Shown here: piece by piece, positions 1 to 64,000 of the stretch
Layout: every line of letters starts with the position of its first letter
Position numbering within the stretch: the stretch's first letter is position 1
NCBI RefSeq assembly: GCF_009730915.1
Contig: NC_052489.1
Location: 27,087,916 to 27,151,915, forward strand
Reading direction: 5' to 3'
Length of the DNA: 64,000 nt
Source: Dioscorea cayenensis subsp. rotundata
Lineage: Eukaryota; Streptophyta; Magnoliopsida; Dioscoreales; Dioscoreaceae
Notes under the pieces: model-generated
Databases searched by the model: none
What the model saw: only the letters and a program-made list of their open reading frames with translations
Told to the model about the DNA's origin: nothing
Program-made: the position numbers and the translations under genes

Positions 1-677
1 TATTTAAACTAGATCAATTTGTTATTTCAGCAATGTCAACCTCAGTCCCAAAACTTAAGCTCCAGTTCAATCCAAAGCATTGAATATAACAAGAATGAAA
101 TTATTACACGAACATAGCACAGATAGGAGAAAAACATGCAGCAAGCCAACTATGACAAACTCAGGTGACAGACGCTAAACTTGATTTTTTGTTCTGATTT
201 ACAAGGAAATACTTCTGACAACAAACTAGATTACCTGAATTTAAACATGAACCAGACAGATCTGTCAGAGAAATAGGTTGGAGCATTTAAATTCCACCAA
301 TTAGAAAAGGAATGTGCCAGCTCAAGTTAGCTAACAATGAATTTTCCGTTAGTTCATAACTGACTGTAGCTGCTTTCATAAGGTTCTAATGCACTATGTC
401 TATACAAGTTCACTCCCATACAATCATTAGCGACTTCATGGTTGTATCAGCGAACAAAAATAACTAAGACATGGATTGACACAAAGCATGAATGTTAAAT
501 ATGATTATTTCCATTTTATTTAACTTACAGAATTTAAGATTATTATCATTCTCCATGTGCTTCATAGTAACCTGATAATAAATAAACGCCACCTTACCAA
601 AAACAGGCTTCTAATATATCCAGGTTGTAGTACATTTGACCCTTGAGAAATAAGTAAACCAACAAGCAACCACTTAC

Positions 678-2034
678 AAATTAATAAGACGCGTATTCAG
701 CGCTTTGCATTCTTGAATAATTTCATCCTCATCAAGAAGCTCCTCGAGACTGTAATTTTCCTTGTCCAATATCGAGTCCACCTGATACCAAAGTAATAGT
801 AGATTCATATAGACATAGAATCATGTTCTACACCAATAGTATAGGAGTTAAGCCCAAACCAACATGAGTAAAAAGCTGTTATACACAATAGCACCAAGTA
901 ATTTTAGAAACAGCATAATAAATATGGCAGATATGTACAATTGAAACAAGTGATCTTGGAAAGCTTTCAACCCAATCCAATGTTAGCAAATAAAAACAAG
1001 TGTGGTGCTACAAACCAAGATAATCAAGATGATTTCATTCAGGGAAACAGGCATCCATGAAAACCAAAAGGAACTAATAAATGAATTTTAAAGAAATATA
1101 TGCAATGTGGGTAGCACAATTATAATTTTCAAGTCGGTAACATTACAGATAAAGGTCCATTTCTCTCTGGTTCGTCTTCAGAATTCCCTCCTCTTCTTCA
1201 CTACCTGATACTCATCGAACCCTATGACTACATAAACACAAAAACAAGCTACACGTAGACAAAGTGAAGAGTTTAAAAGCTAGCTTAGACTATCATTTCA
1301 AACCCATTCATTCTTTCAGCAATGATTGACTCTGAATTAACAAGGCAATTAAAGGAAAAAAAATGCAATAACTCAATTCTGAATTAATGCCACAATTAAA
1401 GGACAAAAACACAACTACCCTAATAATCATTCAACTGGACTGGAATAAAAAAAAAACAACAGCATCTTTTAATGCACTCTGCATTTCTATCATATTCTTA
1501 GCCCATGCAGGTAAAGAAAAAGAAGACTTCAAAGCATCTTGTGACTCTTGTCCACTGTTGAAAAAGTTTTGATTAAAATAATAGTTTAGAACTGAGTCCA
1601 AAATCTTACAAAGAATGCAATTCACGCCATTAACATGCCCCATTAACATCTAACAGAAAGAGCAACAGACAACTGGCGTAAGAATTATATCTCTGAACAA
1701 CTTATATTGCGAGTCAATGAATATTTCTCTTGAAAATTACACCCTGTCAAATCCCTTTTGTTTTGTATTGGAGTAGGAATAAAAATAACAAGAATTGCGA
1801 AAGATAAAAGATTGATCAGATAATTCATTTAAACAAACAAGCCCTAAAAATCAAAAACCCCTGAACAGTTCAAATAACATTCTAGTTCAAGCAAAATCCA
1901 CCAATCCAGTCCCCGGCTTCTCACAACCAGATACATCATAAGAAAATGAAAAAAATAAAATGGAACAAATCACAGAAGCAAGAATTCAAACTCACAGGGG
2001 AGGTCGTAGACAATCCAGTCATGCGCCAGAACAT
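678..2034 (-). CDS. SAPS-domain PP6 phosphatase regulatory subunit (5' part)
   Basis: The first two coding exons, on the minus strand, are 1996-2034 (MFWRMTGLSTTSP, 13 codons) and 678-781 (VDSILDKENYSLEELL..., 34 codons plus 2 nt). They join in phase 0 across a GT-AG intron, and a donor at 676-677 leads out of the window. The N-terminus matches the start of plant SIT4-phosphatase-associated (SAPS) proteins. These bind PP6-type catalytic phosphatases and direct them to substrates. The acidic stretch LLDEDEIIQECKALN is the usual opening of the SAPS domain. The leader continues upstream to about 2400 with a likely leader intron (donor near 2200). The first 677 bases are intron 2, in which I see no further exon. 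Family assignment is from remembered sequence, with only 48 residues visible. Confidence 0.85.
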
Positions 2035-2436
2035 CTTGCCGTCGCCAAGCCAAACTGATCCAATTCACCTCCTGGTGCCCTAACCCCCAGATCTAGGGTT
2101 CTCAAACCAAGACACCAATACCCTGATCAACAAACTAAACCCCTCAAAGCTCCAAAAATCACCAAAACCACAATTTCAAAACCAAAAAAACCCTAGAACT
2201 CACCTTCTTTCACCTTTGGTCCCGGATCAGCGACTACAATCGCACAAACTCCTCCTGAAAACGATCACGAACAAGAAAAAGATCAAAACACTCGATCAAG
2301 ATGCCCAGGGCGAGAGAGACGGAGAACGGAGAGGAGGTGTAGAGAGGCGATGCCTCCAATCGCAGGCGCTGTAGCTACAGCGGAGGAAAAAAAAGATAAC
2401 TACGAACCAGGGTTTTGAAGGTGAGAAAAGAAATGA

Positions 2437-2447
2437 GTATTTATAGT
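2437..2447 (-). promoter_or_regulatory. TATA box of the SAPS gene
   Basis: Read on the minus strand, CTATAAATAC lies roughly 30-50 bp upstream of the start of the purine/pyrimidine-rich leader at about 2400. It has the right orientation and distance for the SAPS gene promoter. Transcription start is inferred, not seen. Confidence 0.55.
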
Positions 2448-2449
2448 AT

Positions 2450-3864
2450 CGCGTATGTGAGGTTTCCGTTGGAGGAGCATCGTCGTGTAATAAATATAGT
2501 GATTAATAATAATAATAATAATAATAATTAAGTGTTTAGTGTTTAGTTTTTGTAAATCTTATTCGAATCTTTGACGAATCTCATCTTTATAATGATATAC
2601 CGTTTTAAATGTTAATTAATTAATTAATTAATTAAGTTGTATTATGTTTCATTTGATTTAGTAACTATGTGATTATTGTTGGTTTTTTTCCTAACTTTTT
2701 GGATTTGGTATTGAGATGATATTATTGGGTTAATTTATGATGGTGTGATATTTGGAGACTAATTAAAGGCCATTTGTGATGATGTTGTGAGGTTTGATTT
2801 TATCTGATTTTGTGATTTTTTGAGGTTAATTAAGGAATGAATGGGGATTGAATCTAGGGTCATGATGGTGTGGTGGTATTTTGAGGTTAATTTGGGGAAT
2901 GTGATGTGAATTTAGCTTTGTGATTTTTGGGGGTTAATTAAGGAATGTGAGTTAAATATAGTCTTATAATGGTATGATTTCACAGGGATAATAAAAAGGA
3001 ATGTGAAGTGAATTTAGTTTTGTAATGATGTTATAAGGTGTGAATTATATATATATATATATATATATATATTGCTTAAATGATTTTTGGGGTATATAAG
3101 GAAGGATGGTGAGTATTATTTTTATTTTTTTAATTGGTCAAGGGCCAATTGAGGAAGGTAGTTGAAATCCAAATTTATGATGATAAACGTATTGATAAAA
3201 ATTAATTAATTACCATGCATAAAGTAAAAATAGTGAATGGTATTTATTGCAAATAGATTATATATGGCAAATGTGATTAGTGTTGAGTACTTGACTCAAG
3301 CTTTTATAGGCAAAACTAAATCTCATTTCATTATTGTCACTATATGTTTGATTTTATTATCTAGCCCAATTTAGTTGATTTTTTATTCCTAATTTTAGCA
3401 TAACAACAATACTTTGAATTATCATCTTTTTTTGACCCATTTCATATAAGATTGGGGCTTAGTTTGCAAAGCTTGAGTTTAATTTAGTTGGATATGAAAT
3501 GGGTCAAAATAAATTTTAAATTCAATCAAAATTGCACAGAGAGAAATTTGGTCATTGAGTTTTTTTAATTAATTCTATTATAGTATATATGCATATAAAG
3601 AGAAGCGCAACTAAAATAGGCAATGTAATTCATTAATCATGAACTAAAAAAATATACTCATTTTGTTATTAAATTATACAGTACTATTTGTCTTGTCCCA
3701 TTAATCTTAAAACATGACATTGATGTATTTAGAAATAGTCACATTCGTATAAATTAAGATGGGATGCAAAAACCTAAAACAAATAAATTAAAATAATAAA
3801 TATTTTTCTAAAAAACAAATTAATATTTTTTAATCAAAAAATTGCTTTTATCCTATTGACCTAA
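2450..3864. other. AT-rich intergenic stretch with a degenerate ~75-bp repeat
   Basis: No gene was found here. It contains an (ATA)n run near 2505-2527, a TTAA run at 2613-2634 and an (AT)n tract at 3045-3072. Between about 2740 and 3040 a motif of the form 'GAGGTTAATTAAGGAATG ... GTGAATTTAG' recurs loosely every 70-80 bp, which looks like an old minisatellite. Confidence 0.5.
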
Positions 3865-4259
3865 AGGGCGTTTGGTTTATGGTAATGACATATTACCACA
3901 TAACAAGATTAACATGGTAATATAAGTGGAAATGTTATATGCTTTGGAATATTGCGTTAATTTGATATAACCACATTTGCTTGGGAACTCTTATTATCAG
4001 TAATAGTTCATTGCCGTGTTTGGTTGTCATAGTGATCAATTTACTAAAATATAAAAGTCATAAGATTATCACGGTAATCTAAGATAGACACAAAATTTGA
4101 TGGTAATAAAATTTCCAACTTTTTTGGTAATATTTATAAGCTGGTAGTGTGGTATTACCATTCAGATTATCACTGGTGCAATGTCAAACGTGGTAATATT
4201 TTCAGATTACCACCTAACACGTGGTAATTTTTCTACATTACCGCGAACCAAACGGCCCC
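3865..4259. mobile_element. PIF/Harbinger (Tourist-like) MITE
   Basis: A ~395-bp element without coding capacity. The left end AGGGCGTTTGGTT and the right end (reverse complement GGGGCCGTTTGGTT) form terminal inverted repeats that continue as GGTAAT-rich sequence. A TAA target duplication is present on both sides (3862-3864 and 4260-4262). TIR sequence and 3-bp TSD are those of Tourist-like MITEs. Confidence 0.8.
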
Positions 4260-4913
4260 TAAATATCTATTTTTTTTAATTTATAAATATGAATAAATAA
4301 AAATTTTAGAAAAAACAAACTCAAAGGATATCGAGCAAAAGTCATTAAATATTTTATTTTTATTTATGATATGGTGAATAAATTTTTCGCTTGTAAAGGG
4401 AAAGGATTGTAATATTTTACATATTTGAATAACAAAAAAATGGAAACACAATATAATGACAAATGCCAGTGTTCGAAAAATCGATCTAGGCGGCGCCTTG
4501 GCGTTGGAAGGTGGCAGGCCGACCCGTTTTTGCGAAAAAACGGTGAAAAATCGGCGTTGGCTTTTCATCTAAAAAATGGACGCCCAGGCACCGCCTAGGC
4601 AGGCTGGGCGGTGGACTAGGCGGGCTAAGTCGGGTTGGGCGGCTTTAATAAAAAAATTTAAAATTATATGTTTTTAAGTTTAACTTTCTTAGGTTTAGAA
4701 TCATTACCTTTTTTAGGCGGCTAAGTCGTTACGTTACGGTTTAATTTTTTGATATATATATATATATATATATATATTAACTTAGTAACCATTAAATTTT
4801 TTTTAGTTATTTAATATATTTTAATAGTGAGAGGTATTAATTTTATTTAGTATATACGCTTAATTAAATGGATTTTTAAGAATCAAAAAATTATATTATT
4901 TTGTATAAACTAT

Positions 4914-4917
<4 letters not shown>

Positions 4918-4981
<64 letters not shown>
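4918..4981. repeat. (AT)n microsatellite
   Basis: About 64 bp of uninterrupted TA dinucleotides inside the hAT left arm. A shorter TA tract lies at about 4749-4776. Confidence 0.95.
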
Positions 4982-4984
<3 letters not shown>

Positions 4985-5065
4985 CGTGCACTTTATAGGA
5001 TTAAATATGCAAATTTCATAATCTAATAAAGTTCTTTTAACTCATTCTATTTCCAAATCATGAGC

Positions 5066-5645
5066 CCCACCAATAGGGGTGGACATGGGCCGGGCGACCC
5101 ATGGGCTGGCCCAAACCCAGAACAAAAAATACAGAGCCTGGGTTTAGAAAGTTGGCCCAAAAAAGCCGGGTTGGGGCTCAAATGTTTTAGCCCGATTAAT
5201 TTCGACTGGGTTTGGGTCGGATGAATTTTGACCCGACTCGACCACTGAATAAATAAATAATATATATATATCATATATTATTTATAATATATATAATTAT
5301 ATATATAATATTTGTTGATAATATTACTACTTATTTATATAGAATTTATTTGAACCATTTATAATACTTGTATTGTATTTTTTTAAATGTTTGAAAAAAA
5401 TTTTTAGAGGGTTAGTAGTAGTAGTTTTATTTAGTTATTTCAATTATTTCATAAAAAAATTATTTATTTTTTTGGGTCGGGTTAGTGGGCCCTGGGCCTA
5501 ATGACAATCAAATGGGTCGGGGTTTGGATCAAAACACTTTTCGAACTAGCACGTCTACCAAATTTCGAATATATGGGTTATATTTTTGAGTCTAGCCTAG
5601 CCCAGACCCGACCCAGTCTACCTACGTCCACTCCCTACCCACCAA
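5066..5645. mobile_element. hAT MITE with perfect 8-bp target duplication
   Basis: The element itself is 5074-5637 (564 bp). The left end TAGGGGTGGAC is matched at the right by GTCCACTCCCTA, an inverted repeat with one mismatch or indel. The eight bases CCCACCAA occur immediately on both sides (5066-5073 and 5638-5645), a perfect 8-bp target site duplication as expected for hAT. The ends are GC-rich, with GGGCCGGGC and CCCAGACCCGACCC-type sequence. The middle is AT-rich with no transposase frame. It lies inside the older hAT element. Confidence 0.88.
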
Positions 5646-6687
5646 CTCTTCTATTCCTTTCATTTATTTTTTTTTTTATAAAAATTTCTCTATCTTTTGA
5701 GGTTATCTCACAAGACCCGAACGAACATCCCTTCAACCCTCTAATTCCTGCACCTTGGAAGAAGATCGTCGAGCAACACTTGGAGAAACTTGGTGGCTGT
5801 GTACCCCTGGCTTAGAGCGAAGCCTTGGCGCCGTTGAACAACTTCTTCTCCACGGTTAGAGGTTTGTACGATGAGGATAAATAGTTGGGATTTATGTTAA
5901 GGGATCAGTGGATTGTATGATGATTGACAATATGAATGTATGATGTAGTAATCAATGAATGAGATGTAAAATTGGAGGTTTTCTTTGATATTTTGTTGTA
6001 AAGAAAAGAATTATATTAAAGCACTCACCATATGTTCGATGAAATGCCCAAGTGATTTGCTATGTTGAGTAATTAGAAGGCTGAAATCTAAGTAAATACA
6101 TGATGTGTTAGGAACTTAGGATATTTCAAACATGGAGGTCTGATATGAGATAAATGGAGATTTTAATCCTAGTTTTATGATGATGTTCATGCTTGTATAA
6201 CTAATTGCTCAAGAGTATGGTTTCTATGTTATGGAGTTAGAAGGGAGCATGCATGCACTTGTGATGTTTGTTGAAATGTCACTTAGAATCTACAAAGTTT
6301 ATTTCATGTATCATTGTATTGTGAACTAAGATCATGTTATGAGTGAATTCATAAACCTCTAATTAGTTGGAGATGATTAGTAGGAGTAAGAATATTATAC
6401 TATACTATATTCTTATATGAAATTAAATATAAAAAATCCAATGATGCTGATTTGTGAGATGAGTTGGGAAATTCATTTGCTTGGTTTGATTTGAATAGGC
6501 AATGATAGTAATTATAGCCAATGCAAATGAGATTTTTAGTTGGAAATATTCAATTGTGAAGTATGTATCTTGATGTTTATTTTGCTAAGTGAATTAAAGC
6601 CTTCCCTTCAATGAATTTTCAGTTGATTTGTGATAAGTTTGTTGATTTGGTATTGGAGTTTGGTTGTTAGTTTAATAGTTTATTAGC
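5646..6687. other. Leader region of the hAT element, no separate gene
   Basis: This AT-rich stretch lies between the nested hAT MITE and the BED-finger exon. A frame at 5501-5815 spans the MITE boundary and is low-complexity, so I treat it as chance. The region probably held the promoter and 5' leader of the transposase gene. Confidence 0.4.
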
Positions 6688-9600
6688 TTGGTTATTTTCA
6701 GGTGTCTAATAGCTGAGAATGAAACTTCTGGAGCATCTAATTCAATGGCATCTTCAGATAATTCATTGAAGCATAATTCAAGTGATGTGGGGTGGGAGTT
6801 TGCGGTATTGGCGGATCCTACTAATCCGGATAAGTTAAAGTGTAAGTTTTGCATGAAAGTGGTTAGTGGTGGAATATATAGAATGAAGCAACACATAGCT
6901 AATATCAAGGGAAATATATCCTCATGTTCAATGTGTACGGAGGAGGCTAAAGCCAAATGCAAAGCGGCAATAGAAGAAGCAAAAAGCAAGAAACAAAATA
7001 AAACTAGACATGAGTTGGAGAAAAGAGAAGAAGTTTACATTACTCCGATTGATGAAGAAGACTATGAAGATGTTGAAGTTGGAGGGTCAAGGAAAAGGCC
7101 ACGCGTTCGTGGGCCGATGGATAGATTTACATCGTCTATTAATCACCAAGCTTCATTGGGTGTGTCTATTGATAAGAGCCTAAATGTATGTATTTATATG
7201 TTGGTTTTGTATATGCTTGCATGCTATTTTAGATTAATCAGTGCTCGTTTTTCGCTTAAATTGGTTATTTTCTTGTTGCAGGCCTCAAAGAAGCTTAATT
7301 GAGCTCGAGAACGCAATTGTGGTGAAATCAACACCAAAAATCATGTTCTTGAAGCCAAAAAAACTGTTGCGGTTTTTGTAGCAAGGAACCGGGACCCTAC
7401 TTGGATTAGGCTGTGAACCTCGCGAGCACTGCGCGCCCGCGTGGGCCGCTGGAGAATTCCGAGCCAGTTACTGTAGATGTTTCACTCTAGCGAAAAACTG
7501 TAGTTGGTTACTATAGCTGAGCACTGTAGCACCGACCCGGGTTTTTGCGAGCGGAAGGACAGTGAGCCACGCGGGCGCGACGCGTGCCAGCAGCAGCCAG
7601 CGTGACTCGGGGCAGATGATTTTTATGTAAAGCTAGGGCTTTGTTTTGGGGGACCTCTTCTTCCTTCTCCATCATCATATCTCCTTCCCATATTGGAGGC
7701 TCTCGTGGTGGCAACTTCACCAGAGCTAATTGAGGCCAAATCCGACGATCTAGAGAGGGGAAATCAAGGGGAGAAGCGTCATTGGGCAAGATCTTCATCG
7801 ATTCCACATTTGAGAAGCTTGGAGATGACGTGGGAAGCCGCCCTTATTGCGGCGTTCATGGAAGACATCCGCGGCCTTCCTCTTCCTCCTCTTGTTCTCA
7901 TTGTTTGAGGGAGTTTTTTTATATGCATTTGTTAGTTGTTTTCATGAGCCTATCTTGTGTAGTTTCTTATATGGATGGCTAAACCCCAAGGTCACCGGAT
8001 GTCGGTGAACCTTGGGGTGAACTTGTGTTGTTGAATGCTTTGATTCAGCTTAATGCATGTGGTTTGTTCATGGTTTTAAGCTTGGTGTACTTTTTTTGTG
8101 TTGATCTTGCATGAGAACTCTGTATTTCAACTTCTAGGTTGTACTCGGTGCGTGACCATCGCCCTTGTACTAGACACACCTTGCTTAATGGGGATGTATG
8201 TATGAGCACGCCATGACCATCGGGTGTCTCATACCCTCCAACCATTAGGGTTTGGACCTAGGTTGAGTATCGGCCCCTAATTAGAGATTTCTCGTGTGAA
8301 TTGCAATCGTAGGGAGGATTTGGACGGAAGAGATTCCGTACCAATACTCGTATGGGATTAGGGGACCATTACCGTGACCATCGGGATGATCTATCTTTGG
8401 ATCTCTCTTGGCTCGAACCACCACGTGCTTAGCACTTCTAGCATTCTTCTAACCCTTAGTAACCCCGGGGGGATCCACATCCGTGACCTCCCTCACTTCT
8501 TGATTTTCACTCTCTTAATCGGTCTTTTCACAATTACTTGCTTAGTTTTATTTTTATTAATAGCATTAAGCATCAAGCGATTTGTAGGTTAGACAACGAG
8601 TAAAAAGGAAGTAAGGGTAGCTCCTTGGGCCTAGGGAATACGACCCTCTCGTGCTCGCACGAGAGGTATTACTTGACGACCCCGTGCACTTGCGGGACAC
8701 TCATCATCTATGCGGCAATAAAATATTCAAGATGCCGTTGATAAGAATAGAAGACATGATGTGCATCGATTTTTGGCAATATGGATCTATGAGGTGGGTA
8801 TTTCTTTCAATGCTATTGATAAGGATAGTTTTATACAATTTGTGGAGGCGGTTGGAATTTATGGTAAAGGTTATCGACTTCCAAGCCAATATGAATTAAA
8901 GGAGCCACTATTAAAGGAAGAAGTCGAGAGAACTAAAGGTATTATTAGGGACCATGAAAAAGAGTGGGAAAACAATGGTTGCTCAATCATGACCGATGCT
9001 TGGTCGGATCGAAAAAGGAGAAGTATTATGAATCTATATGTCAATTCTAGCAAAGGCACAATTTTCCTTTCTTCCAAGGAAGATTCCGAAGAAGCACACA
9101 CCGGGACATATATCTATCACTATGTCGACAAGTGCATTGAAGAAGTTGGAGCACATAGAGTAGTTCAAGTGGTCACGTACAATGCGTCTAACAATATGGC
9201 GGCGGCAACAATATTGGAAGAGAAGAAAAGGCCATCTATATTTTGAACTTCATGTGTCACACACACATTAAACCTCATACTTCAAGGAATAGTGAACCTA
9301 CCTAAGTTTAAAGGAGTGATTGAGAAGGCAAAGGCATGTAATATCTTCATCTACGCACATCACAAAACATTAGCATTGATGAGAAAGTATACAAAGAAAA
9401 GAGACATAGTAAGGCCGGGAGTCATAAGATTTGCAACTTCTTTTCTTTCGTTGCAAAGTTTAATGGAGAAGAAAAGCGAGTTGAGGACTATGTTTGCTAA
9501 TAGTGATTGGGATAAGTGCAAGCATTCCCAATCAACAAAAGGGAGAGCTACTTAATCAACCATTATGAATGTGGGTTTTTGGAATGGAGTAGGATTGTGC

Positions 9601-10598
9601 TTAAAGGTATTTGCTCCTTTAGTTAGGGTGCTTCGCCTTGTTGACGGGGATAAAAAACCATCAATGGGATTTTTGTATGGAGAGCTTCTTCATGCTAAGG
9701 AAGAGATTAAAAAAGCATTGAAGAATCAAGAGACCCTCTATCGAGAAGTTCTAGAAATTATTGAAACTAAAGCTCGTGATAGACTTGATTGTCCATTACA
9801 TTTGACGGCATACATCTTGAATCCTTATTACTCCTATAAAGAGGAAATGATACAAAGCAATTCGCTTGTCATGGATGGGCTACTCGAATGTGTTGAGAAA
9901 ATTTTCCCCGATTTTGATGCTCAAAATGTGGTGTTGAATGATGAATTGTTGAAGTATAAGAATAAAGAAGGTAGCTTTGAGAGACTGGCGGCCCTGATGG
10001 GATGCACTAAAACCATTGACACTTTTGATCCGGGTATGCATATTTACAATTCTTTATTTTCTTTAGCACTAATTGATATATTTTTTTTCTAATATTGTTC
10101 AATTTGTGCTTTCTTAATGGTTGGTGGGGTACTTATGGAAATGGTGTACCAAATTTGCAAAGAATGGCAAGAAGGATCATCTCATTAACATCAAGTTCAT
10201 CCGGGTGTGAGAGAAATTGGAGCACATTTGAGAGGATACAAACAAAGGAAAAGAAATAGACTAGATACAACAAGGTTAAATAATCTAGTCTATGTCCAAT
10301 TCAATTCCAAGATGAAGGAGAAGAGGGAAAAGGTAATGAAGATGGGAGGAGATGTACTTCTTGCTAATGATGCTAGTAAGACTCAAGGATGGTTGTAGAG
10401 GGTGGTGATGAAGATGTTGAGGAAGAGGGAATGGTTGGAGAAATGGATAGCGGTAGAGGAAGTAATATGAATTTTCAAGTTAGAGAACTTCATGAAGAAG
10501 ATTTTGTTTCGGACGAGGAAGAAGATGAAGAAGAGATTGAGTTTGAGCCAAACATGAAAGGAGCCTTGGAGGGCTTTCAAGAAGAGATAGATGCCTAA
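6688..10598 (+). pseudogene. hAT transposase, broken (BED finger, DUF659-like core, dimerisation region)
   Basis: The N-terminal exon (6688-7185) carries a BED-type zinc finger: W-x-F near residue 36, then CKFC ... MKQHIANI ... C, followed by a basic/acidic linker. A small intron leads to an exon at 7282 that is cut by the 1.4-kb insertion. The core resumes at 8712 with HRFLAIWIYEVGISFNAI and IMTDAWSDRKRRSIMN, the RNase-H-like hAT core. It continues in pieces (9292-9555, 9565-10030) separated by stops. The diagnostic hAT C-terminal motif is visible near 10200: SSGCERNWSTFERI, then RNRLDTTRLNNLVYV. An acidic tail ends at 10598. Stop codons (for example after RQ at 8718-8720 and at 9244) and the insertion make it inactive. 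Confidence 0.85.
7300..8706 (+). mobile_element. Probable solo LTR (Ty3/gypsy-like) inside the hAT gene
   Basis: About 1.4 kb of sequence unrelated to hAT separates the codons for ASKKL and MRQ of the transposase. It can be read as starting TG and ending CA, with imperfect 5-bp flanks (TTAAT at 7295-7299, TCTAT at 8707-8711). Its 3' end (GACGACCCCGTGCACTTGCGG) resembles the ends of plant gypsy LTRs as I remember them. It is GC-richer than its surroundings and has no gag or pol frame. The boundaries are uncertain by a few bases. It could also be a fragment of a longer element. Confidence 0.55.
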
Positions 10599-10832
10599 GT
10601 TTTATATATATGCTTTTATGATAAGTTTTTGTTTTAGAGTTGTTTGGATTCTTGAAGCTCTTGTATTATTATTTGATTGTTATGCATTAATTTTTGGTAA
10701 ATGTCTATTTGGATATTATATAGAATTAAAATTCTATTATAAATATATATATTTTCTAAGAAGGTAAAACCGCCTAGGCTCTCTGGGCGCTAGAAGGTGA
10801 CTGACCGCTCGACTAGCGGCTATAAATTTTAA

Positions 10833-11138
10833 TAATTTAAAGGCATAATACCCTAGTTGGTCCCTTTACTTTTCTCTCTCTTCCCTTTTGGTCCCTCTAC
10901 TCAGAAATACTCCCGATTAGTCCCTCTACTTTTAAAAATGTGCCCACTTAGAAGAAAAAGCTCCCAACCAGAATGGGCACATTTTTAAAAATAGAGGAAC
11001 TGGTTGGGAGCTTTTTCTTCTAAGTGGGCACATTTTCCAAAGTAGAGGGACTAGTCGGGAGTATTTCTGAGTAGAGGGACCAAAAGATAAGAGAGAGAAA
11101 ATTATATGTACTATTTTGGTGATTATACCTAATTTAAA
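10833..11138. mobile_element. Foldback Mutator-type MITE with perfect 9-bp target duplication
   Basis: The element is 10842-11129 (288 bp). The ends GGCATAATACC and GGTGATTATACC are inverted repeats, and the two halves are near-complete inverted copies. For example, GGTCCCTCTACTCAGAAATA near 10891 is mirrored by TATTTCTGAGTAGAGGGACC near 11061, and the AGAAGAAAAAGCTCCCAAC arm pairs likewise. TAATTTAAA is duplicated exactly on both sides (10833-10841 and 11130-11138). The 9-bp duplication and long inverted arms indicate a Mutator-like foldback MITE. Its RNA would form a long hairpin. Confidence 0.85.
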
Positions 11139-11429
11139 TAAATACATATAATTTTGATTAAATATTAGGGAAAATTACTATTTACACCCTACACTGTTTA
11201 AAATTTCCCAAACAACCCCTGCAAGTTATGAATACCACGGACAACCCTTCCTTTATCATTTTACTTCCTTTTTACCCCTTGTAGGTCACTTGGATTGGGT
11301 CCATGTTGTGAAATTCCATCATTGCCCTTAAAAATGGTGGGAAAAAAAACGTCCAATCACATCATGTCTAACATTTTTTACATTTCTTTTTTATTTTCTG
11401 AAACAAACTTTGGAAGACTTTTATCCTTG

Positions 11430-14400
11430 TCTTGTCCCTGTTTCCGTTTAAAATTATACAGTTTTTTGTTTAAACATAAATGTTTCCGTTTAAAATTATC
11501 AAGTTTCTGTTTAAATATATCCAGGTTTAAGTTTAAAGCGAAATGATTTTTAGTAGAGTATTCGGATTCTACGAGCGTGTCCAGTCCCACCTCAAGGCCA
11601 CCCTCGACAATTTAGTAGGCCTTCCTTACTCGTTAGATCATTTTTGAAGTTTTGTCATTGCATGTCGGACAACGTTACGAGGGCGCTAATCATTTAAAAA
11701 AACTCATTTCACTACCACGAGTGCGGACACGATCGTAGATCTTTACGAAAGAACTATCGCCAACTAAGCATAAATGATAACTTATATTCGTTACATATGT
11801 TTGCCACAAACTATCGCATATTATTGTACATTTTGCTCGTTATTTATGAAAAATCGTTTTCATAAACAAACCCAAATTTAAAAATGAAACAATGATATTT
11901 AAACATAAACATAGTTGTATAAGTTAATTATTGATTAATTATCCCGGGTTTACGCTTAAAAACTTATGTTTTTTTCTCAACTATTATTGTCATGTCTTTT
12001 GTTTCAGTTTAAAATTATACTGAGTTTTTTTGTTTAAGCTTAAATGTTTCCGTTTAAATTTATCAAGTCTCTGTTTAAAAATGTTATGTCTCTGTTTAAA
12101 TATATCCGGTTTAAGTTTAAAGCGAAATGATTTTTAGTAGGTATTCGGATTCTACGAGCGTGTCCAGTCTCACCTCAAGGCCACTCTGACAATTTAGTAG
12201 GCCTTCCTTACTCGTTAGATCATTTTTGAAGTTTTTGTCGTTTGCATGTCGGACAGACGTTTTGAAGGCGCTAATCATTTAAAAAAACTCATTTCACTAC
12301 CACGAGTGCGGACACGATCGTAGATCTTAGCAAAGAAACTATCGCTAACTAAGCGTAAATGATAACTTATATTAGTTACATATGTTTTGCCCTACAAACT
12401 ATCGCATATTATTGTACATTTTGCTCGTTATTTATGAAAAATCGTTTTCATAAACAAACCCAAATTTAAAATGAAACAATGATATTTAAACATAAACATA
12501 GTTGTATAAGTTAATTATTGATTAATTATCCCAGTTTTACGCTTAAAAACTTATGTTTTTTTCTCAACTATTATTATCATGTCTTTGTTTCCGTTTAAAA
12601 ATTATCTGAGTTTTTGTTTAAGCTTAAATGTTTCCGTTTAAATTTATCAAGTCTCGTTTAAAAATGTTATGTCTCTGTTTAAATATATTCGGTTTAAGTT
12701 TAAGCAGAAATGATTTTAGTAGGTATTCGGATTCTACGGGCGTATCCGTCTCACCTCGAGGCCACCCTCGACGATTTAGTAGGCCTTCCTTACTCGTTAG
12801 ATCATTTTTGAAGTTTTTGTCGTTTGCATGTCGGACAACGTTTTTGAGGCGCTAATCATTTAAAAAAACTCATTTCACTACCACGAGTGCGGACACATGA
12901 TCGTAGATCTTGCAAAGAACTATCGCATGACTAAGCGTAAATGATAACTTATATTAGATTACATATGTTTTGCCACAAACTATCGCATATTATTATACAT
13001 TTTGCTCGTTATTTATGAAAATCGTTTTCATAAACAAACGCAAATTTAAAAATGAAACAATGATATTTAAACATAAGCATAGTTGTATAAGTTAATTATT
13101 GATTAATTATCCCGGTTTACGCTTAAAACTTATGTTTTTCTCAACTATTATTATCATGTCTTTGTTTCAGTTTAAAATTATACGAGTTTTTTTGTTTAAG
13201 CTTAAATGTTTCCGTTTAAATTTATCAAAGTCTCTGTTTAAAAATGTTATGTCTCTGTTTAAATATATCCGGTTTAAGTTTAAGCAGAAATGATTTTTAG
13301 TAGGTATTCGGATTCTACGGCGTATCCAGTCCCACCTCGAGGCCACCCTGAGCGATTTAGTAGGTCTTTCTTACTCGTTAGATCATTTTGAAGTTTTGTC
13401 GTTGCATGTCGGACAGACGTTATGAAGCGCTAATCATTTAAAAAACTCATTTCACTACCACGAGTGCGGACAGCGATCGTAGATCTTGCGAAAGAACTAT
13501 CGCTGACTAAGCGTAAATGATAACTTATATTCGTTACATATGTTTGCCACAAACTATCGCATATTATTGTACATTTTGCTCGTTATTTATGAAAAATCGT
13601 TTTTCATAAACAAACCCAAATTTAAAAATGAAACAATGATATTTAAACATAAAACATAGTTGTATAAGTTAATTATTGATTAATTATCCCAGTTTACGCT
13701 TAAAAACTTATGTTTTTCTCAACTATTATTATCAGTGTCTTTGTTTCCGTTTAAAAATTATACGAGTTTTTTTGTTTAAGCTTAAATGTTTTCAGTTTAA
13801 ATTTATCAAGTCTCTGTTTAAAATGTTATGTCTCTGTTTAAATATATCCGGTTTTAAGTTTAAAGCAGAAATGATTTTTAGTAGGTATTCGGATTCTACG
13901 AGCGTGTCCAGTCTCACCTCGAGGCCACTCTGACAATTTAGTAGGCCTTCCTTACTCGTTAGATCATTTTTGAAGTTTTGTCGTTGCATGTCGGACAGAC
14001 GTTTTGAAAGGCGCTAATCATTTAAAAAAACTCATTTCACTACTACGAGTGCGGACACTGATCGTAGATCTTATGAAAGAAACTATCGCCAACTAAGCGT
14101 AAATGATAACTTATATTAGATTTACATATGTTTGCCACAAACTATCGCATATTATTGTACATTTTGCTCGTTATTTATGAAAATCGTTTTCATAAACAAA
14201 CCCAAATTTAAAATGAAACAATGATATTTAAACATAAACATAGTTGTATAAGTTAATTATTGATTAATTATCCCAGTTTTTGCTTAAAACTTATGTTTTT
14301 TCTCAACTATTATTATCATGTCTTTGTTTCCGTTTAAAATTATACAGTTTTTTGTTTAAGCTTAAATGTTTCCGTTTAAATTTATCAAGTCTCTGTTTAA

Positions 14401-16503
14401 AATGTTATGTCTCTGTTTAAATATATTCAGTTTAAGTTTAAAGCAGAAATGATTTTTAGTAGGTATTCGGATTCTACGGCGTGTCCAGTCTCACCTCAAG
14501 GCCACTTTCCGACGATTTAGTAGGCCTTCCTTACTCGTTAGATCATTTTTGAAGTTTTTGTCGTTGCATGTCGGACAACGTTTTGAAGGCGCTAATCATT
14601 TAAAAAACTCATTTCACTACCACGAGTGCGGACACAATCGTAGATCTTGCAAAGAACTATCGCCAACTAAGCATAAATGATAACTTATATTCGTTACATA
14701 TGTTTGCCACAAACTATCGCATATTATTGTACATTTTGCTCGTTATTTATGAAAATCGTTTTCATAAACAAACCCAAATTTAAAATGAAACAATGATATT
14801 TAAACATAAACATAGTTGTATAAGTTAATTATTGATTAATTATCCCAGTTTCTGCTTAAAACTTATGTTTTTTCTCAACTATTATTGTCATGTCTTTGTT
14901 TCCGTTTAAAATTATACAGTTTTTTGTTTAAGCTTAAATGTTTCCGTTTAAATTTATCAAGTCTCTGTTTAAAATGTTATGTCTCTGTTTAAATATATCC
15001 AGTTTAAGTTTAAACAGAAATGATTTTAGTAGGTATTCGGATTCTACGAGCGTATCCGTCTCACCTCAAGGCCACCCTGACAATTTAGTAGGCCTTCCTT
15101 ACTCGTTAGATCATTTTGAAGTTTTGTCATTGCATGTCGGACAACGTTTTGAAGGCGCTAATCATTTAAAAAACTCATTTCACTACCACGAGTGCGGACA
15201 CAATCGTAGATCTTGCAAAGAAACTATCGCCAACTAAGCATAAATGATAACTTATATTCGTTACATATGTTTGCCACAAACTATCGCATATTATTGTACA
15301 TTTTGCTCGTTATTTATGAAAATCGTTTTCATAAACAAACCCAAATTTAAAATGAAACAATGATATTTAAACATAAACATAGTTGTATAAGTTAATTATT
15401 GATTAATTATCCCAGTTTCTGCTTAAAACTTATGTTTTTTCTCAACTATTATTGTCATGTCTTTGTTTCCGTTTAAAATTATACAGTTTTTTGTTTAAGC
15501 TTAAATGTTTCCGTTTAAATTTATCAAGTCTCTGTTTAAAATGTTATGTCTCTGTTTAAATATATTCAGTTTAAGTTTAAACAGAAATGATTTTAGTAGG
15601 TATTCGGATTCTACGAGCGTATCCAGTCCCACCTCGAGGCCACCCCTGACGATTTAGTAGGCCTTCCTTACTCGTTAGATCATTTTTGAAGTTTTGTCGT
15701 TTGCGTGTCGGACAGACGTTTTGAAGGCGCTAATCATTTAAAAAAACTCATTTCACTACCACGAGTGCGGACACGATCGTAGATCTTGCGAAAGAACTAT
15801 CGCTGACTAAGCGTAAATGATAACTTATATTCGTTACATATGTTTGCCACAAACTATCGCATATTATTGATACATTTTGCTCGATTATTTATGAAAATCG
15901 TTTTTCATAAACAAACCCAAATTTAAAAATGAAACAATGATATTTAAACAGAAACATAGTTGTACAAGTTAATTATTGATTAATTATCCCAGTTTACGCT
16001 TAAAACTTATGTTTTTTTCTCAACTATTATTATCGTATCTTTGTTTCAGTTTAAAAATTATACGAGTTTTTTTGTTTAAGCTTAAATGTTTCAGTTTAAA
16101 TTTATCAAATCTACTGTTTAAAAATGTTATGTCTCTGTTTAAATATATCCAGTTCGGTTTAAGCGAAATGATTTTTAGTAGGTATTCGGATTCTACGAGC
16201 ATATCCAGTCCACCTCAAGGCCACCCTGACGATTTAGTAGGTCTTCCTTATTCGTTAGATCATTTTGAAGTTTTGTCATTGCATGTCGGACAACGTTTTG
16301 AAGGCGCTAATCATTTAAAAAACTCATTTCACTACTACGAGTGCGGACACATGATCGTAGATCTTTGCAAAAGAAACTATCGCCAACTAAACGTAAATGA
16401 TAACTTATATTCGTTACATATGTTTGCCACAAACTATCACATATTATTGTACATTTTGCTCGTTATTTATGAAAATCGTTTTCATAAACAAACACAAATT
16501 TAA
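11430..16503. repeat. Nine-copy tandem array, unit ~567-583 bp
   Basis: The anchor ATTCGGATTCTACG recurs at about 11560, 12142, 12725, 13305, 13887, 14465, 15035, 15602 and 16183, giving spacings of 582, 583, 580, 582, 578, 570, 567 and 581 bp. Each unit has a block of phased GTTTAA motifs, a conserved GC-richer middle (CCACGAGTGCGGACAC and TCGTAGATCTT), a perfect 10-bp-arm palindrome (TTTATGAAAA / TTTTCATAAA around TCG) and an AT-rich tail. Units are close to each other but differ by many 1-3 base indels. Open frames in it are short and not conserved in frame between units. Confidence 0.93.
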
Positions 16504-17404
16504 AAAGAAAAGATGAAATTTAAATAGAAAGCGTCGTGAGTTAAAAGCGAAAACATTGATATTTAAACATAAACTTTGAAACTCAAATAGAACAATCGAT
16601 AGTTAAGCAGAAATAACAATATTTACATTCAAAAATTAAACGCGGCAGTCCTAGACAAATGTGGATCGAGTCGGACATCACAATGAAATTGTAAAACAAT
16701 CAAAAAATCTCCTTCGACACAATATTATCGCTTTTTGATTATGTACACAAAGCGAAAATGAAAAAAACAATCAAAAACTCTTTGCAGAAAAATCTTCCTA
16801 CAAACTACAAGATCATCCAATAATCACACCATGAAAGCCGAAAAAAATTCTCTTTCTAATAGAATACTTTAGAAATCAAACTAAAAAAAGAAACCTACTG
16901 AATATCAAAACAAAGGAAACGCAGCAACATCTTCAACGGCGATCCACCTCGTCTCAATACTTGGAGCGCAAAACTAATGAAATGTCAAAGAGTTGAGTGG
17001 GAGTTCTTCTTCGAGGCGATGGTCGATCCTACGGAAGATGTCCGGGATAGCGACAACTTTGAAAAAAAGGACAAAGTCGAAGAGATGAAGAGATGAAAAA
17101 GAGAAAAAGAAACCAAAGGACCAATAATGGTGTTCTCCGTGGATTAACCAAGAAAAAAGCGGATTCCTCTTAAAGAGAAAAATTATCATGACGAAAGGCG
17201 TTATGGATCGACCACGCCCTCACTTTGCACAACTTCCCATCGAGGGATAATTTCGTCCAAAAATTTAAAAACTAACTCCATTAAACGCTTGAGGGGTTTC
17301 AAATTCATTAGTATTTAAAAGGAAGGGGTTTTTAGGGATTCCTAAATTAATGGGGTGTTTTTGGAAATATTAGAAACTTAGGGGGTTATTTTGGCAATTT
17401 CCTC
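16504..17404. other. Unique right part of the Mutator-like element
   Basis: About 0.9 kb follows the array. It starts with more TTTAAA-type sequence, then a GC-richer purine-rich stretch (16960-17220), then the right terminal inverted repeat. I recognise no gene. Frames on either strand are short and compositionally biased. Confidence 0.4.
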
Positions 17405-18161
17405 TAAATATTATTATGCTAAAATTTTTCCCTAAATCATTTAAGGTCAAAAATTCTGAAAATTGAAGCTCGAACACCATCGGCGTCCGCTTCCGACCAG
17501 CGAAACAGAAGAAGCTCAGAGTTGTGAGCCGAATCCTCTCGATCCCATTGCCGGCTGCTTCTCCTTCTCGATCGGTAGGTCGTTGATGCCCCAAACCCTT
17601 GTTTTCCATGTTCTTGTCTCTCCATTGATGTGCAATTGGTCGGTGTTCTCGTTCTGCTTAAGATCTTTCGTTTTCCTTTTCGTTTGTTGGTCTAGGGTTT
17701 AGAAATCGGAGAGAATTTCCGAAGGGCTATCTGTTCAAAACCCTAGAAGTTTTATTTTTGATCGAGAAAGAACGTTAAGTTGTTGAAACGTGTGTATGTG
17801 GCTTTTTTTCATTCACTCATGAAATTTGTACTAATTCATTAAAGAGCTAGGAAAGCAGGGTTTTATTTTTCGTTCCTGTTGATTTTAATTTTTCCTAGTT
17901 TCTGGAACAAATTTTTGGTTTGTGCTGATGTTTTTACCTTGTTATCCGTGCAAATTGGATTTATTTTCCATCATTTCAAAGCAAAAAAGGACATCTTTGA
18001 ATCAAATTCTATTTCACAGTGTGCTAATTGATTTCTCATATGTATAAACCATGAAAAGGAATCCCTGTTCTAGAAATGACATTAGTGAAATCACCAATGG
18101 TGATTGATAGCTTGGATTTTTCAGTTCTGGAAATCACGTTATTGAAATCACTACAGGGAAA

Positions 18162-20489
18162 ATGCTTGGTGGGTTGTATGGGGACTTGCCTCCCCCATCA
18201 TCTGCCGAAGAAGAGAAGAGCAATAGCTCAGTGGTCTGGTCGAGCAGTGCCAAGATGGCGCCACCTGCACTGAGGAAACCAGCGTCAGTCCTGGCGCCGC
18301 CTCAATCCGTGTTGAAGAGCCAACAGTCCCAAAACAAGTCCAAAAACTCACTACCACCACAGTCTAAAACAGCAACTTCAACTCTGCCTCCTCCGGCACT
18401 GCCTGATAGTGGCATGAAGAGTCCTACTTTCCAACCAGCGCTTGTGGGGGTGACATCCACTGTAATTGAGGAATATGATCCGGCAAGACCAAATGACTAT
18501 GAGGATTATAGAAGGGAGAAGAAGAGGCGTGCCGTGGAGGCTGAGATGAAGAGGGAGCTCGAGAGGAGACGTAGGGAAGAGGAAGAGAGGGAGAGAGAAC
18601 GAGAGCAGAGGGAACGAGAGGCTTCTGAAAGATTGGAAAGAGATCATCATTCAAGGTCATCATCATTGAATATTTCTGGCGAAGAAGCATGGAAGCGACG
18701 TGCTGCAATGAGTGGGGCTGCTCCAAGATCTCCATCTCCTCCACCAAATGGGGAAGGGTTTAGTATAGGGAAATCAGGGACAGCTGGGTTGGGAGTTGGT
18801 GCTGGTGGACAGATGACTGCTGCCCAGAGGATGATGGCAAAGATGGGTTGGAAAGAAGGTCAGGGACTTGGCAAGCAAGAGCAGGGAATAACTACACCTC
18901 TAATGGCCAAAAAGACTGATAGGCGAGCTGGAGTAATTGTTAATGCCAGTGAGTCAAAATCCGACAAGAAGCCAAAGAGCGTGAACCTTAATGGCCCACC
19001 TACTCGCGTCTTACTACTGCGCAACATGGTATGTGTTTACTCCATGTTTTTTGATGTTCAATCATATCTTGAGACTCACTTGTTTATGCATTTTGTTTCT
19101 GTTATTGCATCTACTTCACAGTTCATTTTGTTGCAAATATCATATAGAACTACCTTGATGCTTCTTCAGCTGCCATTATTTGCATATTTCTGTTCACCTA
19201 CACTGGAATTAGAAACCAAGATAATTTAATCTAAGTTGAACTTATTGATATTTTATCTGTTTTTTTCTTCTTTTTTCTGAAGCATCTTAAGTGATATTAG
19301 TTTGGAGTTCCATTAAAAATCGTTCTTCTTGGTTTGTTTATGAATAATGACACCGGATCTTGTCTATACATTACTTGAGCCATGTTGCATCACGTTACTT
19401 TTTTTTTCCTGGTTCAATTCATGTCATTAGAATTCAAGTATGCCTGGCATCAATCCATATCTGATATTGACGGCAAAGTTGGCGAGTTGTTTATCCACAA
19501 AAGTGAAATATATCTTTAGCTCTTAAGCAAAAGAATATCTCACATTATCATAATTTCCTGGGAAATTAAGGAACCGGCAAAAGTGGTTTTTGCAGGTCTT
19601 ATTTTGTTTCACATATATGGAGCTTTGAAATGTTAAAACTCCTGTAACTTTGATCTACATTCAGCTGGTAGTTGATTTTGTTCCATGTTAGTGTGCTATT
19701 CAGTTCTGAAGTGGAAGTCATCTGTCTGGCCAGAGTTTTAACTGTTTTTACAGAGTTTTATGGGTTTCTCATACCCAACTTAGCAAAGCATGAGAAGACA
19801 AATGATCATTTTAATTTGGTGGGTATAGTAAAATGTATCAGAAGTATGAGGGCATTGCAAAATGCGTAAAGTTAATTTGGTGTCAGATGTTATTGTTGAT
19901 GCAAGGGCAGCAACATTCTGAATTTGCCCAATTGATTGTTAAACCCAAATAACGTTCGGATTGGATAACTTACTGAAGAAACTTCAACATGATTGAGAAA
20001 TAACCAAAACATTAAACCATTACTTGCAATATCAATATGTAGAAAAGAGTAGACAATAATTGTGTTTGTTTTTTATTTGGGGTAACCATTTTGTGCCAGA
20101 CCATGTAAATCAACAACAGTCTTACGTGGTCAGAGATGAAGCTTAGTTTACAGAAACACAGATTTCTTAACCCATTATATGTTTATTGGCAGGTTGGTCC
20201 AGGTGAGGTCGACGATGAACTTGAAGACGAGGTCGCTTCAGAGTGTGCCAAATACGGTTCAGTGACGCGAGTCCTGATATTTGAGATCACTGAGCCAAAC
20301 TTCCCATCAGATGAAGCCGTCAGGATCTTCATACAATTTGAGAGATCAGAGGAAACAACAAAAGCTCTGATCGATCTAGACGGGAGATACTTCGGTGGCA
20401 GAGTGGTGCGCGCATCATTTTACGAAGAAGAGAGATTCAACAGAAACGAACTAGCTCCCATACCTGGTGAAATACCCGGTTTCTCTTAA
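18162..20489 (+). CDS. DRT111: DRT111/SFPS splicing factor (SPF45-type, G-patch + RRM)
   Basis: Two coding exons, 18162-19028 (289 codons) and 20193-20489 (98 codons plus TAA), join in phase 0 and give 387 aa, the length I recall for the Arabidopsis protein. The start MLGGLYGDLPPPSS is the conserved N-terminus. Residues ~115-165 are a charged helical REEEEREREREQ region. A G-patch lies at ~220-265 (MMAKMGWKEGQGLGKQEQG), and a C-terminal UHM-type RRM at ~283-380 runs from TRVLLLRNMVGPGEVDDEL to FGGRVVRASFYEEERF. It is a nuclear spliceosome-associated factor that selects 3' splice sites and is linked to phytochrome and ABA signalling in Arabidopsis. The leader starts near 17470 and appears to contain an intron (donor near 17575, acceptor probably at 18156). 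Confidence 0.95.
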
Positions 20490-21639
20490 AACCCAAGAAG
20501 CTGTTAAAAAAATTCCAGTTACTTTTTTTTCAAAAACACCTGTCTGGATGCTAAAATTGTAAACTTCAGACTCTATTTATTCATCATCATGTTATTAAAA
20601 TCCAGAATTATGATGATTATGACATGAGAATCAAATCACAAAGTGAATTTGGGTTTGAGATTTGTTAAGTGAAAAGCAATCTTTGTGTGGTGGACTAGTG
20701 TGATGGTGGCATGTGTCTATTTTTTTTTGTGGAACTTTGTTTTTCTTAGCGGGTTATCGGATCTTTAACACGCGGCAAGCGGATCCGATGGTTTATTACT
20801 ACCCAGGCGCGCACTATCCGGTTCTCGCCAGCCACTCGCTGTGATGTGGGGCCCATGGGCTCACATCTTATCATACGTGAACCGCACGCTGTGCCTCGCC
20901 GTACCCCGGGCAGCACAGGAATCTCCCCGCAGGACCCTTCCATCATAGTTAATCAACGGCTCAGATCGCTCCACAACTCTCGGAAGATTCTCGAACCCCA
21001 AACCCCCACCACAACACCATCCCCTATAACCGCCGCCGAAGGACTCCCCAAATCTGAACAAAATCTAAATCCCTCGGGATTAAAGAAACGAAATCCGAGG
21101 AGATGGCGTGGATTGTGGTGGTTTGAGTCGATGGGAGTTCAAATTCGCTTGCTGTGAAGGTTCTTGCATTGTTCTGGTGAGGAATTGAACGCTGATTTTG
21201 GTTGGTTGGTTTTTGGAATGTTTTCTTTTTGATTTGGGATTGGTCTTGAGTTGCGGTTTGGGGAATGAGGCAATTGAATTGTGTTGTGGATGGTGAAGGC
21301 TTGATTTGGTTGATTCTTTGCAACATTGCGTTGCGACATTGCATTCTTATTGGTTTTGGGTTGAATTGTTAGGAATTATCCATCGGTGCAGTGAAAAGAA
21401 AGGTTTTTTTTATTATTAAAAAAAAATTATTTGTTTGAGAAATTTGGTAAATAGAAGCAAAAGTAGGGTATTCGTCCATACGGATTAAGCAAAATCTTGT
21501 TTCGCTGTGAAAAATGACACCACATCTGTGAGATAAGGGTTGTTTTCCATGCCAATGATACATCAATGCTAACATCTTCGTTCCTGTTGTTTTAGGGCTA
21601 TATAATATGTACCAAGATGTATATATTTTGAATCATGCT

Positions 21640-22260
21640 AGACCTTGTTACCCGGTGTTGCAACATGACAAAACTATTTTCACTCTGGATATCAATTAGG
21701 CATTGTTGCATATGCTGACTAATTGGAAACATGCCCACTGTCTTCCATAATTTTATTCTAAGTTTGTTATTACATTATTTCAATAACCCACTTCCATCAT
21801 GGAAGAATTGAGCTGGAGCTAGTTACCTGGTGTTCTCTTGCCTCTCGCAACTGTTCAGGAGCAACAATTCTCACTTTCAGATATCAATTAGGTGTTGTCG
21901 CATGTGTTGACCAATTGGACACATGCCCTGTGTCTTCCATAATTCTATTTTAATTGTTTGTTCCTACATGATTTCAAGAATCTCCATCTGTCATGGCTGA
22001 ATCTTTCTTCCATAATTCCATTCTAATTGTTTGTTCTTACATGATTTTATGAACCTCCATCTGTCATGGCTGAATCAAGCTAGAGCTGGTTGCCCTGTGT
22101 TTTCTTGCTTCCTGCTACCGATAAGGAATAAAACAATTCTCACATCAGATATTAATCAGGCGTTGTCGCATATGCTGACCAATTGGAAACATGCCCACTG
22201 TCTTTGGTAACTCTATTCTAAGTGTTTGTTCCTACATAATTTCAAGAGCCTCTTCCATTG
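21640..22260. repeat. Three imperfect tandem repeats in the NF-YA leader intron
   Basis: A block containing GATATCAATTAGG...TGTTG.CGCATATGCTGAC.AATTGG...CATGCCC...TGTCTTCCATAATT recurs with anchors near 21691, 21883 and 22151. The interval between the second and third is longer because a ~75-bp piece ending CTCCATCTGTCATGGCTGAATC is itself duplicated (about 21935-22075). There is no coding potential. Confidence 0.8.
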
Positions 22261-22694
22261 TGTCAAAGCCTTTGGATAATATTCTTAGATCAATAGATTA
22301 CTTTCTGTGCTGCCTGTTCATGATGCTACTTTTGGGTTGTTAGCCAATCAACATACTATTTAACTTTTTTGAACCAATTATATCTAGTCCTTTTTCCTCT
22401 TTACAAGCAATTCATTACATTGAGATTGATGTAAAGAAGAGATGCTGTCTGAATCTGAAATCATGAATGTTTCATATGCTTTTGTATTTATGCTGGATTA
22501 TTGTCCAGGGCTTTTGCACTGGATTGTATATAGGGAAGTTTTAATTATTCTTGGCAGTTTTTCATTTTCTACTTATATGGTATAATAATGTTCTTTGTCT
22601 CTCTTTTGCTTAACTTGTCTGCTATTGTAGTTGTTAATGGTATTCTACTTTTTTCCATTGCAGGTGACTGCTACTAGGAATATTTTGGATTAGG

Positions 22695-22727
22695 ATGGCG
22701 TCACCCGAATTTGTTCTTTGTTCTTAA
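22695..22727 (+). CDS. Short upstream ORF in the NF-YA leader
   Basis: ATGGCGTCACCCGAATTTG... encodes 10 residues (MASPEFVLCS) and stops at TAA, 84 bases before the main ATG. The start has G at +4 and a purine at -3 (GGATG), a reasonable context. It could reduce translation of the main frame. Peptide conservation is unknown. Confidence 0.4.
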   Translation: MASPEFVLCS

Positions 22728-22810
22728 CTTGTCCTTCTTAACTCAGCAGTGTTTTTTTATTTTTCTTTTAAAGTGCCACACCGGTTCTCCCTCAATTTCC
22801 ATTAGGCATC

Positions 22811-25800
22811 ATGACCTCTTCTGTACATGATTTGGCAGGTAACCTTTTAAATGTTCCCATCTGATTTTGGATGCATCCATGTTTTTTTTTAAACTGTCAA
22901 ACTATAAAATCATTGAGTTTTTCAAGAGTTTAAAAAATTCTGACAAATTTGCTTATGGAAATACTAAAGAACTTATTTTGCAGGTGGCTACCTCATTTTT
23001 ATTTTTGTTGACAATGCTTGCAGTTCTAATGTTATTGGTTTGGTTATACTATTAATGATATTGATGATAGTATTAGCAATATAAGTATGAAATCACAGGA
23101 CATAGCTAATTACTGAAGTACTTCTGGTGCTTCTTCTTGAATTCTAGCAAACTTTCACTGACAACATGAGTTCTTTATTGCATGATTCAGATGTACAGTT
23201 TCTGAGAAATACACCTCATGCTTTTCTTTCTTTGTAGCTCTTTAATAATTGGGAATCTGTTTTATATGGATATGGTGACATCCTACGAAACTTGGTTATG
23301 TTTATACTTTACATTTGATGCATTTTTAAACAAAAGGCAAATTAATTTGTTGTTAGCAGTTTTGTATTGCTTCAGTGTTTAAATTATAGAAATAGAATCA
23401 TATCTGTCTTATTTGGTTACCTAAATCAAGTGTCGAGGCTATCCTTCACTAACAACGAGTTATCTTATTAGAACTAGAATGGTCTAGAAGGTCTAAAATT
23501 TTTAGAATAGTGAAGATGTATTCAGGCGGGGATGCCTTGGCAAGAAAGCAAGCATTCTCGTAATTGATAATTCTTGTTAATGATCACTCTATTGAATTTT
23601 CTGCGCAACTTGTAATAAACGTGATGTAAAATTTATTCTGGCAATTTTTCAGAACTGTCTGATGGTAAATAGTGGAACTTCATAATGACTTTGCAATTAG
23701 GAGAAGTTATAAAAAACCAAAATGTTGAATGCCATCGGCATAATTTCATAGTTGGCTGTAACTTTATTGAAATGTAACTTTTCATGCTATTATGCTCTAG
23801 ATAAAAGTGGATCCGATGAGCAGCAAAAGCAGTCTCAACCAGAAATCCAGCATCAGTCCCTTGCAAATGTGACTGCTCAACCTGGCATGCCTGTGCAATC
23901 TGCTCCATATGTGATACCTCCCAATCCCATGGCAATGGGGCATATTATGGTATTGTTCTAAACAATAGCATGATTCAGTTTTCATTTTTCAACTTGCTGA
24001 TGTGCATTGGATGTAATCAAGATGTGATAAAACTTAATTTACAAAAATCATCTTCCAAATCATAATAGAAGGATATAAGATTAGAGATCTTTTGTAGCAC
24101 ATGCCTTTTTAGTCAGATCATTAAAATTATCCCTTCACATTTTTAAATATGATGTTTTAATTCACGTATATGTTAATGACATATTGCTGGTGTTGCAGAC
24201 ACTAACCTGCTTATTATTGGTATGCTAATTATATTTGAATTTGCTGTTCTAAGTATCATAAACTGTGGATATACATGCACATCGATAATTTCAAGGTCCA
24301 ATATTTATTTTGTCCACATATATAGATGTTGAACTTGAGCATGTGGAGTCTAATATGTTGAAGTAATGAACATAGTCTACATAAATTCAAAATCTGGCCC
24401 TTGTCTTATACATTTATACTTGATCCAGAAGTCAGATTTTTCTGAGCTTTAAGTTAAAAATCTAGCATGGCAAATCCATCAAGGCAGCAGTAGTTTGATA
24501 TCAGAATTAACTGCCATAAGTCTAAACTACTTGTTGGACGACAGATGATTATATTGTTTGCAGTGCTTCTTTTTCTCTATGATCTAGATTTATTTCTTGA
24601 AATATTCTTTCTTTTTTGTAACTGCTACACAAGTTCTTGAATCCTGATTGCATTTATTGAAGCATATTGCTTTTCCAGTCTCAGACGTACCCAATGATGG
24701 ATCCCTACTATGGAGGCATGGTTGCGGCTTATGGTGGACAAACTGCGGTAATCTTGCTCTACCGCAACTTACTTGAAAACTTCAGTTATATTTTTTTAAT
24801 AATATGCAAGATGCTACTCTACAATTTGGTCATGTATTTCTCTGATCATGCCATACTTTAATGTCTATTTTAGATCCATTCCAGCTTGGCAGGTGTGCCC
24901 CATCCTGGGGTACCACTGCCTGCTGATGCGGTTGAGGAGCCAGTGTATGTCAATGCAAAACAATACCATGGCATCTTGAGACGTAGACAGTCACGCGCAA
25001 AAGCTGAATCAGAAAATAAGTTGATCAAATCCCGTAAGGTATATTTCTTTAATGGAAGTATCTTGATCTGGTGTTATCTAATGTCACTGCTTCTTTTAGT
25101 GATTTTGTTTTCTGAATGTGACTATCTTCAGACTACAAAATTCTTGTGTTTTAGAATGTCTTTAGACATGTACCTGGTTGCTATAACCATTTTGTTGCAT
25201 TTTTCTCTAGATAGGATTGGTTGATCAATTGCTGATGATCTTTATACATTTAGATTGTACTGTTTACATTTTCGCTAATTGGTTAAAGCAACATTTCTGG
25301 ATAAGCTAATATTGGTTGAACTCAGAATTGATAGAACCTCTTTATTTTAAGGATTGTACTTGTTCCACTATAATTCATAGTTATGCTGGAAGCAGAATTT
25401 ATCAACAGGGTTATACTCATTTCTAGATAACTGATTGTGATTTTTGCCTAAATTCTTCATAACAGTTTTTAAGTAGCAGTAGGTTTAGGTCTGGTCCTCT
25501 ACCTAGATCACATATTACTGAGTGAATTCAGAACAAATTTATCTATTTAATAGCACCCCATTATTTTGACATTGTCCTTGTTCCACTATAATTAATCATG
25601 CTGGACAGAAATTTATTTACAAGCTGGAATACATTTTTAAAGAGAGTGGTGCTTTTGTGCCCAACTTCTGTGTAATTTTCTAAGATACAAAAGATGTAAT
25701 CCTGGCCTCATCTTGAAATAGTTCTCTTTCACTTTGTGTTCCATTTGTTAGATTACCCCACTACATGTCAGAGTATCTTAAAGTTCCTTACAATTCTTAT

Positions 25801-26032
25801 ACTTTTCCAACTTACCTGTCTATTTTGTGATTCTACACAGCCTTATTTACATGAATCTCGTCACCAGCATGCTTTGAAGAGGGCAAGGGGATGCGGAGGC
25901 AGATTCCTTAACACCAAAGCGGATGGAAGTCAACAAAACTCAGAGCCAGTCCAACATACTGGGAATTCAGGCTCTGCAGACCAACCAAATGGAACCAGCT
26001 CTGGTGATAAAACCCAGAACTCCGAGCAGTAG
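22811..26032 (+). CDS. NF-YA: NF-YA (HAP2/CBF-B) transcription factor subunit
   Basis: Five coding exons, 22811-22838, 23801-23949, 24679-24747, 24874-25038 and 25841-26032, join in frame to 200 aa. The short first exon gives [10 protein letters not shown], the usual opening of this plant NF-YA group. A glutamine-rich region (residues 14-50) follows. The NF-YB/YC interaction helix [20 protein letters not shown] (from residue 103) and the DNA-binding segment [20 protein letters not shown] (from residue 136) are intact. NF-YA joins the NF-YB/NF-YC histone-fold dimer to bind CCAAT boxes in the nucleus. The exon junction inside [10 protein letters not shown] is at a common family position. A microRNA169 site, frequent in NF-YA 3' UTRs, is not evident in 26033-26340. 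Confidence 0.95.
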
Positions 26033-26339
26033 TTGATAATCGACAAGCATCACCCGTTAATAGCTCAAGAACTTGCATTGTTTGATCCTCTTTCTTGTAC
26101 CTTTAGTGATGCGGTGTAAAGGATTCTGGAGGTAGATAGTTTTGAGGGGAAAAATAAGACTTGTAGTATCATTGCTATAATACTTGTTCAGGTTTGGGAT
26201 ATAGAACAACAATCAGAGTCTTATTCTTCTTTCTCTAAGGATGCCAATTCAAGCTGTCAGTAGTGTGTACCATCAGTGTAAATATATGCAGTTTAAACAA
26301 GAGACTCTGTGTGGCTTTTTTTTTTAAAATTTTTTTGTC

Positions 26340-26813
26340 ACAATGACTGGATCTATATAAATATTGAATTGAGGTTTGGAGGTGATCTTAAGATGTTCTA
26401 TGAACCGAATGAAACAGAGAAAAAAGAGAAGAAAATTTAATAAAAACTAATAGTAAAAGAGAAACATGGGTGCTGTTTTAGCAGCTGTGATTACATTTAA
26501 ATAAATTTTTAGCTGTTTATTTGACAGCCTTTGCCATCATAATTCAAGAGCTCTCAAGGGCTCTGATAAAAAATCATTGTGCAATGAAAATATATGCAAT
26601 AGAAAATGAATTATAAGCGTTATTGTTTACTGATCATTTTGTAATTTTCAATGAATTTGAAATTCTTTTTGTTCAATAACCTTTGGAATTATGCATACCG
26701 TCAATATTTTTTATATATATGCTTCTCTTTAAAAAATGAGATTATATATACATATTTATCCTTTGATATGTATTGATTACAACATTAAATTATTAAAAAC
26801 TGTTAAGAATATA
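26340..26813. other. Intergenic, nothing recognised
   Basis: AT-rich sequence between the NF-YA 3' end and the LTR-like element. No gene or repeat was recognised. Confidence 0.4.
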
Positions 26814-27182
26814 TGTTATAAATGTAAAGATAGTAATAAGAATAGATAGCCAGAGTATTTACCAAAAACCCAAAAACCCTGAAGAATTAACTTCTTCTTC
26901 TTCTTTCTTCTTTTATTTCTCTCTTTTCCTTCTCTTCTCTATATCCCAAAGTATACAAAATGAGGGGGTATTTATAGGGTTACATGAGTTGAATGAACGG
27001 CCAGGATCGATTCGATCTGACGGTCCAAAATACCCTGGTTGGTGGAATAGTAACAGTACCGGCGGCTGCTACAGTATCACATGGGCGGCTGCTACAGTAA
27101 TATCTAGAAGTTGCTATAGTAATGCCGTCTGCTACATTGAAATTGCTACAGTAGGCATCCATTAAAATATTTGTTTATAACA
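26814..27182 (-). mobile_element. Probable solo LTR (copia-like), minus orientation
   Basis: On the minus strand this 369-bp block begins TGTTATAAAC and ends TTTATAACA, the TG...CA inverted ends typical of LTRs. It contains a TATA box in good context (CCCTATAAATACCCCC near 26968) followed by a leader-like purine-rich tract (AAGAAGAAAGAAGAAG). Repeats of CTACAGTA-type sequence occur at 27068-27150. The expected 5-bp target duplication is not visible (ATATA versus AAAAC), so the element is old or the boundaries are off. It ends about 240 bp upstream of the CNOT9 start codon. Confidence 0.55.
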
Positions 27183-27425
27183 AAAACTAGTTTATAAATA
27201 ATTTTCTCTCGATTAAATAATTTAATGCCGCCAAAAATAAATGAATAAATAAATAAATTTAGAGATGAATATAAGAAACGGAAGGAAACAGAGGAGGGGG
27301 CCCACTTTTGTCCGTATGGTTTGTATAATATAAAAATAATTTGGCAAGAAATAAAAAGAGAAAATTTTTTTAGTTGAAATATATGTCATGGAATGGATAT
27401 GATAAACATCTTCATCTGAAGAAAC

Positions 27426-30400
27426 ATGGCGAACCATCCCCAATCCCTCTCTCTCAACACTCCTCCCTTCGCCAATCCCGCCCCTTCGTCGCCGGTGGCC
27501 GCCGCGGGCGCCGGTACGGTAGCTGGTGCGCCTGGGAACAAGGACCGGAAGATGGCGTCGGCGGAGCAGCTAGTCCTTGACCTCTTGGATCCTGAGCTCC
27601 GGGAGAATGCGCTTCTTGATCTTTCTAAGGTCCTCTGCCTTCTCTCCTCCTTATCTTTGTTTCTTTTTCTCGATTTGGAGTGTTTATGTTTGAGAAATGT
27701 TTGATTTTTGGTCCGCTTTGGGTTTGGAAAAGATTTGATTTTTTTTGAGAGTGGATTTGAAGGATCTGTTTTGATTTAAACATTACGCCCTTGGATCGTT
27801 TCGTGAAATTCTGATCCGTTTCGTGTGGATTATGATTTCAAATGTAGTATCGGCGAGTTTTTGGAAAGAGTAGGATGATAGTTGTAATATTTTTTTTTTA
27901 TTTGTTTTCTGTTTTATGATCTCAAAATCAGCGGTTCATCCTGTATTATACAATTTGAGATGCTTGATGTTATGGATAAACTCATCAAAGGATGTAGAGT
28001 AAGCATGGAATAGATAATGCTTAGTGAAATGAATTTTCGGGTTGTTTTATGTGTTTTTTTTTTATACTTTTTAGTTCATGCGGTTTAATTCTGGCACGTC
28101 TCTCTGTTTTTTTTTGTTTCAGAAAAGAGAAATATTCCAAGATTTAGCTCCGTTGCTGTGGTATTCTTTTGGCACCATTCCAGCTCTTCTCCAGGTTTTT
28201 TATAAACTTTCCTCTACTTATGTTGATATGTCACAATACATAACTTGTGCAATTTGTTAATTTTTTCTTGAGCAATTAACTAATACAGAAAGAAAGTGAG
28301 AATACAGAATAATCTGTATAGAAATAAAACAAACAGGGGATTTGTCGGATCTTAGATCGTCATCTCATTTGACATGCTATTAATTCAACACAGCATAATG
28401 TCATCTGATAATTTGCAGGAAATTGTTTCAATATATCCTGTTTTGTCCCCTCCGACTCTTACACCAGTTGCATCAAACCGAGTTTGCAATGCACTTGCTC
28501 TCCTTCAGGTTAAGTCCCAGCATTATATTTCATGTTCAATCTGAGAATATCTTATACCAAGCTGTTGATTTGAATACAAGATTTTTTTTTTTAATTTAAT
28601 GTAATCATTTGCCTGTAGACTTTTGTTGTTCTATTTGCTAACTGCTGGATGGTTTTGGTAAATTATTTCCTTTATATATTATCTCCACTGTTGTGTTTGC
28701 ATGGATTTGCTAACTTCACTATGCTCTATGATCATCCCCATGTATATTTCCTTCAACTTTTGTTTTACGAAGAGTGCCATTCTTTTTCAGAACTATCGTA
28801 AAACTTGTGATTTAGCTCCTCTGTGATTGTTTTAGATGCCTATTGATGTGTCATGATTCTTTGAAGGGGTGGTATAGGAAATGGCTATAGGGGTAAACAA
28901 AGTGTACCAGGGTAGGTGTAAAGGTATATATGCCCCATATCAGGATAAAATCTTTTTATTAAAAGAAGCACCAAATTTAAGAATCCTAGGAAAACTTCAT
29001 AACCAATGACTTGGGTAAGAACTTTGTATTTCACCTTTGTAATGGGTCTGATTCCATCTGTCTTGATAAAATTTTTTATGTGAAGATGAAACATTGGAAA
29101 ACTTATCTCTCTCCGTTACTGCAAGCTGCACACTGAGAATCACAACTCACAAGAGGGCTATTGACCCAAAGCCATTATATGCTTCGTATCTTTCTTTTAC
29201 TAGAGATTAATGCCTCCTGTGACTATGCTGTACATGAGTTTCTGAATAAATTTTGACATCTCTCGCCGATTCTGATTTTCAGTTTTATTAGTATTTCTGT
29301 AATGTATTGATAGAAGCTGGCAATGATTCTATTCTAAATCTCTTTATTGATGAGGGTGAGGTTTATGGGTTGAAATTTTGTGATTGTATCATTTCCTTTC
29401 AATAGAACACTTACATTCCCTTTGAAGAGGACTGGCAAGTTGTAAATCTCAACCACTTGAAGTTTTCTCTGCAATAGCTTGATACTATTTTGTACAGAGT
29501 TCCAATGGATGTCAAGGGTTTAGTGTTCATGCCCTTATGTTTCACCTTAAGAATATCAAGTATCAAGCAGTCAGGCCTCAAGAGTTATTTTTTAGATGAT
29601 CCAGTTCCTTTTCATTTTTGTTTTTTGGGATATGGTCTCCTTTTTTAACATGTTGTTATCTATCACCATTATGTACAGTGTAAAATTGTCTAATTCTATA
29701 ATTTTTTTTGGCTTGATTTTTTTGCAGTGTGTTGCTTCACATCCAGATACCAGGATACTTTTCCTCAATGGTACACTATTCCAAAGCTTGTTTCATCCTG
29801 CCAAAAAAAAAAAAAATTATGAAAGAACTTATTAATTATGTTGGATATCTAAAACCTGGTATTTGCAACATATCAAGGGTATTAATTTGATCATATAACT
29901 TAGAATATAGGAAGATTTGTAACATTTTCTTTTGGATGCGTTCTTTCTTAGACATTTGATTTAGTACTTGTGATTTTTTGTTCCATTTGAATTATATATG
30001 GCATCTTAAGCACACAATTATTGTCTAGCAAATAATTCTAATTTATAATTCTAATTAATTTAAATAATCTGATTTTAGAACTACAAAAATGTTTAAAGCC
30101 AATGGTTATCCTGAAATGGTGTCATTACCTATTTCAGAGGGTACCGGTAGCTTTAAACCCATGAAAAATTTAATTGTTTCATATGGCTTCACCTAAAATA
30201 TATTTTATCAAATAGAATGTTTAATTTTAATTTTTTTAAAAAAGGATAGAACCAGCATTTCAGATGGAGATAGGCATTGGATGAAGCCAGCATTTCACCA
30301 TGCAAAGGTTTTTTAAAAGGAAAAATGCATGAAGCTTGCTTTCCAGATGAAAGCCTGCTTCATGGGAACATGGCATTGTGTTAACCATCTCTCTAACATG

Positions 30401-32142
30401 GCTAGTTACCCTTTTTTTTTAAAAAAAATTTCATTAATTTTTTTAAATGCCCTGAAGTTTACTATCTGGCTTACAACTCTTGTATCTAGATCATCTTGAG
30501 AGCTCCTCTGTTGGCGACCCACCATTAAAAAAGTCGTGGAACTAGTGAATCATTTGCCATAAAAATTAATACCATTCTGATAGAATGATCAGTCACAGCA
30601 GTCTATTTCTGCTCCTATATTTGCTTCATTTGTCCATTTCTTTTTCTTGGCAGCCCATATACCTCTATATCTATACCCATTCTTGAATACCACTAGCAAA
30701 ACAAGGCCATTTGAGTATTTGAGGCTTACCAGCTTGGGAGTTATCGGTGCCCTTGTAAAGGTATGCCTGTTTTTATACTGTGTTTGAGTTTTTGTAACTT
30801 ATGTTAAATTTCAGTATGATTGTGATGTTTAGACTATGTTTGACAATTCTGGAATAGTGTGAGATTTAAAAACTTATTCAACTTTCTTCAATAGCTGTTC
30901 CTTTCTATATTTATTCAAATTTGGTTTTTGAGTTGGGATAACAATCCATCTATTGTAGTTGTCTACTGTAAAATTTTGGTTATTCCATGTAAAGCATGGA
31001 ATAAATTTCTGAGTTTTATTCTAAAATTAGGTAGGGTTGATCGAAATCCTTAGCCCAAATTTTATATCACTTTGAATACTTGTTATTTGGTAGCTTATTA
31101 TAGAATAAGACTAAAAAAAAAAGTTTGTTCTAGAATAAGTATTGGCTGCATTTAACAGTAAACATGAATTATGATTTGTATTATTGTTATTAATTTCCTT
31201 GTTGCGGATGATATGTTGCTTTTATGGAACAAAGTCTAGGATAAATTCAGTATATTCTTTTGCAGGTTGATGATACTGAGGTGATCACTTTCCTCCTTCA
31301 GACAGAAATAATTCCTCTGTGCCTGCGTACAATGGAGATGGGTAGTGAACTTTCAAAAACAGTGAGTGAGCAAATTCCTTTTTGTCTTTTCATATTTCAG
31401 ATCGGAGTGCCCTTTGTTCTTGAGGTTTTTGTTGTTATCTCTTTTTTCGGGCTTTTGAACATTATTTCTACCTAGTGCATGCTATTTTCTCGTAAAATTT
31501 GACAAACATGTCATGCAGCAACACTGAATTAACTTTGCTCATTAATTTCTAGGTGGCTACATTTATTGTCCAAAAAATCCTTTTGGACGATGTAGGCCTT
31601 CGGTATATTTGTGCTACAGCTGAGCGATTCTATGCTGTCGGTAGTGTGCTTGCTACTATGGTTGCATCTCTTGCTGAACAACCATCCACAAGGCTACTAA
31701 AACATATAATTCGGTGTTACCTGAGGCTTTCTGATAATCAAAGGTTTGCTAGTCACTTCTCTGTTTCTTGTGAACCATACCAATATAAAATATATATATC
31801 GTTCTTACGCGAAATAGAAGTGGAAATGTAAAACCTTTTAATTCAATCCCACATTTGCAGGGCATGTGAAGCTTTGCACAATTGCCTTCCAGATATGCTG
31901 AAAGATGGAACATTTAACAATTGTCTTCGTGTGAGCATTGCCCTGAATGCAAACATCTTCCCATTTCTTCGTATTGGTCTCATGAATCATTAATATCAAT
32001 ACTGATCATCTTTCTGTATGTCTAACAGGATGACCTTGTAACTCGGCGATGGCTTCAGCAGTTATTACACAATGTGGCAGCAGTTAACCCTGTATCAGTT
32101 GCCATGCAGCAAGCAAGACTTGAGCACATGATGGGCAATTAG
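27426..32142 (+). CDS. CNOT9: CCR4-NOT complex subunit 9 (CNOT9/Rcd1/CAF40)
   Basis: Nine coding exons: 27426-27629, 28123-28194, 28419-28508, 29728-29770, 30654-30760, 31266-31361, 31553-31743, 31861-31930, 32029-32142. All are GT-AG and in phase, giving 328 aa. After a Pro/Ala-rich plant N-terminus (residues 1-42) comes the armadillo-like Rcd1 domain. Visible motifs are [79 protein letters not shown] and [24 protein letters not shown]9 is a conserved module of the cytoplasmic CCR4-NOT deadenylase that docks RNA-binding proteins and GW-repeat proteins. The first donor (AAG|GTCCTC) is a weak GT site. Intron 4 (29771-30653) is the longest after intron 3. Confidence 0.95.
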
Positions 32143-32621
32143 ATTTTGCGAGGTTTTGGAAGCCCAGATGTTGTTGTTTTTGCTAATTATGGCCTATTAT
32201 AAGCATAGAAAATTAGTTTGAGATCATTGATGATCACTGTGCAGTTACTGATTAAGTTATCTGTTTATTTATTTCAATTGTAAGTGTTCTGAACTTTGTA
32301 AAAGATGTTGAAAATGTTATTGTATTCAGTAACAGTCCTAAAGAGCATGCTTTGAAGCAAGCAGATTGTCATAAAGTGTTGCTTTTTCATTGCAATGAGG
32401 AAGCTTTTAATTTTTTAATTTTTTTAATTTTTTTGCCAATATGAGTAATTAGGTCGTTAAAAAATGCAGGGGTGTGTATAAGTCTCGGTAAAGTAAGTGG
32501 AGGCCCGTGTTTAAGTTTTGAATATGTTGTTTGTTTACTAAGAAGGTTAAAGTTTGATTGCCCATCGTTTTTTAAAATTCCAAGTTCAATTTATTTATAT
32601 AATTTTTTTCCTTTTGTCATA

Positions 32622-32622
32622 T

Positions 32623-32678
<56 letters not shown>

Positions 32679-32680
32679 GT
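32622..32680. repeat. (ATT)n microsatellite
   Basis: About 18 consecutive TTA/ATT triplets downstream of CNOT9. Confidence 0.95.
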
Positions 32681-33724
32681 ATTCTTCTCCAATTGACTTT
32701 AAGGTATATTTTTTTATTATTTCATTACATATTTAGTTGAGGAGAATTAATACAAAAATTATGAATATTGTAAAACTACGACGACCAAAAATTATTTAAA
32801 AGTTCTTTTATACAAAACAAAAAATTATATTCCATGAAGAAAAAATTATGGTTTTTATATAAAATTTAAATGGCGATTTTCTTTAATCTTTTTCCACAAA
32901 TAATAAGATGCCCATAAACATGCTTAGATAACTTTTATTATTATTACTATTATTTTTCAATGAGTGTAAAACTTTCCCATTAGTTAATGAAGAATAAGGT
33001 TGGAATGAACTCAGGTCATCTCAGCATGACTCCTGATCGAATGGTCATGGTTCCTCTTATTGATATCCCAACAAATCTTGTCCATTGATTTTGTCGTAAT
33101 TGGGCGGTGGAAAATACAAGTCTTTGACACGGTTTGTTTCTTTTTTCCATTTTGCTGCTTTTCAATCGATCCCTCGAAGGCCCCCGAATTGGTCAGATCC
33201 CTCGAGAATTATTGAATTTTCGGAGATTTTTAGGGTTTCTTCGGCCCTATACACCGTCTCAAGCATCCAATTTTGAGGTATCCGGATCTCTTTTTTGTAA
33301 TTCCGTTGTGTTGTTCCCAATTAGCGGAAATTTGATTAGGGTTTACGTTTTTCTTTTCCCCTTTCTGATTTTTAGTGTTATTCGTTGTTGTAATAGTGTT
33401 TCAATTGAAATTCTTTGGTGCAAACTTGGATTAGGCCTGTCTTGTTCTAGGATCTTTGAGGAATTCGATCATTAAGGGAATTCTAGTGTGCTAGAAGCTC
33501 AGAAATTGGGCGTTTGACTGGCTCTCTCTCTTGGGATTAGCCTGGTTCTGCATTCATACGCTTAAGTAAATTTAGGAATTTTAAAGGAATTCTTTTAGTT
33601 CATCTCCATTCATACCCTGATTTTTTATTGAATTTCTAAAAAAGTGTTTTTTTTTTGTGATCTTACTGTATGATTTGTATATACTCTTCTTAGAGTAGGT
33701 TTGGTTTTCGGCTTTAATTCTTAT

Positions 33725-35343
33725 ATGGAATTGACATGCTTCGAGAGAGGGAACTCACCATCAAGGAAATTCATTGAAGCTAGACTTACTGATCCTAATA
33801 ATTTGGACAAAGAACTTTATTCGGTCCATTCTAAACCTTACACCCCTTTTGTACATTCCAAGCCTGATATCTGGAAAAAATCAGCAAACAAGTCAGTCAT
33901 CAGAAATCCCTTTCCTTCTGTTCCTATGAGGAAGTCTGATGTGGTTTCCAATGTTGGTAGCATTGATGATACAGGTTCAAATGATCATCGATCAATTACC
34001 GATCTCCCTCGGGCCTTGGTTTCTGAGATCCTCCAACGCCTCGAGGCCAAGGAACTAGGCATTGTTTCTTGTGTATCCACCTTTCTTAACGACATAGCAT
34101 CTGATCATCATGGCTAGAAGGATTTTTATTGTGAAAGATGGGGCCTGCCTTTCGGTTCGAACTTTTCTTTGAACAGTACTTTCCTTGGCCAGAAATCTTG
34201 GAAGGAGTTGTTTGTTGAGAGGGAGCACAGGAGTAAAGCGTTTATGGGTCGGTACAGCATTGATGTTCTCCGTGGTCATACTGAGGCTGTTCGGACAGTA
34301 TTTCTTTTACAGCCTGCGAAGCTTATTTTCACAGGAGGGTATGATTCACCAATTCATATGTGGGACATGGAGGAAGGCTTGTCTATTGCAGTGTCTCGTC
34401 CTCTGGGTTGCACCATTCGAGCCATTGCGGCTAATATGGGGCTCTTGGTGGTAGGAAGTACAGATGCCTTCTTGCAATGCTGGAAGGCAATTGAAGGGCA
34501 CCCGCATGTGTTTGACATCACCGGGTCTAGCATGAGCCAAATTTCCAAATTTTGACTATGGGGGCATGAGGGCCCTATTACTTGCCTTGCATTGGATGCC
34601 ACAAAGATCTATAGTGGCTCATGGGACATGAGTGTCCGGGTATGGGATTGAGCTCAATTGAAATGCTTGAAAACATTGAGGCATGGCGATTGGGTTTGGG
34701 CCCTTGCTCCTCAGCCGTCGACTATAGCCAGCATTGCTGGCAGAGATGTTTATATCTGGGATACTGAGAGTGAAAAGCCTACAGAAGTTATCTATAATGC
34801 TCATGTTGGTAATGCTTATTCTTTGGCACGGAGCCATTTAGGAGATTTGTTATTTACGGGAGGGGAAGATGGTGCTATTCACATGTTTGATGTCAGTAGC
34901 TACTATGATGATGATGACGACACGAAGCCGGTTGCAATTTGAATGCCTCAGACGGGTCCTGTTTATTGTCCTGCATTTGAGTTTCCTTGGCTTGTATCAT
35001 CTGCAAGTGATGGCATGCCTGCTTTGATTGACATAAAGAAACTTTTGAAGTCAAGTGAGCGATCATCAATAAGGCAAAGCTCTAAGGTGGTTAAGTACAC
35101 TGCCTCTGATGCTGTGGAGCCCTTCAACGAATGCTGAATGGGTTGTGATCTAATTTGTTCTCTGTGGATATCAGCTCTGATAGGATTGTATGTGCCGGAG
35201 AAGATGGTGTGGTTAGAGTCTGGAACTTCTCACAGGCACTCGAGATTGAGAAGAGGATGCAGGCTTTGAGGAGTGCTAGACTGGAGAACCAGATGAGGCG
35301 TCGTAAGGCACAAATTGAGATGAACGAAAAAGGCAGTGCTTAG
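33725..35343 (+). pseudogene. F-box/WD40 repeat protein, decayed
   Basis: One uninterrupted stretch encodes an F-box (SITDLPRALVSEILQRLEAK near residue 100) and WD40 blades (TGGYDSPIHMWDMEEG, SGSWDMSVRVWD, LFTGGEDGAIHMFD, GEDGVVRVWNFSQAL). It ends with a basic helix (RSARLENQMRRRKAQIEM). Plant F-box/WD40 proteins of this layout are SCF ubiquitin-ligase adaptors. The frame starting at MELTCFERGNSPSRKF (33725) is broken by stops at 34115-34117 (TAG), 34553-34555 (TGA), 34649-34651 (TGA) and 34940-34942 (TGA). A frameshift of one missing base lies near 35115-35125, after which the last ~65 codons continue in another frame. Upstream sequence looks like a normal leader with an intron (possible donor near 33276, acceptor near 33692). 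No poly-A tail was seen, so it is probably a dead native gene rather than a retrocopy. Confidence 0.85.
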
Positions 35344-36050
35344 TTGCCACCAGGAGAAATCAACTGAATGGGGATCGAAGTGGCATCTGGCACAACAAGC
35401 GCGGTGTTGAAGAAAAGCTTAAAGCCTAGAACTGGCACAAATTGGGGTGGGTTCCAAGCCCTTGGTAGATTAATATGTGGAATAGTACAAACACTATTAT
35501 TAATTTCAGCTGGAGAAAATAGTACTATAAGTGAGCTTTGAATTACATACATTTCTTCCAGTTTTGATGTGAATTTTTTCTTTTTATAAATCTCTTCCAC
35601 AATTTGATGTTCTCTTCATCTGATTCGCTTGCAAATGGAATGTTTAGTCTTCACTTGTTTCTGAACGCTCATTTTAGTTAACCTGTATGTGTGATCCTCC
35701 TTTTGAACATCTTAATTAAAGAATCAGAAATTTAGAATCACTATGCAGTCCTCTCTTCTGGGGTTCATGTGCTGTTGTCACGTTCTTGTTTTTTTCCCTT
35801 TTGGGTGAAATTTAAACCTTTTTTATTTTTATTTTTATTTTTTACAACCAATATATCTCAATGCTGACAGACAAAGTGTTTGGTCCTGCCCATCTGTTCA
35901 CCAATTGGAAGCTGCCAAGTTTGAAGCCATTTCTTATCCTGTCCTGAGACTCGAATCAGCTGTTTCGGTTTAGACAGCAAACACAAAAGAGTTGAGCTTA
36001 TTCATACACTAGAGGACCCCACTTTCTTTCTATAGCGAATCAGAAAGAGC
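35344..36050. other. Intergenic, nothing recognised
   Basis: The 3' flank of the decayed WD40 gene and upstream region of the next gene. A T-rich run lies at about 35818-35840. No further gene is evident. Confidence 0.4.
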
Positions 36051-36169
36051 CACGTAAATGGCTTGCAGACCTCAACATCCAAAGCCTAACCCACACAGGA
36101 TCTGGCCCCCGACCCGCAAGACTTGGAGATTCGCAGTAGTATTAGTATTACCGCGCGACCACGAACTCG

Positions 36170-37419
36170 CGCCGTTGTCTAATCCTATACCCGTGTACCA
36201 GCTCTTCTCCACCGCTCTTCTCCTTTCTCTCGATCGTGATCCCTAAAAAAGGTCTCTTTCCTTCTCTTCTCTTCTCTTCTCTCGATTGTGTTTTTCCTCA
36301 CAGTTCTTTGCTTGTTGTTTGTGTTTGGTTTTTTTTGCTGATTTTCTTTCTAATTGGGAACTATGGAAAGCAAGGTTGTTGTCTATCTTGATTCGTTTCC
36401 CCATTGAAAATACCGGATTTGTGGCTTTCCTGTGCTTGATTCTGTGATTTTTATGGGAGATTATTTTAGACTCCATTTTGATGATTGGCGTCGAGGTTTT
36501 GTTGGGATTCGTTCTGTTTTTTCTTTTGATTTATCCCCTTTTTTTGGGCAATCGAAAGATTTTTTTTTCCAGAAAATAGACGTATGAAATTGTTTTAGTA
36601 TCAGTGTTGTTTGGGGTTTGATGATTTTCGCTTGTGTTTTTGTTTCATTGGTGACCGGAGTTGGTGGGTTGCTGAGCATTTGCATTTGTAATGTCTGATT
36701 CGAGTTAAAATCATGCCTTCAAACTTGGTATTATGTTAAGATGGTGATTTGGTGGTTTATTAATCGCTAATGCTTCTCAATGCAGGTTGAAATGTAGTCT
36801 ATCTCTATAGTTATGTGATTATTTCGGTTCTTTGCTTTGTGCGCCAGTGCGCGTGACAGTGTGAAGATCTTTAATGTATTTGCTAAAACTTTATGATATT
36901 CTTGGCCAGATTGTGTGTTCTGTTTCTTGTTTTGTAGACTATTGTATTTTTCATGTACAATATTTTGATAGCTATATTGCTGATGTTCTGAAGGATAGTT
37001 GGTTTAGGATGGATTTATCTTTAATGCAGAACCATTTGAAAATGTCTTGATTTTTTCTTTGCTCTTGGTTCTTACTTGCAGTGTCTGAATCAATGAAGAT
37101 TTGAATTTTGTGGAAATTCATTGGTACCACTGAGGGATTGCTGGTCCGGTTTGGGCTGGCTTCAGCTATCCAACACGGCTTTAAGAAACAAAACCCGTAT
37201 TAGAATCAGTAGGGGAAGAGAATGCTTACAAGGTTTCCCTAAGTTCCTGATTGCTTCCCCTTCTTTCCACGGTGGTCGGGGTGCCCTACCTTCAGCTGGC
37301 GGGCATCCTTCAGATCTAACTTTCCTTGCTGGTGGTGGTTCAGAAGTTTGATCAGGCTCGTACGATCTAGCTTTAGAAAAACTAGCAAACTACGTAAGTT
37401 TTTTGTTGTATATATCAGT
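36170..37419 (+). promoter_or_regulatory. 5' leader of the VTC2-like gene, with leader intron
   Basis: A CT-rich presumed transcription-start region (about 36190-36290) is followed by a probable leader intron ending at the acceptor near 37080 (TTACTTGCAG). The last leader exon (37081-37419) carries a long in-frame open stretch without ATG (see the upstream frame). Intron donor and transcription start are not fixed. Confidence 0.45.
37175..37351 (+). CDS. Candidate non-AUG upstream ORF (GGP/VTC2-type regulatory peptide)
   Basis: In the leader exon one frame is open from 37097 to the TGA at 37349-37351, about 84 codons, with no ATG. It contains GLGWLQLSNTALRNKTRIRI followed by SRGRECLQGFPKFLIASPSF, and ends HPSDLTFLAGGGSEV. 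An ACG at 37175 sits in a strong context (A at -3, G at +4) and would give a 58-residue peptide. Leaders of plant GDP-L-galactose phosphorylase (VTC2/GGP) genes are known to carry a conserved upstream ORF started at a non-AUG codon that lowers translation when ascorbate is high. Position, size and lack of ATG match that, but peptide conservation could not be checked here. The frame stops 68 bases before the main ATG. CUG or UUG starts are alternatives. Confidence 0.6.
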   Translation, partial: TALRNKTRIRISRGRECLQGFPKFLIASPSFHGGRGALPSAGGHPSDLTFLAGGGSEV

Positions 37420-40400
37420 ATGGTGTCAGCCAAGCAGCTTGAAGGTGGTTACTCTTTTGTGAAGGCGAATAGTGGTAATGAGCCGTTGAAATGTCATATT
37501 GTGCCTACAAAAGGTATGTGCTATGATTCTTATTTACGTGTATGTATGTTTTTTTTCCTGGATTATTTCTTTGCGTGTAAACTCTGTCACCAGTGCAACA
37601 ATGTAGAACAAAGCTAAAATCAGGCAACCATGCTTTATGTGCCCCATAGCACCTTTTTTTAAGGATCACATTGGAAAGTTGAAATCACCACTTGTTGGGT
37701 TTGCATTCAGTTGTGAAAATATGGATGCAAATAATGTGGATAATTATGATAAGGTGCAACTATCCATATCTAAAAACTCAAGAAGAGAGAAAAGAGAGTT
37801 TGAGTTCTGCAAAAACTAGATTTCAGCTCAAGGGATAGTGTTGGAGTTGAAGATTAAGACACAAGGAATTGTAATTGATTCACTTCTACAAGGATTAGGA
37901 GTTTTAGGAGGTTTAGGATTCTTATTATCATATGTATGTAGGTGGTGGCTTATGTTTTTATATGAGAAGGATTACTATATAGAAAAAAGTGAGATTATAG
38001 TATGGGTTGGTGTGACTCTTTTGTACTTTAATTATCTCATTGTTTAGTGAGTTTATTTGGTGCCCCTTGGTTTTTCCCTATTTAGGTTTTCTACATAACT
38101 CTTGTCGTCATTGTGGTGTTTGATTGTTTGTTTTTTCTTCTTTGTTGATTGGGTATTTCAATACCATTATGTCAAAATATCCTCACTCCTTCCCAACACT
38201 GCCGACTACATCTCTTGATTTTATTTTCTCATTTGTGGGCTCAATTGTTAATCTTGTTTAATCTTCTCATTTTTATTAAAAATCAATACCAGTAAGTTGT
38301 CATCTCTAATGGTCAGTAAGTTGACCTTTCTGGACCTGTGGTTCTTTAGATTACAAAATATATATACGGCAAGCAGAACTGTTAACTTCATGGCTTAGTC
38401 ACTATCTAACATCTCTGGTGTGGTCATTGATAAAAGTATAATGTTGTTTACAAAGAATTTTGGATTTCTGTCTCATGGATTTCACTCATTTGATCATGTA
38501 AATTTATTCAACTCCATCAGTTCTGAATCTTCATCCTAGTTTGAAGCATTATTATTGCCACTTTTTTTTATCTTAGTACGAAGAATTATGGTTACAGCTT
38601 TGGCAGTTATACCCATGACTACTGGAAAAAAAATTGTCATAACATATTTTGGAAAACTTGAAACTAAGGCAACTTGTCTGGCTTTTTCTGTATGCTAGAT
38701 TATTCCCTTTTTATGGGTATTCGCGTTGGAGGACTTCTATTTACCCAATTGGAAAATAATTTTAACATGTGGCACACATTGTTGACCAAATATGATTTAC
38801 ACATGATAGCCATACAAAATGATTTTATTTATTCTGGATGTTTCATTGATATAATTTGTTCATTCAATTCATCCAACAAGCATAGACTCTATATTTTGTA
38901 ATTCTTTATAGGAACTAAGGTGGTGCTCTATCAATTAACGGCATCTCTTGCTAGAGGACTTGCTGCATGTGATGGTCTTTCAATTAATGAAGAGGCAAAG
39001 CAGAGTTTGCTTGGTGCCCTCCTACTTGCTCAGGTAAATTATCAGCTACAATGATTTGTGCACTTTGCGTTCCTTGAGGACCTGCATTAATAATTTAGAA
39101 CACTCTGACCTTAAAAGTGGGAAGACTGCTCATGGAATGGCCAGTTCGACTATGATGTAACAAGCTGTGAAACAAAGGTGTTCTTTTGGCACACCCTGGG
39201 ATATTTCTTTTTCTGGTTTTGAATGGTTATGGTAAATGTGTCATACCTAGTGCCTGTGCAGGTGATTTGTGGTGGGAAGAAATTTTTTGCTCAGTTGAAT
39301 GAGAAATGGAATTCAAACTCATCAACACCAATTGAGAACCAAGTCATCCAACCTCTGGGACCTTCAACAAGAAAAAATGTAAAAATCCACACAGAGGATA
39401 TACTTCTGTGCATTGCCAGGGGAGAAAATGAGAGCTCGGTGCTTATGTCTTCAGCTATGGTGCCACAAGATGGAACTCTGGTCATTATTAATGTGAGCAA
39501 CATCAATTTTTTCTCTTCACTATTTGAATTAGTTACTCAGAATTCTGATTATTATTTATTGTGCTTCTAATTCTAGCCCAATCCGATAGAGTATGGCCAT
39601 GTGTACTTGGTTCCATATGATTTCTGTCATCAGGTGAAGATGTTGGACAAAAGATCATTGGAATACATCACCCAAATAGCTGTTGAGGTTGCAGACTGCT
39701 CCTTCCGTGTGTTCTATGAACACGTACCTTTAGCAAATCCAGTTGCTGCATGTTTTCAGGTAATGAACTTATTAATCCAATGAAGACTTGCACAAGTTGA
39801 AAATTGCATATATTTGTCTATGCTAGTTCATAATGGAGATTGCTAGTTGATTCTAATACCCATTATTATATGTCGACTCCTCGTTGCCAAAGATGTTTAT
39901 ATACAACTCTTTCTTCATATTGTGTGCTTGAAAATGAAGCAACTTCAAAAATTTAAAAACAAGAACCTCCAAATCATGCCATGCTTTTCTTGACAATGGT
40001 TGTTATGGCTTCTTACTTCAAAAGTATATAATCTAGTTACATGCCATTGTTTCCACATACTCTGCATGGTCTAGTTATGTCTATGCTCATGCTTTGATCT
40101 TAAATCCAGGCTAATTTCTTTGAAAATGCATTGCCCGTGGAACTTCTTGAATTAGCCCCTGTTTACGGTAATGTGCTTGACAAAGGGGTGCACATATGCG
40201 AGGTTACTGGATATCCACTGAAAACCTTAACCTTCACGAGCAATGAAAACCTAAAGCTGCTCATTACAGTCGTAATGGAGATTTGCTCCGTCTTAGAAGA
40301 ACGCAATGCTGTGTTCAGTTTGCTCATTACAGATTGCGGCAGAAAAATTTTCTTGTTTCCTCAGGTTGTCACTTGTCACTTGTTTTCTCAGTCTCTCATG

Positions 40401-40651
40401 TCTTCTCTCTTTTCTTATTCATACATATGACATATATTATTTTATTAATATTGCAGGCCCAATCTTCGTCTACAGTCCACTTATCTGCTTGGGAATGCGC
40501 AGGCTACTTCGTATTCAAGAAGGCATTGGAATTTGACAACACATCCGAGGATGAAATCTCCAAGATCTTGGCTTCTGTTTCACTTGATGATGGAGCTTTC
40601 CTGGCTCTGAAACAGTTATGCGGTAGTATTTCAAATAAACTTGTATCTTGA
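37420..40651 (+). CDS. VTC2-like GDP-hexose phosphorylase relative lacking HIT histidines
   Basis: Seven coding exons, 37420-37513, 38912-39033, 39118-39177, 39262-39492, 39577-39759, 40110-40364 and 40457-40651, join in phase to 379 aa. The small third exon encodes WEDCSWNGQFDYDVTSCETK, the family's WEDR...FRYDVTACETK block. Other family blocks follow: FFAQLNEKW, NPIEYGHVYLVP and LLITDCGRKIFLFPQ, with a C-terminal SAWECAGYFVFKK. VTC2/VTC5 convert GDP-L-galactose to L-galactose-1-phosphate, the controlling step of ascorbate synthesis. In them the histidine-triad segment reads HLHFQ. Here the aligned residues 226-230 are AACFQ, so both histidines are missing at an intact exon end. The protein also lacks VTC2's long N-terminus. 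It is either a regulatory, non-catalytic paralogue or has another activity. Start chosen: MVSAKQLEGGYSF at 37420; an in-frame ATG at 37348 is less likely. Confidence 0.85.
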
Positions 40652-41180
40652 GACAAAAAAACTCATTATTCATCTCTCATCTCAATTCAGTGTCCTGTGG
40701 TCTGTGTTGTGATTGTGTATATCCAGCAGCATTACAACTTTGAAATCTATGCTTCCTCGTTATGTAATGAGATACTTTTTTTAACTGTTCCACCTGAACA
40801 TTATATAAGTGATTATGTTAATTTTTGAAATTAGTGCATAGTAACTAACAAGGATTGATAAATTTATTCTCATCATGACTGGGTTAATATACTATTTATG
40901 TAGAACTAACTTATTTCCTTGAATGTATATAAGCACCCAAATAAATAAATAATAACAACGTTGAAAAAACAATAATAAACAAAGGTTTAAAATCACAAGA
41001 GTTACCTATTATAGAATAAAAATTTAAAAATTAACCGTAATTAAAGAATAATGTCGCGTTCTTAGTAAGCAATGGGCTAAGCCCAAACATAAAAGTTTCT
41101 ATTTGGAGGCCTTTTTCACGCGCTTGTGAGATTCGGGAAGTGAGATAAAGAGCCCAGGAAAAACGAACTCTAGGGTTGGC
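40652..41180. other. Intergenic between the VTC2-like gene and OLA1
   Basis: The 3' UTR is followed by AT-rich sequence. No gene was recognised. Confidence 0.4.
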
Positions 41181-41190
41181 TATATATAAG
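41180..41190 (+). promoter_or_regulatory. TATA box of OLA1
   Basis: CTATATATAAG lies about 125 bp upstream of the OLA1 ATG. It is followed by a leader containing a telo-box-like AAAACCCTAGAG near 41261, common near the 5' ends of plant translation-related genes. Confidence 0.7.
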
Positions 41191-41306
41191 AAATCTCCGA
41201 ATCTTTGCCATTTCCCAGCTCTTCAGCAGAGAGGAGGAGCGGAGCAGCATCGAAGCACCAAAAACCCTAGAGTTCACTCTTCTGTTGATCTTTATTGGTT
41301 GTCAGG

Positions 41307-44300
41307 ATGCCCCCAAAGGCCTCCAAAGCTAAGGAACCTGCGCCGGAGCGGCCTATCCTCGGCCGTTTCTCGTCACATCTCAAGATCGGAATTGTAAGAA
41401 TGAATTTTTGTTTGTTTGTTTATTTCTTGTTTTGTGGTTGAAGCTTATTCTATTGCAGAGAATGGTTTGTGATTTCTTTTGTTTTTATTTGAAAAAGGAA
41501 TGAATCTTGGATTTCTTTTTGTTTCCCTTGCATAAGTATACGTAGTTGTTTTTGTATTTATGGTTTAATCGAAGTGCTTGGAGATCATCAATTTGTCAAA
41601 TTTTATGAGCTATATCTCTTGAGTGTTTTCACCACTGGGAATCTCGGAGCCTTTCAAGATCTATCTCTTGATTATTGGATTACTTTATGGTTAATTTGTG
41701 TTAATCTTGAGTATGCTATCACTGATGTGCTGCAAATATGATTTATTTATTTTTTTCCTTTTCTTGTTCTTATATTTGAGGTTCATGGACCTGCAGGTTG
41801 GGTTGCCTAATGTTGGGAAGTCTACTCTTTTTAACACACTCACTAAGCTTTCTATACCAGCTGAGAACTTCCCTTTCTGTACGATAGAGCCAAATGAAGC
41901 GCGTATTAATGTGCCTGATGAGCGGTTTGATTGGCTCTGCCAATTGTATAAGCCAAAGAGTGAGGTCTGTTTACTGCATATTTACATTATGATCTGAGAA
42001 GTCATAGCCGATTCTGATATGTGTATGATTTGAGCCCATATCCGCTCATGTGAATGTCTTACTTTATTACGCTGCTTTTTCAGACTACATTGCTTCAAAT
42101 ATATTTGTTATGCTTACCTAGCCGTTATTAAATATTAGCCTGAGATTTGGTAAATAATGTATTTAGAAAGTACTCCGGATTTCTCTAGATTAATGTAATT
42201 TAATAATATTTAAATTATGAAAACTTTTGTTCATGATCTGAACTGCTGCAACGGGAAAATTTCATTATCAAACCCTGGTTAATATTTCCCCATGAACAAT
42301 GCTGGAAGAGTACTTTGATGGTCATTTTTTTGTTATATTTATTATTATTAGTATTATTATTACCACTACTGTTCCTCATTAGTCTTGCGTATCTTGAACT
42401 TTCTATTGAAACCTTATTAAATATTTCTTGTGCAGGTGTCAGCTTTCTTGGAAATACATGACATTGCTGGACTCGTGAAAGGAGCCCATCAGGGACAGGG
42501 TTTAGGAAACAATTTCCTTTCTCACATTCGTGCAGTTGATGGAATTTTTCATGTTTTAAGTAAGTTTCTGGCTTTATATCCTTTGGGTGACAAAATCGTA
42601 CTGTATAACATTCAACACAATGAGATTTCTAACTCTGACATAAAGATTCAACAAGCCATCTGTAAGAATCGATAATGTTACAAAAATAAATGAGATTTGT
42701 AATCGATAATTGTCTAGGATTTGTAATCACATGGGATTTATTGTCTTGTATAATGTTACAAAAATAAACTGCCATTTAATCTGTTTTTTGTGTTGTTGTT
42801 GTTGTTGTTGTTAATCATTATTATCTGAATCCTAGTAAATGAGTTTAATTGTGGTTTTATAAGTCATCACTGATTTATCTTTTCATACTTTCATCTGTCA
42901 TTTGCTACTTCAACCAACTATCAATATGGTGTTTCAGGAGCATTTGAAGATCCAGAGATTATTCATGTTGATGACATTGTGGATCCAGTTCGGGATTTAG
43001 AGGTCATTACGGAAGAATTACGACTTAAGGTATTTCATATTCATGTTCTCAACAAATAGCACTGCATACCTTCGTTATGAAAGAAAATTTTCTACATATT
43101 TTCACCAATATCTGCATACTAAGTGTCATTTATTAATTTTGTCATGTTTGTGAGATTCCATAGCTTTTCAGTTTTTCTATGGACAAGTATATATTTGGCT
43201 TTTCTTTCATTTTAGTAGTGGATTGACAAATGGGGGGCAAGCTCTTTTAGAAAAGAATCTAACCTCCTTAACTCCTTCCTGTAAGCTTGCATTTTAAGAA
43301 TACAATCCTCAACAGCGGATGGTTTTTAACTCCTAATTTCCTTTTTCTCCTGACTGATTAGGATATAGAATTCATGGAGAAGAAGTTGGAGGATCTTGAG
43401 AAGAGTATGAAGAGGAGCAATGACAAACAGTTGAAAATTGAGCATGAAGTTTGTGAGAAGGTGAGCTTGTTTGTTATTTTGAAGCTCTCTTCGGAATAGT
43501 GCGCATTCAAACTTGTTAATGATCTCTCATCTTGTTAGTTTTTGTTTTTGCATTTGGGGTGTGATTTTTTTTCTTATTGTATACGTTAAGATGGCATTAG
43601 CTAATCTTATATTCATTTGATCTATATGTTTGAAAAATGTATCATTCTAATTGTAGGAGAATTACTTGCAAACTTGTAAATGTGAAAAGATCAATTTCTA
43701 ATATTGCTTGGTGTAATTTTCTTTTCAATGTCATTTTGTATTATTTTTTCCCTTTGATGCCTCTATCAAAGCTTGAATCCTTGGGTTGAATATTAAAAAT
43801 AAAGCAGTGACGCTAAAAGATCTTGCAATCATATTTCTCCTGCCGTCTTGAGTTTAGTCAATATGGATTTGCTTTCTATAGTCTAAGCTCTCTGTTTAGT
43901 TCTGTATCTAATTTTCTCATATTCTTTTTTTTATCAAAAATTTATTACTTGATACTCTGAAAATAAAGGAAAAAAGGTTCAACATAGTTGCAAATATTTA
44001 CTCTTATGTATAGGAATGGATGCAACTTGTGCTGTTTAGGGATACATATTCTCAAATTATCTTGTTTTATTGATCCTTAGAATTGTCTAAACTTAGTACT
44101 TTGGATTGAACCAAGGATGGCAGGATGTCTCTTCATGTTTTGTTTCTGTGATACAGGTTCACAAAATTTTTGCATGATATATATATACCTCAGAGTATGC
44201 TGTGTGGACAAATCCTATTCTATTTGACTATCTATGTACCATATCATTCTGTATGATGTCCAGTGCTTTGGTCGGTAATTGGTATCACATGTGGTATTTT

Positions 44301-47300
44301 AAGCTTGGATTTAGACTTGGTAACCACTTTCTAGGAAATGATTTTTATGGATATAATTTATTGCAGGTTAAAGCATGGCTTACTGATGGGAAAGATGTTC
44401 GCTTGGGAGATTGGAAAGCTGCTGACATTGAGATCCTGAATACTTTCCAATTGCTTACTGCCAAACCTGTTGTCTATTTGGTAAGTATTAAATTTTATGT
44501 TCGAGATACTTAGCTCTTGTTCTATATTCTATTAGTTTATGACGTGCATTCATTTATTTCTATGGTCTAACTTGGTGGTTACCCATAAGGGACAAGAGTC
44601 TTTGGTGGTGATTCTATTCAATCTTTTTCTTTAATATATATATATATATATATATATATGTTCAGTTGAACCTTCTGATGAGAATGATGCTATTTGCGCA
44701 AAATTGCAGAGCAGGAGGAATTTCTTATTTTTGAAATAATCAGATATGAGGGTTTTAAGTACTGAATCTTCTAAAATGGAAGAGGACATTTCACCTTATA
44801 AGTAACTGGTGAAAGGAGTGTGGTTCATTTTTTATATCACTTATGTTGTATTGGTTTTATTTTATCTGCATCTAGAAGTAAATTTCTTATTGTGCGTGAG
44901 ATGCTATACTGGTTTTGACTTTCTTCTGTTAACTAAAATTTGAAATATGCAGAAGGAACTTTGATATGTCAATATCTTCTATTGATGAGATACCTTTGAT
45001 TACTTCAAAGCCTGCGAGTTTTTACTTCATCATACGTTTTCTCTGTTCATTTTCTATCTGGTTCTAACTATAATCTTGATTTATGATAGGTGAATATGAA
45101 TGAGAAGGATTATCAAAGGAAGAAGAACAAGTTTCTGCCAAAAATTCATGCTTGGTATTTTTTTTTTAATTCATTATACATACTATAGTTGTACCCACCA
45201 ATCTTAAATTTCTTCAATTTTAGTGTGATTCTTTTGGATGCATCAAACATCATCTTGTACAATAACAAAATTAGCATTTCAACTTTTTGTGTGCATAAAA
45301 TCTTGAACCTTTGGGACATCTTTTGTTTGTATACCATGTCAATTCCTAAGGGAGATTCCTCAAACATTCAGGGTGCAGGAGCATGGTGGGGAACCTATTA
45401 TTCCTTTCAGTTGTGTTCTTGAAAGGAATCTTGCTGATTTGCCAGAGGATGAAGCTGCCAAATATTGTGAGGAAAATAAAGTACAAAGGCAAGTGTTATA
45501 ACTCTCATGATTATGTTATTACTGCCAATAACAATGGATGGTTGAAGAATTAAAGATGCTGAATTTTGGATTTATTTTGTAGCAGAAAATAGATGCATAA
45601 CATTGCACATCATCTTCCCAAAGCATATATATATATATATATATATTTAATTTTAGTGCATTGACCTTTTTCTCCTCATGACTACAAATACAATTCATTG
45701 GTTTTCTTGCTATCCAGTGCCCTCTCAAAGATTATAAAGACAGGATTTGCTGCTATCAACCTCATATACTTTTTCACTGCTGGGCCGGATGAGGTACTAT
45801 CTTTTAATATAATATTTAGCCCTTTCCATAATTTGCTAAATTGATGTGCGACATGCAAGTGTGTTTGCTTCTTGGACGCAACAACTTTATTTGAGACAGA
45901 CCATAGATTTTTGTCCCTCATCCATTTTTCAGTTGACATAAGCTTTCTTAGTCTCCTACTTGGCTACTTTTGGTGCAAAATTTAAAATATTTTCAGTTAA
46001 AAGCGTGTAAATTGTATTGTTACTCTTGATAGAAACCTTTTGTAAAAGAAATTTTTTTACTATTTCTTATGAAATATTGTAGGTATGGTAGGAAAAGGAT
46101 TGTAAAAACTTGAGAGCATGGGCAAATATCGGGAAATGCATGAGCTAAATAATGATCATCTTGTTAAAACTCACTGCTAACTTAAATAGGTTACCTGGGT
46201 TACCTTAGACAAGCTCATACCCAGTTCCCTTGACTTTCCAGTTATTTATAATAGTCAGAATTGAAACTTTGTTGAAGGTGTTGGTTTTTGAAACTAGCAC
46301 AACAACCTTTTTAAATAGATGCATGACCAGGCTAGGAAGGCATGTGTACAAGGTTTCACTTGAAAAGATGTGTTCGTTCCGAATTGTTCTGTGGTGTCCA
46401 TTTGGTGCTTGGAAGTTGTTAAAATTCGACTTGCTTGGCACTTTTAGCACTGGCATAAAGGAGGCTGAAAGGCACTTCCGTATTGTGTGGTTGAAGATTA
46501 GCCAATCCCTTAGTTATAGTTCACTTTGTTATAAATTGAGAAGCAGTTAATTTTGTCTTAAGGTTGAAGTATCTCAAGCCTTCCATTGCACATGCAGTAT
46601 TGAGTGAGGTAGGAGACCTTTTTTTAAATTATTATAAATGTGACAAGCCAAGGATTGAATGCCCAACCTCTTATTGGGGAGAGATAAAATATCACCTCTC
46701 CTATTGTTGGAGTGGTTAAGATAGGAGACTCATCAAACTTCTTGAGGGCAAAGTGTGATGGAAATATGGCAGGCTCTTTTTCCTCAGTCTGCTGTTTTAT
46801 ATTTTAATTGAGATTTTTACCAACACTGGCACCTTGCCTGCTTTACAAGGTTATAAGCCAGATATAAGCTTTTTGATGTTACATATTTCATCATTTGTTC
46901 TTTTTTTGGTTGGATGCTTTGCATTCTTTCTGGTTGGCAACCGTTTATTGCTCCAAGTACTTAGTAGACACAAGACTGGTTCATTTGTTTGGCCAAATGG
47001 ATACACCTGACATGCAACTTACTGTTTTTTCAGGTGAAATGCTGGCAAATCAGACGCCAAACAAAAGCTCCTCAAGCTGCTGGGGCTATACACACTGATT
47101 TTGAAAGAGGTTTTATATGTGCAGAGGTAAATTTATGCTCTCTATGATCCCATTAATGCTAAAAAGAACATTATTAAACATTTAAAAGGAAATGGTACAC
47201 TTTTGCCATCAGGCCTTTCTTATATTTAGATTGCAGTGTGTTAATAATGTTACCATAAGTGATTGTAATCACGTAGATCAATTTTGGTTTTGAATCTGAT

Positions 47301-47504
47301 AATCATTAATGAAAAATTATCAGTACTGCTAGTTCTGTTGTTGTTTAATGACTAGGTTAAAAAAGATGTAGAATTTCTTATGTATCTTTTCGATGGAAAT
47401 TTACTGTATGACCATGTTTTGCATGTCACACAAGTAGGTTGAATATGTTTTACCTGCCCTTCCACTATATATAGATCCGGAGGTAAATGCCTTAGTTTTT
47501 GTTG

Positions 47505-47554
<50 letters not shown>

Positions 47555-48091
47555 CTGATGGTTTTGTGGCTTATGTTATAATTTAAAATTTTCCTTTTGC
47601 TTCTTTTTGTAAAAATACTGTCCTGTTTAACTAATATGTTCTTTTTGTTTTTGGTTAGATTGCCATTCACTCAATTGTCAAAAGATAACCCATAATTTGG
47701 ACTGCACCCCTTGCTATATTTTGGAGCACTTAATTGCAAAAGCTTATATATTAATCATTTAGCCTATTTGAAATGCATCAATTATTGGTTCTTACTCATA
47801 AGTTGTTTTTGTATTTAGGTCATGAAGTTTGATGATTTAAAAGAATTGGGCAGTGAAGGAGCTGTCAAGGTATAATTGCTGATATCCATATATCCCAATG
47901 TATTTCAATTTTGGGTGTTGGTTTTGCCAGTGAGTCAATTTCTGTTATGGAAGAGGTGTTTTACACTTAAGATCATTTTCCTTGTTTTATAGGCCGCAGG
48001 GAAGTACAAACAAGAGGGGAAGACATATGTTGTTCAAGATGGGGATATAATTTTCTTCAAATTTAATGTCTCCGGGGGTGGCAAAAAGTGA
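41307..48091 (+). CDS. OLA1: Obg-like ATPase 1 (YchF/OLA1)
   Basis: Twelve coding exons: 41307-41393, 41797-41964, 42436-42559, 42938-43029, 43362-43460, 44367-44480, 45090-45154, 45372-45488, 45718-45793, 47034-47126, 47819-47869, 47993-48091. They give 394 aa, the usual plant YchF length. The P-loop GLPNVGKST is at residues 31-39, switch/G3 DIAGL at 94-98 and NMNE at 230-233, which in YchF replaces NKxD and favours ATP over GTP. A coiled-coil insert is at ~150-190 ([20 protein letters not shown]), and a C-terminal TGS-type domain runs ~300-390. It is a cytosolic, ribosome-associated ATPase linked to stress responses. The intron after exon 8 starts with GC (45489-45490) rather than GT, as phase and conserved sequence require. 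A further intron lies in the 3' UTR. Confidence 0.96.
44636..44659. repeat. (TA)n microsatellite in OLA1 intron 6
   Basis: About 12 TA dinucleotides in the intron. A second TA tract lies at about 45627-45647 in intron 8. Confidence 0.9.
47503..47554. repeat. (ATA)n microsatellite in OLA1 intron 10
   Basis: About 17 consecutive AAT/ATA triplets within the intron between exons 10 and 11. Confidence 0.95.
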
Positions 48092-48103
48092 ATGCTATCA
48101 GAG

Positions 48104-48528
48104 GTGAGTTTCTGCTAGAAATGCTGTACCGTGGATGATTTGTCAAGCATTTAACCCAAACCTCACCCCAACCCTTCTCTTATTTTTTGGTTTCTTTTCT
48201 GCTTGGCAGTTTTTCTGATGTAAATCAACTTTAATTAAATAAAGATGCATTAGGGTAAATATGCAAGTAATTGTCTGTTGAACTTTTATCTGCTCTTGAG
48301 CTACCATATTTCCATCAGAAGACCAAGGCAGTTATATGGACTGTGTTTTATTCTAATTTCAATCAACTTGTGCCTCAATGAATTGTCTGGCCTTTCTTAG
48401 TGCTTTCTCTTTGCTGGATTTGATGTCAGAGCTTTTTAATGCACACACACACACACACACACCCAGAGCTAACTTGTTAATAGATTCTCATCTTTAGAAA
48501 TTAAACAGATTATTCTTTTTTCCCACAG
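48104..48528 (+). other. Probable intron in the OLA1 3' UTR
   Basis: A strong donor (GAG|GTGAGT) occurs 12 bases after the stop codon, and a good acceptor (TTTTTCCCACAG) ends at 48528. An (AC)n tract lies inside at about 48442-48463. With the exon junction only ~12 nt past the stop, nonsense-mediated decay is not expected. Confidence 0.6.
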
Positions 48529-48719
48529 GATTCCAAGTCAGCTTCCCTGAACCATCTGGGATATTTTCATAGTTTCCTCAGAGGGTTCATGGATTCTTAT
48601 TATGATACAATCAACCATGGATTGTTGAGTACTGTAGATGCATTGTCACTGGAGGCACCTTCCTTTGAGACTGATAAAAGCAGGCGCCCTTGATCTCCTG
48701 AAGGTCATTTTAGGGCTGC

Positions 48720-49461
48720 CCTTTTCCATAAGAATTGATTTTGAGTGTATACATTTTTCATCAGAATCTTGAGTAAAGAAAGTACTTTATCTGAATTTGT
48801 TACACTAAGATTTGCGAATTTAAAATCATCTACTTTTATTGCTCATGAGATGATTGTAAATGCTGTTTGACAAATACTCGGTATCAGCTCCTATATTCAG
48901 ACTTAATTTTTGCAGCTAATGAGCTAATTTTCCAAGATTACTTGGCTAAGCATCTCTGCACGTTTGATGAACAACTATTCAGCAATCAAGCGTGTTAATT
49001 TATTTGTCACTTCTTTCTCAATCGCCAAGCTGTTTTAATGAGAACAGTTGAGATGAACTTAAAATAAGTTCTTTACTTTCACCATTCCTTTTCCTTTTAC
49101 CCAAACATCATAAATATGATGTATGTATGTATGTATGTATATATATATATATATATTTTTTTTGACAATGAGAAAGATGACTTGTAATCCTCTGATTAGC
49201 TCATCAGAACTTCGAATTTTTTCAAGGCATAACAAGATAAAAATGGATATTGGATATGGTGTTGCAAAGCATTGCCTTGCTATCCATTTCTGAGATAAAA
49301 TGAATTATGGGAATTTAAGGTGTGTTCCATCTTTATTGGGTTAATGGGTACCAAATTCTCAACAATCGGTAGTCAGTATAAGTTAGGGTAAAAGTCAAAT
49401 TTACATTTTTATGCAACAAGGATCACAGATGAAACAGAGTGATGCTTGCATGCATAACAAT
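48720..49461. other. Convergent 3' ends of OLA1 and HIBADH
   Basis: The 3' flank of OLA1 (plus) meets the 3' flank of the minus-strand dehydrogenase. It includes a GTAT/TA microsatellite at about 49119-49156. No separate gene was recognised. Confidence 0.45.
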
Positions 49462-52400
49462 CTAAGCCTCATCCTTGCCTCCATAAAAATGGCGGAACAC
49501 GCTAGAGAAGTCCTTGGATTCATATCCCTGCTTGCATAATTCCGTATATCTGCAACAAGGTAAATTGTTCATCAGTATCACGAGTGAAAGACGAACACAA
49601 AGTTTCAAAACAAAAATTGTCCAGAGCCTTTGATCAAGAAACACGCACATTTCATGAGCTCCAGAAGCAAGTGGGCAGTTCATGCCAACCTCTTTGGCTG
49701 ATGCCAAGGCAAGTGCCAAATCTTTGGTCTGCAAGGAGGAAAAACAAATCAGTGCAATGCAATATAAATGGATCATGTTCTGCTTGATCTCTCTCATGAG
49801 AGCATCTTATTTAATTATGAGGTGTTGTTCATGACAATTGAAATTTATGATTATCAAGATCATGAAAAAAGTTATGTATGCCAAAGGAAGATAGCAATTT
49901 TGATTGCAAAGTATACCATGAGTTTAGATGAAAATCCAACATCATAATTCCTAGATGAAGGTACTCTTTCCATTACTCCAGGAACCGGATTGTAACTGTC
50001 ACTGCAATGTTCAGGCATTGTGAATCATGAGCATACAGAGAATAATTAAAGATGCATTATGAATTAGTAAAAACACTTGCAGTCTAATGAGAGAATGAGA
50101 GTGAAAAATAGGATGTATAAACACTGCATAATTTACAGCCAATTCCTCTCTAGTTTAGTTTCTCTGTTCTTGGTGGAAGCATGGGACAATGAGAGACAAA
50201 AACTCGTGAGAATGTCCGAGATCAACAATGCACCGACTGTACTGACTGAATGCTAGCCAAAAACATGAGCTTGACAGAGAGGAAAGAGAATGCAAGAATG
50301 CAATACCTACTCCAACAACGAGCACTGGAAGAGTTGAAAATACTAGTTAATGTGCTTGCACTAATCCCTAAACTCTGACCGAGAGCAAGAGCTTCTGAAA
50401 CCCCAATCATACTGATAGCCATGGCCAAATTGTTACAAATTTTTGCAGCCTGGAAAACAGAAAATCATGCTGAATGACAATTCATGACCTTTACCTCAAA
50501 CAGAAAAATTTGAAAACATAAGGATGAACTGTTGCTGAATAAATTGAAGTGAACTTACAGCACCATTTCCTGTCCCACCACAATAAATAATGTTTTTGCC
50601 CATTGACATAAACAAAGGCTTTGCTGCAATATAGGCCTCCTCTGAGCCACCAACCTATATAAGTCGACATATATAATTCACAAATTTCTGGCACAAAAAT
50701 GTCAACTATGTATGATAAAATGGTTGCTTCATCTTCCTTGTCAGCCAGTTGAAGAAATACCAACTTCTACACCAGCTTTGTGAGAAGGGCTTGTGGTTAT
50801 TGCCAACACTGGGAGCATTGAACCAAGCCATTGGATAAGCACCAGGTAGCATTGAAGATGCATAGGAAACATTGATCTTACATCTCCTTCCCACGTGGCA
50901 TATATCCAATGGTTTTGGTTTAATGAACCCAATGCTGCAAGGCAGATGTAGCAAGTTGGTATATATCTCTTGCTAATAAAGTTTTTATTTTAATAATTTT
51001 TGAGCTTGCACATGCTCATCTACTTGAACGTATCGAAGATTGGAAGTGGATATCCAATTGGAATTACAGCTATATGTATGTTTTTTTAAAAGATGAAAGC
51101 CATGATTTTGAATATATGGAGCAAGAGAATCAATGAGAAACATTTAGGTCATACCATGAAAGTCAGGGTCCTTGCTTCTGCACCAGTAACACCTCCAGAA
51201 ACAGGAGCATCTAGCATAACCGGAGTGTTTGCGTACCCTTAACAAGAGAATAATGCTTAAAGATAGATTACTAGTTCAACAAAAGAAATTCTAGCACATT
51301 AGAAAGGGAAAAAAGTAGACGATAGAAGATCTGATTGATTTTGTCACTGATGGGTAGTTCATTACTTTGCATTCATAATATAAGTGAAAGACTTATACTG
51401 TAATGTATCATCACTTGGTTGAAACATACAACAAAATTAATAAAAAGATCAGTTAACTATTCTTATGGTGGATTTCCAAACCTAATCATCATCAATAAAC
51501 AAATCATAAACTATTTAACATCAAACAACACCTTTCTGTTCTTCGAGTGGACAGCTAGAGACACTCGCGGAAAGCTTTCTTGAAGTTTGCGGATCAATGG
51601 TTGAAGAGTCTATAAAAAGCCATGGCCTTACACAACTTCTATCATGTAGTAGCCCATTTGGTCCTGTGTACACATCCAAAACCTGGAAATTCAAAAGTAT
51701 AACAGCAAAGTTCATAACACACATTATCTAGCTTCACTATCATGCTGACAGGATCCCAAATAATTATTCATCAATATAGTGGGAAAAAAGTGAACAAATT
51801 AACAACTCACATTAGAAGCTGAAGGCAGCATTGTAATAACGACATCACTTGTCTCTGCAACTTCAAAAGGAGTTTCCTTTGAGGGGATTCCCTTCTCTGA
51901 GAACTTCTTCATTGCATCATAATTGCTATAAATTTGAAACCAAACGAAGTCACAGGGTTTGTTTAAATGATTATTCATTATATCCAAATATTAACATTAC
52001 TAACTGATCAACTAATACACTGGGCAAACTTTTGACAGTTATATACTATAAAAACAATGAAAATAGTGACTTAACTGAACATACATGTCAAGCCATAAGT
52101 ATTATGCAGCAAAAACAACATACAACTGGGAAACAAATTGTGATAAAAATAAATAAAAGAGCAATTTGCAGATTCAGGGGAAGAGAATGAGAGATTTACA
52201 TGTCATGAACGGTAACCAAATATCCAGCACGAATAAGATTATTTGCCATGTGATATCCCATATTGCCAAGCCCAATAAATCCAACCTTCTGCGCTTGCTT
52301 CATCAAGATGACATGATAATAAAGAAAAAAAAAATCAAGAAAAAAATATATACAAATGTGCATTCATTTCTTATCAAATAGAGAAACGAATGGAGAGTGG

Positions 52401-52695
52401 GCACTTCCATCATCAAGCTCACAACTTGTTCACTCCTTGAGAACCAAAGTTGCAAATTCTAACTCCATACCCAAACAAATGATTCATGGCTTTGAAGATT
52501 GAAACTTTTTGCCAGTTTGTGCGATCAAATTGTGTCAAATCATTTACTTTCAGATTGGAATGAAGGAAAATCAAGGGACAGGAGATCACTGACCTGTAAC
52601 TGGGGTGGAATGGAGGTCGAAGAGAAGGATCGTAGAGGAGAGGATCGGAGAAGGCGCAATAGAACTCTTGGGACTCTAGAGCTCAGAGCATCCAT
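49462..52695 (-). CDS. Mitochondrial 3-hydroxyisobutyrate dehydrogenase
   Basis: Ten minus-strand coding exons, listed 5' to 3': 52594-52695, 52200-52288, 51811-51925, 51532-51682, 51155-51237, 50559-50654, 50307-50449, 49917-50001, 49649-49728, 49462-49549. They give 343 aa. The first 34 residues are rich in Arg and Ser (VPRVLLRLLRSSPLRSFSST), a typical mitochondrial presequence. A Rossmann NAD-binding motif GFIGLGNMGYHMA starts at residue 37. The substrate motif is DAPVSGGVTGAEARTLTFMV (from 162). The catalytic lysine is in GAAAKICNN (Lys215). The enzyme oxidises 3-hydroxyisobutyrate to methylmalonate semialdehyde in valine breakdown. The related cytosolic glyoxylate reductases lack this presequence. 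Confidence 0.93.
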
Positions 52696-52699
52696 GACC

Positions 52700-52790
52700 T
52701 TCTCTCTCTCTCTCTCTCTCTGTGTCTCTCTGTGTCTCTCTGTGTTCCTTCTTTTTTATTATTTTAATTAATTAATTAATTAATTAAAGA
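52700..52790. repeat. CT microsatellite in the HIBADH leader and TTAA run
   Basis: A (TC)n tract with TGTG interruptions (52702-52746) sits directly upstream of the dehydrogenase ATG on the minus strand (GA-rich in the transcript). A (TAAT)n run follows at 52764-52788. CT/GA-rich leaders are common in plant core promoters. Confidence 0.8.
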
Positions 52791-52799
52791 AGAAGATGA

Positions 52800-53070
52800 T
52801 TATAGTGGTAATAAGATAAATCATTAGCTTTATCTTTTCAAAACTATTAATATATCCAAATATGATAATAATAATAATAATTATTATTATTATATGGATT
52901 GGCAAAAAAAAAAAAACTAGATACAAGTAGTTATTATGAATTAATCAATACAAATTGTGTTCCTTGATTTTTCAACTATTTTCGACTCAATTTATGTGCT
53001 TGGTGTGAAAAATAAGATTTTTTTTTTTTTGTCTCTTGTTACATTTTCTTGTTTCATTTTAGAGGAAGGA
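52800..53070. other. AT-rich intergenic stretch upstream of HIBADH
   Basis: Contains (ATA)n/(TTA)n at 52867-52892 that can form a hairpin, and poly-A and poly-T runs. No gene was seen. Confidence 0.4.
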
Positions 53071-53505
53071 TGTTGCAAACCTGGTTTAGTCCCAGATTGC
53101 CTAATTGAGGGGGAGTCAATGTGCATATATGTGGGGGCAACCCCACCCTATCAGGCTGATCTTTTGGGGTTGTGGGTCCCCATCGTGTGCAACATCGTGT
53201 TTTCGTTGAGGCGGTGGTGTGGGGCTGGATGAGGGACCCGACCGGAGGGGCCGACGGGGAGGGTTCGACCCAGGGGACAAACCCGAGTGAAGTGCCCTCG
53301 AGTGAAGCTGGCCGAGTGAAGTGTCGTTGAGTTAAGCGTCACGATCCAGACGAGGACGTCCGGGTCCGATCGGGGAGCAATGTTGCAAACCTGGTTTAGT
53401 CCCACATCCCCTAATGAGGCGGAGTCCGTATGCGTATATGTGGGGGGTAACCCCACCCTATCAAGCCGGTCTTTTGGGGTTGTGGGTCCCCCGCTGTGTG
53501 CAACA
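53071..53505. mobile_element. TRIM-type miniature LTR retroelement
   Basis: Two direct copies of a ~125-bp sequence, 53071-53194 and 53381-53505, start TGTTGCAAACCTGG and end TGTGCAACA. They carry the TTTAGTCCCA(CAT) motif common in plant TRIM LTRs. They flank a GC-rich 186-bp interior with no open frame. LTRs starting TG and ending CA with a tiny noncoding interior define TRIMs. The flanking 5-mers (AAGGA and CAAGA) are not a clean duplication, and no convincing primer-binding site was identified. The two LTRs differ at roughly a tenth of positions, so the insertion is not recent. Confidence 0.75.
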
Positions 53506-53968
53506 CAAGATGGTAATTTTGACATATGTTTTTCTTTCATTCATTTATCTCCTTGTTTATTTTTATAGACATGTATATCATGAACATACATTTTGAGTTA
53601 TATATATAGCATGTATGTATGAATATGTCATGCTTGTATTTATTCTTACACATGAATTATTAGTTTTGTAATAATGTTAAAATTATCTTAAAAAAATGTA
53701 TTTTATGGATCATTTGCACATTTTTCTCCTTTCTTTGTGGCTATTGGGATGTGAAATAGGAAAAATATTTATAACTCATTAAAAAAAATCACAGGTAAAA
53801 TTTATATATATATATATATATATATTAAAGTTTTTTAAAAGAGAAATCGCTCAAAAAGTCCAATCAACTTTATTATTGGGCCAATAAAATCTTTAATTTT
53901 TTCAAATCCCTTGGAAGCCCCTTTTTTTCCCAGAATTACTTTTAATTCCATTGGCTAGATAACCTCAA

Positions 53969-54088
53969 GTTTACTATACTTACATCATGTTCAATTTTTA
54001 GTTTTGTTATTTGATTTTGGTATTTCGGATTTACTATACTTACATCACGTTCAATTTTTAGTTTTGCTCTTTGATTTTTTGTGTATCC
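53969..54088. repeat. 60-bp tandem duplication
   Basis: TTTACTATACTTACATCA.GTTCAATTTTTAGTTTTG... occurs twice, with copies beginning near 53970 and 54030, nearly identical. Confidence 0.85.
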
Positions 54089-54457
54089 GTTTACTATTTG
54101 GCAAATTATTTAAATTTGTGTGTTGTCGAACAGAATACGAACTTCTAAAGGTGACGAGAGGGATGAAATAAAACTAGTTGTAAAAAGAAGGAATTATAGA
54201 GAATAATTGTTTGTTAGAAGGACTTATTGAAATAAATAAAAAATTTCAAGGATTAATAAGTAATTTATCTTTTTAAAAAGGGTTTGAGGTAGATGTACCA
54301 TTGTAGTTCATTCAATTTTTCAGAATAAATAAATAATTAATTAATTATTTTTAATTTTATTTTTAGAGATAATTAAAAATAAACCAGAAGTAGTATAAGA
54401 ATCCTCTACCTTTGAGTAGAGGGGCAGCCAAATACTAATTACCTTATTATAGGTTTG

Positions 54458-54905
54458 GTTAGGTATAGGGGTGTAAATGAGCCAAGCTACTCTTGAGCTA
54501 TTCGAGATCGGCTTGATCAATACTCGAATTTGATTCAATTTTTCATGAGCCGAACTGAGCTCAAGCTGCTCGTTTACATTTGATGAGCTGAGCTCGAGCT
54601 GAAACATACTCAACTCATGAGGCTCGCAAGCCTAAACGAGCTTTTATATATAAAATATTAAATTATTTATATATAAATTATAAAAATGCATAATTATATA
54701 AACTATGTTAAATTACAAAATTACCCTTTTATCCAACTGTGATAGGTTAATCGAGCTACTTGAGCTTTTCAACGAGCCGAGCTTGAGCACAAAAAAAAAA
54801 GGGCTCAAACAAGCTAGAGCCGAGCTCTAGCCTTCAAATAATATACTTGAGCCGAGCTCGAGCCTGGTGATACTCGGCTCGGCTCGCTACAGCCCTAGTT
54901 AGGTA
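54458..54905. mobile_element. Second hAT MITE with perfect 8-bp target duplication
   Basis: The element is 54466-54897 (432 bp). The ends TAGGGGTGTAAATGAGCC and GGCTCGCTACAGCCCTA are inverted repeats. GTTAGGTA is found exactly at 54458-54465 and 54898-54905. Subterminal GAGCTCGAGC / GCTCGAGC motifs repeat in both arms. There is no coding capacity. It has the same TAGGGGTG-type end as the MITE at 5074 but a different interior. Confidence 0.88.
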
Positions 54906-55470
54906 TCACTTATTTCATATATTTTTATATTTTTCAAAAGTCTATCTAAACAAATAAATATTATCTAAAAATGTTTAATTTATTTTGAAAAAAAAATACT
55001 TATTCAAAAGTGCGAAGTCATTAATCTCTTTTTATTATATTAAAAAAATATATTACTTTGATTTATAGTAAATTTTATAATTATGCAAGAGGTTGGGTGT
55101 TCAAATCCTATCTAAGGCCTAAAAAATGCCCTTATATATCTCTGACTTTTGCGTTTGTTGTATTTATCAAAATATATATATATATATATATATATGATTA
55201 CGAAGTTATAGCTTTACTTGAAATTATTTTTTTATAATATACATAAAATTATGCTTGAAACAATATTACCTGAGTAACCTGACTAGATTTCCCTTGGTTT
55301 GGTCACTCTCCATTTCATATAACTAATACTATATATATATATATAATTATTAACTAATATGAAACTTAAGTTTAAACACATCATTATTCATCCACTAATC
55401 ATCATAATAACAAGACATCTCGTCTATCTTGGCATGATATAACAACAACAATAATAATAAAGAAAAAAAA
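54906..55470. other. AT-rich intergenic stretch, nothing recognised
   Basis: Contains (AT)n tracts at about 55161-55195 and 55330-55346. No gene was recognised. Confidence 0.4.
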
Positions 55471-56040
55471 AAGTTGCAGGGATTGCTATATTATAGCTGG
55501 GCATCCATCCGCCTTGCCATCATAAAATGACTGCAGAGGTTGCTACGACAATTACAGGGCATCCATCTACCTTGCCATGGTATAATAATCAGAACAATAA
55601 TAAAAACAATAACAATAATAAGAAGAAGAAAAAAAAAATGGCCGCAGGGATTGCCACGTTATAGCTGAGCATCCCTCCGCCTCTCCATCATAAAAGGGTT
55701 GCAGAGGTTGCTACGATAATAACAATACATCCACCTACCTCGTCATGGTATGATAATAATAACAACAACAAAAAAACAATAATAATAATATTAAAAACTA
55801 CAGGGATTGCCACATTATATCTTGGCATCAATCTACCTCGCCATCATAAAATGGCTGCAGAGGTTACTACAACAATAACAATAACAAGACATCCATCTAC
55901 CTCTCAATGGTATAACAACAACAACAACAACGATAAATACATAAACCTGAAAGAGATCATTTCTGTCACTTTTGTTGTCGAATGGCTACAGAGGTTGCTC
56001 ATTAACAGCAGACCATCCGCTTGCCTTGCCGTTTCAAGTA
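55470..56040. repeat. Minisatellite, 3-4 copies of ~160 bp
   Basis: A block reading GCAGGGATTGC...TTATA..TGGGCATCCATC..CCTTGCCATCATAAAATG.CTGCAGAGGTTGCTAC, then an (ATA/AAC)-rich stretch, recurs with starts near 55476, 55644 and 55799, and a partial fourth near 55980. The AAC/AAT spacers differ in length between copies. Confidence 0.8.
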
Positions 56041-57840
56041 TACATTTTTTTAGGGTGCATGTATGAAAAAGAAAGCTTAAAGAGATCTTTGATCTCTCAT
56101 ATTGGTTTGCTTGAGAGGTTGCATGCAAAAAGGAGATCACCTTCTCCAAATATAACAATCCAAGAGCAATTCCAAACATTCCAAGGAGATGAGTGAAAAT
56201 GTGCTGTTTTCCGTGCAAACATCGAGGGTTCAACCATCTCCACAACCACAACAAGAAAGTGGCAACTCATGGTTTGGTTGAAGGGGTGTAGCATATCCAC
56301 ATTTTCTAAAAAAAAATGATGAGTAATAAAAATAAAATAGCAAGTGAGCATACCTTTCGCACCATCAGAAAGGAATCTTGAAACTAGAATTTTAGAGATT
56401 CTTCGAGAAAAACAAAAACATTGAGGAACACATAGGACGTAAACCAAAGGGTCGCTAAAAAGTAGTAGTGAAAAAATAGTAGATCTCGTCGAGCATAACA
56501 GAGACAAAAACCACATAATGCAATGATAAAAATTGAAAAGACAAGAAAGACAATGAGGAGAGTGACATGACAAAGGAATTATTGATTAAAAACAATACTA
56601 TGAAAAAAAATCAATACTAACAAAAAAACGATTGAAGTGAGGCTCAGAATCACTCACTAACCAATACTAGTGAGTTGAACATGCTCCAATGGCTGCAAAT
56701 GCTTGCCTCGCCGTCTTTGGACATCATAAAACATATGGTGTTTTATTTATTTATTTTTCCTTCCCTGATAAACAGGTAACAAGCGCCACCCACTTAAGGG
56801 ACATGCAAATAAAAAATTCCACAAGTTACAGTGGCTTAAAAGAACACCAAGGTACAGAGCATATGGTTTATACACTAGGGTTATATTATCACAACCTCCC
56901 TCATATGAATAGATAGGCCCATATGAGTAAATCCTTCTACGGTGGAATACCATTAAAATGATCAGGTTGAGTACAAAAAAATTTTAAAAAACATCAGGGT
57001 TAGAGAAAAAAAAACTCCAACAAAAATATAGCCATTCAGAAAGACTAGATGCATCAATGCGAATCTTGTCCAAAACTTTGCACTCTACTAATTGGCAACC
57101 AGGAGCCATTGTTTCAAAATTTTGCACACAGCTCAAACCCTAACCAACCATTTGCAAAAACTCAATTTTAGGCTCACTAAAAACTCATTCATGTTCAATA
57201 AGAGCAACTGACAGAATCCTAGCACCAAACTAAAACTGAAAGAGCATGACAAACTTGCTTTGACAAAAAGAAGCAGAAAAGATTTGACAACAACCAACGA
57301 TCCTAATTTAGGATTAACACTTATAACAAGATAATTATTTTTAAAGGAACACGCTAATTGGGAACGTTGGGGAATGTTCTAGTGCTAACTTTTCCAGCTA
57401 TCAAGTGAAGATATAAAAATAATTTGAATTTAACCACTAAATTAGAGTTTAAACTTAAATTTTAATTTAAACTCACATAAATAAGTTTTTTTAAAAAATA
57501 TTTTTTTAAAGTAAATATAATAATTTTCCAGAAAAGATTTTTAAATCATTTGTCTGCTATTTTTATAGATATATAATAACGGCAAGTAACTGTTATATAA
57601 TCATCTTTTTTTATTTAATTTTATTTAATTTTAAAATTTAAAAGCGGAAATAAAATCTTAATTCCAAGGAACAAGGAGACCAATCCATTGTTTCCAAGTC
57701 AAGTGGGAGGGGTAAAGAGGTCTTGTTGAAGCATCTTGACTCCAACTAACCCAGTGTCAGCTTTATCCAAGAAACCTTATCTCGAGGCAAAGATTGGTTT
57801 AATCTTAGCCGTTCAATAAGGCGGTGCATGAGCAGAAAAA
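56041..57840. other. Intergenic region upstream of HEN1, nothing recognised
   Basis: Moderately AT-rich, purine-rich sequence. A 158-codon minus-strand frame at 56097-56573 is rich in Cys, Phe, Ser and Leu without any motif, and I do not accept it as a gene. There are no clear repeat ends. The last 200 bp are likely the HEN1 promoter. Confidence 0.4.
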
Positions 57841-57845
57841 CCTGG

Positions 57846-57856
57846 CCTTTTTATAT
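57846..57856 (+). promoter_or_regulatory. TATA box of HEN1
   Basis: CTTTTTATATCACC is followed about 30-40 bp later by a pyrimidine-rich leader (57870-57985). A probable leader intron starts after GAGATCGAAG near 57987 and runs to just before 58769. The acceptor is not fixed. Confidence 0.5.
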
Positions 57857-58768
57857 CACCCCCTCTCAAACCACTTTCCCTCCTCACTCTTCCTTTGTTC
57901 GATCACCTCCGTGTTTTCTCGGCTCAATCTCGCCTTCATTCCTCCGCTCAATCCATCTCTTAGTGACTTCTCCGTGTGAGATCGAAGGTTCGCGTCTCTT
58001 TGAATCCTAATTTTTAAGCCGATTGGTGAATTTGGAGCGGTTTTTTGATGCTTTTTGTGTGTGTATGTGTGTGGTGATTAATGCTGGTTGTTTGTTTTGG
58101 ATTTAGGGTTTTTAAGTACGTTTTTTTATTGGTTTGAGACTGGAATGGAGTTCTTATATGGTGTTTTTTTTTAAGCAATGGTTTGTTTGATCGTTTGTGT
58201 TTTGGGTTTCCTCTTGGTGTAGTGGTTGGTTCTCGGAGGCTCTAGGGTTTTATTGTCATTTTTGGTGATTTTTGCAGGAAGGTGATGAATATTGCTCTTT
58301 CGGCTGTTTTTTGATTAGATTTTTGAGCTGGCTGTTTGATTGTTCTCAAATTTGGATGATCGAATTTGTTTGCGTTTCATTGGATTTATTGATCTTGTCA
58401 AAGAAAAAAAATTATATAATTGATTGGTATGTGGTTTTTTGTGACACTGTTGAGATTTGGTTATTATTTTATTTAATATTTTTAGGCGGAATTGTTTGGA
58501 TTTTAGGATATGTATCTTTTGTGCTGGATTCTGGAATAGCGGCGAATTGTTGGTAATAGTTTGTGTACTGTTAGAAACTACCACTGCTGAGATTTTTGAC
58601 AAGAGGGTTAGATACTGATCATGACTTTTTTGGATTTTAATTGTATTTTTTTTTGTATTTTATGTCTTGCGGGGAGGGATTACTGTTTTCTGATTAGTTT
58701 ATTATTGACAAATATTTAATTGTTGTATAAGTGGTGTATCATAATAGACAAAAGATTGAAGACAACTA

Positions 58769-61700
58769 ATGAAGAACCAAGCCACACAACCTGTTGCAAT
58801 AAAAAGGCCAGAGCTTACTCCCAAAGCCCTTATACATCAGAAAGTATGGTAGTAAAGCTTGCTACAAGATTGAGGAAGTGCAACAGTATGTGGATAATGC
58901 TTGCCCTGGGCTTGCTATTCCACAGCAAGTTCGTTACATGTATCGATGTTCTTTGGATCTCCCTGATCTATCTGTTACTTCTGATACCTTCACGAAAAAG
59001 AAGGAAGCAGAACAGTCTGCTGCCAAGATTGCCATAGAGAAGGTATGGCTCCATTAATTTATTTATTTTTAATTTTTTTGAATTGCTTTCGTCTGTCCAG
59101 AGAAGTAACACATGAATTTTGAGCTTGTCCTTACTGAGAAGATGGGAAGATGTATCTCTTACAGTGAGAGAGATGCTAACTATTTGGAGTAGTTCAGTGT
59201 TTAAGTAGCAATTGGATATCAATAGGATAATGATCGAAAGGAAAGGATTGTCTTATTGCTTGGATATCTGGATACATAAGCTATACTTACTAACAGTTCC
59301 CTTCTCTTAACCCTCGCTAGTTCAGGTTATTACCCTCTTCACCTTCTCATTTGAGCTAGTTGCTTATCTTTTTGCTGGTGCTTGGCATTTTGATGTTTTT
59401 GAGTCTTTAACTCTCTGCTATAGTAGTATAGTGTGTTGCCAATTGCAACTTAACTTCACCTCCTTATTGTCACTTTGCTTCTTGGACATTTTCATCAATG
59501 CCAGCTTGGATTCTTGTTGTGTCTTTTTGGCATGATCGGATACTTTACCATACATAAGATATTGGAAGCCTTAGTATATTGCTGCAAGCCTGAACTTTTG
59601 TTCTTATAAAATGCTTTATGGATTAGTGTTAAAGATGTTATCTTCAAACTTAATTTTTTTTCTTTTTAATTTGCATCTAGTTTCTTTGGTCTTCATTCTT
59701 GTTCCTGTTTTGCAGCTCGGTATCCAGTCCACAACAAATGATCCTACGCCACAAGAGGCTATGGATGAATTAGTTGCTCGTATATCCGGGTTATTTACCA
59801 ATGAGGTTAGCTTTCTAGTACAGCATTTTGATTTAATTTCTTTTCTTTTTTATATAGATCATATGCATCAATATGAAAGACTGAAAACTCTCTTTTTCTT
59901 GCCCTTTACTGGAGTCTGATAGACTATACAAGTGAACTGTCATTTGAAAGATTTCTGTCAAATAGTAGCTTGAAACAATAGATGCAAAAACTGGAGATGT
60001 ATATATGAGATCTGTAACATATTTCACTGTTTTTTTTTCTGCCAATAGTTCCTTTCTTCATCCCATCCCCTGACTGGACACATCAGAGTTGCATTGAAGA
60101 AAATGGGTGCCTGTTTTGGTAGGATTCCCATCTCTGTGATTGCTGCCTCCGATGTGAAAGTTTGCAATTTGTGCAGAGTCATCAATCCTGATGTGGAGTC
60201 AGATCCTCTCCTGTTAATATCACTTGTCAGGAAGGCTGCAAAAATGTCTGATTCCCTTGTTACCAGTGACAAAGAGCCTTGGATATCAAGACAAGGTGCA
60301 TACTCTGCCGAGGTTTTACAGTTGTTAGCAGACTGTGAATCATGCCAAACAGGATGTGTGGATATAGGAGCCCTTCTTATTCCTTGCTCAACTGAGAAGC
60401 ACCCTGAGTCATTGAGTCTTAATATTGACAATAATTATTATTACTTGGATGCAATTGCTCAAGTACTTGGTGGTGCTGATTCATCTCAAATTTTGATCTC
60501 AAGGTTTGTCAAAACTGTATAACCTGATTTGATCTATTTTCCAAAAGAACTGTGTTTATGTTTGCTACTTGACATCATGAGTTGCATGTTTGGCTCATTT
60601 CAGGACTGTTGGCAAGGCTTCTTCTGAAATGAAACTTTACTTCCATGTTCCAAAAGTTTCAAATTGGCCCGCATATCTATTATCAGAGGTGGAAGGCAAA
60701 AATGGCAGTCTTAACCTAATGCTCAATAAAAGAGCATCCTACTTATCAGGTCAAAGAATTTATGGAGATGCAGTCTTGGCAAATGTTGGATACACATGGA
60801 AGTCTTCAGACCTCTTCTATGAAGATGTATCTTTGTGTACCTATTACAGGTCTGTCCTGATCTATTACTGTTTTTAATTCAAATTTTCTCACTGTCAATT
60901 TTTTTTATATCCTTCAGTCTCCAATAGGAGTCATGAAACTATTGGCATTGATTTAGTAGCGCTATTAATTCATCTATAGATATAGGATATACTGTCCTGT
61001 CCAAGCTTAAAGTCCTAATCTTACTTTTCCAACAAAGATGTAATAATTAGGTCATGATAATTATTTTGAACGTTTGACTACACTTTGATATAACATACAA
61101 TGACATGATTTGTGACAAGGCATGTGAAAGTCACTAATCACTGTTTCTCGAGTATGTGAATGATAACCTAATTATGTTTTAAAAAAAATTCTGCTTGATC
61201 TTTTGTATTGTCTACGTACTTTAGCTTCCTATGAACTTGAGCTTTAACATCTTCATGAACTTTCTTCATGCTATCTCGGCATTTCTATTGTTGATCCTAC
61301 TAAGTTCGAAATTTGTGTGGTCATATATAATATCATTTCTGTTTGATTTTTCCCTTTATTGATATCTGTGTAGATTGCTTCTCAATAAGGTTCCTGATGG
61401 CCATTACAAGTTGTCCAGAGAGGCATTATTGATAGCAGAGCTCCCAACCAGATATACTTCTCGCATGAACTGGAAGGGCCCTTCTCCACGAGACCTCCTC
61501 TGCACGTTCTGTCGACAGCACCGGCTTTGTGAGCCCCTTTTTAATGTGAAATTTCTGGATTCTCCTGGAAAATTTTCAGAATTGTCGAGGACTTGCAAAA
61601 ATTGGAAGCCATCAATGTTAGAAGAAGAAATTGAGAAGGCAAATACTGAAGCAGATCATGTCAGTAACAGAGACGAGGAAAGGGTAAGCAGTTTCCAATG

Positions 61701-64000
61701 TGAAGTGAAGATTTTATCAAGGAGAGGAGATCCAATTCTTGTATGTTCTGTTGAGGATGCTTTTAGGAAAGAGGTTGATTCTATCCAAAATGCTGCTTTG
61801 AAAGTCCTACTGTGGTTCAATGAGTATTTCAAACAATTAAACATGCCCATTGGAAAGCTTTGTCTGTTTGGAGAAGCTCACCAGATTAATGTTGACCCTG
61901 TTCATTTTCTGAAGGAATTTGTCAATCCTCTCTCTCTTTATGATGCAAATATTAATTTCTCTTCAAGAAACTGCACCTCATCCAGATCTCTCTGTAACGC
62001 ACTGGACAGAGAACAGGAAACTGAAATTATTTTTTCTAATCCTGAAGGAGCAGATTCTGGTGTTTTCCCGTCACCAGGATCTTTAACCTGTATAAGTTAC
62101 GTTGTGGCTTTAGTTAAAAACAATGGACATTTAGAAGAAATTTTAGAAAGCAATGATGAATTTGAGTTTGAAATAGGGACTGGCTCTGTGATTAGCCAAC
62201 TTGAGGCATGCATAACTCAGCTATCTACCAATCAGTCTGCAAAGTTTATTACTGGACTACCTCCCAAGGACTTGATATTGGCTGCATCTACTAAATCCGA
62301 TATTCTTCTTTCCCAGCTGTCACTTGGTACATGTTTGATTTCTTCCTTTTGTTATTTTTATTTAAATTTTCAAATTTTCACTATCTTTTTAGAAAATTTC
62401 ACACTTATCTGACAATTATCTTTCTCTTGCAGACAAATGCTTTCTAGAGTACACCGTTAAAATATTGCGAGTAACAGAACCATTGGAGGACAGACTGGAG
62501 CAAGCACTGTTCAGCCCTCCTTTGTCAAAACAGCGTGTTGATTTTGCAGTGCAACAGATTAATGAAAATCACGCTGCTTCCTTGGTATATACTGTACTTA
62601 TTTCTATTCTTATTTTTTGCACTCTTTTCTTCCTCAATCCTTTCATTTCATATGAGCACTCACATTTCCAATTGGTTTGGTATGCAAAGGTTGATTTTGG
62701 ATGTGGATCTGGTAGCTTGCTTGATTCTCTATTGGAGCATTCAACTTCGTTAGAAAAGATTGTTGGTGTGGATATTTCAGTTAAGGGTCTTACACGTGCT
62801 GCGAAGGTAAGCCATCTGAGCATTCACTTCCTTTTTTGTTCATAGGTTTGCAATTCAAGTGTAATGCTCTTCATACTATTGTTTTATTATTGTGCTACTG
62901 ATATTCTATCTATGTTCTTAGAATCCAGTTCATTTATCAACCATGTGGTCATATGTAGTTACAGTAGTTTGTCTATTTTATTAAACATTGCCTTTCTGAT
63001 CATCACACTTCTACCATTTGCTGCAGATTCTACATACAAAACTGAGTGTGAAATCTTCAAAGATCCAATCTGCAGTCCTTTATGATGGTTCTATCACTGA
63101 TTTCGACTCACGTCTGCATGGTTTTGACATTGGTTCTTGTTTAGAGGTATTCTTGTCTCTAAGCCTAAGAGAGTTTTTTTTTTAGCTTATTGCTTGATGC
63201 TATAATCGTAGATGTTGAATTGGCATGATCTATGGCTGTTTGCTTCACCTAATATCTGAATAACAAACTAAAAATATTCATTTAACCTTTACTCAAATGA
63301 AGTTTATGAAGATTAAAATTGTTATTCACAACCGTTAAATTTCTTTAGACCTGTGGTAGATATTAGTCAAGACTTAAAGTAATCATTTATCTGCAGAGTA
63401 AGTTTTGGAGGGTTTATGAATTATTTCTGATGGCTTCCATTATATCAAACACAACAATTTTTGTTTATCTAGTGCACTTATAGCCCACACCTCTTTGTCA
63501 TGTTATCACATTCTTTCTGAGGATGGATTACTACTGATAATTTTCTTGTACACCATACCTGTTGACTTTGCCATGAAATGATCACTTTGCTGTGGGTACT
63601 TGTGGGGGCAATCATAGAATATTTTATATATTCCTAGGCACATTATTATGTGGATAAACAATATGTAAGAAACATTTATTATGCACAAGGTATTTCATCC
63701 CTAGCTGCGGTTGTGCTGCATCTATCTATGACTAAGTGTGGTATGATATGCAGGTCATTGAGCATATGGAAGAGCATCAGGCTCATTTGTTTGGTGATGC
63801 TGTTCTGAGTTTGTTCTGCCCTCAGGTACTCATTGTCTCGACTCCGAACTATGAATACAACACCATACTTCAGAGAAGTTCATTACCCAGCAGAGAAGAA
63901 GATCCTGAAGACAAATCAGTGCCGTGTAAATTCCGAAATTTTGATCACAAATTCGAATGGACAAGGGGGCAATTTGAGCACTGGGCCAGGAACCTTGCTT
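58769..64000 (+). CDS. HEN1: Small-RNA 2'-O-methyltransferase HEN1 (partial; exon 1 has a one-base insertion)
   Basis: Coding exons are 58769-59042, 59716-59805, 60049-60503, 60604-60849, 61374-62326, 62433-62584, 62690-62806, 63027-63146 and 63754 to the window end. Visible are the first dsRNA-binding domain (IHQKYGSKACYKIEEVQQY, then KKKEAEQSAAKIAIEK), the La-like/second RNA-binding region and the methyltransferase. The SAM-binding loop is VDFGCGSGSLLDSLL (exon 7), the metal-binding residues are in EVIEHMEEH (exon junction 8/9), and the later histidine is in FDHKFEW. HEN1 methylates the 3'-terminal ribose of plant miRNAs and siRNAs, protecting them from uridylation and decay. One extra base near 58844 (CAGAAA-g-TATGGT) shifts the frame between HQK and YGSK. 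All other junctions stay in phase, so this is either an assembly error or a real defect. The C-terminus lies outside. Confidence 0.9.

Follow-up and report, generated by a model that had tools for sequence, protein, structure and literature searches.

Upstream open reading frames (uORFs) that sense a metabolite are usually read as feedback on the enzyme encoded downstream. At the locus described here, from Dioscorea cayenensis subsp. rotundata, the core of such a sensor precedes a GGP-family protein in which the catalytic residues are lost. GGP/VTC2 leaders carry a conserved non-AUG uORF, reportedly described by Laing et al. 2015. The first-pass annotation of the window, i.e. of the whole 64,000-nt stretch of DNA analysed, read a long ATG-less frame in the leader of this gene as a uORF of the same type, and that reading is supported by the present analysis: the core of the frame shares homology with the uORF peptides found ahead of two intact GGP genes, and it stands before two histidine-less paralogues. 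We consider it probable that the frame is the known GGP conserved-peptide uORF, kept before these two paralogues, where it would make the translation of a likely non-catalytic GGP helper dependent on ascorbate. The uORF family is already known; this case is set apart by the histidine-less carriers, by a diverged N-terminal half of the peptide and by a nested AUG uORF.

GGP-family loci of the genome and the histidine-less pair

A search of the whole genome (584 Mb) with the 58-residue peptide of the candidate uORF, which scores the best candidates only, gave five places at E≤10, all five of them GGP-family loci, and no other place was among the matches listed at that threshold. These places were the window; C6 (86% identity, end to end over the 58 codons); C15 (E 1.4e-8); and two sites on C10, near 1.842 Mb (C10a, E 5.8e-7) and near 1.662 Mb (C10b, E 1.8e-4). 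Protein queries at E≤0.01 produced 17 matches for the window protein and 21 for the C10a protein, all within the same five loci, and the uORF motif is present at each of the five GGP-family loci detected. At the DNA level, a genome search gave a single other copy, on C6 (85% identity). The uORF comparisons reported here cover this one genome.

C15 and C10a are intact canonical GGP genes, in which HLHFQ is present and whose proteins are identical at 331 of 416 residues. C10b (C10, about 1.662-1.665 Mb) is a near-copy of C10a with broken reading frames, situated ~180 kb away and 97.9% identical to it; in the 2743 aligned columns gaps (28 openings) are about as frequent as mismatches (27). This indel pattern fits a recent duplicate in decay and an assembly or sequencing artefact equally well, and because the two are indistinguishable C10b was dropped as a decayed gene or control and is unused as evidence. 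A scan of bacterial and archaeal genomes returned a lone locus (10 kb), which we attribute to chance: it is bacterial, a stop codon falls within the match, and the best GGP-protein match at that locus reaches only E 0.82.

The main gene of the window is predicted, from splice consensus and coding homology, to have seven coding exons (37420-40651) encoding a protein of 379 residues. The features of the gene and of its leader are as follows.

37082-37513, plus strand: last leader exon, running on into coding exon 1, so that a single exon holds the uORF, the spacer and the main ATG; predicted, its AG acceptor (37080-37081) preceded by pyrimidine-rich sequence and its donor AAAG/GTATGT at 37513
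37093-37104, plus strand: upstream AUG uORF, MKI and stop (3 codons), T at -3; aligned with MNS and stop in C6
37175-37351, plus strand: ACG uORF of the GGP conserved-peptide type, 58 codons and TGA; homologues in the C6, C15 and C10a leaders
37222-37242, plus strand: nested AUG uORF, MLTRFP and stop; same offset as MLARFP and stop in C6
37229-37267, plus strand: middle segment QGFPKFLIASPSF, nucleotide-identical in the histidine-less pair, different from canonical
37268-37339, plus strand: core HGGRGALPSAGGHPSDLTFLAGGG (24 codons), 22/24 v C15 and C10a, 23/24 v C6
37352-37419, plus strand: spacer, 68 nt, little conserved (28/68 v C6)
37420-37513, plus strand: coding exon 1 (ATG 37420), aligned with C6
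38912-39033, plus strand: coding exon 2, aligned with C6
39118-39177, plus strand: coding exon 3, aligned with C6
39178-39261, plus strand: intron, by exon coordinates found in the histidine-less genes only among the four intact genes
39262-39492, plus strand: coding exon 4, aligned with C6
39577-39759, plus strand: coding exon 5, aligned with C6
39745-39759, plus strand: HxHxQ site, here AACFQ, by alignment with HLHFQ of C15 and C10a
40110-40364, plus strand: coding exon 6, aligned with C6
40457-40651, plus strand: coding exon 7 with stop, aligned with C6

The window and C6 proteins are identical at 227 of 378 positions, and each is 30-33% identical to the C15 and C10a proteins (33% for the window protein). 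In a four-sequence set the window protein matches those of C15 and C10a with 150 bits (phmmer, E about 1e-47; residues 61-365 for C15), and a six-frame genome search with it reaches the canonical GGP loci at E 4.1e-10 and 3.2e-9. Pfam gave no family for the window protein at E≤10, and one match apiece, under the curated cut-off, for the C10a and C6 proteins. Searched against PDB sequences, the window protein had no match at E≤1; a match of the C10a protein (E 0.27) is regarded as chance.

The description of the gene as histidine-less, made in the first-pass annotation, is borne out. Neither member of the pair has the HxHxQ (HIT) motif that marks the GGP enzyme: the canonical HLHFQ is replaced by AACFQ in the window and by AVYFQ in C6, with both catalytic histidines lost in each. 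A region around HLHFQ, in which at least 24 columns are identical between C15 and C10a, is lost in both. KKRP, a second mark of the enzyme and the nuclear localization motif of GGP (PMC6878703), is present in C15 and C10a and missing at the aligned site in the window. The intron at 39178-39261 (84 nt in the window, 85 nt in C6) is missing from both canonical genes.

Comparison of the window and C6 main ORFs gave dN 0.253 and dS 1.048 by NG86, and 0.272 and 0.821 by YN00. Because dN/dS is about 0.24, the window gene is not taken for a pseudogene, and the substitution pattern indicates that the histidine-less proteins are kept by purifying selection. Such selection, together with the retention of PIEYGH and other GGP blocks, would also suit a protein that is still catalytic, with Cys or Tyr replacing the nucleophilic histidine, or that acts on another substrate. 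We think this unlikely, as the residue at the site differs between the two copies (C v Y) and the surrounding stretch, identical in the canonical proteins, is lost in both of them. We regard the window and C6 genes as a probable pseudoenzyme pair.

The upstream frame, its start codon and its surroundings

The stop-to-stop frame at 37097-37351 is as described earlier: it comprises 84 codons without a single ATG, is closed by TGA at 37349-37351 and stops 68 nt short of the main ATG (37420), with which it is out of phase. Both the terminal TGA and this difference in phase led us to drop the idea that the frame extends the main protein at its N-terminus. Its openness is unremarkable, since runs this long (84 or more open codons) turned up in 461 of 5000 shuffles when the 339 nt at 37081-37419 were shuffled with a first-order Markov model; open-frame statistics by themselves were dropped as evidence, and the significance of the uORF rests on comparative conservation. 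Of stop-to-stop frames as long or longer, the 64-kb window holds 85, eight of them ATG-free. Further ATG-free stop-to-stop frames of 110-150 codons lie on the plus strand at 26797, 25700, 33128 and 62393, and are possibly internal exons.

The ACG at 37175-37177, which had been singled out as a candidate start, does have an optimal context (A at -3, G at +4) and opens a 58-codon ORF with no in-frame ATG. An ACG in the same context is found in all four intact genes (window, C6, C15 and C10a), and in C10a it is immediately preceded by ATC, which recalls the AUC-or-ACG start reported for GGP uORFs (PMC6878703). From this shared context and from the published work on GGP we infer that the ACG of the window leader is used as a start; codons 1-18 show little selection. 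C6 carries an in-frame TAG eight codons upstream of its ACG, with seven open codons between, and for this reason codons 1-26 of the 84-codon frame are probably non-coding and a coding role for them was dropped.

The 38-nt block just 5′ of the ACG (37137-37174) is identical to C6 at 31/38 positions despite the C6 TAG in the uORF frame, and the beginning of the uORF (37175-37228) at 43/54; codons 1-18 are thus no better kept at the nucleotide level than the non-coding block before them. The spacer (37352-37419) is identical to C6 at 28/68 positions. It contains a strong donor-like ACGTAAGT (37392-37419), splicing of which to the exon at 38912 would drop the main start codon, and for which the C6 spacer has, by eye, no counterpart.

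Two AUG uORFs are also present in the leader. The six-codon MLTRFP (37222-37242) is nested within the ACG uORF in another frame, +47 nt from the ACG, and its C6 equivalent (minus strand), MLARFP, has the same +47 offset. In the C15 and C10a leaders there is no AUG between 150 nt upstream of the ACG and the main ATG. The three-codon MKI (37093-37104) has T at -3; the aligned AUG of C6 opens MNS, -94 from its ACG, and counts only if the C6 transcript includes this stretch.

Conservation of the uORF peptide

The uORF core, HGGRGALPSAGGHPSDLTFLAGGG (24 codons, 37268-37339), belongs to the family pattern HGGRGALPSAGG(H/S)P(S/A)DL(T/L)FLAGGG. An alignment with leaders of GGP genes had been suggested as a check on the uORF reading; run with the GGP-family leaders of the same genome, it showed the core to be 22/24 identical to C15 and to C10a, with 23/24 between the window and C6 and 21/24 between C6 and the canonical genes. 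Peptide-level conservation in other GGP-family leaders is present, and the uORF reading survived. The core is the best-conserved part of the uORF across the four intact genes. It outdoes every 24-column stretch of the downstream protein, since the best such stretch against C15 and C10a reaches 17/24 in the window (18/24 in C6).

Substitutions in the core are concentrated at third codon positions. Against C15 there are 20 nucleotide differences (2/2/16 at codon positions 1, 2 and 3) and against C10a 19 (2/2/15), with two residue changes in each case, and the expected excess of synonymous over nonsynonymous change was found (NG86 dN 0.095, dS 2.3 against C15). Random-substitution controls, which are approximate in that they assume uniform substitution, gave as few residue changes in 0/20000 trials against C15, 0/20000 against C10a and 5/20000 against C6. 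Read in its other two frames, the core region shows 14-16 changes in 23 residues against the canonical genes, and 7/23 and 9/23 against C6.

Between the window and C6 the synonymous excess holds for the uORF as a whole (NG86 dN 0.070, dS 0.299; YN00 0.078/0.259) and is pronounced in codons 19-58, where one of 40 residues is changed (NG86 dN 0.012, dS 0.28). It is small in codons 1-18, where seven of 18 residues differ (NG86 dN 0.21, dS 0.34). These values indicate purifying selection at the peptide level over codons 19-58, the first third of the peptide being weakly selected.

A uORF inherited from a functional GGP might merely persist and regulate nothing. The gene does belong to the GGP family and has lost the catalytic residues, and over its N-terminal half the peptide is no longer like the canonical uORF, with little selection in codons 1-18, as such a remnant would allow. 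We nevertheless judge this explanation quite unlikely. The window and C6 are far diverged (main-ORF NG86 dS about 1.05), yet 23/24 core residues agree between them; relative to canonical GGP dS is about 4 or not estimable, yet 21-22 of 24 core residues are retained, next to a spacer kept at only 28/68 positions.

The middle segment QGFPKFLIASPSF (37229-37267) is common to the histidine-less pair and nucleotide-identical there, with no differences in codons 19-31; its canonical equivalent is NPR(F/L)LLDNQR(C/S)PA(A/P). The identical run extends over 50 nt (37229-37278), though the main-ORF dS is about 1, and differences between the window and C6 affect 6/32 four-fold sites of the uORF as against 33/82 of the main ORF (p=0.047, Fisher test). 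Selection on the peptide alone does not fully account for this low synonymous change; gene conversion, codon or synonymous constraint, or an overlapping element are candidates.

The identical run and the few synonymous changes, as well as the conserved pre-ACG block that is non-coding in C6, might also indicate that nucleotides or RNA structure are selected rather than the peptide. This appears very unlikely, because the differences from canonical GGP are mostly at third positions and leave the residues unchanged, and because the folding energy of the uORF is ordinary: z-scores from 100 mononucleotide shuffles per uORF are -0.03 for the window, -1.4 for C6, -0.6 for C15 and -0.7 for C10a. Rfam gave no match at E≤1 in 36000-41000, and RNA structure was dropped as a conserved feature.

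Proposed working and known systems

Like the uORFs of GGP/VTC2 genes, that of the window is placed in a GGP-family 5′ leader and combines an ACG start in Kozak context with a similar peptide length, a core homologous to this genome's canonical uORFs and a stop codon near the main AUG. Published GGP uORF peptides have 60-65 residues (PMC10069634) or, in wheat, 47 and 56 (PMC6878703); at 58 residues the window peptide falls between the extremes of these reports without reaching 60. Homology to the two canonical genes is carried by the core (22/24). The differences are a downstream protein without the HxHxQ histidines, a dissimilar N-terminal half of the peptide, the nested six-codon AUG uORF and a leader intron, predicted from sequence, that precedes the uORF exon. 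In the same way, C15 and C10a have a homologous protein and a homologous uORF core, and are unlike the window gene in carrying HLHFQ and KKRP and in lacking both the intron at 39178-39261 and, between the position 150 nt upstream of the ACG and the main ATG, any AUG.

In GGP genes the ACG uORF lowers translation of the enzyme and its mutation raises ascorbate, and peptide- and ascorbate-dependent stalling on it is proposed, though not proven, in these reports (PMC11066809, PMC12559526, PMC6878703); one of them calls the role of the peptide and its interaction with ascorbate unknown (PMC11066809). By homology, a share of the ribosomes scanning the window leader would initiate at the ACG. At high ascorbate the nascent peptide would, in the manner suggested for GGP, arrest the ribosome within the core or beyond it, so that few ribosomes or none would reach the main AUG 68 nt further on. 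Ribosomes leaking past the ACG would be caught by the nested AUG uORF, a second brake that is missing in canonical leaders. The histidine-less protein would be made mainly at low ascorbate. Ascorbate feedback would then persist while catalysis is lost, as the first-pass annotation had suggested, and we infer the same. The response to ascorbate may not match that of the canonical uORF, whose peptide has a different N-terminal half.

Alternatively, the uORF and the nested AUG uORF may act together as a constitutive brake, ascorbate sensitivity having been lost or another signal being sensed. Only the core is clearly common to the canonical uORFs, QGFPKFLIASPSF is specific to the histidine-less pair and perfectly kept there, and the added AUG uORF occurs in that pair only, all of which would agree with a brake of this kind. 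Against it stands the fact that the part retained is precisely the one best conserved over the four intact genes, and we hold this alternative to be possible but rather doubtful.

The selection on the peptide of a sensor core ahead of a histidine-less protein suggests that the sensed signal probably serves something besides catalysis by that protein. As the protein probably cannot catalyse, it would most likely act by binding, either as a helper of GGP (a partner subunit) or as a decoy for PLP, which is an inhibitor of GGP (PMC11066809, PMC11066804). A helper or decoy is favoured because its production at low ascorbate would be homeostatic; an inhibitor produced under the same conditions would destabilise the loop. 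By this logic a helper or decoy is the most likely role.

A precedent from another pathway comes from trypanosomes, in which pathway enzyme and product repress the translation of the AdoMetDC prozyme, itself a dead paralogue (PMC6221367; other prozyme papers are PMC5201418 and PMC2562514). The window protein would likewise be a dead paralogue of a key biosynthetic enzyme, put under translational control by pathway enzyme and metabolite. The two differ in that the abstract on the prozyme names no uORF, and in that the partner role is shown there (PMC6221367) and supposed, like the metabolite response, for the window protein. The window gene could represent a counterpart of the prozyme that shares its sensor with the enzyme: as ascorbate falls, the dead GGP paralogue would be freed from its own uORF, bind GGP or PLP and raise flux. 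We put forward this metabolite-gated pseudoenzyme as a speculative scheme, somewhat unlikely in its full form.

No histidine-less GGP paralogue carrying this uORF turned up in a literature search that covered few subscription journals; one may exist or be annotated as a GGP-like gene. A text search with three fragments of the canonical peptide core matched no paper. GGP homologues without conserved motifs have been noted in some species and might include such genes (PMC7640755).

The present reading implies that the level of vitamin C may control a probable non-enzyme protein in Dioscorea cayenensis subsp. rotundata. Natural variation of the kind seen here, with the core retained and the N-terminal half changed, may offer a route to the residues that sense. 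Editing of the GGP uORF is already employed to raise vitamin C in crops (PMC11066809), and a second uORF-controlled member of the GGP family could matter for such editing. Downstream of the main gene, the protein encoded by the next gene of the window, from 41307 onward, may resemble OLA1/YchF-type ATPases at its beginning.
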